Shown: piece by piece, positions 1 to 56,955 of the stretch
Layout: each line of letters begins with the position of its first letter
Numbering within the stretch: the stretch's first letter is position 1
Source: Thraustochytrium sp. TN22
Taxonomy: Eukaryota; Sar; Bigyra; Thraustochytrida; Thraustochytriidae
Length of the DNA: 56,955 bases
Direction: 5' to 3'
Assembly (NCBI GenBank): GCA_013306675.1
Contig: JABLUY010000237.1
Span: 1-56,955, forward strand
The notes under the pieces: model-generated
What the model was told of the DNA's origin: nothing
Seen by the model: only the letters and a program-made list of their open reading frames with translations
The model's database searches: none
Made by a program: the position numbers and the translations under genes

Positions 1-502
1 GCTCGCTCTGCAGGATCATGAGCACGGCGCCCTCCCAGGAGGCCTCGCGCGGCACGCCCTCCTCCATCACCATGCCAAGCATCCTGTTGGGCTTCTTGAG
101 GCCGGCGTACGCGAACTCCTTCTGACAGTTGTCGGCCTTGTCGCAGCGGTTGACGGCCTCGTAGTACTTCTTCGTCAGGCATGCCAGGAAGACTGTGCAC
201 GCATCGATCTGCTTGGTCATCCAGCTGACGAGGTCCGCGTGTGCCTGCTGCGCGTCGAGCACCATGGTGATGCGGAGCTCCCCATGCTCCACGAACCACG
301 CCACGACCTGCTCGAGCCGCTCGTTCACGTCGCGTCCCTGCTCGTCGGGGCCCCACTTGTGCGACAGGAAGACCGTCACCAGCTCGAGCTCGAGCTCATC
401 TCCGGCGTCCGCCTCGGGGGCGGTCGCCGGCGCGCCGCTCGGTGCCGCTGCGCGCGGGCGCGCCGCCTGGCTGAGCCGTGCGAGGATCGACCTGGGCGCC
501 AT
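1..502 (-). CDS. TIR-domain protein, N-terminal part (runs off left edge)
   Basis: An open minus-strand frame runs from an ATG at 502 to the left edge without a stop (167 codons), so only the N-terminus is present. After a 40-residue Ala/Pro/Arg-rich leader comes a TIR-like fold: beta-A 'VTVFLSHKWG' (about residues 42-51), 'RITMVLD' (77-83), the 'W..KQIDACTVFLACLTKKYY' stretch (94-114) and 'NCQKEFAYA' (125-133), followed by 'MVMEEG'. E129 sits where the catalytic glutamate of NAD-hydrolysing TIR domains lies. TIR domains act as signalling adaptors or NADases; which applies here depends on the missing C-terminus. No signal peptide is visible. TIR assignment is by motif order only; a related Rossmann-like fold is the alternative. 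Confidence 0.6.
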   Translation of the reverse strand, partial: MAPRSILARLSQAARPRAAAPSGAPATAPEADAGDELELELVTVFLSHKWGPDEQGRDVNERLEQVVAWFVEHGELRITMVLDAQQAHADLVSWMTKQIDACTVFLACLTKKYYEAVNRCDKADNCQKEFAYAGLKKPNRMLGMVMEEGVPREASWEGAVLMILQSE

Positions 503-1006
503 GGCGCGGCTTCGCGGCGGCCTCTCGGTTGCGGGTCTGCTGCCTGCGCGCGACGCACTCGCTCGCTCGCCGGCGCCTGCCGCCCGTTCTCGCGCGACGT
601 ATCCTCTGCCCCCCTGGCGCGCCTCCTGCAGCACGCGCGCTGCCCCCCTCCCCCTCCCCGGCGGGCCTTGTGCAGCACGCGCGGCTCGCGGTGCTGTGCC
701 GGCCGGCCACACGACCATCATCGCTCGCCACGCGGCGCGCTCTCGCCGCAACCGGGCAGCGGCGCGGCGGCGCGGTGGGCCTGGCCGGAGGAGGCGGTGC
801 GGCGGCGTCGAGCGGGCCTGGTCTGGCCTGGCGAGCGCCGCGCGTGCGTGCGCTCGAGCGAGGGACGGCCTGGGCGGCGCCCTCGTCACGAATCCACCGC
901 GCTGCGGGGCGCGCGCTGCTGGCTGGCTGCCTGCCTGCCATGGAGGAGGACAGAGCCGGGACGAAAATTTTAAATCAAGTCTTACTCTTACGGCCTAGTT
1001 GCTTAC
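503..1006. other. GC-rich intergenic stretch
   Basis: No gene is supported here. Long ORFs exist in several frames, but they are Arg/Ala/Pro-rich products of base composition. It is the presumed promoter of the TIR gene and the 3' flank of the PAN-domain gene. No conserved RNA or obvious repeat was seen. Confidence 0.5.
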
Positions 1007-4000
1007 TCATGGCTTTCCGACGAGGTCCTCGTACTCGTCGTCGTCGCGGCCGCCGCCGCCGCCGTCGAGGCCTTCCTGCGTGGCGTCGATGCACCAGCAG
1101 TACATGCCGCAGAGCAGGACGCCGGCGACGGTGCCCGCGGCGATGAGGTAGACGCGCAGCATGCTGGTGTCGATGGCCGAGGCCGGCTCGATGTACTCGA
1201 GGCTGGCGTAGCAGGTGAGGCCCTCGCTCTCGATGGCGGCGAGGCCCGTGGCGATGGCAGCCTTGGACTGCGCGACGTCCTCGCAGTAGGGCTCGAAGTC
1301 GTCGTCGTCGCTGCTGAACTCGGGCGCGGAGAGCATGGCGGAGCAGACCTTCTTGAATCGGAAGTGGCTGAGGAGCGCGGTCTGGGCGTCGGTCATGCGC
1401 TTGAGGTCCTGGATGTCGGTCGCGATGGACACTTCGTCCCAGTTGACGTAGAGGAAGCAGCGGCCGCGGGCCACGTCCAGCGCCATGCCGCGGCACACGA
1501 GCGGGTACTCGGAGCAGACGTCCTCGCAGAGCTGCAGCAGGTTGGCGCCCGCGGTGGAGCTGACGAGGCCGCTGGCGTCCTTGAAGTTGGTCGTGTAGCG
1601 CAGCACGTAGGCCGTGGAGTAGTCGCAGAGCGCGTCGGGCACGACCTCGTAGCTGGTTTTGATGCTCACGTCGGCCTGGAAGAGGACCGAGTAGTCGTAG
1701 CGCGAGTAGCAGACCGAGTCCGTGACGGTGGCCTGGCCCGTGGTGGAGGCGACCACGTTCCAGGAGTCCGTGTCGACGGCCTGGCTCTTCTCGTAGAGGC
1801 GCAGCATGGTCCAGGTGTGCGCGGGCGCCACGTACTTGGGCGGGGACTGGCCCAGCGTGTCGAGGAGCGCCGTGTTCCAGATGGTCTGCAGGTTGGCCAC
1901 GCTGTAGTCGTGCAGCGCCTCCACGGAGGTGTAGAGCGCGCAGCTGAAGTTGCCCTGGGTGCGCGTGTCGAACTCGGCCATGAAGCCCTTGCAGATGGTG
2001 GAGTAGCGGTCGCAGTAGTCGCGGCAGTAGCCGACCTTGGCGGCGTCCAGGTCCGTCTCGTCGGCGTCGGTCCAGTCGAAGCTGGGCAGCACGGTGCTCA
2101 CGTTCGTGGAGAAGGTGCCGGCCACGAGCGCGTTGCCGCCCGCGGAGACGCAGCGCGGGCCGCCCGTGTAGTGGTAGGGCGACTCCGGGTCCAGGTACGG
2201 GCTGGCGACGCCCGGCATGGTGACGCAGGTGATCTCGGTCGAGTCGTTGTCCGTGACGAGCGTGCGCGCGCGGCGCACGAGCCGCACGCCGGCGCCCGTG
2301 GTCATGCCGCTGTCGCTGTCGAGCGTGAGCGCGTTGGAGGAGTGCAGCAAGAAGTTGCAGCGCTTGAAGAGGCTCGAGCCGGCCAGGCCGCGCGTGGTCG
2401 CGTCGAAGCCGAAGTCGACGCCCGAGGCGTGCGAGCCGTCGCTCTTGCGGCTCACGTACTCGACGCCGGCGCACCAGTCGCTCTCGTCGCAGCAGAGCCC
2501 GGAGCAGTAGTCGAAGACCTCGTCGTTCATGGAGGCCACGTCGAGCGTGAAGACGTAGTCGTCGCTGATGGCGCCCACGCAGTTGCCCGCGCGCGGGTAC
2601 TTGAGCTGCGCGCGGCAGCCCGTGACGATGAACTCGCTCACGTCCTCGGAGCTGTCCGACTCGGTCAGCCGGTACGGCTCGACCTCGTCCGCGTCGCAGG
2701 CGCGCAGCGAGGCGGAGGCCACGCAGTCCAGCGGCTCGTCGGCCAGGTCCAGGATCCAGGCCAGGTCGTCCTCGCCCACCACCAGGTTCTCGTCCGTGAT
2801 GAGCTCGCAGTAGCCGTCGAAGACGTTGAAGCCGACGCAGAAGTCCTCGTTGTAGCGGCACATGGCGCGGCACTTGGTGTCGGTCCACACGTAGCCCAGC
2901 GGGCGGTCCAGCCGGATCGGGCTGCCCGTGGAGAAGGGGCTCACCGCGCGCACGCCCGAGCCCGCGCGGCAGAAGTCGCTCGGGACGGCTCCGTCACGTA
3001 GCCGCCGCACTCGAAGCGGAAGATGGGCATCTGCTCCTCGCTCACGGTGGTCACGTCCGCGCGGAAGGAGTCGCGCACGTAGATGAGCTGGTTCGCGCTC
3101 GCGTCCACGGACTGGCTGATGCGGAACTTGGACGGCACGTTGCTCATGTTCCACTGCACGTCCCGCAGCGAGGCCGGCCACGTGGCCTCGTCCCCGGCCC
3201 AGCCCGGCATGTAGACCTCGTACTCGAGCCCGGCCGGCACGAAGAGCCCGCGCACCTCGCTCTCGCTCTGGAAGATGATGTTGTCCGCGTACACGAGGCG
3301 CGCCAGCTCCGTGAACACGGCGCAGAAGGTCGCGTCCTCGCCCTCGTCCCGCTCCTCGCTGTACGCCACGCAAACCTCGGAGTGCGGGTAGAAGATGCGG
3401 CTGCACAGCTCGCCGCACGTCACCGAGGCCGTCTCGGACACCGGGAAGCGGAGGCGCACCATGCCCTCGTTCTGCGCCGCCGGGAAGAAGCCATAGCCGT
3501 ACTCGGAGAACTTGTCATCGGTCGCGTCCACGAGGCTGTCCGTGGCCGGCTCGGGGGCGCGCGCCGCCAGGAACGACATGCGGCTGTACGAGAAGCCATT
3601 CTGGTCCTGCGTCGAGGCCCAGTCCTCCCACTCCGAGGAGCTGGAGCTGCCCTCCGCCGGCTCGAAGAGCGTCCCGTTGCGCAGGCCCATGTACGGGTTG
3701 GTCTCGTCGCCGCCGCCGCGCGCCATCTCGTCCCAGTACAGCATCGCCGGCACAAAGTGGTACAAATCCGCGCTCCCGGTCCCGCCATAGGCCGCCTTGT
3801 ACGTGCTGGAGAACGCCTCGTCCAGGTACGCGAGCTGGAGCTCGTTCTCGGCGGCGCTGCTGCTCGCGCCCAAGAAGCGCTCGGGCGAGGCCGCAAGGAG
3901 CCGATACGCGCTTGTGATGAGAACGCACGCGCGGCCCGAGTTGGTCCCGCTCTGGGTCTTTCCGTAGTAGATGCCCGCGCAGACCCACTCTTGCTCGCAC

Positions 4001-4260
4001 CGCGCCTGGCACTCTTCGAACGCGAGCCCTTCCAGGGGCTTCAGGTAGGGGCCCGGCCCGCCCGTGTGCGTGAAGCTGTAGCTGCGCGAGCTCTTGTGCA
4101 CCCACTCGCTCAGGTCCTCGTTGCTCGCGTCGGTGGCCCCCAGGTACTGCAGCGCGACGGTCTCGGGCCACACCGCAGCGGCCTCTGCGCAGCGGCGGCC
4201 CGCGAGTGCGGCCGCGGAGGCCCACCATAGCAGCAGGGAGGAGGCGAGGCGCGGCATCAT
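1007..4260 (-). CDS. Large secreted/type I membrane protein with PAN/Apple-like cysteine modules (one frameshift)
   Basis: Two overlapping minus-strand frames form one protein of about 1080 residues. I chose the ATG at 4260 because it starts a signal peptide ('MMPRLASSLLLWW...'). At least four modules repeat a C-x3-C-x(6-7)-C-x-G-x(n)-C pattern typical of PAN/Apple folds: 'ECQARCEQEWVCAGIYYG', 'KCRAMCRYNEDFCVGFNVF', 'YCRDYCDRYSTICKGFMAEF' and 'LCEDVCSEYPLVCRGMALDV'. One hydrophobic helix near the C-terminus ('YLIAAGTVAGVLLCGMYCWC') is followed by a short Gly/Asp-rich tail, so a type I surface protein is expected. The coding frame changes near 2990-2996, at a CCC run; one base missing there would rejoin the frames. 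This may be a sequence error or a real lesion. PAN modules bind glycans or proteins; the ligand is unknown. It shares a 228-bp divergent upstream region with the next gene. Confidence 0.7.
2988..2998 (-). other. Frameshift point inside the PAN-module gene
   Basis: Upstream of this point the cysteine-module frame reads '...FECGGYVTEPS'. Downstream, the frame offset by one base reads 'SDFCRAGSG...'. Both sides look like genuine protein, with Cys-rich modules and balanced composition, while the alternative frames become Arg/Ala-rich at once. A short C homopolymer lies at the junction. Confidence 0.7.
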
Positions 4261-4488
4261 CCCGAAGGGCCCCTGGTAGATGAGAAAAGAGCGAGCCGCG
4301 GTGCTCGGCGAGCTCGCTGGCCTGGCCTGGCCTGGCCTTGTTCGACGACGTGAACGGACAAGCAATTTCAATCATATGGACGATACGCGCCGCGATTCAA
4401 GTCGGGTCACGCCGAGCCAAGTCGAGCCAAGTCTTGACAAGACAAGCCAAGGTCAAGCCAGGCCATGCTCTGGCCCTGCCCTGCCCAG
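4261..4488. promoter_or_regulatory. Divergent promoter region between two secreted-protein genes
   Basis: This 228-bp gap separates the start codons of the PAN-module gene (leftward) and the FG-GAP-like gene (rightward). It contains short imperfect direct repeats of GAGCCAAGTC and GACAAGACAAGCC between about 4410 and 4460. No TATA box is evident. A shared bidirectional promoter is inferred from the spacing. Confidence 0.4.
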
Positions 4489-5218
4489 ATGAAGAAAAAG
4501 CTGCTCCCACTGGCCCTCCTCCTCCTGGCCAGCGCCGCCGGGCCCGTGGCCCCGGCGCGTGCCGCGGACCCGGCCGTGCCGCTCGGCGATGCGCTCATGG
4601 ACCAGTGGGAGCGGCTGCCGCGCGTGGCGCAGCTGGGGCCCACGCTCAATTCGATCCTGCACTTCGACGACCCGATGCGCGTCGCGCGGGACCGCGGCCG
4701 CGATGCGATGCGGCCCAGCACGTGGTCCGTGTCCCAGGCCGGGACCGGCAGCAAGCGCTTCCTGGTGCGCCGCATGTGGCACGCGCCCTTCTACAACGAG
4801 GTCTTCTACGCGGAGGATACGAGCGACGCAGCCGACACCTTCGTTCAGGACGCAGCCGACGGGCCGCGCGACGGCTACGACCGCCGCTACGAATACGGCT
4901 CCATCCTCGTGCTCGAGGACCAGGGCGACGGCCAGTGGGCCGACCGCGGCACCTACCTGCCGAGCAAGCTGCCCGTGAGCGAGAACCCGCTCTTCGGTGA
5001 GGAGATCGTCATCGTCGCGGGCCGCTTCCTGGTGACAAGCAGCGTGAGCTTCAAAGCCAAAGGACGGCGTGGCCGTGCTCGTGTTCGACATGGGCGCCTC
5101 GGCCACGAGCCAGCACGGCCAGGACCGCGACCAGGCCCTCGCGTTCTTGTTGCGGAGGTCTTCTGACCGGTTTTGCCCATTCGGTCCGGCGGAGCGGGCG
5201 CTCGTTCGGCCGGGATAG
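4489..5218 (+). pseudogene. FG-GAP-like beta-propeller protein, truncated and frameshifted
   Basis: The ATG at 4489 begins a clear signal peptide ('MKKKLLPLALLLLASAAGP', then Ala/Pro). The mature part contains 'YEYGSILVLEDQGDGQWADR', then 'LFGEEIVIVAGRFLVTSS', the alternation of FG-GAP/integrin-alpha-type propeller blades (G-x-I-x-V ... W ... FG-x-x-I ... L-V). In the opened frame the sequence then degenerates to Arg-rich peptide and stops at 5166. In the frame offset by one base from about 5062 it continues 'DGVAVLVFDMG', exactly what should end a blade, and stops at 5218. With only one or two blades it is far shorter than a closed seven-blade propeller. A decayed or 3'-truncated gene, or a sequence error, is likely. 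Family call is by motif only. Confidence 0.5.
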
Positions 5219-5252
5219 GCCTGCGTCGACGGGCGGCGCGGCGCCTACAATT

Positions 5253-8216
5253 TTGAAAGCGAGGTCGCGCGGCGCGCGGGAGCGCGCGCGGGGGCGGCGG
5301 CGGCGGGGCGGGCGCGCCGCTCGGCGCAGCTTGGCGCGGCGCGGCGGCAGGCAGGCGCGCGGCTGGCGCGCGCGGCGGCGGCGGCGGCATGGATGCGGAT
5401 GGCGATGCTGGGGCGGCCGGCGCGGGCGCGGGCGGCGCGAGCGCGCGCGGCGCGGCGGCGCGCGCGCGCGCGCGCGCGCGCGGCGCGAGGGCGGCGCAGC
5501 CGCGGGCGCAGCCGCGGGCGGAGGGTCGAGCAGCGGCGCGGGCGCGGGCGCGCGCGGCGGCGCGCGGCGGCGGGCGCGGCGGCGACGCGGCGAGACCGCA
5601 GCGGGGGAGAGCGGGGAGGAGGTCGAGGACCGCGAGGGCGAGGAGGACGGCGGCGCGCACGGCGACAGCAGCCGCGACGAGAGCGAGCGCAGCGACGAGC
5701 GGCTGGACGATATGGAGATGAGCGACGAGGAGGGCCTACAGGAGATGCTGCGGCAGCACCCTCTGCTGGCGTTCCTGAGCTCCGGGTTCGTGCGGCTGGA
5801 CTCGTCCGCGACGGCGCTCAACGCGAGCACCTCGCAGTGCTGGACGCTGCGGAGCGAGCTGGCAACGGCGTACCTGTACTACTTTTGCAAGATCTACCGG
5901 CGCGAGTGCCCGTCTGTGCCGACGGCCTGGGTGCCCAAGCCGGGCGCCCATACTTGGTTCACGCAGCACACGTCCAACGTGCTGCGCAAGGCGCGCAGCA
6001 GTTTGGGCATCCATCTCGTGTTTCGCTTGCGGCGCAAGTGGCTCAACGGCGAGTTCGTGTACGGGCGCTGGTGCTTCGGCGCCGAGGTGGACCCGGTGCA
6101 ACTCGTGAACCACGTCGGGGATCGCGCCGAGCGCGTGGCGACGAGGCGTGACGCGGCCAAGGAGATTCTCAAGGTGTGCCAAGCCTACATGCAGGAGCTC
6201 GTGGAGGCCGGCGTGGTGGCGAACGGCATGATGGGGTCGAGCCTGGCCGCCACGCGGCGCTTGGACCCGCGCCTCGTGGACGCGGACCTGGTGAACGCGT
6301 GGCCGAGCGCTTTCGTGTACGACAACACGAGCGGCCTGGTCATCGACACGGATGCGGACTCGCGCGAGAGCTCCGACTTTGCCTCGTCCTCATCCTCGCC
6401 ATCGTCTGAGGAGGACAGCGACAGCAGGCCCATGCCGGTGGCACGTAGGCGCGCAGGCGCAGGCGTAGGCGCAGGCGCAGGCGCAGGATCAGGAGCGCCT
6501 GTGCCGCCGACGACGCAGTCTGTGGTGGCGCGTCGGCGTCGGCGTGGGGCTGGCGATAAGAGTACTGGCGAGGAGGACGCAGAGGCCGAGGCCGAATCCT
6601 CGGAGAGCGCGGAAATGCCGGACGCGGCGGCCGAGGGCGCGCATCGCAGCGGTGCGGACGCCGGCCTCTTGAGCGGCGGTGCGCGCAGCGCGCAGCGCAA
6701 GCGGTCGCGCGTCGACAGCGCGAGCGCTGCGCTTCTGGGAACAGCGGCTGCGTCGGCTGCGACGACCCCGCTTGGCCCATTCGCGGCCAAGGCCAGTGGC
6801 AAGCGGCGCAAGGTGACCAAGGAGCTCTACTGGGACGGCAAGCGTTGGCGATCCGGGCGGCACGAGGCAGTCAAGGACGAGCGCTGCCGGCCGCTGCGAG
6901 GCTCGGTGCGGAGCATCTTCAGCATGCTGCAGGCGGCGGACGAGCAGGCGGAGGCCCAGGCGCGCCGGGGGGCGCACTCTTGGGGGCACATTGAGGCGCA
7001 TCGCGAGCAGCTGCGCAATGCAGGTGTGGCAACGCTCGCGTCCGTGGCGCCGGCCCAGGGGAGGGCGCGAGGTGGCCGTCTCGGGCCGCGTCAGGCCAGC
7101 GCCGCCTCGAGTGCCTCGCGCGAGTCCATTTCCTCTGCCAATGGTGGGCGCGCCGTGGCGGCCAGCAGCAGCAGCGGCGGCGGCGGCGGCGGCGGCGGCG
7201 GTGACGGCGCTCGTGCAAGATCATCATCACAGCTCGAGCAGCAGCAGCAGCAGCAGCAGGTGGGCGCCACATCCACATCGTCCTCATCGTCCTCGCCGCG
7301 ACCGCGCGTCAATGGGGCGCCGTCCTCGGCCATGTCGACGGCTTCCACCGCGTCCATGACGTCGGCGGCCTCGGCAGTGGAGGACGTGGCGCCCGCAGAA
7401 TTTGACAGCTGGCTGGACCGGCACCATCAGGAATTCATGGGAAGCAAAGAGGAGCGTGCGGACTTCGAAGGGAGAGACTACTCGTCGCTAGCACACGTGC
7501 GACCGCCGCCCCGCGAGTGGAACGAGGGGTTCACGCACCTGGGCCAAGCATCGCTCGACTACATTCTCACGGGTCACGCGCCGTGGTATAAGCGCGACAC
7601 CTACGGGCGTCTGGACGACCGCGGCCCCACCAACGTCAAGCACGTGCGCGCGCACGCTGCGGCCATGGCTCGCCTGCAGGGCACCATTCCAGAGAACGCG
7701 ACCGCAGGCGGCCCAAGCGGACTTGAGGATGGCGATGAGCTGGATGGCGGCGGTGATGGCGACGGCCGCGAGACGGGCGCGGGTGGGAGCCGCGCATCGG
7801 TCGGCCCGGCGTTGCAAAGCGCTACGGTAGCCATGCTCGCGTCACAGGGCGTGGCGTTCACGCGCGCCATGCTCAAGCAGATGCTCTACATTCGGTCCCT
7901 GCGCAGCCTCAACGTTGACTCGGAGATCCTCGACGTGTTGATGTTACTGGCCGCAACTGTCCGCGTCACGCCGCACTTTGGGCTCCCTCCCAGCTTTGTG
8001 GATCGCCTCGCCTCCGAGTGCGTCTTCACGCTCCAGAAGGACGGCTATGGGCAGATGCTCACCGACCTCCTGCAGAGCGCCACGTCGGATGGTGTCCTCG
8101 CCTCCATGGCTGCTGTGCGCCGCCAGCGGGAGACCCGCCTCAATCCGTGCGAGCGACGCGAATTGGAGGACAACTTTTCCGTCGTGCGCGACCTGCTGCT
8201 CCATGTCACCGGGTGA
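5253..8216 (+). CDS. Large unknown protein with low-complexity linkers
   Basis: Not recognised. The frame is open for 987 codons, but the true start is uncertain. The first 110 residues are Arg/Ala/Gly-rich and may not be coding in this frame. An ATG at 5389 in another frame ('MDADGDAG...') could join this frame across the CG-dinucleotide run at 5461-5480; an internal Met at 5712 ('MEMSDEEGLQEML') is the most conservative start. From there a globular block follows ('LRQHPLLAFLSSGFVRLDSS' through 'EILKVCQAYMQEL'), then a long Ser/Ala/Gly-rich linker with acidic patches and basic clusters ('RRRRRG', 'KRRKVTKELYWDGKRW') that look like nuclear-localisation signals, a poly-Gly run and a poly-Gln run. 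A C-terminal helical block ends in 'VVRDLLLHVTG'. The architecture suggests a nuclear regulatory protein, but that is inference. Confidence 0.6.
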   Translation: MKARSRGARERARGRRRRGGRAARRSLARRGGRQARGWRARRRRRHGCGWRCWGGRRGRGRRERARRGGARARARARREGGAAAGAAAGGGSSSGAGAGARGGARRRARRRRGETAAGESGEEVEDREGEEDGGAHGDSSRDESERSDERLDDMEMSDEEGLQEMLRQHPLLAFLSSGFVRLDSSATALNASTSQCWTLRSELATAYLYYFCKIYRRECPSVPTAWVPKPGAHTWFTQHTSNVLRKARSSLGIHLVFRLRRKWLNGEFVYGRWCFGAEVDPVQLVNHVGDRAERVATRRDAAKEILKVCQAYMQELVEAGVVANGMMGSSLAATRRLDPRLVDADLVNAWPSAFVYDNTSGLVIDTDADSRESSDFASSSSSPSSEEDSDSRPMPVARRRAGAGVGAGAGAGSGAPVPPTTQSVVARRRRRGAGDKSTGEEDAEAEAESSESAEMPDAAAEGAHRSGADAGLLSGGARSAQRKRSRVDSASAALLGTAAASAATTPLGPFAAKASGKRRKVTKELYWDGKRWRSGRHEAVKDERCRPLRGSVRSIFSMLQAADEQAEAQARRGAHSWGHIEAHREQLRNAGVATLASVAPAQGRARGGRLGPRQASAASSASRESISSANGGRAVAASSSSGGGGGGGGGDGARARSSSQLEQQQQQQQVGATSTSSSSSSPRPRVNGAPSSAMSTASTASMTSAASAVEDVAPAEFDSWLDRHHQEFMGSKEERADFEGRDYSSLAHVRPPPREWNEGFTHLGQASLDYILTGHAPWYKRDTYGRLDDRGPTNVKHVRAHAAAMARLQGTIPENATAGGPSGLEDGDELDGGGDGDGRETGAGGSRASVGPALQSATVAMLASQGVAFTRAMLKQMLYIRSLRSLNVDSEILDVLMLLAATVRVTPHFGLPPSFVDRLASECVFTLQKDGYGQMLTDLLQSATSDGVLASMAAVRRQRETRLNPCERRELEDNFSVVRDLLLHVTG
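5461..5480. repeat. CG-dinucleotide run in the 5' part of the unknown gene
   Basis: Ten consecutive CG dinucleotides lie where the plausible 5' reading frame changes. Slippage here, biological or during sequencing, would explain why the natural-looking start at 5389 is out of frame with the main ORF. Confidence 0.8.
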
Positions 8217-8925
8217 TGGACCGCCGCGTCGATGGTTGTGATTGACCTGGCGCATTCGGGCGTGTGGAGGGAGGGGGGAAGGGGGGGGATGCCGCGAAGA
8301 AGACGCGCACCGCGTGGTCGCTGTTGTGAGCGTATCAGTACAATGTTTGTGCTGAGATCGGCCCTGCGGTCATGACCATTGCCCTGGCGCGGGCGTGGAC
8401 CAAGCGATGAGTAGGCAGATGATAACATGTGAAGACTTGACTATGCTGTTGATGTTTTCCCCGTTCTCGCAGATGTACGATTGCGCAGTCGAAATGGCGA
8501 CAGCTGAGGAGGAACACCGCGCATGATGAACTCGACTTTCGACTTGAAGAGGGGGAGAAAGAAAACAAGGGTTGCCGAGGCGGAATGCCGTGCGAGAGGG
8601 ACTCGCAGAGAGCGCGCGAGCGGCGTTGCGAGTGAAATATGTTGTAACGTTACTTACGAATGAAAGTCATCGCGTTTTTGTCTTGCTTGCAAAGGATCAC
8701 ATGGGCGTTGGACAAGGTTCTCAGTGAGCGAGCGAGGACACCGTGGAAACCGTCTCGAAAAGCGCTGGCAACGCTGGTCATGACGAAATCGTTGCGTGCG
8801 AGCATGGTGTGCGAGTTGGCATGCGACATGCACGTCCGCGGCTCGAGGCATGCGGCATGCACGTCCGTGGCTCGAGGCGCCGCGAGTATGCAGCATATTC
8901 GCGGGGCTCGAGGCGCAGAGACGAA
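8217..8925. other. Convergent intergenic region
   Basis: This is the 3' flank of both the 987-codon gene and the dienelactone hydrolase. GC is visibly lower than in the coding regions. Short ORFs here have no recognisable similarity. A 29-bp tandem repeat lies at its right side. Confidence 0.5.
8821..8878. repeat. 29-bp tandem duplication
   Basis: Two adjacent copies of a 29-bp unit contain GCATGCACGTCCG(C/T)GGCTCGAGG (CATGCACGTCCG at 8827 and 8856). They differ at a few positions and lie 48 bp past the dienelactone hydrolase stop. Confidence 0.8.
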
Positions 8926-9738
8926 TCAGAGCATCGAGGCCAAGAAGGACGTGGCCTCCGCCATGGCGTCGCGCACCTCCGCGGCTACTTCCTCGTTCTC
9001 CATGTCGCCGCGGTTGACCCAGCCGTGGACCATAGTGGGGTAGTCCTTGAAGACGCACTTGTCCGCGAAGGGCTTGGCGCGCATCGCGAGGTCAGTCAAG
9101 CCGCCTGGGCGTATGTCAGCCGGGTCGTTGCCCGCGGAGACGAATAGAATAGGCACCTTGACCGCATTGACGAGCTTCTTGACGTCCTCGCGGTACGTAC
9201 GCGCCACGACGTGACTCGGGTGGAAGCCCACAGCGCACTTGATGTCGGGGTGGTCCTCGGCGAGCAGGTGGAACATCGGATAGGCGCCCCAGCAGAAGCA
9301 GGCCAGCGCGATCGAGGACGCACCCAGCTCCTCTCGGATGTACGGGAGCACCGTCTTGTGCAACTTGGGCGCCACAGCAGACCAGCCGTTCTTCCACATA
9401 AACGAGAGCAGGCCCGGCACCGCCTTCATCACGGCCCACGTCCACGCCAGACGGCCCAGCTTGCCCTCCGGAAAGTCGCCGATGCCGCCGTTCGCGAAGA
9501 TGTCCGGCAGCACCGCCGTGTACCCCAAGGCGGCGAACTCATCGCAGATGGCCTTGGTCCGGCCAGAGTCCACGCCGAAGATGTCGTGCAGCACCAGCAC
9601 GCACGGCCGCCCGCTGCTCCCGCCCTCCGGCATCGACACGTACAGCTCAAGGCCATCCTTGACCACCGCCGAGCCCTGGGTACCGCCTTGAGCGGACACG
9701 GGCCCTACGGACCCGGGCGGGCAGCAAGGCGACGCCAT
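8926..9738 (-). CDS. Dienelactone hydrolase family protein
   Basis: This is an alpha/beta-hydrolase of the dienelactone hydrolase family, 270 residues from the ATG at 9738 (an ATG seven codons upstream is possible). Family landmarks are in order: 'CVLVLHDIFGVDSG' (about 46-59), 'FAALGYTAVLPDIF' (68-81), the nucleophile elbow 'ACFCWGAYP' with C149 as the expected nucleophile, 'VGFHPSH' (170s), 'VPILFVSAGNDPAD' carrying the acid residue, and 'PTMVHGWVNRGD' with H238. The Cys-Asp-His triad is therefore complete. Bacterial enzymes open dienelactones in aromatic degradation; eukaryotic relatives (CMBL-like) hydrolyse assorted esters and lactones. The natural substrate is unknown. No targeting peptide is evident, so it is probably cytosolic. 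Confidence 0.88.
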   Translation of the reverse strand: MASPCCPPGSVGPVSAQGGTQGSAVVKDGLELYVSMPEGGSSGRPCVLVLHDIFGVDSGRTKAICDEFAALGYTAVLPDIFANGGIGDFPEGKLGRLAWTWAVMKAVPGLLSFMWKNGWSAVAPKLHKTVLPYIREELGASSIALACFCWGAYPMFHLLAEDHPDIKCAVGFHPSHVVARTYREDVKKLVNAVKVPILFVSAGNDPADIRPGGLTDLAMRAKPFADKCVFKDYPTMVHGWVNRGDMENEEVAAEVRDAMAEATSFLASML

Positions 9739-12393
9739 GATCGCTTCGCGCTGTCGCACTAGCTAGCTAGGCTGCGCTACGCCGCGTTGAGTCCTCCCCG
9801 CTGCGCCGGGACCGCGCCGCGCCCTGGCTCCTCGAAGCGGTTCTGCCTCGCCTGCCGATCCTACGCATGCCTTGCGCTGCCTTGCCGGCGGCATCCTGTT
9901 CGCGCTCCGTCTCCGAGTCATGAAAAGTGTGCCTCTGTCCTTTGATTGCGGCCTGAGCTACCCGGGTACTAAGGACTTACTGCACGTGCTGTCCGGCGGA
10001 CCGCGCAAAGCCGTCACGGCAGGAAAAGATCAGGGCCCGGAGCGGGGGTGAGCGAGGGCGAGCAGAGGCCGCCAAGGCGAGAGATCGAAGCGAAGCGGGC
10101 GGGAGCGAAGCGGATCGGTTCCCTGGCGATGTAGACATGCCCGCTTGGGGGTGCCGGACGACATGAGGACCACATGAGCCGGCTGGGCCAATCATTGCAA
10201 GCGAACAAAGAACAACTCAGGCCCTGAGCAGTCGGGAGCGGCCTTGGGCGTAGACGGGGGCGCAGGAATCGCCGGCTTGCCCCTCTTTCGAACAAGCGCA
10301 CCGGGCGAACAGGTTCTCTACAACCGAACCTGGGCCCAACGACGCCCAACGACGCCGGGATTTCTTGAAAGGAGCAAGCTTCTGTTCCCAGGAGCGGTCT
10401 TGGCTGGCTTGACAAGGGCGTACAGAGGCCGCCAGCATGCCTCCCACCGCGAGAAATCGTCGTCGGGGCTAGCTAGCAAACTAGCTAGCTCTAGCTCCCA
10501 ACAAGAACAAGCGAGAGAAGATGTTCTCCGGCGATGACCACAGAGATTTTAATTAAAGAAGAAGCCAGCAAAGCCGTTCGCAACAGCATGTTTCAAGTTT
10601 GCGCTGGTCGAGTACAGAGAAGCCTCGTCTGCTTGCTGGCGGCAAACAAACAAGAAGATGCGGCCCTTTTCCTCAGCAAGCACCTGCGGCTCGTCGACGA
10701 TCAAAGCTCGATGCGCCGATGCGCCGCGAGGCCTGAAGCGCCGTGACGCTGCGCCAAGTCGCCGCTCGCATTAATCACCAGCCTGCGAGATGGCGCTTCG
10801 CGCCACACTGCCACAGTCGCGCCTCAGCCCGGCCTTCTCCCTGCTCTTAGCCACCAACACGACGGCGAGCAGGCCTGGGATACCGCTTTCGCCGCAGGCC
10901 GGTCAAGCAAGCACCGCCCACTGCCAGCGGTCGCGGCACGCTCCGCGCAGCCGCGCTCTCTCGGCCAGCGGCTGCACTGACTCGACAATGGTAGTGGGTC
11001 TGAGTCGCGTGGCGCCGGGTCGGCAGGGTTGACCCGCGAATCTCGCCGCGCTCGCGACGACCGCGCGAGCGAGCCTCGTCGGCGGCCAGGGCGTCAGCCA
11101 TCATCGCGAGCTGAGAGAGGCGCAGCCGCACAGGAGCGCCGGCCAGGGCGTCCTGATGACCCGACTCGGCGTGCCAAGCCTCCGCGTCGCGGCACTCCTC
11201 CCTCCATGGTATCCGATCTTGCGGGCGTCGATCGTTTGGCTGCTGCTCGTCAAGTACATGTTCAGTCGGCCCTGCTCAGGCTGACCGACCTTGGCAGTGC
11301 GTCAGCCCGGCCGGACGCGGCGGCTTGGGCTCGCTCGTCCTCGTCCTAGCTGGGGCGTCGCATTGCAGCTGCTCCCAGCGCGGTGTCGCGGCCGGCGAGG
11401 AGGGCGAGCGAGCAGTAGATGTCAGCGCCCCCGCCCCGCACGCACGCGCCTCTTCTCGACTGAGGCAGTGCGAGCGCGCACATGCGACGCAATTCTCTGC
11501 CGGCACCGCTGCGACGTCACCGGCAGCCTCCACTGCAGTGCCAGTGCAGGCCGAGTCAGGGCCAGCCTGAGGAGCTTGGCCTTGGCGTGGCGGCTGACTC
11601 CAAGTCCGCCGGCGGCGCGATTCGGCGGGGTCGCCGCGCTTGCCTTCACCTCCAAGCTCCAGGCAGGTAGGTGGCTGGAGCCGCGGAGCGAGCCTCGGTC
11701 CCGGTCCGGGCGGTTTCTGCGGCCTGGGCAGGGGGAGGGCACAAGGCCTTCGCGCTCGCTTCCTGGTGTGCAAGCCCGCCGGCGCCTGGCCCTAGCTAGC
11801 TAGCCTGCCAGCACGCAAGCGAAATACTGCGGCATGAGTCCGCATGACGCCAAGGCTTGCCAAGCTCATCATTTTTCGTCTCGCCCGCCGCCTTCCAACG
11901 CGCGCCGGCTCGCTTCCAGCCCGTAGGCAAGCACTGGCAGGCAGGCGGCCAACCAGTCGGCCCGTTCAGCCGCGTCGTCGAGGGCCCCGCCCCAGTTTGC
12001 CCGTTCGCTCGCCGCACGGCGCGGCGCGGCGCAGGTCGCGAGTCCCAGGCTCGGCCCCAACCTCGACGTCATCGTCGGCCTCGCGCTGTCAGTGTCAGTC
12101 GAGCTCGCAGCGAGTCGCGCTCTCTCGCGCTCTCTCGCGCACTCTCGGGTTGCCGAAGACTCGACGGCGTGACGGCGTGCGAGGTGTTCAAGTTGGGAGC
12201 ACGGCACAGCGCCGTCACCGGCCGGCAGCGACCGCTACCCGCGAACTGCGACGCGCTGATCGATCGTCGATCAGACGGCGGGCGGGGTCGAGGGAAAGCG
12301 GAGAATCAGCAGTCCCGAATCAGCAGCAAGCCAGCAAGCAATCAATCGATCGAGGCCCGTGATTCCTTGTGGTGCGTGCACCAGCCAGGCAAG
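9739..12393. other. 2.6-kb gene-free stretch
   Basis: No convincing gene was found. Short ORFs on both strands lack recognisable motifs. The stretch holds several CTAG-rich palindromic patches (near 9761, 10468-10492 and 11792) and TCGCGCTCTC pyrimidine-rich repeats at about 12117-12145, just before the pyrophosphatase. The frame of the pyrophosphatase stays open back to 11857 without conserved content. Confidence 0.5.
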
Positions 12394-13536
12394 ATGGGGA
12401 GCGCGACGAGCCAGCCGAGCGAGGAGCTGAGGCAGGAGTACTTCGAGACGGTGGTGCGCGAGCTGCAGCGCGACGAGGACCTGCGGTGCGCGCTGATGGC
12501 GCGCGTGAACGAGGTGACGGCGAACGCGACCGGCAACAACGAGGAGGAGTGCAAGGACGCGGAGATGAGCGGCGACGAGGACAGCAGCGCGAGCGACGGC
12601 GAGCGGCACAAGCCGGTGCACGATATCGAGCACCTGGCGCTGGGCGAGGAGGGTACGACCTCATTTCGGCTGCAGGCGCGCAAGGACGGCGAGTCGGTCT
12701 CGCTGTGGCACGACGTGCCGCTGCGGCATGAGCAGTCGCAGTACCTGCACTTTGTGTGCGAGATCCCCAAGTGGACCAAGAAGAAGTTCGAGATCGCCAC
12801 GGACGAGCACGGCACGCCCATCAAGCAGGATGAGAAGAAGGGCGTGCTGCGCGAGTTCAAGACTGGCGCCTCCGGCTGCCTCTTTAACTACGGCTGCCTG
12901 CCGCAGACCTGGGAGGACCCGGGCTTTGTGCACCCCGACTGCGGCGTGGGCGGCGACAACGACCCGCTCGACGTCTGCGAAATCGGCATGTGCCAGATCC
13001 CCACGGGCGCCATCCGCGTCGTCAAGGTGCTCGGCGTGCTCTGCATGATCGACGACGGCGAGGCTGACTGGAAGGTCATCACCATCGACGTCAACGACCC
13101 CTGGGCGCCCATGCTCAACGACGTGGACGACGTCGAGACCCACGTGCCGGGGCTCATCTCCTCCATCCGCGAGTGGTTCCGCAACTACAAGGTCGCTGAC
13201 GGCAAGCCGCAGAACCACTTTGGCCTCGACGAGAAGTGCATGCCGGCCTCCTACGCCTGGGATGTCATCAACGAGTGCAACGAGTCCTGGTTCAAGCTCA
13301 TCTCCGGCAAGCGCGTCCGCACCGAGGACAAGAAGATCTCCTCGCTCTCCCGAAACTATCGCATGTCCATGGTGCGCCTCTCCCCTGAGCAGATCGCCGA
13401 GCTCCGGAACCTTGGGCACCTCGGTGGCCACGCCGCCGATGCCAACCCTCAGCTCGCCTCCTTTCAGGAAGACGCTGCCGCTGAGACCGCCGCTGAGCAC
13501 GAGGACGACCAGGAGATGACTCCGGTCGTTGCTTGA
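12394..13536 (+). CDS. Soluble inorganic pyrophosphatase (family I, eukaryotic type)
   Basis: Hydrolyses pyrophosphate to two phosphates, pulling biosynthetic reactions forward. The start chosen gives 380 residues. After about 75 residues of acidic, low-complexity extension, the family I fold begins ('SLWHDVPL...'). The diagnostic signature 'GDNDPLDVCEIG' (about 187-198) holds the metal-binding aspartates; 'FNYGCLPQTWEDP', 'DDGEADWKVI' and 'VREWFRNYK'-like 'IREWFRNYKVADGKPQN' follow in the expected order. A Ser/acidic tail follows. The N-terminus MGSATSQ fits an N-myristoylation motif (Gly2, Ser6), unusual for this enzyme, so membrane tethering is possible. The reading frame is open upstream to 11857, so a longer, targeted isoform cannot be excluded, but that extension looks non-coding. 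Confidence 0.95.
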   Translation: MGSATSQPSEELRQEYFETVVRELQRDEDLRCALMARVNEVTANATGNNEEECKDAEMSGDEDSSASDGERHKPVHDIEHLALGEEGTTSFRLQARKDGESVSLWHDVPLRHEQSQYLHFVCEIPKWTKKKFEIATDEHGTPIKQDEKKGVLREFKTGASGCLFNYGCLPQTWEDPGFVHPDCGVGGDNDPLDVCEIGMCQIPTGAIRVVKVLGVLCMIDDGEADWKVITIDVNDPWAPMLNDVDDVETHVPGLISSIREWFRNYKVADGKPQNHFGLDEKCMPASYAWDVINECNESWFKLISGKRVRTEDKKISSLSRNYRMSMVRLSPEQIAELRNLGHLGGHAADANPQLASFQEDAAAETAAEHEDDQEMTPVVA

Positions 13537-13566
13537 ACAAAGTGAAACCAAGCTGGAGTCCACGCC

Positions 13567-13630
13567 GACGCAATGCGATGCGCCGCAATGCAATGCAATG
13601 CGACGCAACGCAACGCGACGCAACGCGCTG
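13567..13630. repeat. Imperfect pentamer array
   Basis: Consecutive GCAAT, GCGAC and GCAAC pentamers follow the pyrophosphatase stop codon. The array looks like a mutated 5-bp microsatellite. Confidence 0.7.
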
Positions 13631-13767
13631 ACTCCGCCTGACTCGCGGAATGCCGCGTCCCTTTTGTCCCCTCGCAAACGTGCCGCTTGGAGCGCATGCT
13701 TCGAGCACCCTCTGACTCGAGCCGAGCAAGCTTTGGACTTGCTCCGAACGTTCGGCTCGCTCACCCA

Positions 13768-13784
13768 CCCCCCCCCCCCCCCCC
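13768..13784. repeat. Poly-C homopolymer
   Basis: Seventeen consecutive C in the shared 3' flank of two convergent genes. Confidence 0.95.
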
Positions 13785-13926
13785 AACCCTACCGTACTTC
13801 TCCTCATGCTTGCCCCGAAACCCAAAGAAAATAGCATGTTGTCACACTGTCACAGATACAGATCGAGGTCAGCCAGCGGCTTTTCCGTCGCCTCAAGCTT
13901 GCTTCGCTTCGTTGTATCGAAGAGGC

Positions 13927-15387
13927 TCACAGATCAATGTCAATCTCGTTCGCGTCCACCACTGCCACGGGCGCAGCAGGAGAAGCAGGTGGAGCCGGAG
14001 CAGCACGGGCAGCGCCGCGATACGGAATCGTTACGGGCGATTGATGTGCAAGCCCCAGCATGCCCAAGAATCGGTCCGTCTGTGGATTGCCCATTTGCCG
14101 CGGCGCCGGCGCGCGCAGAAAGCTGCGGTTGTTGCCGCCTCCGCTGGGAGGCTCGTACGCAGGCACGGTGCGCTCGAACCACGACGGGTCGATGCGCAGG
14201 TCCTCGCCCGCCCAGCGCTGCGTGCGCGCCTCGCGCTGCGCCGCCACGGCCTCGTGCAGTGCCTCCCAGGTCGGCACCCGGTGCCGAGGCGCGCACAGGT
14301 ACGGCTGCGTAGCCTCCAAGATCCCGAGCCATTCCGCGTCGTAGGCGAGCCTGAGCTCGCCGCTCTCCTCGCGCTCGACCGGTCCTGGCACCTCCAGCTC
14401 GCGGATCTGCAGGTACTTGCGGCCTGGCAGGCACTTGTCGAGCGCCAAAAAGTGCGTCTCGGGTGCCGCCGCAGCCTCCGCCCCCCCGCCTTGCTGCTCC
14501 TGCATCGGCGGCGCGGGGTGGCGCACGCGCGCGGTGAACATGACATGCATGTGCGCGGAGAACCAATGGTGCGGCCGAAGGCGATGCAAGAGCATGGCGG
14601 CCGGCGGGCTTCCGAGCGTGTTGTTGGCGATCTCCTTGCGCAAAAACCGCTTGCGCGAGAGCAAGCCCTCTACGTTGCCATGGTGCGCGATGCCGAGCGG
14701 CCAGTCGTGCGACATGAAGGCGTCGATGCGGCCCGTGAGCAGCGCCATCTGCGCCACCTGCAGCGGCCGCAGGTGATAGATGCTGCGCAGCGAGGCCGGC
14801 GGGTACGGCGGCCGCTCGGTGCGCGGGAAGTCGTGCATGTAGTGCCGCTCATTGAAGATGCCGCTGAGGCCGCCCACGCGCAGGCCGCCCGCGCGCACGA
14901 CGCCCGCCTGCCCCAGGTAGTAGATACGTGGCGCCAACCAGCCGCCGTAGAAGAGCTCCTGCATGTAGTTGGACGCCTCGTGGTTGCCCCCGATCACCAG
15001 CGTCAGCACCGGCGCCTGCAGCTCTCCCGTGTAGTACTTGTAGAAGCACCCGATGGCCTTATACTTGTCCGGCACCGACATGCACGCCAGATCGCCCGCG
15101 TTGCGCACCGCCTGAAAGTCGCCGCACACCAGCAGCACGTCCACCTGCTCGCGGCGTTTCTCCAGCTCTGCGTAGATCTCCTCCAGGTGCCCGTGGCAGC
15201 AGCCCTCCACCGCCACGCGCAGCTTGTGCGGCACCGCCGCGAGCACATCCCGCTGTGGCGGCGGCGGCATCTGCCGCGCCTGCGCGGCGGCGGTCTCCGC
15301 GGCGGGAGGGGCGGTGGCTGACGGGGCGGCGGCCGTCTCGCTCGCAGCGGCCGCCTCGGTCGCCCCGGTCTCGCCTGCGCTCGCCAT
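13927..15387 (-). CDS. DBR1: RNA lariat debranching enzyme
   Basis: Cleaves the 2'-5' phosphodiester branch of excised intron lariats in the nucleus. The protein has 486 residues; a 55-residue Ala/Pro-rich N-terminal extension precedes the canonical start 'LRVAVEGCCHGHLEEIYAEL'. Metallophosphoesterase and DBR1 landmarks follow: 'CCHGH' (63-67), 'LLVCGDFQAVRN' (85-96), 'LVIGGNHEASNYM' (130-142), 'GLSGIFN' (173-179), 'FMSHDWPLGI' (224-233) and 'FSAHMHVMF' (late 270s). The DBR1 C-terminal domain is recognisable ('FLALDKCLPGRKYLQI', then 'WAGEDLRIDPSWFERT'). Its presence shows that introns are spliced in this organism even though the genes of this window look intronless. It lies tail-to-tail with the pyrophosphatase. 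Confidence 0.95.
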   Translation of the reverse strand: MASAGETGATEAAAASETAAAPSATAPPAAETAAAQARQMPPPPQRDVLAAVPHKLRVAVEGCCHGHLEEIYAELEKRREQVDVLLVCGDFQAVRNAGDLACMSVPDKYKAIGCFYKYYTGELQAPVLTLVIGGNHEASNYMQELFYGGWLAPRIYYLGQAGVVRAGGLRVGGLSGIFNERHYMHDFPRTERPPYPPASLRSIYHLRPLQVAQMALLTGRIDAFMSHDWPLGIAHHGNVEGLLSRKRFLRKEIANNTLGSPPAAMLLHRLRPHHWFSAHMHVMFTARVRHPAPPMQEQQGGGAEAAAAPETHFLALDKCLPGRKYLQIRELEVPGPVEREESGELRLAYDAEWLGILEATQPYLCAPRHRVPTWEALHEAVAAQREARTQRWAGEDLRIDPSWFERTVPAYEPPSGGGNNRSFLRAPAPRQMGNPQTDRFLGMLGLAHQSPVTIPYRGAARAAPAPPASPAAPVAVVDANEIDIDL

Positions 15388-15764
15388 GGCGGAGGTTGCT
15401 CTCTCTCACTCGCTCGCTCGCTCGTTGCGGGTTTGGAGGCACCGGCACGGCGCCGTGGCGAGGACGAGGACGGAGCTGGTGCGGACCGCGCTTGGTACGG
15501 GCAATGCCAGGCTCGTGTACTAAGGGGGCTTCGCCCCGTGGCAGGCATCCAGTACGGAGGCAGAGCAAAGACCAGCAGAGGCATCATGAGAGCTAAAGTC
15601 CAGCAGAGGCATCGTTTCCTTCTTCTCTTTCTCTCTAAGGCGAATTGGACGTGGTTGGTAGGCCTACGCCGCAACAATCGGGTACGCCGGGTGCCTTGCA
15701 TTTCGGCGAAGCGCATCCTTGCTGGGTGCAAAATGGTCAGACTCGAGCATGGCTGCAGTGCACC
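15388..15764. other. DBR1 upstream region
   Basis: No gene is seen. Immediately upstream of the DBR1 start is a CTCTCTCTCACTCGCTCGCTCGC-type pyrimidine tract (about 15396-15425), similar to CTCG-rich patches near other starts in the window. The left part is lower in GC. Confidence 0.5.
15398..15426 (-). promoter_or_regulatory. (CTCG)n / (GAGC)n tract before DBR1
   Basis: A short tetranucleotide tract lies about 10-40 bp upstream of the DBR1 start codon. Comparable CTCG/GAGC tracts occur at 18566-18580, 26850-26880 and 31015-31040, all intergenic. A promoter-proximal role is inferred only from position. Confidence 0.3.
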
Positions 15765-17427
15765 TTAGGGCACGTCGGCAGCAACCTTGCTGTCGGAGGT
15801 GCCCGAGGCGCGACGGGTAAAAGCAGAGCCGGGGGTGCCCGGGGTCTCGGACGGGGTGGCGGCCGAGTTGGGCTCGCCGTTGGCCTCTGGGGTTGCCTCG
15901 AGCTCGAAGAGATCCGGGAGGTTCTTGAACTTATCGCTCGGGTTGGTGTGCGGCATGCGGCGGTCCGAGGAGGCACGGCGCGATGGGACGCGCGTGGTGA
16001 AGTGCGGGAAGTGCACGTGGCGCGTGCTTGCCGCGGCGCGCATGGTGCGCGGCGTGCGAAGGGTGTGGTCGCCGGGCGAGTTGGGGGGGACGGTGTCCTC
16101 GAAGAGATCCTTGAGGCGCGTGGAGCGCTGCGCGTTGAAGGCCTGCAAGGTCTGCGGGCGATTGACAGTGAGCGCATGCGCCTGGGTTTCGAGCGCCTCG
16201 ACGACCTGGCGGCGCAGCACGTCGGCCTCCGGGTCGTTGCGGCGCATGACGCCGTTGTAGACGCGCATGTTGGGCACGTCCTCGGTCCAGAACTCGGACT
16301 TGTGGTCGAGGGGAACGACCTCTTTGAGCTTGAACATCAAGATGCCGGTGATCCAGATGCAGAGGATGTTGACCAGGGTGAGCAGAAAGCTCCAGCCGGC
16401 GCCGCGCAGCAGCGTGCCCTTGGTAACGTCGTCGAACTCGTGGTTGCTGTTGTCCATGATGACGTTGAGATCGATGGCCTCGAGGTCGATGTAGTCTGTG
16501 TTGGCGAAGCAGGCCATGGCCAGGAGCACGCCCGTGTTGACGGCGGGCGGCAGCAGCGCCGCGGAAATGGCGACGCCAACGAGAGAGGACGTGTTGTTGC
16601 CCAGCACGCTGAGGGCCACGCCGACGCCCGAAGGCGCGGCGATGGCGATACCGATGAGCACGGCCGTACCATAGGAGCGCGACCACATCTCCTGTGTTGG
16701 CAGGGTATCGCCCGCGACCGGGACGGCGCAGAGACCGCCGATGAAGCCGACGATGACGCACAGAAGCAGACCGGCCAGTTCGGAGAAGAGCCCGGTACGG
16801 AACATGTGCAGGTCGCGGAGCGTGACGCCAAAGGTGACGGCGAGGATGGGGCCCATGAGCGGCGAGACGAGCATCGAGGCGACGATAACGACGGCATTGT
16901 TCTGCACGAGGCCGACGCAGGCCAGCGTGGACGCCACCAACACGAGCACGACGTAGTCGAAGGAGAACTCGCTCGACGCGTTCACCAGCTCCACGACGCT
17001 GTCCACGGCGACGCGGCTGCGCACCGTGTTGCCAAAGCCCTGCACGATCTCCTCAAGGTGCTCGTACGTGGTGGGCAGCTTCGGGTCCTCGGGCACAGAC
17101 TCGCGCGCCACGCTCTCGTACACAGAGTCCACGTCTTCGACATCCTCATCGCCCTCGCCGATGGTGGCCGCGCCGGTCTCAGCGTCCACGTCCACGATGC
17201 CGGGGCCGGACACCTGGTCCGCGTCGGACGACTCGGAGGAGGCCGAGGAGATCGAGGGTGCGAGGCCTGCGGACGGGACGGGCGCGGATCCGCGCAACGC
17301 GGGGGGGGCGGCCACTGGCGGCATGCCGCCTGTCCTCGGCCAGCCCTGCACCGCCTGCAAATCGCCCTCCTTGATGTAGCCGGCCTGCATGGCGGCATTC
17401 AGCGCAGCGGCGGGCAGTGACTCCTTG

Positions 17428-17466
<39 letters not shown>

Positions 17467-18110
17467 GAGGGCCGCGAGCGGCCCGTGAGGCCCTCAAAAA
17501 GGCCCGTCGATGGCCGCTTGGGCGCCTCAATGACACCGCTTGCACCCGAGAGAGGCGGCGTCGGCGGACGGGTGCCGCTCAACTTGCTGGCCAAGAGCGA
17601 CGACGCGACCATGGACTGCGGGCGGTCTGTGCGCGGTTCCTTGGGCATCAGCTTGCTCGCTACGCGGCTCAGCGCCACGGGCACCACGGAGACCACGCCG
17701 AGACCGTCCTTGGCGCTGCCGATGCCGCGATTCTGCAGGCGCGCCAGCATCTGCTCCGCGTCCGAGGTCCTGCACATGAAGAAGAACATCGCCCATCGCG
17801 ACGACCCGTTCAAAAACGGAACCTCCGCGATCAGGTCCACCTCTTCCGAGTTCAACTGCAGAAAGTCGCGCATATCCGCGGCCACGTTTTTGAGCACGAC
17901 ATCCTCCTCTCCGCCGCCTTCGGACGCCATCGACACGACCGACGGCACGGGCTGCATGCCGCCGGTGCCCGTGCCCGTGCCCGTGCCCGTGCCGCCCGGG
18001 CTCACGCTGCTCGCAGTGGCGTCCAGCTTGGCGTCCTTGTGCTCGCCCTCCCGCGGCGCCTTGCGCCTCGCCGTCACCGGCACGCTCACCATCATCATGG
18101 ACGTCGCCAT
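15765..18110 (-). CDS. DUF389 family multi-pass membrane protein
   Basis: A 781-residue protein of the DUF389 (TIGR00341-like) family, a membrane family of unknown function best known from bacteria, archaea and some algae or protists. Residues about 70-150 form the small N-terminal domain ('VDLIAEVPFLNGS...AEQMLARLQNRGIG...VVSVVPV'). A 200-residue linker rich in Ser/Pro/acidic residues follows, with a 12-Gln run at about 216-227. The DUF389 membrane core spans about 385-595: 'FDYVVLVLVASTLACVGLVQ', then 'NNAVVIVASMLVSPLMGPIL', 'GTAVLIGIAIAAPSGVGVAL', 'LVGVAISAALLPPAVNTGVL' and a final helix. The N/S/P-rich segments (SMLVSPLMGP, AALLPPAVNTG) are family hallmarks. A polar tail of about 185 residues is probably cytosolic. 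Subcellular site is unknown. Confidence 0.85.
17433..17468. repeat. CAG/CTG repeat encoding poly-Gln
   Basis: A pure trinucleotide run, CTG on the + strand, codes for twelve Gln in the linker of the DUF389 protein. Length polymorphism is likely. Confidence 0.9.
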
Positions 18111-19627
18111 GGTGCCGACGCAGCCGACCGAGTCCCGCCGAGCCCAGCCGCCCGCCCGCGCCGCGCGCGACCTCGCTCGAGCGCCGCCCTCCCTCTCGCG
18201 CCGCCCTCTGAGTCGTGCGCCGCCGCCGCGCTGCTGCCTGCCTGGCTGGTAGCGGGCCTGGCCCGGCGCCTCGTGAGCGAGCGAGCGCGCGAGGACGCTC
18301 CTGCCACCGCCGCCGCCGCCGCCGCCGAGCCGCCGGGTCCGCGCCGGTCACGCCGCGCGCCGCGCTGCCGCGCGCGAGCGAGCGCCGCACGCGAGCGCCG
18401 GACGCCGCGCGCGCGCCGCACGCTGGTTGGCGGTCTGCCGCCGCCCGCCGCCGAGGGAGCCGTCCGAGCCGAGCTGCAATTCGAATTTGAACGCAAGCCG
18501 GGCTTGGTTTGAATTTTGAAAAGGACAGCCAGGCAACTTGAAGGCAAATCGACTTGCAGTGGAGAGCGAGCGAGCGAGCGGCAGACCGTGACTTAACTCA
18601 CTTCGCAAGGTACAGGCTCGCGGTGCAGCGCGGCGCGGCGGCGCGCGGGGGCTCGCGTCGTCGACGCGGCGTCCGGCGCGCGGGCGGGCTGGCCGGCCGG
18701 CCTGTCCGCGTGGTCCCGGCCACGGGCGGCGGTCCCGGCCAGCCTGCCGCGCTTGGGGAGCTTTCCTCCGGCGGCCTGCACGCGTCCTGCACGCTCTTCC
18801 GGCGCTGTCTGTCACCGGGAGGACGCAGGACTACGGCGGCTACGAGTGCGGCAGAGGCGGAGTCGACGCGGGCTGCAGGAGGCCGACGGCGGCTCGGCAG
18901 GCGCAGGCACCGTCACCGTGACCTTGACTGGCGTGAGGCAGGCTGCGTCGCCGGCGCAGTGCAGGCGGCGTGTGCTGGAGGGATGGGCGTGCCGCCACCG
19001 GCGGCTGGCGCCGGCGCCTGCCACTCACTGTCAGCGCCAGCGCGCTTGATTGTGGTGATGTACGTCGTTGCTGGAGTCCCCGCGCCGGACGGGGTCCTCG
19101 CTCGCTCCGGCCCGGGCCGCGGTGCGCCGGCGCCTGCAGTGCCGTCACCGCGTTGGTCACGTTGAGATGCAAGAAGTCGGCGAGTAGGACCTGCGACCTC
19201 CGAGTCGCCGAGCTCTCAACTTGAAGGCTCGCCGCGGCTAGGCTAGGCTCGCCGGCGACACGCCGCGCGCCACGTCCGAGTCTTTCTATCTTAGCTCTGT
19301 CTCTCTCCCAGGCCGCACTGGCAGTGCGGCGCAAGCCTTGGAGTGGCTTGCAGTGGCCGCCACCTTCAGCCAGGTTCGAGGCTTGGCCGGGCCTTTCCTG
19401 CTAGCCAGACGAGGATCCGCCACATCCCCTCCCTCCATTCCTCGCCCGCACATCCCCTCTCTCCGTTCCTTGCCCGCACGGCGAGGCGAGGCGGGGCGGG
19501 GCGGGGCGGGGCGGGGCGGCGCAGGCAAGCTTGGTCTGCCCTGCCTGCGCCCGACCGCACGCCCGTCTCGTACGCCCCAAGCGCCAGCGCGTGCGTGGTC
19601 GGCGTGCGTGGTGGTCGTTAGGTCGTC
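18111..19627. other. 1.5-kb divergent intergenic region
   Basis: Lies between the DUF389 start (leftward) and the MCM9 start (rightward). No gene is supported. It includes a lower-GC patch at 18475-18560 and a GGCGGG array at 19487-19518 about 110 bp before the MCM9 ATG. Confidence 0.5.
19487..19518. repeat. GGGGC pentamer array upstream of MCM9
   Basis: Five to six successive GGGGC units, GC-box-like, lie about 110 bp before the start codon. They could be promoter-proximal or a simple repeat; G-quadruplex formation is plausible. Confidence 0.7.
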
Positions 19628-22549
19628 ATGGCGCGGGACGAGGAACGCGGCGCCGGCAGGGCAGGGCAGGACGCCGTGGAGCAGGAGGAGTACCTGCAGC
19701 TGTTCGAGCGGCTGGTGCAACGCGACCCGAGCGGCGTGTTCCGCCCGCGGCTGGAGGCGATCCTGTGCGAAGACAACGCGGACGCGCATTACGGGCTGGA
19801 GGTGGACGCCAAGACGCTGCTGGACGACGACTACCTGCTGGGCCACCTGGTGTTGCGGTACCCGGAGACAATGCTGAACCTGCTGAGCCGCGCTCTGGTG
19901 ACGGAGCAGGAGCGGCTGGCGCGCGAGCCGAAGCTGGAGGAGGCGGGCGCCACGGTGAAGCGCAACGTGCACGCGCGCGTCAAGTGGCTGCCGGGCGCGA
20001 ACCGCAAGCCAAACATCAGCGCGCTGCGGTCCGTGGACGTGAACGCCTTCGTGCAGCTGAGCGGCACGGTGACTCGATCTGGCAGCGTCAAGGTGCTCGA
20101 GGCGGTGCGCGTGTTTGAGTGCAACAACGAGCAGTGCAGCGGGCTGGTCCGCGTCTTCGCGAGCAAGTACGAGGTGGGCAGCATCGTAGAGAAGCCGACC
20201 GGGCCGTGCCCAACGTGCCGCAAGAGCAGCACGTACACGGAGCTCAAGGAACGGGCCATCTGCCACGATTACCAGGAGCTCAAGGTGCAGGAGCAGGTGC
20301 AGAAGCTGGGCATGGGTTCCATCCCGCGGTCCGTGACGGTGCTGGCGCTGCACGACCTGGTGGACTCTTGCAAAGCGGGCGACGACGTGGTCATCACGGG
20401 CGTGCCCATCAACCGCTGGAGCGCCACCTACGTGGAGGAGCGGTGCAACCTGGAGACGGTCATCGACGCGAACGCCATCTCGGTGGTGAACGCATCCAGC
20501 AACGGCGTGCTGCTCACGGAGGAGATCGAGTCCAAGTTCCGCCACTTTTGGCGCACCTGGGCGCGCCGCAAGCGCCGTCCCATGCACGCACGCGACCTCA
20601 TTATCGGCAGCGTGTGCCCACAGGTTTACGGCATGTTCACCGTGAAGCTGGCTGTGGCGCTCTCGCTGGCCGGGTCGCCCGCCTTTGTGGACCGCGGCGG
20701 CACGCGCGTGCGCGGCGAGCCGCATCTGCTGCTGGTGGGCGACCCGGGCACGGGCAAGAGCCAGTTCCTGCGCTACGCCGCCAAGCTCTCGCCGCGCTCC
20801 GTGCTCACAACGGGCACGGGGACCACAAGCGCCGGCCTCACGTGCTCGGCGGTGCGCGAGGGCCACGAGTTCATGCTCGAGGCCGGGGCCCTCGTGCTCG
20901 CCGACCGCGGCCTCTGCTGCATCGACGAGTTTGGCTCCATCCGTGAGCACGACCGCGCCACCATCCACGAGGCCATGGAGCAGCAGACGCTCAGCGTTGC
21001 CAAGGCCGGCCTGGTCTGTTCGCTCAAGACGCGCACAACCATCATCGCCGCGACCAACCCGCGCGGCCGCTTCGACGCCGACGAGTCGCTCTCCACCAAC
21101 ACGGGCATCGCGCCGCCGCTGCTCTCGCGCTTCGACATGGTCCTCGTGCTGCTCGACAAGTCCGACGAGACGTGGGATCGCACGGTGTCCGAGTTCATCC
21201 TACGCGCACAGGCAGGTATCGATCAGCTTCCGCACGCGCCTAGCCCGGGCCGCGCGGACGGCAATGAGGAGAACGAGGGCGCCGAGAATGACTCCGACAC
21301 CAGCGAGAGCGACGACGACCCACTCGGCGGAGGCGGCCGCCCCGGCGCCGCGAGCCCCGCCAAGGGCGACCGCACCCACAGCATCGACCCGGGCTCGGGC
21401 GCCTGGAACGTCGACACCTTCCAGGCCTATCTGACGTACATCAAGCGCTTCAACCCGAGCCTGACGCCAGAGGCTGGCCAGGTGCTCACCGCATACTACC
21501 GCGCGCAGCGCCTGCGCGAAGGCAACAAGGAGTCCGGCCGCACCACGCTCCGCCTGCTCGAGGCACTCATCCGCTTGGCCAAGGCGCACGCGCGCCTCAT
21601 GGCGCGCCAGGTCGTCGTCATCATGGACGCCGTCGTCTCCATCTCTATGATCGAGGAGTCCATGCGCATGCCTACGCCTCAGGACAGCCTCGGCGACATG
21701 TGCTTTCCGGACCGCCCCGAGGAGGACATGCTCGAGCGCACGCTCGGCATCATCCACGAGCTCGGCTTGGGCGATCTCGAACACGAGGCGCGCGCGCAGC
21801 ACGCCACATCCTACATGCTCGACCTCGATTATACGTTTGACATTGACGGCCGCAACAGGGGCGCCGGCGTGGCGGCCGCCAATGCGCGCGGCAGCCAAGC
21901 CGCCGCCGACGATGAGGATGCTGCGAACTGGTGGAACCCAGACGCCGACCTCGACCCGGCCGACGACGTGCGCCACACCGATGCGAGCAGCGACGCCTCG
22001 CAGCCGCCAGTCGCAGCTGTTGCGCCGCCCCGCTGGGGAGGTGCTTCTCACAGCGACGAAATGAATGACGACGATGACGACAACGACGACGACCACGACG
22101 ACGGCGGTGGCGGAGGCCGCGGGCCCGCCGCCGCAGCTGACTTTGCAGCCGATGAGGACAACCCGTTCGGCCTCCCTACACAGTGCGCAACAAGCCGCCT
22201 CAAGCGTAGACCGGCCATTGCGAGGTCGACGCCCTCGCAGCATAGCGGGCCCAAGCCTGCGATGAGGAAACGAAGGCGGGGCCGGAAGTCGCGCGACAAG
22301 AGCAAGAAGAAGCCGCGCGCTGCCATCCCTGCAGCCTTCTCCTTCGGCGCCGAAGACGAGGAGGAGGACGACCAAGACGACGACCAAGACGACGAGGAGG
22401 AGGAGGAGAATAACGAGGTGGACGACTCGAGCGGTGATGAGGTTGGCCGAGCGAGCATCAACGCGGCGCGCGGTGTCGCCAAATCGTCGTCTGTTGCTAG
22501 TAGGAGCGTCGACAACGACGACGAGGTCGAAGCGCTCTTTACCGATTGA
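19628..22549 (+). CDS. MCM9: MCM9-type DNA helicase
   Basis: A 973-residue AAA+ MCM helicase involved in homologous recombination and mismatch-linked repair in the nucleus, usually with MCM8. It matches MCM9 better than MCM2-7: 'NVHARVKWLP' (113-122), 'FVQLSGTVTRSGSVKVLE' (141-158), Walker A 'GDPGTGKSQFLRYAAKLSPR' (371-390), 'TTSAGLTCSAVRE', Walker B 'GLCCIDEFGSI' (428-438), 'EHDRATIHEAMEQQTLSVAK' and arginine finger 'LLSRFD' (498-503). The zinc site is C165-x4-C170 ... C194-x2-C197. An acidic insert of about 70 residues (535-605) interrupts the end of the AAA+ part. A long C-terminal tail has Asp-rich blocks and a basic cluster ('KRRRGRKSRDKSKKKPR'), probably an NLS. No MCM8 gene is seen in the window. 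Confidence 0.92.
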   Translation: MARDEERGAGRAGQDAVEQEEYLQLFERLVQRDPSGVFRPRLEAILCEDNADAHYGLEVDAKTLLDDDYLLGHLVLRYPETMLNLLSRALVTEQERLAREPKLEEAGATVKRNVHARVKWLPGANRKPNISALRSVDVNAFVQLSGTVTRSGSVKVLEAVRVFECNNEQCSGLVRVFASKYEVGSIVEKPTGPCPTCRKSSTYTELKERAICHDYQELKVQEQVQKLGMGSIPRSVTVLALHDLVDSCKAGDDVVITGVPINRWSATYVEERCNLETVIDANAISVVNASSNGVLLTEEIESKFRHFWRTWARRKRRPMHARDLIIGSVCPQVYGMFTVKLAVALSLAGSPAFVDRGGTRVRGEPHLLLVGDPGTGKSQFLRYAAKLSPRSVLTTGTGTTSAGLTCSAVREGHEFMLEAGALVLADRGLCCIDEFGSIREHDRATIHEAMEQQTLSVAKAGLVCSLKTRTTIIAATNPRGRFDADESLSTNTGIAPPLLSRFDMVLVLLDKSDETWDRTVSEFILRAQAGIDQLPHAPSPGRADGNEENEGAENDSDTSESDDDPLGGGGRPGAASPAKGDRTHSIDPGSGAWNVDTFQAYLTYIKRFNPSLTPEAGQVLTAYYRAQRLREGNKESGRTTLRLLEALIRLAKAHARLMARQVVVIMDAVVSISMIEESMRMPTPQDSLGDMCFPDRPEEDMLERTLGIIHELGLGDLEHEARAQHATSYMLDLDYTFDIDGRNRGAGVAAANARGSQAAADDEDAANWWNPDADLDPADDVRHTDASSDASQPPVAAVAPPRWGGASHSDEMNDDDDDNDDDHDDGGGGGRGPAAAADFAADEDNPFGLPTQCATSRLKRRPAIARSTPSQHSGPKPAMRKRRRGRKSRDKSKKKPRAAIPAAFSFGAEDEEEDDQDDDQDDEEEEENNEVDDSSGDEVGRASINAARGVAKSSSVASRSVDNDDEVEALFTD

Positions 22550-22780
22550 GCGAGACCGCAATCACACACCATTCCGGGACGCATGGGCCTGCTGGGTTGT
22601 GCGTGTGAATGTGTGTGTGTGTGTATGCTTCCAGTCCAGCGGCTTTGTCTAGCTGGCTAGCGCCAGACGCTTGGCATGGCGCCGGCGGCCTCGCCGGAGC
22701 AAATGTAATCTGCGTGTACCAACGTATGTATGTCATCATGGCACTTGGTGGTGGTGGTACTTGTAATTACAAACGGTTTG
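22550..22780. other. Short convergent 3' flank
   Basis: A 231-bp gap between the MCM9 and prominin-like stops carries a GTGTGTGTGTGT tract at about 22610-22624. Nothing else was seen. Confidence 0.6.
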
Positions 22781-24619
22781 TTAGAGAATGACGAGGGAAC
22801 TGCGGTCGGAGGGCGGCTTGGAGGCCGGGCTCCCGCTGTTGGGCGAGGAGGAGGCGTACGGGTGGCCGAGGCCGTCCTTGTCGTCGGCGATATGGCTCGC
22901 GCCGGCGTACGGGTTGGCGTCTGTGGCGATCGGAAGCGTCTTGGCCGTGCCGGTGAGCATGCCTGCGTCCTGCTGCGCGTAGTACTGATCGCCCTGGTCG
23001 CCGTCGCCGGCGTCAAAGTCGGTGGCGTTCGTGTGACCGGCCGCGTAGGCGCGGCGCTTGTCATTCTCAAAGATGTGGTCTTTGGTCTCGCCAAGGTAGA
23101 AGTGGCGATGCACGAGGAGCGCTGCGAGCAGGAGTGTGCTGCCGGAGAGCAGATATTTCCAAGCGCTGACAGAAGCAACGACGGCCTTGTTGCAGAGCGT
23201 CTCGTGCACCATGCGTGTGTAGATGGGGTTGATACGGCCGCAACGGAAGATGTCGATGGCGTCTTCAACGAGCGCGGGGAGCCCGGCCAGAGCGAGCTCG
23301 AAGAGGTGCTCGTTGGCGGCGTTGCACTCCTCACCCGTCTCGGCCGGCATCTCGGGCCAGCTCACCTCGTCCACGAGCTCCGCCACCTCATGGAGCGTCT
23401 CCTCGATCACGGTGGCGCCGGCACACGTCTGGTAGTAGCAGAGGACGTATGTGATAGGGTTGACATCGCTGTTCGGGTTCCTGCCCGTGCCGGGGATGGG
23501 CTCGCACAGATCGACTCCAGAGGTGTCGTTGCGGAGCGTTCGGAGCATGGGCTCGCCGCTGGCATCGCTGATGAGGCGCTGCAGGGTCTCATCTGGCCCT
23601 GGGCCACAAGTATCGGCACCGGCCGTGGAGATGGCCTCCATAATGGCGGCAGCGAGCGTGGACAGCGCCAGCACGAGCAGGCCAATGGTGAAGATGGTGA
23701 CACAGGAGGTGCGCGAGAGGCAGCGCTTGCAGGAGCGCGCCTGCGGGCCGCCCGGGTTGAGGAACTGGATCGAGGTGGTGACAATGAAGAAGAAGACCAT
23801 GATGAACATGACGATGCCCCAGGTGAGCACGACAGCACTCACCACACTCTCAGCAGGCGCGTCCTGAACCTCGGTGAGTGTGACGTCGAGGTCCACCAGC
23901 GTTGCGCTGAAGGCGTCCAGGGAATCGTCCACCTCAAAGAGCATGTTGCGCGCTGTGGCGGCCACGGACGCGATGCTGGCTTCCAGGGCGGCCTGGTCCG
24001 GATCGCCCGCGACGGCCTTCCTGCAGGTTTTCTCCACGGCGGAGATGTTGGTGAGCAGGCTGCCAATGTAAGACTGGGTGCTGCCCACAAGCTTGTTGCC
24101 GTCGAAGACGAGCTGCTGCACGTCGCCCACGTTGGTTTTGACACCCTGCACGCCCTCCTGGATGTCGCCGTTCACCGCAAAGCAGAAGCACCACGCGATG
24201 AGGCTGCCCAGGCACAGAATCAGAAAGGCCACGAAGCCGCCGAAGCGCGCGCCGGGCTCCGTGCGGTAGCGGAACTTGCAGCAGTAGCAGCCCTGGTAGC
24301 AGATGAGCAGGACCCATATCACAAAGACCGCCACCAGCACGCACGGCACGATGATGAGCCCCATCCAGTAGTCCATGTACGTGTCATCCTCCTCGCCCTG
24401 CGGCACCGCGATCACGTTCGTGCTGCGGACGCCCACCTGGTGCTGGCTCACCACCGACTCGTCCGCCACGTACACCTCCGGCACGAAGGCGTCCGGGTTG
24501 AGCTCCGTGTCCAGCACCAGCGCCGCAGCGCCCGCGGCGCCCGCCAGCCACGTCGCCGCCGCCAGCCGCGCGCCAGCCGCCGCGCGCGTCGCGGTCCTCG
24601 CGGCCATCCCAGCGGCCAT
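22781..24619 (-). CDS. Five-TM membrane protein with prominin/tweety-like topology
   Basis: A 612-residue protein. The ATG at 24619 was chosen because it starts a signal peptide; upstream codons in the same frame are Arg/Pro-rich. Predicted order: signal peptide (about 12-34), short N-terminal ectodomain, TM1 (84-107), a very short Cys-rich cytosolic turn ('CYQGCYCCKFRY'), TM2 (125-149), ectodomain loop 1 of about 110 helical residues, TM3 (259-283), short turn with 'CKRCLSRTSC', TM4 (305-329), ectodomain loop 2 of about 155 residues with at least eight cysteines, TM5 (486-506), then a 105-residue polar tail. Two large ectodomain loops, five helices and Cys-rich small loops match prominin (and, less well, tweety) topology. 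Prominins occupy membrane protrusions and bind cholesterol. Sequence-level homology cannot be confirmed by eye. Confidence 0.65.
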   Translation of the reverse strand: MAAGMAARTATRAAAGARLAAATWLAGAAGAAALVLDTELNPDAFVPEVYVADESVVSQHQVGVRSTNVIAVPQGEEDDTYMDYWMGLIIVPCVLVAVFVIWVLLICYQGCYCCKFRYRTEPGARFGGFVAFLILCLGSLIAWCFCFAVNGDIQEGVQGVKTNVGDVQQLVFDGNKLVGSTQSYIGSLLTNISAVEKTCRKAVAGDPDQAALEASIASVAATARNMLFEVDDSLDAFSATLVDLDVTLTEVQDAPAESVVSAVVLTWGIVMFIMVFFFIVTTSIQFLNPGGPQARSCKRCLSRTSCVTIFTIGLLVLALSTLAAAIMEAISTAGADTCGPGPDETLQRLISDASGEPMLRTLRNDTSGVDLCEPIPGTGRNPNSDVNPITYVLCYYQTCAGATVIEETLHEVAELVDEVSWPEMPAETGEECNAANEHLFELALAGLPALVEDAIDIFRCGRINPIYTRMVHETLCNKAVVASVSAWKYLLSGSTLLLAALLVHRHFYLGETKDHIFENDKRRAYAAGHTNATDFDAGDGDQGDQYYAQQDAGMLTGTAKTLPIATDANPYAGASHIADDKDGLGHPYASSSPNSGSPASKPPSDRSSLVIL

Positions 24620-24859
24620 CTTCCCGTACCTGGATCCGGGGCCGACGGACGACCACGATCTCCGCCGCGAGCTCGACTCTGCGCGTCGCGTCGCGTCGCG
24701 CCGCGAGCGAGCGAGAGGGCCCGCGCCGCCCGCGCTCCGAGTCGGCGCCGAGGGGGCTAGACGCCGGTCTGGACGGGCCGTCGACCGGGGGCGGCCAGAC
24801 CGTGACTCGGCGGGTAAGTTAGCTCCGTAGTACGAGGGCGCCAGTACCAGCCCAGACCC

Positions 24860-24905
24860 TCGAACCCGGACTCGGACCCGGACCCGGACTCGGGCTCGAG
24901 GTCGA
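24860..24905. repeat. Degenerate GGACTC/GGACCC hexamer array
   Basis: Consecutive CGGACT/CGGACC units form a short copy of the hexamer array that fills the right edge of the window. Confidence 0.75.
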
Positions 24906-25606
24906 AGGAGGACGCGGACTCGCAGGACTCGGAGGCGCAATTCTAGAATCGACGACCTCCTCGCAGCACGCCGCGCCGCTCGGCCGCGCGGGCTGCCTCG
25001 CTGCCTCCTTGGGCGCCAAGAGCCACTGAGCCGAGGCGGACAGCTCCGGCTTGCGAGCTTGCACGTCTCCGGACAAAGTTGAGGAATCTCGCCGCCGCGC
25101 CAGGGCAGGGCGCCACGGCGCTCAAGCGCGGCGAAGCCACGCCCAGCGGCTCGACGCGCGGCACCGATGTGTGGAGGACTCGGACGCGCGGGACGAGGCG
25201 CGAGACGAGACAACGGGGCCGACCACCTGGTACCACAAGCAGCGCCGCGAAGCCGCGAAGGAAGCTCGGATCGTTCCGGTAGAGCGCATGTACGCGTGGG
25301 GGCTCGCAAGTGGCGCGGCTCGCAGCGGCTGCTGGAGTGAATCAACCGTGACGTAGACGGGCGCAGAACTTCGTGAAGAGAAAGGACGGAGACAGCGACG
25401 GTGGCCACAAGATCTTGCGAGGGCCGAGCAAGACGCCGAGACGGAGTCTTTGAAGCGCTCATGTGGCGGTCCAATCATGAGGGAGCAAGAGGCGAGGCGG
25501 AGACGACGAGCGAGCGCTTGGCAAAAGGCTTGGCAGAGAGCGAGCGAGCATCAGAACGCTGTGTGCGCAAGTACGTGGCAGTATGTGCAAGCGCGCAAGA
25601 GTCAAG

Positions 25607-25638
25607 TGCAAGTGCAAGTGCAAGTGCAAGTGCGTGCA
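25607..25638. repeat. CAAGTG hexamer repeat
   Basis: Five perfect CAAGTG units with degenerate flanks, in the gene-poor region. Confidence 0.9.
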
Positions 25639-26240
25639 AGCGCGCGCAAGTGGACGCAAACACGCACACAACAAATGACAGACCAAGCATGAGTCCAAAA
25701 CGCACCGACTTGAGCGCAAGGCGCGTGGGCAGCTGCATCTGCAGCAAGAAGCCCGGGACGAAAAGGTGCACCAGCAAGGCGAGCAGCGAGCCGTACTGAC
25801 CGCTGTACTTGCTGTGCACACGGGCGTCGCAACACGGGCGGCTGGCCTCAGCCAGTCAATCGGTCAGCCAGCTAGTCTGAGCCGGCTCGCCAATCAGCCG
25901 ATCAAACTCGAGTCGTTCAGCCTTGAGAGCTGGCGCTCGAACTACTGGACCAGGCGCCCGGCCGTCGGGCCGATCAGCGGCTGCAGAGCTGTCCGCAAAT
26001 CGAAAGCACGCTCGGTCAGGCGCCCTTCACGCACGAGCGAGCGACTGTGCAGGCAAGGAAGCAAGAACTTTAGCGAATCGGCTGCGGCTAGCTGGAGCAG
26101 AGGCACTTGCTCTGCACGTGAGCGATGCGCCTACGTGGCAGGGGGAGCAACCGCATTGCCTGCAGGAGCCAGAGAGAGAAGGAGCTCCTAATGCTTGAGC
26201 TCGCGGGAGAGCGAACTTCCTACTTTCAAGACTTTCAACG

Positions 26241-26276
26241 TGCGACGGCCGCACGACGGCCGCACGACGGCCGCAG
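26241..26276. repeat. 12-bp repeat, three copies
   Basis: Three tandem copies of ACGACGGCCGCA-type units. Confidence 0.85.
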
Positions 26277-26800
26277 AGCAGTGGTCTGTGGGGCATTTCA
26301 CCGCTTCGGCCGCGCATCACTCCACGCCAGCTTGCGAGACGGCCTGTCGGCCGGCCTGCGAGCCGACCGAGCAGGCGACCGCCGCGTGTCGAAGCGAGCA
26401 GCGCGCGCGAGGAGGTCGTGTCTCTGCCAGCTGCTCAGAAGCGAGCAGGTCGGCCATCTTGCTGAGGTTGGTGCATCACGCCCGCTCGGACTGCGTCTCG
26501 CGGCCGCGACCGGTGTGGTCCCACGCTGGCCGAGCTGGGCGACGGCGCCGTCGGGGATCTCACCCGTTTTCTTTCGCGCCTTCTGCTGGCCGCAGAAACG
26601 TGTGTAGGAAGGCCGGCCACCATTCTAACCCGGCGTCTCGGCGTCTCGGCATTCGTCGTCTCGCCTGGCTGGTTCGCAGGCGTGCAGACGCAAGCCAAGG
26701 CCTGTCCTTGGTGTGCGTGCTTCGCAGTCCTGTCGTTCGTACAATCGCGGTCGGCGTCCAGGAGGACTTGACGCTAGCTTTAGCGCGACTCCTCCTCTCT

Positions 26801-26839
26801 AGCTAGTAGCTAGACCTCTAACTTACTGTTAGAGCTACT
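26801..26839. repeat. Imperfect hairpin of CTAG-rich sequence
   Basis: The right arm GTTAGAGCTACTAG (26826-26839) is the reverse complement of CTAGTAGCT...CTCTAAC in 26801-26820, with a short bulge in the left arm. The loop is TTACT. It could be a footprint of a small palindromic element or a transcript-end structure. Confidence 0.65.
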
Positions 26840-27596
26840 AGGCCTAGGCAAGCGAGCGAGCGAGCGAGCCAGCGAGCAAGCGGCAGCGGACCAACAAGAG
26901 CGATGACTCGGGCCAGAGCGGTAGGCAGTGAACTTTTTGCTTCTCAGAGACAAGGTCAGCCCACCTTGCAGTGCTGCTCAGGCTTGATAACGCCGCTCGC
27001 TGGCCGCGAACGGGTCAGCGTCCTGGCTAGCCAGATCAACAGCCGGAACGAAGCGGAAGGGTTCAAGGGCAAGCGTCGGGCGAGGCGCCGCGCAGATCGG
27101 CCCCGGCGGCCGTGCATCATGTGGGAGAGGTTGAGCCCAAGTCGACGAGAACCGTACGTGGGCAATTGATCTTACGGCAGCGAACGGACGTCGCGGAGTT
27201 GGCTCGACAGTAGGCGAGGCTAGCTCAGAGCAGTCGACTCCCTTTCGGTTCGAGATCTTTGAGGATGCTTGGAGAGGCGCTCAAGCATTGAGCGAGCCCG
27301 GATCATGATGTTGGTTTTTGCCGGGGGGCGCAGTTGGCCCCGCCCATTTCGATCGGTGATTTATCGCTCGGGTGCGAGGAGGGTTTAGGTACGTCAAGCT
27401 AGCGTTCACGCGGACTTGCGCGGTACGTCCTTTGCATACTTTCTGGATGGATGGCCGACTCGTCACCAAGCGAGCCTTCGTGCTGCTGTCCGGCTCGCTA
27501 GGGCCATTCGTCAAGATAGCGAGATACCTGTCGCCACCCGCCCGTGACTTATGCCTTGGCATGGCGTCGGCGGGCAGCATCATTTCCGTGCGAGTC

Positions 27597-27682
27597 TGCG
27601 CCGCTGCGCCGCTGCGCCGCTGCGCCGCTGCGCCGCTGCGAGTCTGCGCCGCTGCGCCGCTGCGCCGCTGCGCCGCTGCCAA
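27597..27682. repeat. 9-bp CTGCGCCGC minisatellite
   Basis: About eight copies of a 9-bp unit, interrupted once by GAGTCTGCG, in non-coding sequence. Confidence 0.85.
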
Positions 27683-30600
27683 TGCCGCGCCTGTCAAGCG
27701 GCGGCGGCGCGGCGCGGCGGCCGGAGCAGTAGTGGTCGCAACCTCGGCGAGACCGTCGGCGGCCCCCTGTGGGGTGTCAGGCGAAGCTGCGTGGCGCCAG
27801 CAGGGCCTGTGCCCCTCCCACCCGGTCCCGCAAATCCCCGCAGCGCGCCCTCATCGTGCCCCCCCAGCAACCAGCCTGGTCACGGTGTAGCGGCTGCGGG
27901 CAAGGAGCGCAAGGTCGAACAATCTCTGTCAATCAAAGCGCTGGCGAGCAATGCGGCGATGCGCGCAGCATCGCTAGCTAGGTTGGCTGGCGTGACGCGT
28001 CGCGCCGCGCAAGATCGGCACGAGCCCGGACGCCGGCGCGGGCGCGGAGGTCAAGCTCGGCGGCGGCGGCGTGCGTGCGTGCCGGCGCGCGCCGACACTC
28101 GGAGCGCGCGCGTGCGAGTGGTGCTGGCAGTGCCATCCAATCGGGCCCGCGAAACGTGCTGCTCCGATCGGCCACGGCCGGGCGCGCGAGCCGAGCTCTC
28201 GCGAGCGCACGCGACCCGAGCGCTCGCATTGCAAGCGGCCAGCCGACCGAGCGAGCAGCGAAGCAACGGTGAACCTCGCTCGGAGATTGTCGCGCCAGTT
28301 CCGAGCAACGAGCCAGCGATGTGGCGAGACCGCGCGTATGCGACTGACTGGACGGCCCAGGACGGGAGTGGGCTCAGCGACGCGCCGACGCTGCGATGGG
28401 TGCGCGCAACAGGAAGCCTTAGCCTCGTGGAGCGACGCGACCGCCTAAGTTACCAACTTGCCACGTTGCTCCTTGCTCGTCACGGTCGGCACCACGGCGC
28501 TCGCTGCGAGCTGGCGTGTCCTCTTCGGCCAGCTGGCTTGGCTCTAGCTCAGCGCAGCTCAGCACCTAGAGCAGGCCTTGCACAGAACCCGGCTCGCAAG
28601 ACGCAAGCTCGTTGGGAGCTTCCGAGGGCGTGAGCATGAGCGCTGCGGTAGCGAGAGGCGCAGTCCGCTCCCGCAAGTTTGCCTCGGAGGCAGGCCGGAA
28701 GAGAGGGTAGGTAGTAGGCCAGGCTGCCGCAAGTGCTGCGCTGCCCTACCCACTGCGCTGCCAGTGCAGCGAAGCGAGCGCGCTGCGTCGCCAGGCACAG
28801 GCCGGCCACGGTACGAGAGACGCGCGACTTGGAGTGTGCCGTCAAGCAGAGCTAGGCAACGCTGGCCCGGCTGCACCGGCCGGTCCGTCATGCGCGTGCC
28901 GCACAGGAGCCAAGCGGGCCCCGTTCCGAGCGGCCAGGCGAGCGAGGCCGACGCGACGATCTCGCAGGAGCGAGCTTGCGCTTGCGGCCAGGCAGCCAAG
29001 CGGGAGCGTAGAGGGTGGGCTGAGAGGTAGGTGTCTGTCTGTGTTGTTGGGTCCAAAGTCTTGCTCCAAGCTCGCTTGCGGCGCGATGTTGTCGCCGTTG
29101 TCCGTCACGGTCAAGTGGCAATACCTCGTGTCCGCGAATTGACGTTGAAGCGCTGACTCGGACGAACGCGAGGATTGCGATGGGCTGCGCGCGCAGCATC
29201 GGCGATGCAGGAACACAGGCGCCGGTCAAGAGCGAGAACGCGGGCGCGCCAGTCGCCACGCGTCGCCACGAAGGCGCGGCGGCGCGGCCGGTCTTTGGCT
29301 TGAGATCGTGACTGAGAAGAAGGAGTGAGCCAAGCCCGAGCGAGCGGCCGCGGAGGCTGGGAACACGTGGCTCCGGGTTCGCAGGCAGGTGGTGGTTCAG
29401 CAGAGCCCGCGGCCCTGTGCGGCCCCACAGCCAGCTGCAGGAGCTTTAGGAGGTTTGCAAGCCAGCCGACCAGCCAGCCAGCGCGCCCGCCGCAGCTTGC
29501 CAAGGCCGTCGTGGCGCGAAGCATTCAACTCAACTGACAGACAGGAAGCTCGTTGCCGAGGAGCGGAGCAGTGCCTGCGGCGCGACCCGGGCTCCGCCAC
29601 GTTGGAGGCACGTTGCCCTGCCAGGCAGAGCATGCGTGACGTGTCGCGACGTGACGTGAGCCGCGCAGAAGCTGCTGGCTGGACCGCGCAAGTTTTGGTC
29701 GAGCTGCAGTTGCGGCGGCTTGGGCTCTAGCTTGCTAGCTCGCAAGCTGTAGCGAGCTCTAGCTAGCTAGGGGTTGTTTGGTAGCAAGCGAGCTCGCGAC
29801 CAACTGAACCACTGCGGCAAGCTGCGCTTTAAAGTTGAGGCGCGTGCCGGCGTGCCAGGGCTGGCACGGCAGGCCGCGCCGCTGCCGGTCCGCAGCCGTC
29901 TTGCGGTAGCCCAGCGTCCGGTTGCTAGGACACGAGCACGGCCTCGGAGCGTCGACGAGCGAGAGCTTGAACTCTGAAACGCAAACAACCAGAGAGCTCG
30001 CTGGGCAATGCAGTGCGGGCGGCCGTCCCAGTGCTGGTCAGCAGCTTTGCTCACCCACTCGCTCACACGCTCAGCTGCAGAGCTGAGTCCGAGAGCAGAC
30101 GCTGGTGACGAGCTTTGACAATCTTGCCTGCTGTGCAGCAGCGGTCCTTTTCACCGAAGAGGGGATGCTTCTCGGACTCGCTCACCTGGCTCGACGTCGG
30201 AGCGATAGCGACAAGGATGGCCAGTTATGATGGCTTGTGGCCTGCGGCTTGTTGCCTGCGGCTTGCGGCTCGCTCTGGCTTGCCTCGGCTCGCCTCGGCT
30301 CGCTCGGTGGCACTGGCAGGCTGGTCCGCTCCAGCTGGAAGGAAGTCGCGTGCGCTCGCTTCTCGGCAAGAAAACCGAGGCCAGGCCAAGAGCCTGAGCT
30401 CTGCGAGGGGAAGCGACTCGAAGCAGCGCTCCAAGGTTGTGCCACAGCCTGACAGGAAGCTGCGCTGCGATCGTGGAAGCTGCAATCTCAGCGTGCCCGG
30501 TGGCGTGACCGTCCGTGCGGTAGTCCTTGGGTTCAAGTTAGGTGCGGCAACTCATGTCAAATGGCGAGGCTTGCAAGAGCGAACTAGCGTGATCGAATCG

Positions 30601-31354
30601 CAAGACCCGGTCAGCCTCTAGCTAGCTGGCGCGAGCTTGCCCCAGCTTGGAGGCCCATGCGGTTCGTTCAGAGACTGGCGCGGCCCACGGCCGCGGCCCC
30701 GCAGCGCGTGTCTGGCTTGCGGGTCGACGACGCGACACCATCGACGCGAGCGCTAGCGGCTGGATGCGGCCCCACGCCTGCCGGCTGGGCCAACTTGAAG
30801 ACGCCGCCTCGAAGCGACCGCCATCCGACCCAGCCTCGATGTGCACTGCACGCGCTTCGGCCCTGGTCTCGGACTGGAGCGGGCTGCTGAGGCCCGAGCC
30901 GTGAGCTTACGCCGTGGGCGGCGTCGCATCGCGCTGAGAGAGGCTTAGAGTCTCTGCGCGTCGAGAGATCACCTGGGCCAGGCAGGCTCAGCTCACAGCG
31001 ACCCTTGCATTTGGACGCTCGCTTGCTCGTTCGCTCGCTCGGGTCCCGGCCCGACTCTGCGTTGGGGCCCGTCGCCGCCGCTCTTCCGGCCGTCCTCAGC
31101 TACCGACCGGCCCGCCTGCCTGCCTGGCTCCTTCCTCCTGCTGCTTTGCGTCGCGCGGCAGCTAGTTGGAGCAACTGCACTGCTGCACATGGCTGACACT
31201 CGGGAGCATCTCCGCCCGACGACCGATGAATCGACATCTTCCCCGCGCGCTCGCCTCGCGCTGTACCCCCTCTCTCTTATCGCCGTGAGTCTCGAGCCGA
31301 CCGAGCAGGCAAAGCCATAATGTACGCCGCGCGCGGCGGCCGAGCGCCGCCGCC

Positions 31355-31822
31355 ATGGCCGTCGCAGAAACCGACATCCAAAGGCTACGTGCCGGCGCCG
31401 TGCTGCAGCAGACGAGCATGCTCATCGTCAAGTACCCGTTTCAGGCCGCACGCAGCTTGTACGTCCTCTTGTTGCAAATTTGCATGGTGAACGAAGGTGG
31501 TGTGCGTTCCGGCTACGACTACGGCGCCAGCTTACGCCTCGTGGCCAACGTCATCAACGCGCTCAAGACCGCCATGACCAAGCTCGTCGTGGTGCACACT
31601 CAGCATGCAAGCCTTGCGCCGCCACTACCGCCGGCGCTCGTCAGCTCCATTTCGCACGAGGAGGCCAAGATCGTGCAAGAGGCCGTCGAGCTCTGTGGTG
31701 GCTCCGTGCTTGGCCGCGAGCCACCCCTGCCCACTACGGCCGCCGCTACAGACCTGTACGGCGGCCCCGATAGGTCCATGCCTTGGCCGCTATCCATGAA
31801 CTCCGGCAGTAGCAGCAGCAGT

Positions 31823-31864
<42 letters not shown>

Positions 31865-32323
31865 TCGTCCTCGTCTTCATCTTCATCCTTTCCGCCACCA
31901 CCACCTCCACCGCCACCGGCAAGGGATGCGAATTGGTCTGCCGGACGAGGGCAGCAGCCTTCCTCGCAAGGACCGATTCTGTGGAGCACGACCTCGACTT
32001 CGGCGGAGACTGCGGACGCCCTGGGCAAGGCCTTTGCCATGATGGTGCGCGAGCTGGGCGTCAACGTGAGCATGGATGAGTGGCTCTCGGCGTTAAAAAC
32101 ACTCATGGCGCAAGTCGGCGACGCCGGCATCGAGGACCTCCTGCGCAGCGTCGCGGGTGCACTCACGCTCGCGCAGGCCGTTCACCTCTGTGACACGCTC
32201 GCGGTTTGCCTCGGCGGTTTGACACTGCCCTTGGACCTGCAGCGTCACCTGCAAAACGAGCGCCTGCGCACGCTGCAATCGGCCATTGACCTCGCCAACT
32301 CCACCGGCGCCTTGCCAAGATGA
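31355..32323 (+). CDS. Unknown protein with Ser/Pro linker
   Basis: Not recognised; 322 residues. The start has a favourable GCCGCC context. Two helical blocks flank a low-complexity linker. Block 1 (about 8-95) contains 'VKYPFQAARSLYVLLLQICM' and 'LRLVANVINALKTAMTKLV'; block 2 (about 210-318) contains 'LGKAFAMMVRELGVNVSMDE' and 'AGALTLAQAVHLCDTLAVCL'. Between them lie about 30 Ser (AGC/AGT/TCC codons) and a poly-Pro run. No signal peptide is seen, and hydrophobic stretches are amphipathic rather than membrane-spanning. The stop codon lies 8 bp before the left inverted repeat of the putative element, so its 3' end may have been set by that insertion. Confidence 0.65.
31804..31885. repeat. AGC/TCN trinucleotide repeat (poly-Ser)
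   Basis: A run of AGC/AGT followed by TCC/TCT/TCA codons encodes about 27 consecutive Ser. The trinucleotide period keeps the frame. Confidence 0.9.
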
Positions 32324-32330
32324 TGAAGCA

Positions 32331-32450
32331 CGTCTAGGCTATCGGGGTACTGCCAAAGTCGCGGTTCCCAGACCCGAACAAAAATATGTAAAAATTCCGC
32401 CGATTTCGCGGTCCGGAGACTGCCAAAATCGCAGTTCCGCCGGCGGGGGG
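32331..32450 (+). repeat. Left inverted repeat of the putative element
   Basis: It begins CGTCTAGGCTATCG, then AGTCGCGGTTCCCAGACC, then GATTTCGCGGT, then AAATCGCAGTTCCGCCGG and a G-run. The reverse complement of the right repeat has the same blocks in the same order and overall length. The family also contains internal foldback: GACTGCCAAA at 32418-32427 is complementary to TTTGGCAGTC at 32501-32510. Confidence 0.75.
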
Positions 32451-32663
32451 GGTAGGCTAGGAGGGGGGACACAATGTTCCCTTCCCCCTACAACCGGGGA
32501 TTTGGCAGTCCACAGACTGGGAATTTGGCGGTTTGGACCTGCAAGATTGGCGGTTGTGGACAGCAATTGTGGCAGTCGCCGTCTGAGCGTGAAGCAGTAC
32601 GGAAGTGCAGCTTTTGCAGTCAACTACTACGCGTATACCCAAAAGGCCATTCGATGTATTCTG

Positions 32664-32669
32664 TTTATT
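32664..32669 (-). terminator. AATAAA polyadenylation-type hexamer
   Basis: The complement TTTATT lies 15-20 bp past the stop of the decayed minus-strand ORF. It is one of few canonical hexamers noticed in this GC-rich window. Confidence 0.4.
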
Positions 32670-32683
32670 TCTAAAGAATTGAC

Positions 32684-33625
32684 TCATCGCTCTTCGCCGT
32701 CACCGGGTAGCTGGTCTGCAGAGGGCCCACACGAGGCCTTCTCTTCGCGACGACGCTTCCCGCGATGCGTCTTCTTGTACCACTTGCAGCGGCGACCATG
32801 TGCGTGAACGGCATTGCACCTGGTGCGATTCTTTGCGCAGACCTCTTCTGGTGTCTGAGACGCGCAAAGCACCGGCCACACAAACCTGTGCTCTGGCGGC
32901 CGCCGTGAGAAGGGTATTTTGAGCGGTTTGAGCCAGGATCGCCCGCCGCTGCGGCCCGGACCGGACAAGATTTGCTTTCGTGCACCCATCCCATCGCCAT
33001 GCGAGCTCCTGCATATGCACCCGCGATGGGTCCAGCTAGCAACCTTCGACCAAGAGAGGCAGGAGCTCCCCAGGCCGCGTCTGGCTCGCCAGCATGTTGT
33101 TCTCCATCTGAGCTGTCGTCTGTGCCTGCATGTCGGCCTGTTAGTCGTGCACGCAACGACATGGTCCCAAATCAAACATACCAAGAGTGTCTTGCGCCGC
33201 GCAAGAGGACCACCCTTCAGTGAAGATGCCGCCGCGTCAGCACATCCCAGGAGGACCGTGTGTCTGCAGGGATGACGGACTGCCCTTGATGAACCGGTGA
33301 AATGGGCGGCGCTGCGATCAGAGAACCATCTATGGGACAGCATCGGGCGCATGTTCTTCGAGTTGCCGGCAAGTACGGCCGCCGAGCGCTGCGGGTCGCC
33401 CGCGTTAGTATTGTAACCGCAACTTTGATCCCCGGCACCATCGCGTACTTGGGCCAGAGCGCCAGGAGGAGCGAGAGGCCCATCGCGAGGAGGTGTTAGT
33501 CCGAGAGCATCTTGACCGACTGAGAGAAGAGCAGCTTTCCGAAGGGAACGCTGACCCTGCCGGGGATGTCTTGCGACGCCAAAACTTCCAGAGGGTGATC
33601 TGACGCAACTCGGCCAAAGGGACAC
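32684..33625 (-). pseudogene. Decayed ORF inside the putative element (possible transposase remnant)
   Basis: A 313-codon minus-strand frame has no recognised domain; parts of neighbouring frames also look protein-like, which suggests several frameshifts. The C-terminal 70 residues are Cys/His/basic-rich ('VLCASQTPEEVCAKNRTRCN' and then 'CKWYKKTHRGKRRREEK'), weakly reminiscent of the zinc-ribbon tail of piggyBac-type transposases. The stop is followed by AATAAA (32664-32669), as expected at a real gene end, about 230 bp inside the left inverted repeat. No DDE residues can be assigned. Treat function as unknown. Confidence 0.3.
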
Positions 33626-35149
33626 GCTTAGAGGCCTAGTTGCCGCGCTCGGATCTCTTGGAGGCCTCAGAGAAGCTCGCGCACGCGGCTACGCTGCATG
33701 TGCTTGTCACGGTGTTTTTGGCCGGCAGCTGCGAGGCTAGACTCGCATTGGTCGGCGAGTCCGGGACCCTGTTCGCGTCGACCGGCGTCCTCGTGGCCTT
33801 GCACTCGCTGGGCGTGTACTCGCTGGGTGTGCTCTCGTTGGCTGCCGTGTTCGTGCCCACGCTTGAGCTCGACTCGGACGGCATGCACGTGAAGGCCACG
33901 GTCTAGGCCTAGTACCTCATGATGGCAGCCTTACGCTACTGCCAGTGCCTCTGCGACAGAGATCTGCTGGCTGGCGGCTTTCGATCTGACAGACTGTCAT
34001 GGTGGCAGCCAGGCTGTCACGGTGACAGCCCGTACTGGCCGCTGTTACGCTGGGCACGATCTGTACTGGCCTGCGCTCCAGCCAGTGCAGTTCTGCACTC
34101 GCCGATCCTGATCACGAGGCTCACCTTGCCAGTCCCGTATGCTTGCACCACCACTAGGCATCACTGCACCAGCGCCGAGCGGCGGCGCCCGGCCATGGGC
34201 GGCGCCAGCGGGTTGCTTGCTGGCGTGGCGCGGGCGCGGGCGCGGCCGGCCGCCGCCGGTCGTTGCGCATCTCAGCCAGAGCCGCGCAGCCGCGTGCAGA
34301 GCGCTGCGCGACGGCGAGGACTCTGGCAACGCGGCGGCCGGCGAGGACTCTGGCAACGCGGCGGCGAGCAAGCAGGACGACGGGCTCGCGCGGCGCGCGG
34401 CGCGCGGCGCGGATGAAGGGCACTGCCACAGCCACCGTCAGCCAGCGCACAAGGGCCGCGCGTGCGCCCAGCCGCGCCCAGCCGGCCTAGGCTGGCCTCG
34501 GCCGCGCGGCGCCGCGCGTGCGCCAGCCGGCCCTGGGCCGCTGCTTCACAGCTGTTCAAGCTCTGCACTGAAGTTGAACTTCGTGTTCCCTGTCTGGGCT
34601 CGGCTTTCGTTGTCCTAGTATTACTACTAGCTAGTTACTAGCTCTAGTTGGAGGCCTTAGCTAAAGGCCACCATCAAGGAGGTGGCGAGCGGCAGCGTGA
34701 AGCGGGGTGGCTGGGACACGGCCAGGGCGCAACGGCAGGACTGCTTCCGCGGCGAAGGGCTGCAAAACGCAGACGTGACTCGGAGCTTGAGGGATTAAAT
34801 CTCAAGCTGCTCCTCACATGCACGCCATGCCACAGCAGTCGCGGTATAGTGCGGCTGCGGTGGGCTGGGCTGGCCTGGTTGGCGGCTCGCCACGACGAGG
34901 TTGAAGTGTCGTGTTCAAAGAGGCCATGGATCGTGCCGCGCGGAAGGCCGGCGAACTCAAGCTTCAGGCCCCTGCATCATGATCCACTCGCCTTGGACTC
35001 TTGTACATTTTGCGGACAAGGTCATCGCGATGATGGCCACGGCGCCTACGAGCGCAGCACGCCGGACAACATCAGCAAGAATAACGACATGATCCTCAGT
35101 GCGCTGCGAAGAGCTTTAGCTCCTTCTCAAGTAGGATGGAGATCCTGAG
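33626..35149. other. Interior of the putative element, no assignable gene
   Basis: Short overlapping ORFs occur on both strands (for example 33640-33906 + and 33636-33899 -), none recognisable. CTAG-rich palindromes lie at 34610-34655. Base composition fluctuates from GC-rich (34180-34520) to clearly lower GC (34780-35150). Confidence 0.45.
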
Positions 35150-35740
35150 GTGCACCGTGATCGTAGTCCCAGCTGCGCAACGAAGGGCCTTGCGAAGGAG
35201 ACTTACAGACGTCGAGATCGCCAGCCTCAAGCATCCGCCGGCGAAGGCGCCAGATCTCATGCGTCAGAAGATCGCAACATCGCGCGCGCTGACGATAGCA
35301 TCGGTGGCGGCGACGCCGCTGGCGTGGACGGCGGCGGCGACGCCGATGGCGTTGCCGGCGGCGGCGACGCCGATGGCGTTGACGGCGGCGGCGACGCCGA
35401 TGGCGTTGACGGCGGCGGCGACGCCGATGGCGTTAACGGCGACGGCGACGCCGATGGCGTTAGCGGCAGCGGCGATGCCAATAGCAGCGGCGGTGGCGGC
35501 GATGCCGATGGCGGGTCTCCCTTTTCCGTAGCAAACGAAGAGGAGACTGGAAACGAGGACAATCAGGTCGGTCTTCGCACCACGAACTGTGAGGTGGCTG
35601 CGCTCATGGGCGTCATTCAGGCCTCAGGACCTGGCAGGTGCTTTGTGGCCCTCAAGGGCCTCGCGAAGCGGCTGCCTCGCGAAGCGGCTGCCTCGCGAAG
35701 CGGCTGCCTCGTGGATCTTCATGAAGTCGAACATGGATGA
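35150..35740 (+). CDS. Possible Gly/Asp-repeat protein inside the element
   Basis: A 196-codon frame holds about six tandem 30-bp units read as 'DGGGDADGVD' decapeptides, followed by a normal-looking stretch ('FSVANEEETGNEDNQVGLRT'). The repeat period is a multiple of three, which keeps the frame and supports coding, but all six frames stay open through such a repeat. The Asp/Gly spacing resembles loose Ca-binding loops; no true EF-hand or RTX motif is present. It could be non-coding. Confidence 0.3.
   Translation: MHRDRSPSCATKGLAKETYRRRDRQPQASAGEGARSHASEDRNIARADDSIGGGDAAGVDGGGDADGVAGGGDADGVDGGGDADGVDGGGDADGVNGDGDADGVSGSGDANSSGGGGDADGGSPFSVANEEETGNEDNQVGLRTTNCEVAALMGVIQASGPGRCFVALKGLAKRLPREAAASRSGCLVDLHEVEHG
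35311..35510. repeat. 30-bp tandem repeat, about six copies
   Basis: Successive units of GGCGGCGGCGACGCCGATGG followed by CGTTGACGGC-type sequence show increasing divergence toward the right end. Confidence 0.9.
35664..35715. repeat. 17-bp tandem repeat, three copies
   Basis: CGAAGCGGCTGCCTCG-type units recur with a 17-bp period, so the array is not frame-preserving. That suggests the 3' end of the overlapping ORF is not under coding constraint. Confidence 0.85.
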
Positions 35741-36913
35741 TCTAAACGCGTCGCCCAGGCGCGGTCTGCTCCTACTCCTCGCTCGCGGCGATCGGCGCGT
35801 CCGGAATTGCGACTCGATATCGGCTTGCGATGGGACTGGGATGCACAGCCTGAGGATGCGAAGCTGTGCGAGTGAAGAACGAATCTTCACAACCGTGTGA
35901 GCTGAGCCTAATCGGAACGACCTGGCGGAGAAGAGACGGGAGCTTGTCAACAGCCACAATTGCTCCAGCGAGCATCGCCAGGTTGCGCTCATCATTATGC
36001 TGATTGCGGGAAGGCTCGCGCAACATACAAGCTGCGTCCTGGGCTACGAGCTCGAGGAGCTCACGGTATGCATTTGCGGGCACCTCTGGTCGACTGTTCC
36101 GCCCAAACGACCGGGCTTGAGTTCTTCAAGAAGACTCGGTTCCAGGCTGGCAAGCATGCGTGTATCGCTGATGAGCGGCGGCAAGCCCCACTGGCTGAAC
36201 GGTCCACGCGCGCTGACCCAACGGGCCCTTTTCCGGTCTGATGATGCGTTTATGCTTTCCTCTTGGCTAACACTCCGCTTCAAAAGGCGGCTCAGCGCCG
36301 ACCCATCCCCAGAAGCAGGCGAACACGACAACTACGATGATACGCGCTTTCCCTCGGCGAAGATACGGCGCTCCTGCAAAGGTGCGACAGCAAAAGCAGC
36401 TTTAGCAAGAGCAGGGAGCCCATCTGTCTGCGCTGAAGAGACACATAGGTCCGCGTAAAATTGTTCACAGCATTCTCCTTCTTACCCAGATGGTATTTCG
36501 GACAGGCGAGTTGAGCGGCTGCAGCTCCCGCAGCTGAAGCACTTGAACATGGCGTTGCCTTGGCATCTACTACAGCACGAAGCCGCGACTTGGCGACGGC
36601 CGGCGAGGCACGCAGCCCATCTGGCAAAGCGCTGCGCCGCGCTGCGCCATCTCAGGTGCTGTTCTCGAGGCACGCCACCACGACTATGTGCGAGGCATCT
36701 GCGCGAGCCAGAGGGCGGGTCCAGCAGAGTGCTCCTTCTCAGCGGAAGCAACGTGGCCAGTGTACCAGGTAGCCTGTGCAAATTTTTTCCCTTCTGCCTC
36801 TGGGACCGCGCAGCTGCTGCGCTCCCTACTAGTAATAGAGGCCAGGAGACCTCCTCATATTATCCCCAATCAGGGCCCCCAACTGCCATTTTCGCAGTGC
36901 CGTGCACTGCGTG
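35741..36913. other. Right part of the putative element, no assignable gene
   Basis: ORFs of about 90-150 codons occur on both strands without recognisable motifs. GC is relatively low. I could not decide a coding strand. Confidence 0.4.
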
Positions 36914-37033
36914 CCCCCCACCGGCCAACCGCGATTTTCCCGGTCCGGCGCGCTCCGGTCCCGGTCGGCACTGCGAAATCCCCGGTCTGAGACTGCGACT
37001 CCTACGGGGACCCCCAAATCGATAGCCTAGACG
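36914..37033 (-). repeat. Right inverted repeat of the putative element
   Basis: Read on the minus strand it starts with the same 14 bases as the left repeat, followed by AGTCGCAGTCTCAGACC, GATTTCGCAGT, AAAATCGCGGTTGGCCGG and a G-run. It is thus a diverged inverted copy of 32331-32450. Internal foldback is also seen (TTTCGCAGTGC at 36890-36900 against 36968-36978). Confidence 0.75.
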
Positions 37034-37150
37034 CAAAGCTTCAACGACATGCAGTGATGACGCGGACGTCTTCGCTTCGACAGGGACGAGACTGACGCGC
37101 GGCGAGCAAGCCGCAGCAAGCCTGGAGTGCAGCTGCTGCACCGCACAGTC

Positions 37151-37190
37151 TGTACTGGCCGCGCCACTACTGTACTGGCCGCGCCACTAC
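37151..37190. repeat. Perfect 20-bp tandem duplication
   Basis: Two identical adjacent 20-bp copies. The core TGTACTGGCC also occurs at about 34058-34067 inside the element. Confidence 0.9.
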
Positions 37191-37873
37191 TAACTTAGCT
37201 AGCTAATCGGCCATGTGCGACGCGCCCACCCAGCCCGCCCCGCCACGCAAATAGGATAGCAAACATGACTTTGACAAACAGACAAACGACGCTCACTCTG
37301 GCCGGCCAGTAGCGATTTTGACCCCATGAGAAACAACTTGAACTGCCCGATCCGCCACCGGTGGCGGCCGCTGGTGGACTGAGTGCGACTGAGCCGTCTG
37401 CAGGCAGTTCCGGCCGGCCCGCCGCGCATGGGTTTGGAAACTTTGGTGCCCGCTTCTTCCATGGCCACGGTGCCGGCAGGAAGGTGCCCCCCACTGCAGC
37501 TGCAGCAGCACGCGGCCCTGTCGCAGTGTCGCCCTGGCAGCCTGTGGCTGATTGATACCGCGGCGGCTTGCAGCGAAGCTGCCGCATGGCAGAAGGTAGT
37601 ACCGTAGGAGTAGTGGAAGCTGCGCTGTGCTGTGCGCTGTGCTGTGCGCTGCGCTGCAGCCAGATGGGAGGCCGATGTCGGGTGTCGGTCGGACGCAGGC
37701 CGCCTGGGCATTCATTCTTCTTGAGTTTGCCGTGGTCCGTCGCTCGCTCGTTCCGAGAGCCCGAGTTGCACAATCAAACCTAACCTCTCACCGCGCGCAG
37801 CTCGGCGAGCTCGCTCGCAGTCAGCGACCCGGCTCGCGACATCCTCAGGAGTACCGATCGATCGACGCAAAGC

Positions 37874-37894
37874 AGGCAGGCAGGCAGGCAGGCA
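37874..37894. repeat. CAGG tetranucleotide repeat
   Basis: Five perfect CAGG units in non-coding sequence. Confidence 0.9.
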
Positions 37895-38202
37895 AGTTCC
37901 GATCGATACTCAAGTCAGCGTTTTCCAGGTCAGTCACCGGCCAGCTGGCTGGCAGGCCGCCGGCCCGCTCGGCCGCCAGCAGCGGCGGTCCGGCACAGCC
38001 AACCCGCCAGGGCCGGCCGGGCCAGGGCCTGGCACTGGCACGGCACGGGCAGCCAGGACGCGGCCGCCGCGCACACTTTCTCGTGAAAAAAGCGCGCGAA
38101 AGCCCGAGATTGTGGAGTCAGGACGCGCGAAGTCGACTCCTGGCTGGCGAGTGAGGCGAGCTTGGGTGGTTGTTATGCAGTGGTGGTGGTGCTCGCCCTT
38201 GA

Positions 38203-40416
38203 TCAGGCCTCCTCGACCGTCATGGCCTTGTCCTCGTCGGCCGTCTTCTCGGCCTTCTCGGCCTCGTCGACCTTCTCGGCGTCCTCGGCCTTCTCGGCCT
38301 CCTCTGCCTTCTCCGGCTTTGTGGCCTTCTTGGCCGCGGCCTTGGCGTGTTCGTTCTCCCTGTGCGACTTGGCATCGACGATCTTCTCAAAGTGGATGAT
38401 GAGCTCGCAGTGCTCGGTGTGCGGGAAGAGGTCTACCGGGATGGCGCGCACGGGTCGAAAGGGCTTGCCGGGCCGCTGGCCGTGCTCGCGACGGCAGAGA
38501 TCGATGAAGTTCTGCATCGCCTGGTTGGCATCGCAGGAAACGTAAATGAGCGTGGTGATGCTATCGCAAACGCGCAACTCGCGCACGACGCGCTTGTGCA
38601 GGCCGCAGCGCGGCGGGTCCACGATGGCCACGAGACCGGCGGGCCCGGCAGCCAAGATTTGCTTGCGTGACTCATCGAGACCCTCGGGCGCCACGAAGGC
38701 GTCGGCCTCCGCAATCTTGGCGGCCTTCTGGACTTCGTTGCGGTTGAAGTTGTGCATGCCACGCAGCAAGTCGTTGATGACGTCCTCAATCTTGGCAGCC
38801 ACAAAGGTGGTGTTGCGAATACCGTTGAGCGCGGCGTTCTTGCGCGCGTCCTTGATGCCGTCCTCCACCATGTCGACGCCCACCACGTGCCGCGCGGCGC
38901 GAGCCATGGTCAGCCCGATCACACCCGTGCCGCAGCACACGTCCAGCACAGTGGGGCCGTTCGGGTCGCCATCGGGCGCCGGCTTCTCGGCGTCTGCGGC
39001 GGCCGTCTCGGCCAGGGGAGGCGGCTCCACGAACTTGCCGTCCTTGTCGATGTGCGCTGGCCGCTGCGCCCAGTCGCGCACCTTGCGGAAAAGCACCTCA
39101 GCGCAGGCCGAGTTGACCTGGAAGAAGGCGTTCGCCGAAACCTCAAAGTTCAGGCCGTCCAGGTGATCCACCACGGTCGCGGGGCCGTAGAGCAGCTCCG
39201 TCGAGTCCGACGCAGTCGGCACCTGGCTGCCCGTGGAGAGGCGCGACACGGAGAGCGACTTGAGCTCGGCGCCCGCGTAGGTGGTTGCAGTGAGGTCCTT
39301 GGTTAGCCGCTGCAGCTCCGCGTCAAGCACCGCCGGCTCCGGACCGCCCTCGCGCACCGACACATTGATGCAAGCCAGCAGCGACTGGGTCGACCCAAAG
39401 TAGCGCACCGTCAAGATCTGCCACACGCCCGAGTGCGTCTCAATGTCGAAAATCGGGATCTCGGACGTGTTCAGAAAAGCCTCCAGACGAGTCGCCAGCT
39501 CAAGGGCCGCCGCCGGGACCTGCGGGCAGTCCACCGGGCGAGCCACGCGCACCGAGCCCTGCTTGAAGGCCGCCACGCGGAAGCCGACCGCGATCTTGCC
39601 ATCGCCATCCTTGCCGATGGTGAACCCACACTTGTTGCGGTACCCTTCCTGCACGGGCGACGGCAGGATGCGCTCAATTGGGCAGGGCGCGCCAGGGACC
39701 CAGCCAACGCGCGTCGCGTACGCCTCATCGCCCACCTGCGGGCCGGTGGCGTGGCGGCTGCGCGAGTCGAACATGGTGCGCACCTGCTCCACCCACTCCA
39801 TCGGGTCGGCGCTGCCCTGCTTCTCCGCCTTGACCAGACGCCGCACGATCCGGATCACCATCTGGCTCGCCCAGTGCTGCTTGCGGGTCAGCTGCTCCTC
39901 GTACGGGACGTTGGCCCACGGCACGGTCGACGAGGCCGCCGTGCGCTCCTCGAGCGGCGCGTCGTTGCCGTCCTTGGCCGCCGCCTCGCCCAAGCGCGCC
40001 TTCTTGCGCGCCGGCCCGTCCTTCTTCGCCGCCAGCTCGCGGTAGTCAGACAGCGTGCGCCGCTCCAGCACCTGCACCTTGTACGGCTCGCCCTTTTTGT
40101 TCTTGAGCCCCTCCAGCACCGGCCGCGCCGCCTCCATCTTCTCCTTGTTCTCGAAGTACACCACGGCCATCGACGCCCGCGTCATCTTCTCCGTCTTGAG
40201 GAAGTCGATCTTGGCGCGCACCAGCTGCAGCTTCACCTTCTTGTTCATCACCCTGGCGCCCACGTTCATCAGGCCCAGCCGGGGCCGCTGCTCCTCCTGC
40301 GCCGCCTCCGCCTCGTCCTCGTCCGGCCGCAGCCCGCGGGCCTCCTGCACGCCGTCCTCCTCGTCCTCCACGCGCACCGCGGCCGCCGCCGCCGCCGCCT
40401 CCTCCTCCTGCGCCAT
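38203..40416 (-). CDS. TRMT2A: tRNA (uracil-5-)-methyltransferase, TRMT2A type
   Basis: SAM-dependent methyltransferase that makes 5-methyluridine, typically at position 54 of tRNA. About 737 residues from the ATG at 40416 (an in-frame ATG at 40434 is possible; residue numbers here count from it). Order: acidic N-terminus; RRM-like RNA-binding module ('KVKLQLVRAKIDFLKTEKM ... ASMAVVYFENKEKM', 66-100); central domain with 'EGYRNKCGFTIG' (263-274) and 'AFFQVNSACAE' (436-446); SAM motif I 'VLDVCCGTGVIGL' (496-508); 'VVGVDMVEDGIKDARKNAALNG' region; 'IVDPPRCGLH' (604-613); and the catalytic 'YVSCD' with Cys634. A roughly 40-residue insert (458-495) precedes the SAM domain. The C-terminus is a Lys/Glu/Ala tail with 'AEKAE' repeats, probably helical. 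All residues of the RumA/TrmA/Trm2 mechanism that I can check are present. Confidence 0.93.
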   Translation of the reverse strand: MAQEEEAAAAAAAVRVEDEEDGVQEARGLRPDEDEAEAAQEEQRPRLGLMNVGARVMNKKVKLQLVRAKIDFLKTEKMTRASMAVVYFENKEKMEAARPVLEGLKNKKGEPYKVQVLERRTLSDYRELAAKKDGPARKKARLGEAAAKDGNDAPLEERTAASSTVPWANVPYEEQLTRKQHWASQMVIRIVRRLVKAEKQGSADPMEWVEQVRTMFDSRSRHATGPQVGDEAYATRVGWVPGAPCPIERILPSPVQEGYRNKCGFTIGKDGDGKIAVGFRVAAFKQGSVRVARPVDCPQVPAAALELATRLEAFLNTSEIPIFDIETHSGVWQILTVRYFGSTQSLLACINVSVREGGPEPAVLDAELQRLTKDLTATTYAGAELKSLSVSRLSTGSQVPTASDSTELLYGPATVVDHLDGLNFEVSANAFFQVNSACAEVLFRKVRDWAQRPAHIDKDGKFVEPPPLAETAAADAEKPAPDGDPNGPTVLDVCCGTGVIGLTMARAARHVVGVDMVEDGIKDARKNAALNGIRNTTFVAAKIEDVINDLLRGMHNFNRNEVQKAAKIAEADAFVAPEGLDESRKQILAAGPAGLVAIVDPPRCGLHKRVVRELRVCDSITTLIYVSCDANQAMQNFIDLCRREHGQRPGKPFRPVRAIPVDLFPHTEHCELIIHFEKIVDAKSHRENEHAKAAAKKATKPEKAEEAEKAEDAEKVDEAEKAEKTADEDKAMTVEEA

Positions 40417-41373
40417 CCTTGCCGCGCTGCGCACACGCCGAGCAAGACGCCGCTCGCTCTCGCGCTCGCGCTCGCGCCCTGCGCCTGCGCCCGTGCGAGT
40501 CTCGCTCTGCCGCGCGCGCTCGCTGCGATTGAGGAGACGAGCGGATTTGATCGAGCTCCTGGACGCGGCGGCGCGGCGCGGCGCGGCGCGGCGAAGCCAT
40601 TCGTTCTGGAGGTCGTCATCCGAGACGAGTCGCCCGCGACCATCACCAGCATCGCGTCACGGTGACGGTCCGAGTCGAGTCAGCGGCGTCACGGTCGGCC
40701 CAGTGAAAGTGGCACTGCAGCAGGCCTCAGGCTCCAAATCATACGACGGCAGCGACGCAAGTCAGCCAACTCGGGCACTCAGAGACTCGTCGCTGACGCC
40801 TTCACATCGACTCGTCGGCGACGGCTTCACATCGACCTGTCGGCGATGGCTTCACTCGTCAGCGACGCCCTTCCATCGACTCGTCGGCGACGGCTTCGCA
40901 TCGACCTGTCGGCGATGGCTTCACATCGACTCGACAGCGACGCCCTCACATCGACTCGTCGGCGACGGCTTCACATCGACCTGTCGGCGATGCCTTCACA
41001 CCAACTCGCCGGCGACGGCTTCACATCGACTCAACGGCGACGGCTTCACATCGACTCGGCTCCTGCTGCTTCAATAAGCTGGATCGACACCGTGACGTCG
41101 TCAAAGGATCACAGAAAAGGGGGAGGCTTGGCTGCCGCCGCGCCATTCGCGCCACCAGCCTCCAGAACTTTGTTAGCAGCGTCAAGTGCGCAGACGGTAA
41201 GAACATGACGAGAGCAAAGACCTCCACACGATTTTCCTCTCCGCGTGATTTTCATTGACCGTCCAGTAGAGATGTAAAGAACGCGTGCATTACTTGTACT
41301 GCAGCACGGCCGATCAGAATCATCACATCACAACAGTGTCGTGTTCGCGAAATGTTTTCAATGTTGAACCAGC
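40417..41373. other. Intergenic region with 25-bp minisatellite
   Basis: Separates the TRMT2A start from the 3' end of the FAAL megaprotein. About 260 bp is a minisatellite, the rest unique and lower in GC to the right. No gene is seen. Confidence 0.6.
40799..41060. repeat. 25-bp minisatellite, about 10-11 copies
   Basis: The consensus TTCACATCGACTCGTCGGCG plus ACGGC repeats with a period near 25 bp. Two alternating variants (GACTCGTCGGCGACGG and GACCTGTCGGCGATGG) suggest growth by a 50-bp dimer. The period is not a multiple of three, so it is not coding. Confidence 0.9.
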
Positions 41374-44300
41374 TTACACTGCAACGGGCAGTTTCGCGTA
41401 TTGCGAAGCCGGCAAAGTCAAGGCACGATCTGGGACGTTCAGTCGCCGGCCAGGAGCTGGGCTAGCGTTCTCCGCGAGCTGCGGCGCGCCTGTACGCGGA
41501 GCAACACTCGAGTGGCTGGCGACGAAGCCCTTGCACAGGCAGAGGGCGCCGGGTTGAAGGAGACCACGAGTGCCAATGCGAGAAGGGCCGAACTCGAAGT
41601 TGCCGTTCGTGAACTGATGCGCGGTGAAATAGGCGTTATCGTCCACGATGGCCTCGTCGTCCGCGGTAAGCAGCTGGTGTTCGCTGAGTCGGCTCGAGCA
41701 GATCAGGACCCCGCGGCCCAGCCGAGCGCCCATGAATCGAGCGTGCAGGGCATACAGCGGCGTACCGTGCAGAACCGGGAGGAGGAGGTCCTCAAAGAAC
41801 CTGGTGTAGCTCTGGTACACGCAATATAGGTTGATGCGCGAGGGCGCCGAGTGGAGGTCGCGCTTCAGGCCCAGCACCGAGAGCGCGAGCAGGCGCTGCG
41901 GCAGTAGGAGGCCCAGGAGCGCGAGCCAGAAGCTGGCGGCGAGGAGAAGAATGGCTGCCGAGCGGTCAAGACCGGCGTCGAAGAGGACAAAGGTGGAGAA
42001 CTCGTAGGCAGGGATGAGCGAGGCCACCGCGAGTACAATGAGCACGACGCGCGCGAGCAACGAGCAAGCCTCCTCGGCGGCGCCCCACGGATAGGAAGAG
42101 TCGAGCTGATTCATTGCTGCGACCGGGAAGGTTGCGCCACGAAACTTGCGGTGACCCGAGGGCAATACCTCGCCAGCGTCCAGCGCGCTGAGCATGGCGA
42201 GGCTGGACCCCGGCTGCAGGGAGCTCCCGAGGCCGAGCGCCGCGAAGTGGCCCACCTCGCAATCGTGGCCAATACGCAGAGCGTCTCGCTGCCCGTCCAC
42301 CTCGGTCTCCACGAAGACGTAGCTTGCCATGGACCGGTCGCCCATTATGATGAGGTCCGCGTTGGACGGCGTGATCCAACGCCCACTCGTGGTGAAAGTC
42401 CTGTGGCCGAGGGATGCACCCAACGCGCGAAAGTACCACAGCACGGACCGCGTCTCGTCGAACCACACCAGCCAGGTGGAGAAGGCCAGGCTGAACAAGT
42501 AGTCCGCGGCCCAGAGGCGCAGCTCGAAGATGAAGCTTGGACGGACCGCGCCGGGTCGGAGGCGGCCTACGACTAGCCACTTGAAGGCAACCGCCACCAA
42601 GGACATCACCATGGCCGTCACAAAGAACGAGGAGGCCCAAAAGGCCAGGTCGGCGTAGCGGAAGCCGACGGGGTAGCCGCAGGCGTCCCACACGAGCAGA
42701 TTGACAACGCTGGCTGCAAAGTAGACCTCCAGAAAGGCGCACATGGTGATGACCTTTGCCACGAGGCCAAGCACTACGGTAGACGTCCGGGCGGCCGCGG
42801 CTTGAACTGGCCCGGTCGCGTTCACGGTTTCGCCTTCACCGACCACGCGCAATGGCTCGACCAGCGCGTGCCTGCCCACAGTAGCCCCGAGCAGCACCAT
42901 CGCACCCACCCTGACATGCGTGTATGCGCCCAGGCGCACCGCGCGAAAGCGTAGCGTCCGCGCCTCGGCGTCAAAGGCGCGGCACACAACCGTGCCCTGG
43001 AGGACGGCGCCCTCGTCGACGCGAAGCAGGTCAAGATCACGCACGGGCGTCTTGAGAGTGGCGGATAGCGAGACGCGGGCGCCTAGCAGCACGTAGACGA
43101 TGTTGAGCAAGGGTGTGTCGACGAGCCAGCGGCCAGCGGCGATCTCCCACATGCGCAAGAGGCGGTCGACGAACCACCAGCGCAGGTACGGCAGCGAGCC
43201 GATGCGGATCTCGCGTGGCGTCCAGCGGCCGAGGACGAGCCACTTGGTGCAGATGACCAGTGTCGTGAAGCCTGCAATCCACAGCGGAATCACAAAGGGC
43301 ATGAGGATGCCGAACATGAAGACCGTATCTGTGACGCGATAAAAGACCCAGGGCTCGCCCAAACCGCTCTCGAAACGCAGCCAGTAGCCGTAGTGGTAGG
43401 CCGGCAGAATTGCCGCGGCCATCTCCAAAAAGATGAGCCAGACACCCAAGAACTGCAACGAGACGTTCAGTGTTGTGGACAGCGGCAGGCTGTCCACGCG
43501 CTGCAGGTCCTCCAGGCGCGGCGCTCCGGCGCGCTTGGCCTCCACCGCCGCCGCGAGAGCGCGGACCGTGCGGTTTTGGGCGATGAAGTCCGGCTCGGTA
43601 CTCTCCTCAGCCTGAAGCAGCGTCTCGACGTGCGCGCTGACCTCCATGAGGGCCAGCGAGCTCATGCCGGCCTCGAAGAGATCGGCGTCCGGGTCGAGTG
43701 AGGGCACCTGGAGCGTCTCGCGGACGCGGCGTAAGAGCCAGTCAAGGCGCTCAGCGTCCGTCTCGCCGGTACGCTCGACGGCGTTTTCGCCGCCCAGGTC
43801 GGTCCACGTCTGCAGAAACAGGGCTGGCTGGATCTGGACGCCGCTGTCGAGCGGCGTGGTGAGCACGCGGTCGCAGCGAGCAACGATCGAGGTGGTCGCT
43901 GCGCGTCTCTCCTCTGGGCCGTAGCGCAGGAGAAGGTCTCTGATAACCTCGGTGGCTTGTGGGACGCCGAGGAGAGGCGTGATGTGCCCCAGGGCAGGGC
44001 CGGTGTTGACTGGGGGCTGATCCTTTGCGAGCCCTGCAAACACGTGGACCGGGTCCGCGCTGCCAATGAGCAGCAACGTCGCGACGCGGTCGCGGATGAA
44101 AGTCTGGCCCGATGACGGCTTGATGATGTCCGGCACAAAGAGGATGGTCTGGAAGGCGCGGTCCGCGAGGGCGTCCCCTTTGGGCCGAAACTTCTCGATG
44201 AAGGAGAAGTTCCAAGCCACGTAAGCCTGTGCGAACAAATCGAGAGGCACTTCGTGCGTGGCGCGGCCCAGCGAGACTTCGCTGAGCGCAGCGCCCAGCA

Positions 44301-46719
44301 CCGCGGACGGCGATGGGTCAATCACCCCAGGCGTGGCGTCGAGAAGCTCGGCGGCTACTGCAGTGAGGATATTCAGGCTGAGGCCGCGCTGGCTCTGCTG
44401 TGTGCGCTCGCCCCGTGCTGCCAGGTCCTGCAGCTCGATGCGGGCCGTCCAGACGAGCAGGCCGCGCTTGACCGTGTAGAACCAGGTCTCGTGGTCCATG
44501 CCCCGGTGGCCGCGCATGTTGCGTTCCAGAATATAAGGCATGGCCGCGGCAAAGGTTGCGGGGTCGCGCATGCGCTCCGTAAAGGCGGTCACGAGGAGGA
44601 GGAAACTGAGCGGGCCGCGCAGCTTGTCCGCCGTGGGCTTGGTGTGGGCAGCCTCAGTCAGCAGGAGGCCAGCGGTCACAAAGCCCGCGAGGACCGTCTG
44701 TGCCTCCAAGGCACTGCGCAAGTTCGCCAGCAGGGGCGCGAGACTGACCGGCTTTGACTTGTGCTCAGCGCACAGGTCCTGGAGGCCGGGCATCTCGTCC
44801 AGGTGAAGCTCGGTGATGATGCGGCCCACCTGCGTCGGATCCGTGTGGAGATTCATCAGCTGAGCGGCATTGAGGAGGTCCCACAGTGGGGCCAGGTCGG
44901 CCTTGGACACGGACGGTGCCCTCGTCGTGCCCTCGCCGCCGCTCCGCGCCACGACCGCGAGCTGGCCCTGCACGAAGGCGTCGCGCGCGGCGGCACGGCG
45001 GATCTTGCCACTCGTGGTCTTGGGGACGGTGCGCGGCTTGATGAGCACGACGGCGAGCGGCGAGAATCCGTGTTCGGCGACGATGGCTGCGCGCACGGCA
45101 TCCGCGAGTCGGCGAGCGTCTTGCATCTTGGCGTCGCGTACTTCGGCGACGACCACGACATCCTCCTCAGAGTTCTCCAGGCAAAAGGCCGCGCAGCAGC
45201 CGGGGCGGATGGCCGAGCTGCAAGCATCGACGCTGGCTTCCACGTCCTGTGGGAAGATGTTGCGGCCGCGAACGATGAACATGTCCTTGAGGCGCCCGCA
45301 CACGAAGACCTCGCCCCGGTGCACAAAGCCCATGTCGCCGGTGCGCAGGTAGGTTTGGCCGTCTGGTGACGCGAGCGTTGCGTTGAGCTGCGCCGTTGAG
45401 AGCTCCGGTTTGCGGAAATATGCGCGAACAGTGCTGGGTCCGGATGCCCAAATCTCGCCGACGCAGGCCTCGTCGTCGAGCGGCGCGCGCGTGTCCGGGT
45501 GCACAATGCGGATCGTGGTTCCTGGGCCCGGCTGCCCGTTGCTGATGAGTTCGAGGCCAGCGCCGTCTTGTTGATCTTCGATGCGAGTGCCAGGCGCCAG
45601 CGCAAGACCCGCACGCAGACGCACCACGCGCGGGCCCTTGGGTGGCTGATGCGTGGAGAGCAACATGACGCTCTCCGCGAGGCCGTAGGTCGGGTCCATG
45701 TACTCCATTCGCACGCCTTGGTCCGCGAAAGCGTCCACGAAGCGGCGCAGCGTGTTCATGCGCACTGGCTCGGCGCCGGGCGAGTAGCGCTTGCACGTGC
45801 TGAGGTCGAGTGATGCGCGCTTGGCGGGCGGAACCTTGCGCACGACGAGCTCAAAGGCAAAGCTTGGCCCGCACGTCATCGTCGCGCGGTACTTGGAGAT
45901 GGACGCCAGCCAGAGCGCAGGATTCCGCAAGAAGGTCGCCGGCGAAAACTGCACCAGCGAGCAGCCCATGGTGATGGCGCTAAGCGTGCAGCCCACGAGG
46001 CCCATATCGTGGTAGAACGGCACCCAGCTGACGCCGCGCGTGGCCTCGCTGATGCCCATGGCTGCGCAGATGCTGTCCAGGTTGGCGTTGAGGTTTCCGT
46101 GCGTGACGCAGACGCCCTTGGGGTCGCCCGTGCTGCCGCTGGAGAACTGTACAAAGGCGATGTCGTCGAGGATGGGCGCGTGGAGCGGCGTGAGGTCGGC
46201 CGCTGGTTTGGCCTTGCGCACATCGTGCCACTTGAGCCGGGCGGGAAACTGTTTGGCGCCAATGAGCATTCGTCGCGCGCGCAGGAAGCTGGCGTGCGAA
46301 AGCACATGCGTCAGCTCGGTGGCCTCGCAAACCTTGGCTAGTTTGACGAGTCCAGGTTTCGGGTTGTTCGGGTCTGGAGGATAAATGGGGACGGCCACGT
46401 AGCCGCCCAAGAGGCAGGCCATCATGGCTACGATGAAGTCTAGCCCGGGAAAGAAGACCAGCAGTACCATGTCGCCGCGCCTGGCGCCCCACGTATGCTC
46501 CAGGTTCCGCGCGACGCCGAGAGCGGCAGTGGCCAACTGGCGCCGCGTCAGCCTTCCTACCTCCTTGCCCTTGTCATCCAGCCAGGTGAACAGCAGGCGG
46601 TCCGGGTCTTCGGTGGCCAGCCTCACGAGGTTCTCGCATATGCCCGGCATGCTTTGTGGCTTGGGAGGATGATGACCACCTTTTGGGATTGCTTCTTGCT
46701 CGGCCCATGTCATGACCAC
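41374..46719 (-). CDS. FAAL - unknown domain - carrier protein - Pls/PosA-like membrane acyltransferase fusion
   Basis: A single 1781-residue frame. Residues 20-590 are an adenylating enzyme of the fatty acyl-AMP ligase type: 'FVQFSSGSTGDPKG' (189-202), 'WVPFYHDMGLVG' (232-243), 'YGLAES' (345-350), 'YLRTGDMGFVHRGEVFVCGR' (457-476) and the C-terminal lysine of 'PKTTSGKIRR'. Residues about 605-985 are helical and unrecognised. Residues 990-1065 are an acyl/peptidyl carrier with 'DLFEAGMSSLALME'; S1021 is the expected phosphopantetheine site. From 1085 on it resembles the membrane part of Pls/PosA-type synthetases: paired TM helices near 1088-1110, 1133-1162, 1315-1345, 1355-1385, 1405-1422, 1553-1583 and 1587-1615, alternating with soluble left-handed beta-helix-like segments, with 'KWLVLGRWTPREIRIGSLPY' (1159-1178) and 'KWLVVGRLRPG' (1380-1390) as landmarks. 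Predicted role: activate a fatty or other carboxylic acid, load it on the carrier and transfer it at a membrane. Product unknown. Confidence 0.85.
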   Translation of the reverse strand: MVMTWAEQEAIPKGGHHPPKPQSMPGICENLVRLATEDPDRLLFTWLDDKGKEVGRLTRRQLATAALGVARNLEHTWGARRGDMVLLVFFPGLDFIVAMMACLLGGYVAVPIYPPDPNNPKPGLVKLAKVCEATELTHVLSHASFLRARRMLIGAKQFPARLKWHDVRKAKPAADLTPLHAPILDDIAFVQFSSGSTGDPKGVCVTHGNLNANLDSICAAMGISEATRGVSWVPFYHDMGLVGCTLSAITMGCSLVQFSPATFLRNPALWLASISKYRATMTCGPSFAFELVVRKVPPAKRASLDLSTCKRYSPGAEPVRMNTLRRFVDAFADQGVRMEYMDPTYGLAESVMLLSTHQPPKGPRVVRLRAGLALAPGTRIEDQQDGAGLELISNGQPGPGTTIRIVHPDTRAPLDDEACVGEIWASGPSTVRAYFRKPELSTAQLNATLASPDGQTYLRTGDMGFVHRGEVFVCGRLKDMFIVRGRNIFPQDVEASVDACSSAIRPGCCAAFCLENSEEDVVVVAEVRDAKMQDARRLADAVRAAIVAEHGFSPLAVVLIKPRTVPKTTSGKIRRAAARDAFVQGQLAVVARSGGEGTTRAPSVSKADLAPLWDLLNAAQLMNLHTDPTQVGRIITELHLDEMPGLQDLCAEHKSKPVSLAPLLANLRSALEAQTVLAGFVTAGLLLTEAAHTKPTADKLRGPLSFLLLVTAFTERMRDPATFAAAMPYILERNMRGHRGMDHETWFYTVKRGLLVWTARIELQDLAARGERTQQSQRGLSLNILTAVAAELLDATPGVIDPSPSAVLGAALSEVSLGRATHEVPLDLFAQAYVAWNFSFIEKFRPKGDALADRAFQTILFVPDIIKPSSGQTFIRDRVATLLLIGSADPVHVFAGLAKDQPPVNTGPALGHITPLLGVPQATEVIRDLLLRYGPEERRAATTSIVARCDRVLTTPLDSGVQIQPALFLQTWTDLGGENAVERTGETDAERLDWLLRRVRETLQVPSLDPDADLFEAGMSSLALMEVSAHVETLLQAEESTEPDFIAQNRTVRALAAAVEAKRAGAPRLEDLQRVDSLPLSTTLNVSLQFLGVWLIFLEMAAAILPAYHYGYWLRFESGLGEPWVFYRVTDTVFMFGILMPFVIPLWIAGFTTLVICTKWLVLGRWTPREIRIGSLPYLRWWFVDRLLRMWEIAAGRWLVDTPLLNIVYVLLGARVSLSATLKTPVRDLDLLRVDEGAVLQGTVVCRAFDAEARTLRFRAVRLGAYTHVRVGAMVLLGATVGRHALVEPLRVVGEGETVNATGPVQAAAARTSTVVLGLVAKVITMCAFLEVYFAASVVNLLVWDACGYPVGFRYADLAFWASSFFVTAMVMSLVAVAFKWLVVGRLRPGAVRPSFIFELRLWAADYLFSLAFSTWLVWFDETRSVLWYFRALGASLGHRTFTTSGRWITPSNADLIIMGDRSMASYVFVETEVDGQRDALRIGHDCEVGHFAALGLGSSLQPGSSLAMLSALDAGEVLPSGHRKFRGATFPVAAMNQLDSSYPWGAAEEACSLLARVVLIVLAVASLIPAYEFSTFVLFDAGLDRSAAILLLAASFWLALLGLLLPQRLLALSVLGLKRDLHSAPSRINLYCVYQSYTRFFEDLLLPVLHGTPLYALHARFMGARLGRGVLICSSRLSEHQLLTADDEAIVDDNAYFTAHQFTNGNFEFGPSRIGTRGLLQPGALCLCKGFVASHSSVAPRTGAPQLAENASPAPGRRLNVPDRALTLPASQYAKLPVAV

Positions 46720-48070
46720 TAGCTAGCTAGCTAGACCAACCCGCTGCCAGTGCTCTGAGCAGCTTAGCACTACCGCCGTGCTCAACCCACGATCAAGAGC
46801 TCAACTTGAACACGGAGGCGCTGGCATTGATCCGACTCTTCGGAAGCTCGGTAAGCCAGTCGAGGACCCCGCGACACCGGGATACTCGCGCCCAGCCTGA
46901 GCACGGACGGGCCACTGTCAGAAGCACAGTCACGTCAATGATTCGACGAACTGGTCGTGGCAGTGACGAGCCTCGGCGATGAACGCGGGCCGGCCGCGGC
47001 GGTTGATGACACGCCTACGTGCGAGGACTCTTAGCTAGCGTCGCATTGGTGGTGGGACGAATCAGATGGCCCCCGGGGACGCATGATCGCAATCCAGCAT
47101 GCCATGAGCATGCAAAGCGATTACTAATTCTGCGCAATCGCGCGGCGCGAGCCACTGCAGGAGGGTCCTCGAGCTGCTGTGAGTCGTGCATCAACGCGCT
47201 GCAACAGCAAGTGAGGACCCGTGACGGACGCGAGGGATCCGAGGGACTCTGGGACTCCTCTCGAAGGCGGCCAGCGGCGGCCACGCCGGCGGCCGGTTCA
47301 GCCGTGCGCAGGCGTGCTGGTGCTGGCTGGTGCTGCCTGCGGCAATCGTGCAAGTTGTCATCATCGCCATCATCACATCAGTTAGGTGCGCACCAGCGCG
47401 CACCCAGCCACCGTGGTGATGGGCCACTCGGCCACTCGGCACGGCATGCCGGTGGGTACCATGGTACCAGGAAACCTAACAGACTGCTACAGAAACTTAC
47501 CGCGGATACAGCGGTGGCGGATGCCAGCGGATACAGAGGCACCTCAAGTTCCATGCATGCAGTGGCGTGCACTGGCACTGTGCGCGGCTGTCTCTGCTTC
47601 GGTGGCGGACTGCGACCGCTCTGTTCTCTCGTTCGGGCTCCAGCTAGCCTCGGTGCAGTGCAGTGGTACTCTACGAGCCCGAGCCCGCCGGCGAGGTGCT
47701 CCACCGTGACTCGGAGACGTCTGCAGCCTCTCAGCCAATTCGATGGTGGCGCTCCCGCGGCCAGCGCTGGCGATCCGCGATGATCGCACTGGCAGGACAG
47801 TCCAGAGGCCGCTGTCAGATGATGGCGGCTGATCACAGTCCTGCCCTGACGCCATGTCACCAGGCCAGTGGGCGGCATTACGAGCTGGAGTCCGCCGGTC
47901 GCGCGGCCTTCTCAATCCGCTCCCGAGCGCGGCCAGCGCGGCGGCAGCGGCGAGCAGAGCGGCATCCGGAGCTGCGCGGCAAGCAAGCGGCAGAGGCCAG
48001 CGAGCAGCAAGAGCTCGAGCACGAGCAGCGGCGCGGCGCGCAGGCGGAGTCTCGGAGAGCGGAAGGCAAG
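46720..48070. other. 1.35-kb divergent intergenic region
   Basis: Lies between the FAAL fusion (leftward) and ECH1 (rightward), both acyl-group enzymes. A GCTAGCTAGCTAG patch (46720-46734) abuts the FAAL start. The ECH1 frame is open upstream to 47663 without conserved content. No other gene is seen. Confidence 0.5.
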
Positions 48071-48916
48071 ATGGGCGGCGTGGACGACATGAAGCTGGAG
48101 GCGCTCAAGGTGAGCCGGCAAGGGCAGGTGGTGCACGTGGAGCTGGCTCGGCCCAAGGCCGGCAACGCGATGAACAAAGCCTTCTGGCGCGAGTACCGTG
48201 AGGTGTTCCAGGCGCTGGCGGTGGACCCGGAGTGCCGCGCCATCGTGGTGTCGGGCCAGGGCAAGTTCTTCAGCGTGGGCCTGGACATTAAGCAGCCGTC
48301 GGTGCTGGGCGGCGATGGCACGGATCCGCGCGACCCGGCGCACAAATTCTGGCACACGCGCTCGGAGGTGTTCCCGATGCAGGAGACCTTCACGGCCATG
48401 GAGAAGTGCCCGCAGCCCGTGATCGCCTGCGTTCATGGCGCGGCGATCGGCGGCGCCATCGACCTGCTCACGGCCTGCGATATCCGCCTGGCCGCCGAGG
48501 AGGCCTGGTTCTGCATCCAGGAGGTCAACGTCGGCATCGCCGCCGACGTCGGCACCCTGCAGCGCCTGCACCATGTCATGGGCAACAACAGCCTGGCGCG
48601 CGAGCTCTGTTACACGGGCCGCCGCATGGAGTCTGCCGAGGCCAAGAGCGCTGGCTTCGTCAGCACCGTCTACCCGGATCGCGACACGCTCATGGCCAAG
48701 GGCATGGAGCTGGCCCAGCTCATCGCCTCCAAGTCCCCGCTCGCTGTCGCCGGCACCAAGGTCAACCTTAACTACAGCCGCGAGCACACCATCGCCGACT
48801 CCCTCGAGAAGGTCGCCACCTGGAACGCCGCCGCCATTCAGACCGGCGAGACCCTCGAGGCCGCCAAGTCTGCGCTCAGCAAGGGCGCGATCAAGCCCAA
48901 GTTCTCCAACCTCTGA
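48071..48916 (+). CDS. ECH1: Delta3,5-delta2,4-dienoyl-CoA isomerase
   Basis: Enoyl-CoA hydratase/isomerase superfamily enzyme that shifts the double bonds of 3,5-dienoyl-CoAs so that unsaturated fatty acids can be beta-oxidised. It has 281 residues from the ATG used here. Close to animal ECH1 along its length: 'FWREYREVFQAL' (38-49), 'CRAIVVSGQGKFFSVGLDI' (55-73), 'ETFTAMEKCPQPVIACVHGA' (105-124), 'DLLTACDIRLAA' (131-142), 'EVNVGIAADVGTLQRL' (151-166) and 'KSPLAVAGTKVNLNYSREHT'. The catalytic acids map to D137, E151 and D159. The protein ends in Ser-Asn-Leu, a plausible non-canonical PTS1 where animal ECH1 has SKL, so peroxisomal location is likely. The upstream frame is open, so a longer dual-targeted form is possible. 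Relevant to organisms rich in polyunsaturated fatty acids. Confidence 0.93.
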   Translation: MGGVDDMKLEALKVSRQGQVVHVELARPKAGNAMNKAFWREYREVFQALAVDPECRAIVVSGQGKFFSVGLDIKQPSVLGGDGTDPRDPAHKFWHTRSEVFPMQETFTAMEKCPQPVIACVHGAAIGGAIDLLTACDIRLAAEEAWFCIQEVNVGIAADVGTLQRLHHVMGNNSLARELCYTGRRMESAEAKSAGFVSTVYPDRDTLMAKGMELAQLIASKSPLAVAGTKVNLNYSREHTIADSLEKVATWNAAAIQTGETLEAAKSALSKGAIKPKFSNL

Positions 48917-49451
48917 GCTACCTTTGTCGGTGGCGGCGCGGACACGAGGAAGAAGGAAGAACCTGACGACAAGAGATTCAAGGCGCGGAGCAGCAAGCCG
49001 AAGACCGAGCGAATCGAAGCCAAAACTAAATTGAAGATGTGTCATTTGACGAGCGCTTCTCGCGCGACGTGCCGGATGCGAGCAGCCGATGTCGCGAGCG
49101 AGAGAGGGCGGGCTAGCCGTCACTGGCAGCCAGGCTGCTCGAGTGAAGCAATCCGAAGACCGAGCGAATCGATGTGTCATTTGACGAGCGCTTCTCGCGC
49201 GACGTGCCGGATGCGAGCAGCCAAGGCCGCGAGCGAGAGAGGGCGGGCCACTGGCAGGCTGCTCGAGTGAAGTGCCGAGTCCAAGTCCAGCCTGCCTGCT
49301 CGCTCCTAGCTATGGTGTAAGACTGTAACCTGGCAGTGTGTGTAACCTGGCACCCGGTTCTCGAGAGGGGGAGCCGCAGCAGCGACGTCGATCAAACAAC
49401 CAATCTACTCTCAATCAACCCATCCATCGCAGGGCGGCGCCCGCGGCGAGG
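48917..49451. other. ECH1 3' flank / PH-DnaJ promoter
   Basis: About half of the stretch is a tandem duplication (48998-49273). The remaining 180 bp before the PH-DnaJ start holds a duplicated TGTAACCTGGCA at 49324-49352. No gene is seen. Confidence 0.6.
48998..49273. repeat. Tandem duplication downstream of ECH1
   Basis: Unit 1 (48998-49148) and unit 2 (49153-49273) share CCGAAGACCGAGCGAATCGA, then GATGTGTCATTTGACGAGCG, the following roughly 40 bp almost unchanged, and a terminal CAGGCTGCTCGAGTGAAG. Unit 2 lacks a 20-bp block and a few other bases present in unit 1. Confidence 0.92.
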
Positions 49452-51662
49452 ATGGAGGAGGTGCGGCGGCTGCTGCGCGAGAGCCGCGCGGCGCTGGAGA
49501 AGGCGCGGCGCGACCTGGAGGAGTGCCAGCGCATGCAGGCGGCGCTGGCAGCGGGACATGGCGACCCGGAGGGCGGCGCGGCCACGCTGGCGCGCGGGCC
49601 CGAGAGCGACGAGGACGGCGCGGCGACGCGCGGAGGCGCGGGGCCGCGGCCCGAGGAGGCCGAGGGCGCCCCCTCGTACCGGGGCTTCGAGCAGGAGGAG
49701 CTGCCGCAGCAGCAGGGCGCGGCGACGCCCGCGGCGCTGAGGACCATCGTGATGCCGCCAGGTCCGCCGCCGCCGCCGCCGTCGTCGCCGCCGTCGCCGG
49801 CGCCCAGCCAGGGCCAGAGCCAGGGCCAGGGCCAGGACGACCCCTTCCCGGAGCAGGCCAGCGCGGAGGCGGACCTGGAGGCGGAGCTCTTCGAGGAGCG
49901 CCGCCCGCGCAAGGCGTCCGAGGCGCTCGTGGAAGGCGCGGCGCAGAACCTCAAGGCCGGCCGCCGCGCGTCCGCGAGCGCGGCGGCGGCCGCGGCAGCG
50001 GGCGCCGACGGGCCCGAGGAGGATGTGGACGAGGATTCGGACGATGACGAGGCGCTCCCGGTGACCTCTGGGCTCAACTTCGGCGACGCTGAGGACCAGC
50101 TCGTGGACGGCGCCGACGGCGGCAGCAAGGGCGCGGCGGGCGGCGCGGGCGGCGCGAATGGCAGCTCGGGGGCCACCGTGACGGCTGCCAGCGGCGGCCT
50201 TGGCCTGCTGACCGTGGACGAGGACGAGGTGATGGACGACCTCCTGCTGCTGCTACCGCCGCCGCCGAGCGCAAGCCGGCTGCAGTCGCAGTTCTCCATG
50301 CGCACGCTGCGGCGCGCTTCGCAGGTGCCCGTGGGCGATGGGGAGATCGATCCGGACATGGCGCGCGAGGCGTCCGAGGGCGCAGAAGACCCGAACGAGC
50401 AGGCCGCGGCGGCCGAGCCGCAGCACGTCATGATGCGCGTCAGCGGGTACCTGCGCAAGCTGGCGTCGACTGCCAAGATCTTCGCCGTGCCGCGCATGCG
50501 CTGGTTCATGCTGGACGGCGACCTGCTCAGCTACAGCGTCAAGAAGGAGTCGCCGACCGTCAAGCGCATCATGAAGCTCGACGACGCCACCTGCACGGTT
50601 TATGTACAGGACCCGCGCAAGCAGGCCTCGGGCAAGCCCAAGGTGTACTACATTTACGTGGTGCCCAACTCGCCTCTCGAGCGCAAGATGCGCATGACGA
50701 CCGAGTCCGAGGAGGACGCGCGCCTTTGGCACGGCGCCATCAACAACAACATCCTCTGCGCGATTGAGAAGAAGCAGCTCGGCCTCAGCAGACTCAACAC
50801 GCTGCGCCGCACCGAGAGCCGCCGCACCTCGCAGGTCGGCATGGACATGAGCGAGCAGCCGCGCGAACAGCCCAAGACCTTTTATGACATCCTCGGCGTC
50901 CCGCCCGACGCCACGCTCCCGCAGATTCGCAAAACTTACTACACGCTCGCCAAGAACTACCACCCGGACAAGAACCCGGACATTGACGCCAAGGCCTTTG
51001 CCGACATTGGCCGCGCCTATGGCGTACTCAAGGACAAGGCGCTGCGCGCCAGTTACGACCTCTGCGAGACCGTCAAGGCCGCCTTTCGCCTCGGCGTGCT
51101 TGCCGTCAAGCACGAGGAGGACGGCGCCTACGCGCGCCGCGTCGTGTTCTTCCTCGACCGTCACTTCGAGAACCTCTTTTGGCAGCCCGAGAGCCGCGGC
51201 AGCGTACTCAAGCCGGGCTACTCGCGCATCGAGCTGCGCTACGTCGCGCGCATCACCGCCGGCGAGGACGACAAGAACCTTGTCTTTGGCAAGATTCGTA
51301 AGCCCAAACCCTCCTCGGCTGGCGCCCGCCGCCGCGACGACGGCGACGAGGCAGGTGACAACGACGAGGACGAGGACGACGTCGTCGACCCGGACGACGA
51401 CAACGACGATGCAGACGACGGCGAGGGCGAAGAGGAGGACGAGGATGGCGAGGACGTTGATGAGGATGAGCGCCGGAGCCGCTGCCTCAGCTTGCGCCTC
51501 TCGCCGCACGCCAAGAAGATCGGCTACTCGGCCGTCTTCATTGAACTCGACACGCCCAAGGCCCGCGACGATATTCTCGATGGCCTGCGCATTCTTCGCT
51601 GTGGTGCGAGCATGCTCTTTCAGCAGCACCTGGATGAGATGAAGAATGAGGGCTACCGCTAA
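49452..51662 (+). CDS. PH and DnaJ domain protein
   Basis: 736 residues. An N-terminal coiled coil (1-30) and 290 residues of acidic/Pro/Gln-rich disorder come first. A PH domain (about 325-435) follows: 'VSGYLRKLAS...RMRWFMLDGDLLSYSVKKESP...TESEEDARLWHGAI'. A J domain (about 475-540) has the HPD motif at 504-506 ('KTFYDILGVPPDATLPQIRK...NYHPDKNP'). The C-terminal part looks like a second PH-like fold split by an Asp/Glu tract of roughly 40 residues: 'ARRVVFFLDRHFENLFWQPE...SRIELRYVARITAG' (562-604) before, and 'CLSLRLSPHAKKIGYSAVFIE' with a terminal helix (678-730) after. Expected to recruit Hsp70 to a phosphoinositide-bearing membrane. The start was chosen by context; an in-frame ATG at 49338 is less likely. 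The last 18 codons and the stop are duplicated immediately downstream. Confidence 0.85.
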   Translation: MEEVRRLLRESRAALEKARRDLEECQRMQAALAAGHGDPEGGAATLARGPESDEDGAATRGGAGPRPEEAEGAPSYRGFEQEELPQQQGAATPAALRTIVMPPGPPPPPPSSPPSPAPSQGQSQGQGQDDPFPEQASAEADLEAELFEERRPRKASEALVEGAAQNLKAGRRASASAAAAAAAGADGPEEDVDEDSDDDEALPVTSGLNFGDAEDQLVDGADGGSKGAAGGAGGANGSSGATVTAASGGLGLLTVDEDEVMDDLLLLLPPPPSASRLQSQFSMRTLRRASQVPVGDGEIDPDMAREASEGAEDPNEQAAAAEPQHVMMRVSGYLRKLASTAKIFAVPRMRWFMLDGDLLSYSVKKESPTVKRIMKLDDATCTVYVQDPRKQASGKPKVYYIYVVPNSPLERKMRMTTESEEDARLWHGAINNNILCAIEKKQLGLSRLNTLRRTESRRTSQVGMDMSEQPREQPKTFYDILGVPPDATLPQIRKTYYTLAKNYHPDKNPDIDAKAFADIGRAYGVLKDKALRASYDLCETVKAAFRLGVLAVKHEEDGAYARRVVFFLDRHFENLFWQPESRGSVLKPGYSRIELRYVARITAGEDDKNLVFGKIRKPKPSSAGARRRDDGDEAGDNDEDEDDVVDPDDDNDDADDGEGEEEDEDGEDVDEDERRSRCLSLRLSPHAKKIGYSAVFIELDTPKARDDILDGLRILRCGASMLFQQHLDEMKNEGYR

Positions 51663-51789
51663 AAATGGTTGACAAGGACAAGGAAAACGAGGAAAGAGGA
51701 GCATGCTCTTTCAGCAGCACCTGGATGAGATGAAGAATGAGGGCTACCGCTAAAAATGGTTGGCAAGGACAAGGAAAACGAGGAAAGAG
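51608..51789. repeat. 91-bp tandem duplication covering the 3' end and stop of the PH-DnaJ gene
   Basis: Two adjacent 91-bp copies (51608-51698 and 51699-51789) have a single noted difference (GGTTGACAAG versus GGTTGGCAAG). Copy 1 holds the last 18 codons, the TAA stop and 36 bp of 3' flank; copy 2 repeats all of it, including the TAA at 51751-51753. Confidence 0.97.
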
Positions 51790-52368
51790 GAGGAGACCCC
51801 GACAACGACAACAACAACAATAACACCTGGCGATCGAGTTGAGATTGGGCAAGTGACCAACCAAAAGAACAAGGCCGAAGAGGAAGCAACACCGGTAGAG
51901 GTGTATACTGCCATGCGCGAAGTCGCGGGCGCCAATAGATGGATACGAGTAAGCGTTCGCCTCAGAGGCAAGCACGGATGGGTATCCGTGCCTCCTCTTC
52001 GCAGGGACACATCATGCGAAATCGGTAAAGTGCTCGCGTAAGGAAGAACAGACATGTGTGCAAAACTTGTAGCCCGCGCTCCTGGCCTCGCCCGCGCTCC
52101 TGGCCTCGCTCACGCTCCTGGCCTCGCCCGCGCTCTGGCCTCGCTCACGCTCCTGGCCTCGCCCGCGCTCCTGGCCTCGCTGCTGTGACCTCGTATCCAT
52201 GGCTGCAAGATGCTGCTGCAAGATGCTCCTGGTTGGAAAATAAGCTCTGACCGCCACGCATGGTCCATGTCGTCGCGTCGCGGCAGTCTTGTTGAAGAGC
52301 GCTGCGTCATCTCGCGTAGACTACATGACTGCCATGTCGGCGCCACTCGCACTTGGGCCGACTGGCTT
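51663..52368. other. Convergent 3' flank with two repeat arrays
   Basis: Contains the second copy of the 91-bp duplication, ACAACAACAACAA-type sequence near 51805-51825 and an 18-bp minisatellite at 52073-52185. No gene is seen. Confidence 0.6.
52073..52185. repeat. 18-bp minisatellite, about six copies
   Basis: GCTCCTGGCCTCGCCCGC and GCTCCTGGCCTCGCTCAC variants alternate; one unit has a 2-bp deletion. Non-coding. Confidence 0.9.
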
Positions 52369-54399
52369 TCACCGACGCGGCGATGCGCTCTGGTTTGCGT
52401 CCGCAGCCGCCAGGTGCTCGTGGAAATCAGCCTCCACGGCCGCGTAGTCCAAGTCTTCGCTCCGCAGCAACCTCGAGCGTTGCTGCACGTCGCGCAGACG
52501 AACGTCGGCGCCGCTCGCGCACATGGAGAGGATGGCACGCAGCTCGGGGGAGACGTCCGCCGCATCGAGGTGGTCTGCGGGAGACGCTGCTGGGACCACG
52601 GATACCTTGCACATGTAGCTGGCGCCCTCGAAGCCGTCCGGCACGGCCGGGTCCTGCCACCAGTCCAGCTCCTGCAGGTAGAGGCGCACGAGTCCCGGGG
52701 CAGAGGCAAAGAAGAGCAGCTCGTCCGGATCGTGAAGGGCGACGACACGCGAGCGAAGCGCCAGCTCGCGCAGGTCCGCCTCGAGCGGGTCGGCGTCAGC
52801 GTCCACCATGCGCAGGCAGCGCCAGAGCTTGCCGGGCGCGGAACCGCGCAAGGCGAGGCGAAAGCCGGAGCCAGCGCGGACACGGATGCCCGACTCGCAC
52901 TGGGCGCGAGAGAAGACGTGCGCGACCGGGTCCGTCCCGGCGTCGGCCGGGTCCACGGGCGCCGGCGGAAGCCCTCGCGAGGGCTCAATGCCCAAGCAGG
53001 CGCCGAGGATGCGCGCAAAGGCGGCCGCGAGCGCACGCTCGCGAGCGCGTTGCCACTTGATCTCGTCAAAGGGCTGGAGCTGGCCCGAGCCAGGGGTCGG
53101 GCGGCCCTGGCGCAGCTCTTTGGCGGCCCACGCGACCCGGCCCAAGATGACGCGCGCGCCGCCGTCCAAGATGAAGACGTTTTCCGGGCCGAGCGGCGCA
53201 CCCCAATTGAAGGTGCTCTGCTCGAGCAGGTCGCAGAGCGCGGCGAGCGTCTGGCTCGCGAGGCTGGCCAGGAGCGGCTGCGACTCCGTCAGGGGCCCGG
53301 CCTTGGCCAGCAGGGTGGCCAGACTCAGGCTCGGGCCGAGGTGCTCAAAGTAGAGCTCCGACGCGCGCGAGTAGCCCATCCAAGCGGGAAAGTGCGGTGA
53401 GAGCATGAGCTCGCGGTGCGCGGCGTGGCTCCGGAGGACGGCCGCGACGTCCGTGTCCTTGGCGCCCTCGGTGCGCAGCGCGACCACCTCGACGAGCGCG
53501 CCGGCGTTGGTGGCGCCCAAGGTGAGCTCGAGCGAGCGCGCGGGCGCGAGTCCGAGACGGTCGGCCAGTCGAAGCGCCGTCGTCCGGCGGCGGCCGCGGG
53601 CGTCCACGAGCTGGAGCGACCCGCGCACGCGGCAGGCGGCGCAGCGCCGCTCCAGCTCGTCGCGGTGCGCCTGCTGGAAGGCAAAGGGCGAGAGCGCATC
53701 GCGCGGGTGCGCGGGCTGGCCCTGGTCCTGGCTCTGGCTCTGGCCCTGGCCCTGTCGCTGGCGCCTTCGGCGCTGCGTCGGGGACGCCGCCTCGGCCAGC
53801 AATGCGCCCTGCTGGGCCTGCGCCAGGGCACGCACGGGCTCGCGCGCACCGGCGAGTTCTTGGTCCAGGATCATGACCATCTCCAGCAGCTGCCGCGTCT
53901 GCGTGGCGTCCGGCGCCCACTCGTGCACCACGCGGTTGAGTGCGGCAATGTGCTGGCGCGCCGACTCGAGCGCGCGCTTGGCCTCGACCACGGGCTCGCC
54001 CTGCAGAGCATCGCCAAAGTCCTCGCGCAGGTACCTGCACACGTCCTCGAAGCGTAGGTTTTCGCCCTCGCTCTTGAATGAGCGCGACCTCGCCCAGACC
54101 TCGTCCAGCCACGCGCTCCCGCTTTGGCCGCGGCCGCGGCGCTCTTCTGCGCGGCGTCGGAGCCTGGGCCGCCGTGCGAGTTTGGCGTCGCCGAACGACG
54201 CGGGCCCGTCAGCGAGGCCGTCCTCTTCGTCCTCGCTGCCCTCGCTCTGCGCGCTCGCGCGTTCGTCGTGGTCGTCCTCCAAGTCCAGCAGCCCCGTGGC
54301 CGCGAGGCGCCGGCCGAACTCGTCCCACTCCTCGCGGCACGTGATGCGCCCGGCCGCCGTCGCGCAAGATGCCGCGAACGCCTCGCGCAGCACGTCCAT
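52369..54399 (-). CDS. Unknown 676-residue protein, possibly a degenerate kinase-like fold
   Basis: Not recognised with confidence. The N-terminal 100 residues are acidic then basic; helical segments follow (about 115-205), then a Gln/Gly/Ser-rich linker ('QRQGQGQSQSQDQGQ', near 215-230). Residues about 240-470 have alternating strands and helices. One stretch, 'YFEHLGPSLSLATLLAKAGP' followed by a long helix, then 'APLGPENVFILDGGARVILG', recalls the hinge, helix E and catalytic-loop region of protein kinases (as in HxDLxPxNV), but the HRD aspartate and a DFG motif are missing. If kinase-related, it would be a pseudokinase. The C-terminal 200 residues show no motif. No signal peptide or TM segment is visible. 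Confidence 0.55.
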   Translation of the reverse strand: MDVLREAFAASCATAAGRITCREEWDEFGRRLAATGLLDLEDDHDERASAQSEGSEDEEDGLADGPASFGDAKLARRPRLRRRAEERRGRGQSGSAWLDEVWARSRSFKSEGENLRFEDVCRYLREDFGDALQGEPVVEAKRALESARQHIAALNRVVHEWAPDATQTRQLLEMVMILDQELAGAREPVRALAQAQQGALLAEAASPTQRRRRQRQGQGQSQSQDQGQPAHPRDALSPFAFQQAHRDELERRCAACRVRGSLQLVDARGRRRTTALRLADRLGLAPARSLELTLGATNAGALVEVVALRTEGAKDTDVAAVLRSHAAHRELMLSPHFPAWMGYSRASELYFEHLGPSLSLATLLAKAGPLTESQPLLASLASQTLAALCDLLEQSTFNWGAPLGPENVFILDGGARVILGRVAWAAKELRQGRPTPGSGQLQPFDEIKWQRARERALAAAFARILGACLGIEPSRGLPPAPVDPADAGTDPVAHVFSRAQCESGIRVRAGSGFRLALRGSAPGKLWRCLRMVDADADPLEADLRELALRSRVVALHDPDELLFFASAPGLVRLYLQELDWWQDPAVPDGFEGASYMCKVSVVPAASPADHLDAADVSPELRAILSMCASGADVRLRDVQQRSRLLRSEDLDYAAVEADFHEHLAAADANQSASPRR

Positions 54400-55017
54400 C
54401 CTCCTTCACCACCTCCTCGGCGCCGATGCTGGTGCTGCGCCGGGCTGCCAAGCCAGTCCCGAACTCCTCGGAGAAGGAAAGATGTTTGCGCCGCGGCGGT
54501 CCGGCGGGCCGTGTCATCATTGCAATGCCGTTATGTAGAGGGACGGCTCCCGCCTGTCCCGATCCGCAAGGGACGGGCTAATGACAGTGCGAGCAGGCTT
54601 CGCGTGTATGTGCGACTGCGATTGAGCTGGAGCGGTCATTGCGTGTCAAATAATACAGCTAACTTAGCTAACAGACAATGGAGCCGCTGTGGCGAGTGAA
54701 ATCCGCTGTGTGGCGAGGAAGAGCCTTGATTCGAAAGTCGCTCGCGCTTGTCAAGGCGGCTCCTCTGCCGACAACCGACCAGCCTCGGACAAACGCCCTT
54801 TCTCTCTGCGCCAGACCACCATGCCGCATCACTCGTCAACGGTGGGCAGCGTGACAGAGAGCACAGCCTTGTCCGAGTCCCAGGTCGCCCTGCCGCGCTC
54901 GCTGTCCACCGTGTATGGGAGGTAGGTGGCAAGGCGATACTCGGGGGTAGAGAGCACGAGGGACTGACGCTGCACGTCCAGATCGCCTTTCTCTCTGCGT
55001 CAGACCACCATGCCGCA
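54400..55017. other. Pseudokinase upstream region and DNAAF6 3' flank
   Basis: Holds the extra copy of the DNAAF6 3' end (54797-54985). The remainder (54400-54796) has no recognisable gene and is lower in GC around 54590-54720. Confidence 0.6.
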
Positions 55018-55174
55018 TCACTCGTCAACGGTGGGCAGCGTGACAGAGAGCACAGCCTTGTCCGAGTCCCAGGTCGCCTTGCCGCGCTCGCTGTCCACCG
55101 TGTATGGGAGGTAGGTGGCAAGGCGATATTCGGGGGTAGAGAGCACGAGGGACTGACGCTGCACGTCCAGATCC
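54797..55174. repeat. 189-bp tandem duplication covering the 3' end and stop of DNAAF6
   Basis: Two adjacent copies of 189 bp (54797-54985 and 54986-55174) differ at only a few positions. The right copy is the authentic gene end: the last 51 codons, the TGA and about 32 bp of 3' flank. The left copy lies beyond the stop and carries the same coding segment and TGA (54829-54831). It is therefore a gene-end fossil or a source of alternative 3' ends. The period is a multiple of three. Confidence 0.97.
54829..54985 (-). pseudogene. Extra copy of the DNAAF6 C-terminal coding segment
   Basis: Encodes the same C-terminal peptide as DNAAF6 ('DLDVQRQSLVLSTPEYRLAT' region through 'SVTLPTVDE') with few changes, but sits after the functional stop codon without its own start. 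It would be used only by readthrough, splicing or recombination. Confidence 0.8.
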
Positions 55175-55671
55175 AAGTCCTTGGCCTGCTGGCCCGGAAG
55201 CTTGATCTTGACAACAATCTCGGAGCAGCAGTTGGAACTGGGGTCCACGTCGCCCATGCCAAAGTATACCGTCTCGGAGCCGACGCACTGCTTGTAGACG
55301 ATGTCGTACTGTGGCGCCGGGCGGCCATCGTCGGTGGCCTTGAAGGCCGCGACGTGCGGCGTGTCGACCTCGCTCTCGTCCCAAATGGCGTCCCTGCTGG
55401 CGTCCTTGGCCTCGCGCTTGGCCTCCTCTGCCTCTGCCTCTGCGCGCGCCGCGGCGGCGGCCGTCACCACCTTGGTGGGCCTTGCCACGAGGCCCGCCTG
55501 CGAGTCCGCGCCGGAGCTGCCCCTGTTGGCGTCCTCGAGCTCTGCCTTGGCGAAGAGCTCGTTGAGCGCGCCGAAGTCTGCCATCCCGTGCGCCATCTCG
55601 CTCGCCATCTCGCTCGCGTTGGGCGGGCGGCGGCGGCCGTGCGCGGTGCAGGGCTCTTGCAGCGGGTCCAC
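55018..55671 (-). CDS. DNAAF6: Dynein axonemal assembly factor 6 (PIH1D3-like)
   Basis: Cytoplasmic co-chaperone adaptor that helps pre-assemble axonemal dynein arms. Up to 217 residues; a Met at 55584 ('MADFGALNELFAK') is an alternative start. The N-terminal half is Ala/Glu-rich and helical. The conserved PIH1D3/CS-type core follows: 'PQYDIVYKQCVGSETVYFGM', 'DPSSNCCSEIVVKIKLPGQ', 'LDLDVQRQSLVLSTPEYRLA', 'YLPYTVDSERGKATWDSDKA' and 'LSVTLP', in the same order and spacing as animal PIH1D3. The core is complete; length is near the animal protein. Its presence means the organism builds motile flagella with outer or inner dynein arms. The gene's 3' end is tandemly duplicated. Confidence 0.93.
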   Translation of the reverse strand: MDPLQEPCTAHGRRRPPNASEMASEMAHGMADFGALNELFAKAELEDANRGSSGADSQAGLVARPTKVVTAAAAARAEAEAEEAKREAKDASRDAIWDESEVDTPHVAAFKATDDGRPAPQYDIVYKQCVGSETVYFGMGDVDPSSNCCSEIVVKIKLPGQQAKDLDLDVQRQSLVLSTPEYRLATYLPYTVDSERGKATWDSDKAVLSVTLPTVDE

Positions 55672-56955
55672 CGCCGCTGCGGCCCAGTTGCGGCGCTGCG
55701 CGGGATCGGGCGCTGCGCTGCGCCAGCCTCAGCGCGGGCGCGTCCCACCGGCGGCGCCGAGGGACAGTTGCCCGCGCATGCGCCTTAAGCCGCCCGGCGC
55801 GAGCGGGCGCGGGCGCAGGCACGCCCAGGGCGCGTAAGGTGTGGGTAGGGCCGTGATATCCTCGGCTCCCCATGAGGTCGCAGGCACTTCGGTTGAAGTG
55901 CGTAGTAGGCGGGCCGCGTGTCTGTGGTGATGATGGCGTATGTGGCCGCCATCGAGAAAGGCCGCCGGCCAAGGCGCCGCACGCGACAGGGGCCCGAGCC
56001 GACGAAGCGCGAGCTGGCGACTGACTGTGAGTGAGGAAGGTTGGCGTAATTTTCGCTGCCGGAGCTGCTGCAAGCCAAGCTCTGGAAAGCTTGTGAGAGC
56101 ATTTTGCGGCCAGGTGGCTGTTTGTAGCAGCTTACTATAACTGTACGAGACGAGACGTCGGACTCGGACTTGCGGAAGCGCGTGAGCACACTGTCAGCAC
56201 AGTCAGCCACAGGCGTCTAGTTACGCGTGGCGCGCCACCAGCTGCAGCGCAGTGCGCAACTTGAAGCCAGCACTGCAAGGAGGCTCACTGTACGAGCACG
56301 GTGATCTGCGACGGCGACCGAGGCGGCTGCAGTGCCAGCCAGCTGCAGCGGGCGCAACTTGGAGGCGGCGCAAGTCGGACTCGGCCTCGGCCTGGACCGT
56401 CGAGTCGACGCCCCGCCGCGGCGTGCGAGGAAATCCTCGCGTAGGGAACGCCGGGCGGCGGCGGCCGCGCCTGCAGTGGCAGTGCCGCCGCCGCGGCGCC
56501 CTCCTGCCCCGCCCAGCTGCGGCGCGGAGGCTTCCCGCGGCAGCCACGGCGGGCCCGCGGCGCAGCTCGAAGCGCGGCGCCAGCGCGGCGGCGCGAGCGG
56601 CCGCGCGGCGGCGCCCGCCAGCCAGCCAGCTCGCTGCGAGGCCCGGCGCGGCCAGGCGCGGCGCGGCTCGGCCGGCCAGCACGAGCAGCTAGCTCCCGCT
56701 CGGCGCCCGCTGCGTTGGCGGCGCGCTGCATCAGGCCGGGCTCGTCGTCTGACTGACAGACGGCCACCGCGGCAGCACGCCAGCCAGGCCGCGGCTGCGA
56801 GACGGACGAGCGAGACCAGGCCGGGCTGGCCAGGCGGGCGACGCTTGCCCGGACTCGGACCCGGACTCCGCCTGGCTCTGCTTGGACGCGGACTCGGACT
56901 CGGACCCGGACTCGGACTCGGACTCGGACTCGGACTCGGACTCGGACTCGGACTC
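55672..56955. other. Gene-free right end
   Basis: No gene is supported. Sequence is mixed GC, lower near 56040-56150, then very GC-rich with meaningless open frames. It ends in a hexamer array at the window edge. Confidence 0.5.
56866..56955. repeat. GGACTC hexamer array running off the right edge
   Basis: About twelve or more GGACTC units with occasional GGACCC and one short interruption. The last 55 bp are nearly perfect and continue past the edge, so full length is unknown. The motif does not match TTAGGG-type telomeric repeats. Confidence 0.92.

Follow-up and report, generated by a model that had tools for sequence, protein, structure and literature searches.

A family of fatty acyl-AMP ligases fused to a carrier and a Pls/PosA-type membrane domain in Thraustochytrium sp. 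TN22

The thraustochytrid Thraustochytrium sp. TN22 encodes a family of proteins in which a fatty acyl-AMP ligase (FAAL) is joined in a single chain to a carrier domain and to a terminal membrane domain of the Pls/PosA type. FAALs and Pls synthetases are each already known, and what is new here is a FAAL-Pls fusion family of at least 21 loci, with three architectures and with modules that have been swapped between paralogues. The member on which we concentrate lies in a window of 56,955 nucleotides, the entire contig JABLUY010000237.1 (C152) of an assembly of 37.9 Mb in 453 contigs, and its domain content suggests that it is probably a self-contained, CoA-independent membrane acyl synthetase. 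Pls-type terminal domains are known from the making of amino-acid polymers, and FAALs from supplying PKS and NRPS lines; the two joined in one natural protein would bring fatty acids into the range of the Pls fold and would allow CoA-free acyl transfer or polymerisation at the membrane.

The open reading frame and its domains

The frame occupies positions 41374..46719 of the window and encodes 1781 aa; it and all of its features described below are on the minus strand. As listed it begins with a GTG, the earliest ATG being residue 3 (46713-46711), and an in-frame TAG at 46725-46723, two codons 5' of the GTG, closes the frame upstream, so that the ATG at 46713 is the likelier start for a eukaryotic gene. 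When the window was simulated 100 times with a first-order Markov model, the longest open frame reached at most 1010 codons (median 413), so that a frame of 1782 codons is beyond chance even in sequence as GC-rich as this (mean 66-67% across the window). The same contig also encodes an MCM helicase (with MCM9 as its best solved match), a DnaJ-PH protein, an inorganic pyrophosphatase, a DUF389 protein and an enoyl-CoA hydratase/isomerase, a gene content from which the host is concluded to be a eukaryote. A search for the RuBisCO large subunit gave no match. Bacterial contamination was considered and is ruled out by the MCM9-like and DnaJ-PH genes on what is a whole contig and by the presence of the family on 15 other contigs. 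The first-pass annotation, which had described an uninterrupted 1781-residue frame in a eukaryotic setting with a FAAL-type adenylating domain, a carrier with an intact serine and a Pls/PosA-type membrane region, is borne out on each of these points by the evidence given here, its coordinates being exact and its domain boundaries holding to within about 20 residues.

Three further features of the contig are recorded as observations. The enoyl-CoA hydratase/isomerase gene (47663-48916, plus strand) adjoins the FAAL gene divergently and is a possible lipid-metabolism neighbour, and the PH and DnaJ domains are fused in one frame of 774 aa (49338-51662, plus strand). Directly downstream of the FAAL gene, at 40784-41058, there is a tandem array that can be read with a period of 25 (11.2 copies, 76% matches) or, alternatively, with a period of 75 (3.6 copies, 88% matches).

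The adenylating domain (residues 20-592, 44944..46662) is, by its sequence relationships, of the FAAL type. In Pfam it matches PF00501 (E 9.8e-52) and the DIP2-like AMP C-terminal model PF23024 (4e-12), both over their cut-offs. The highest NCBIfam score (398 bits) belongs to a large NRPS/PKS model of 4334 positions, of which the first 574 alone are matched. FAAL models follow with 351 and 342 bits, and a model named as a CoA ligase has 324 bits. The curated cut-offs of the FAAL models, which are those of bacterial subfamilies, were missed (351.4 against 600 bits and 342.2 against 775 bits), and none of the 25 NCBIfam matches listed for the whole protein reached its curated cut-off. The best PDB matches are FAALs, namely 7r7e-g, 3kxw (LpFAAL), FadD23 and FadD32. 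The available text of PMC11837247 describes 7r7e-g as a FAAL and reports FAALs in eukaryotes, including stramenopiles and algae.

The annotation had left the fatty acid reading to depend on whether the domain groups with FAALs or with amino-acid-activating NRPS domains, and in a tree of 56 adenylating domains (built by a quick method, with several long branches flagged) it falls with bacterial FAALs, not with acyl-CoA synthetases or NRPS-type A domains, and apart from the A domains of Pls proteins. The 18 aligned adenylating domains of the genome form a single clade (SH-aLRT 100) on the FAAL side, which also holds 11 of the 13 bacterial FAAL rows (SH-aLRT 100), while 12 Pls A domains make up a separate group (97) on the opposite side (100). 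Two bacterial rows, L044 and L052, were placed beside the Pls A domains, probably because a different A domain was excised from these multi-domain proteins. A FAAL profile separates the two sets in the same way, with E-values of 8e-17 to 3e-5 for the 12 Pls A domains against 2e-50 to 1e-148 for 15 bacterial FAAL loci, and where the top FAAL model reaches 351 bits, TIGR01733, the model for amino-acid adenylation, reaches 123. On the tree and the family models, the reading as an amino-acid-activating A domain was rejected.

Residues linked to the FAAL type are also retained. In EcFAAL the CoA pocket is plugged by the bulky residues W224, M231 and F279, according to the available text of PMC8460268. 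Their counterparts in the window protein, mapped by identical spacing rather than by direct alignment to EcFAAL, are W232, M239 and F287, of which the first and last are conserved in 18 of 18 aligned paralogues and M239 in 17. A stretch SPxxFLxxP, corresponding to the FAAL-specific helix, and the lysine K572 (45004-45006) are each kept in all 18, and dN/dS for the domain against the paralogue on contig C147 is 0.16. FAALs can activate unusual carboxylic acids, so some caution attaches to a fatty acid as the class of substrate.

The carrier domain (residues 989-1065, 43525..43755) is recognised by PF00550 at E 7.5e-9, over the Pfam cut-off. All 19 aligned carriers have both serines of the G-M/L-S-S motif, and the attachment site is most likely S1021 (43657-43659) in G-M-S-S-L, the second serine being the cofactor site in the usual carrier consensus. 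Against the C147 paralogue its dN/dS is 0.19. Three matches to the PPTase family PF01648 occur in the genome, and their products could arm the carrier. One of these PPTase domains, at G000:C442:184400-184720, lies within an open frame of 4221 aa, which is reminiscent of the giant fatty acid synthase of thraustochytrids and may be such a type I enzyme.

Between the adenylating domain and the carrier lies a region of residues 605-985 (43765..44907), here called MID, that belongs to no known family in the libraries searched (Pfam, NCBIfam and PDB) and is nevertheless conserved, with a mean column identity of 58% over 13 aligned copies and a dN/dS that is 0.32 in comparison with the C147 paralogue and lies between 0.31 and 0.48 for other pairs. 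In Pfam the window member has no match and one of the 13 members has a chance match at E 0.16; NCBIfam returned noise alone (E 0.34), and profile searches of the PDB gave only matches at E 1 or more. No copy was found in viral contigs, in plasmids or in the open reading frames of 80 bacterial and archaeal loci. The first-pass annotation had called this an unrecognised helical domain, and the first part of that description stands; for its helical character the evidence is an AlphaFold model made without an alignment, which is all-helical and, at pLDDT 43, too poor to use.

The C-terminal part (residues 1081-1760, 41440..43479) is, by homology, a Pls/PosA-type terminal domain. TIGR02353, the model of the Pls/PosA NRPS terminal domain, matches it in three stretches at E 4.8e-44 with 150.8 bits, below the curated cut-off of 423.1 bits, which five Myxococcota matches of 228-340 bits also miss. 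With E-values up to 1 allowed, the model found matches in every one of the 14 control genomes, and at 1e-20 in one; additional homology tests were therefore applied to the membrane part. A tblastn search with residues 1081-1760 alone matched 42 plasmid records, and the best 20 of the 42 comprise 11 that carry an annotation as Pls/PosA-family synthetases, one annotated as NRPS, one as an adenylation protein and seven without an annotated feature at that place. An HMM built from 17 paralogues detected all 14 bacterial Pls proteins that were fetched (E 4e-29 to 2.5e-14), and hhalign aligned the domain with 13 bacterial Pls terminal domains over 558 columns (99.8%, E 9.6e-28). The proposal that residues 1085-1781 would match Pls profiles is therefore upheld, though under the curated cut-off.

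Hydropathy averaged over the 17 paralogues reveals three pairs of hydrophobic segments, six in all once two slivers of 2-3 residues are disregarded: residues 1087-1103 and 1137-1158 (43246..43461), 1320-1340 and 1366-1380 (42580..42762), and 1553-1574 and 1591-1611 (41887..42063). This arrangement of six helices in three pairs is the one given for Pls in the available text of PMC10522769, where the PosA model adds three left-handed beta-helices. The beta-helix repeat model Hexapep of Pfam matches 11 of the 17 paralogues when E-values up to 10 are allowed, the best being 1.4e-6, and gives no match in the window member, and a single-sequence AlphaFold model of the membrane part was unusable (pLDDT 37).

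Strong conservation in both the paralogues and the bacterial Pls proteins is seen at 27 positions, among which the sole histidine is His1701 (41617..41619), present in every one of the 17 paralogues and of the 13 bacterial proteins. Phe1703 is found in 15 of 17 and 13 of 13, respectively; the DR that follows His-x-Phe-x in bacteria is not retained here. Beta-helix acyltransferases usually have a histidine as base, which together with this conservation makes H1701 a candidate base. In two paralogue pairs dN/dS for the membrane domain is 0.25 and 0.31.

The paralogue family and the exchange of its modules

Searches within the genome and domain mapping place the family at no fewer than 21 loci in 37.9 Mb. 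Eight, the window gene included, have the order FAAL-MID-ACP-PLS; two, on C114 (2235 aa) and C359 (2146 aa), have FAAL-MID-MID-ACP-PLS; and nine have FAAL-ACP-PLS, one of these with an in-frame stop and another with an assembly gap where the carrier is not seen. The two remaining loci are C147, which has FAAL-MID-ACP and no PLS, and C451, where a FAAL is cut by the contig end, so that the PLS domain is present at 19 of the 21 loci. Three loci lie on C74 and two each on C99, C16 and C401. The short-form paralogue L029 (G000:C74:54401-61400) has an in-frame TAG within its Pls part and is either a broken gene or affected by a sequencing error.

Comparison of these loci gives clear sequence evidence that modules have been swapped between paralogues, with two recent swaps. 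Two neighbours on C74 have PLS domains that are 97.8% identical and fronts that are 32-82% identical in 60-residue blocks, with the jump just past the carrier. Likewise, the PLS of C359 is 97.9% identical to that of C11, and it is C114 that its FAAL (91% identity) and its MIDs (96%) resemble, a protein with which its PLS shares 71%. Across the recent pairs and domains for which it was computed, dN/dS ranges from 0.15 to 0.51, indicating selection that is mostly purifying and uneven.

In the double-MID proteins the two copies fall in two different MID branches, so this form combines two types of MID and does not stem from a fresh duplication. The number of changes in MID presence depends on the domain from which the tree is made: five with the FAAL tree, three with the PLS tree and one with the carrier tree, counts that were equalled or undercut in 180, 13 and 0 of 500 shuffles, respectively, the last of these trees being based on 82 columns with a weakly supported deciding branch (5%). 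These counts are suggestive of MID and carrier forming one cassette between an exchangeable front and an exchangeable back, with MID presence tracking the carrier better than the FAAL.

Other adenylating genes of the genome are noted here as observations. L036 (G000:C224, 2208-4976, minus strand) encodes a separate FAAL and carrier protein of 923 aa that is sister to the family in the tree, and L037 (G000:C97:71001-75831, open reading frame 2-4240) has an MBOAT and a FAAL in one frame of 1948 aa, of which 1413 aa were read. AMP-binding genes occur in clusters, four within 10 kb on C136 and three within 9 kb on C123 (14 of 62 candidates were scored), and a frame of 4522 aa at C332:206714-211450 contains two AMP-binding domains.

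Outside this genome, no bacterial FAAL-Pls fusion was found in a limited sample of 80 loci, 14 Pls proteins and 1112 plasmid records. A single scan across bacterial and archaeal genomes had confirmed 233 loci, from which the 80 were kept; 15 of the 80 are FAALs by score, some with short flanks. Of the 14 bacterial Pls proteins, 12 extend back into the A domain, one of these being cut at a contig end, and among the 1112 plasmid records with any match none covers 80% of the query. At 1e-20 the Pls model gave five matches in 282 Myxococcota-centred genomes and ten in 198 Actinomycetota-centred ones. Phage records yielded 19 matches, all inside the adenylating domain, and viral contigs two weak ones. 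Records of Acinetobacter phage MD-2021a (CAKLQH020000009.1 and CAKLQF020000013.1) contain a FAAL-like 'AMP-dependent synthetase' that is 36% identical and is possibly host DNA. Among the titles listed by searches of open-licence PMC papers on FAALs, Pls-type synthetases, NRPS-like proteins, thraustochytrid NRPS and fatty acid synthase, none reports a FAAL-Pls fusion. The available text of PMC10522769 describes Pls-like genes in fungi, Metazoa, alveolates and Amoebozoa, and the word 'fatty' is absent from its main text as available.

Proposed mechanism and alternative readings

The leading reading is that the window protein works like a Pls/PosA enzyme with another kind of acid. The FAAL would convert a fatty acid, or a carboxylic acid much like one, into an acyl-AMP, and the acyl group would be loaded onto the phosphopantetheine of the protein's own carrier at S1021. 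The carrier would then deliver the thioester to the membrane-embedded Pls/PosA-type domain, in which each helix pair is predicted to be followed by a segment matching a left-handed beta-helix of the PosA model. This domain may hand the acyl group on to an acceptor with an amine or a hydroxyl, possibly more than once, with His1701 as the best candidate base for the transfer. The MID, present in about half of the paralogues, appears to accompany the carrier, which it probably gates, positions or acts upon. The family has diversified as paralogues exchanged their FAAL fronts and membrane backs.

The domain anatomy is compatible with single-acceptor transfer as well as with polymerisation. The Pls proteins of PMC10522769 polymerise diamino acids, and simple acyl transfer is accordingly not documented for this fold in the available text of that paper. 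Fatty-acyl transfer is supported by analogy with two other proteins, the FAAL-MBOAT fusion on C97 of the same genome and the Marinobacter protein L045. The window protein could instead be a true polymerase, its FAAL activating a hydroxy- or amino-fatty acid and its Pls part joining many copies into a polyester or polyamide. We regard this as rather unlikely while recognising what favours it: Pls/PosA enzymes polymerise with one protein (available text of PMC10522769), all the necessary parts are present here in a single chain, and the membrane domain is homologous over the 558 columns aligned.

A different outcome would follow if the membrane part had lost acyl transfer and served to anchor or export the product of the FAAL-carrier unit and separate enzymes. 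The loss of the DR after His-x-Phe-x of the bacterial signature would fit such a role, as would the lack of a membrane part in the C147 paralogue and in the separate FAAL-carrier protein on C224. We consider it improbable, however, given the near-complete retention of His1701 and Phe1703 in paralogues and bacterial proteins alike, the keeping of the domain at all but two of the loci and the dN/dS of the membrane domain in the two pairs cited above. Very improbable is a Pls/PosA-type synthetase of the usual sort, producing a homopolymer of amino acids through an A domain that looks FAAL-like and no more, for although its terminal domain belongs to the Pls/PosA family and Pls-like genes are reported in some other eukaryotes (available text of PMC10522769), the placement of the A domain among FAALs and away from the 12 Pls A domains, the low TIGR01733 score and the FAAL profile values all argue against it.

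Returning to the membrane acyl synthetase that we prefer, we tentatively entertain a broader possibility for the family as a whole. This protist lineage may have turned the Pls fold into about 20 combinatorial, CoA-independent membrane machines for fatty-acid-based products, in which the swapped FAAL and membrane modules would supply variety and the MID, in one or two copies, would add a step on the carrier-bound acid. Under this same tentative proposal the products might be polymers built from hydroxy- or amino-fatty acids (polyesters or polyamides), or else molecules of the membrane or surface that have been acylated. A set of this size, with natural swap boundaries, makes the roles of the front, the MID-carrier cassette and the membrane back directly testable.

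Comparison with known systems

Among the nearest known systems are the Pls/PosA NRPS proteins (epsilon-poly-lysine and delta-poly-ornithine synthetases; TIGR02353), which likewise have an adenylating domain, a carrier and a domain of about 700 residues with three membrane helix pairs. The terminal domains are homologous, but that of the window protein scores below the family cut-off; the window family has a FAAL-type adenylating domain in place of an amino-acid-activating A domain, adds zero, one or two copies of an extra domain before the carrier, and forms a large paralogous family. With no amino-acid A domain and a score under the curated cut-off, the protein would fall outside the Pls/PosA family as defined by sequence.

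At the other end of the chain, the FAAL-carrier loading parts of bacterial PKS/NRPS proteins (L039-L042; solved example 7r7f) resemble the window protein in having a FAAL, 34-39% identical in the best segment, followed by a carrier, but these proteins continue to ketosynthase or condensation domains, without a Pls terminal domain. The animal and fungal FAAL-like protein DIP2 shares with the family eukaryotic FAAL-like domains and the Pfam C-terminal model, and differs in combining a DMAP1-binding domain with two FAAL-like domains and in having no Pls part, according to the available text of PMC8460268. Analogues in their likely manner of working are Marinobacter L045 (7587-10454), with a carrier, a FAAL and a PF01553 acyltransferase in a single chain, and the C97 protein, in both of which acid activation is fused to a membrane-type acyltransferase, although their acyltransferase families are unrelated to the Pls/PosA-type domain and their domain order is different.
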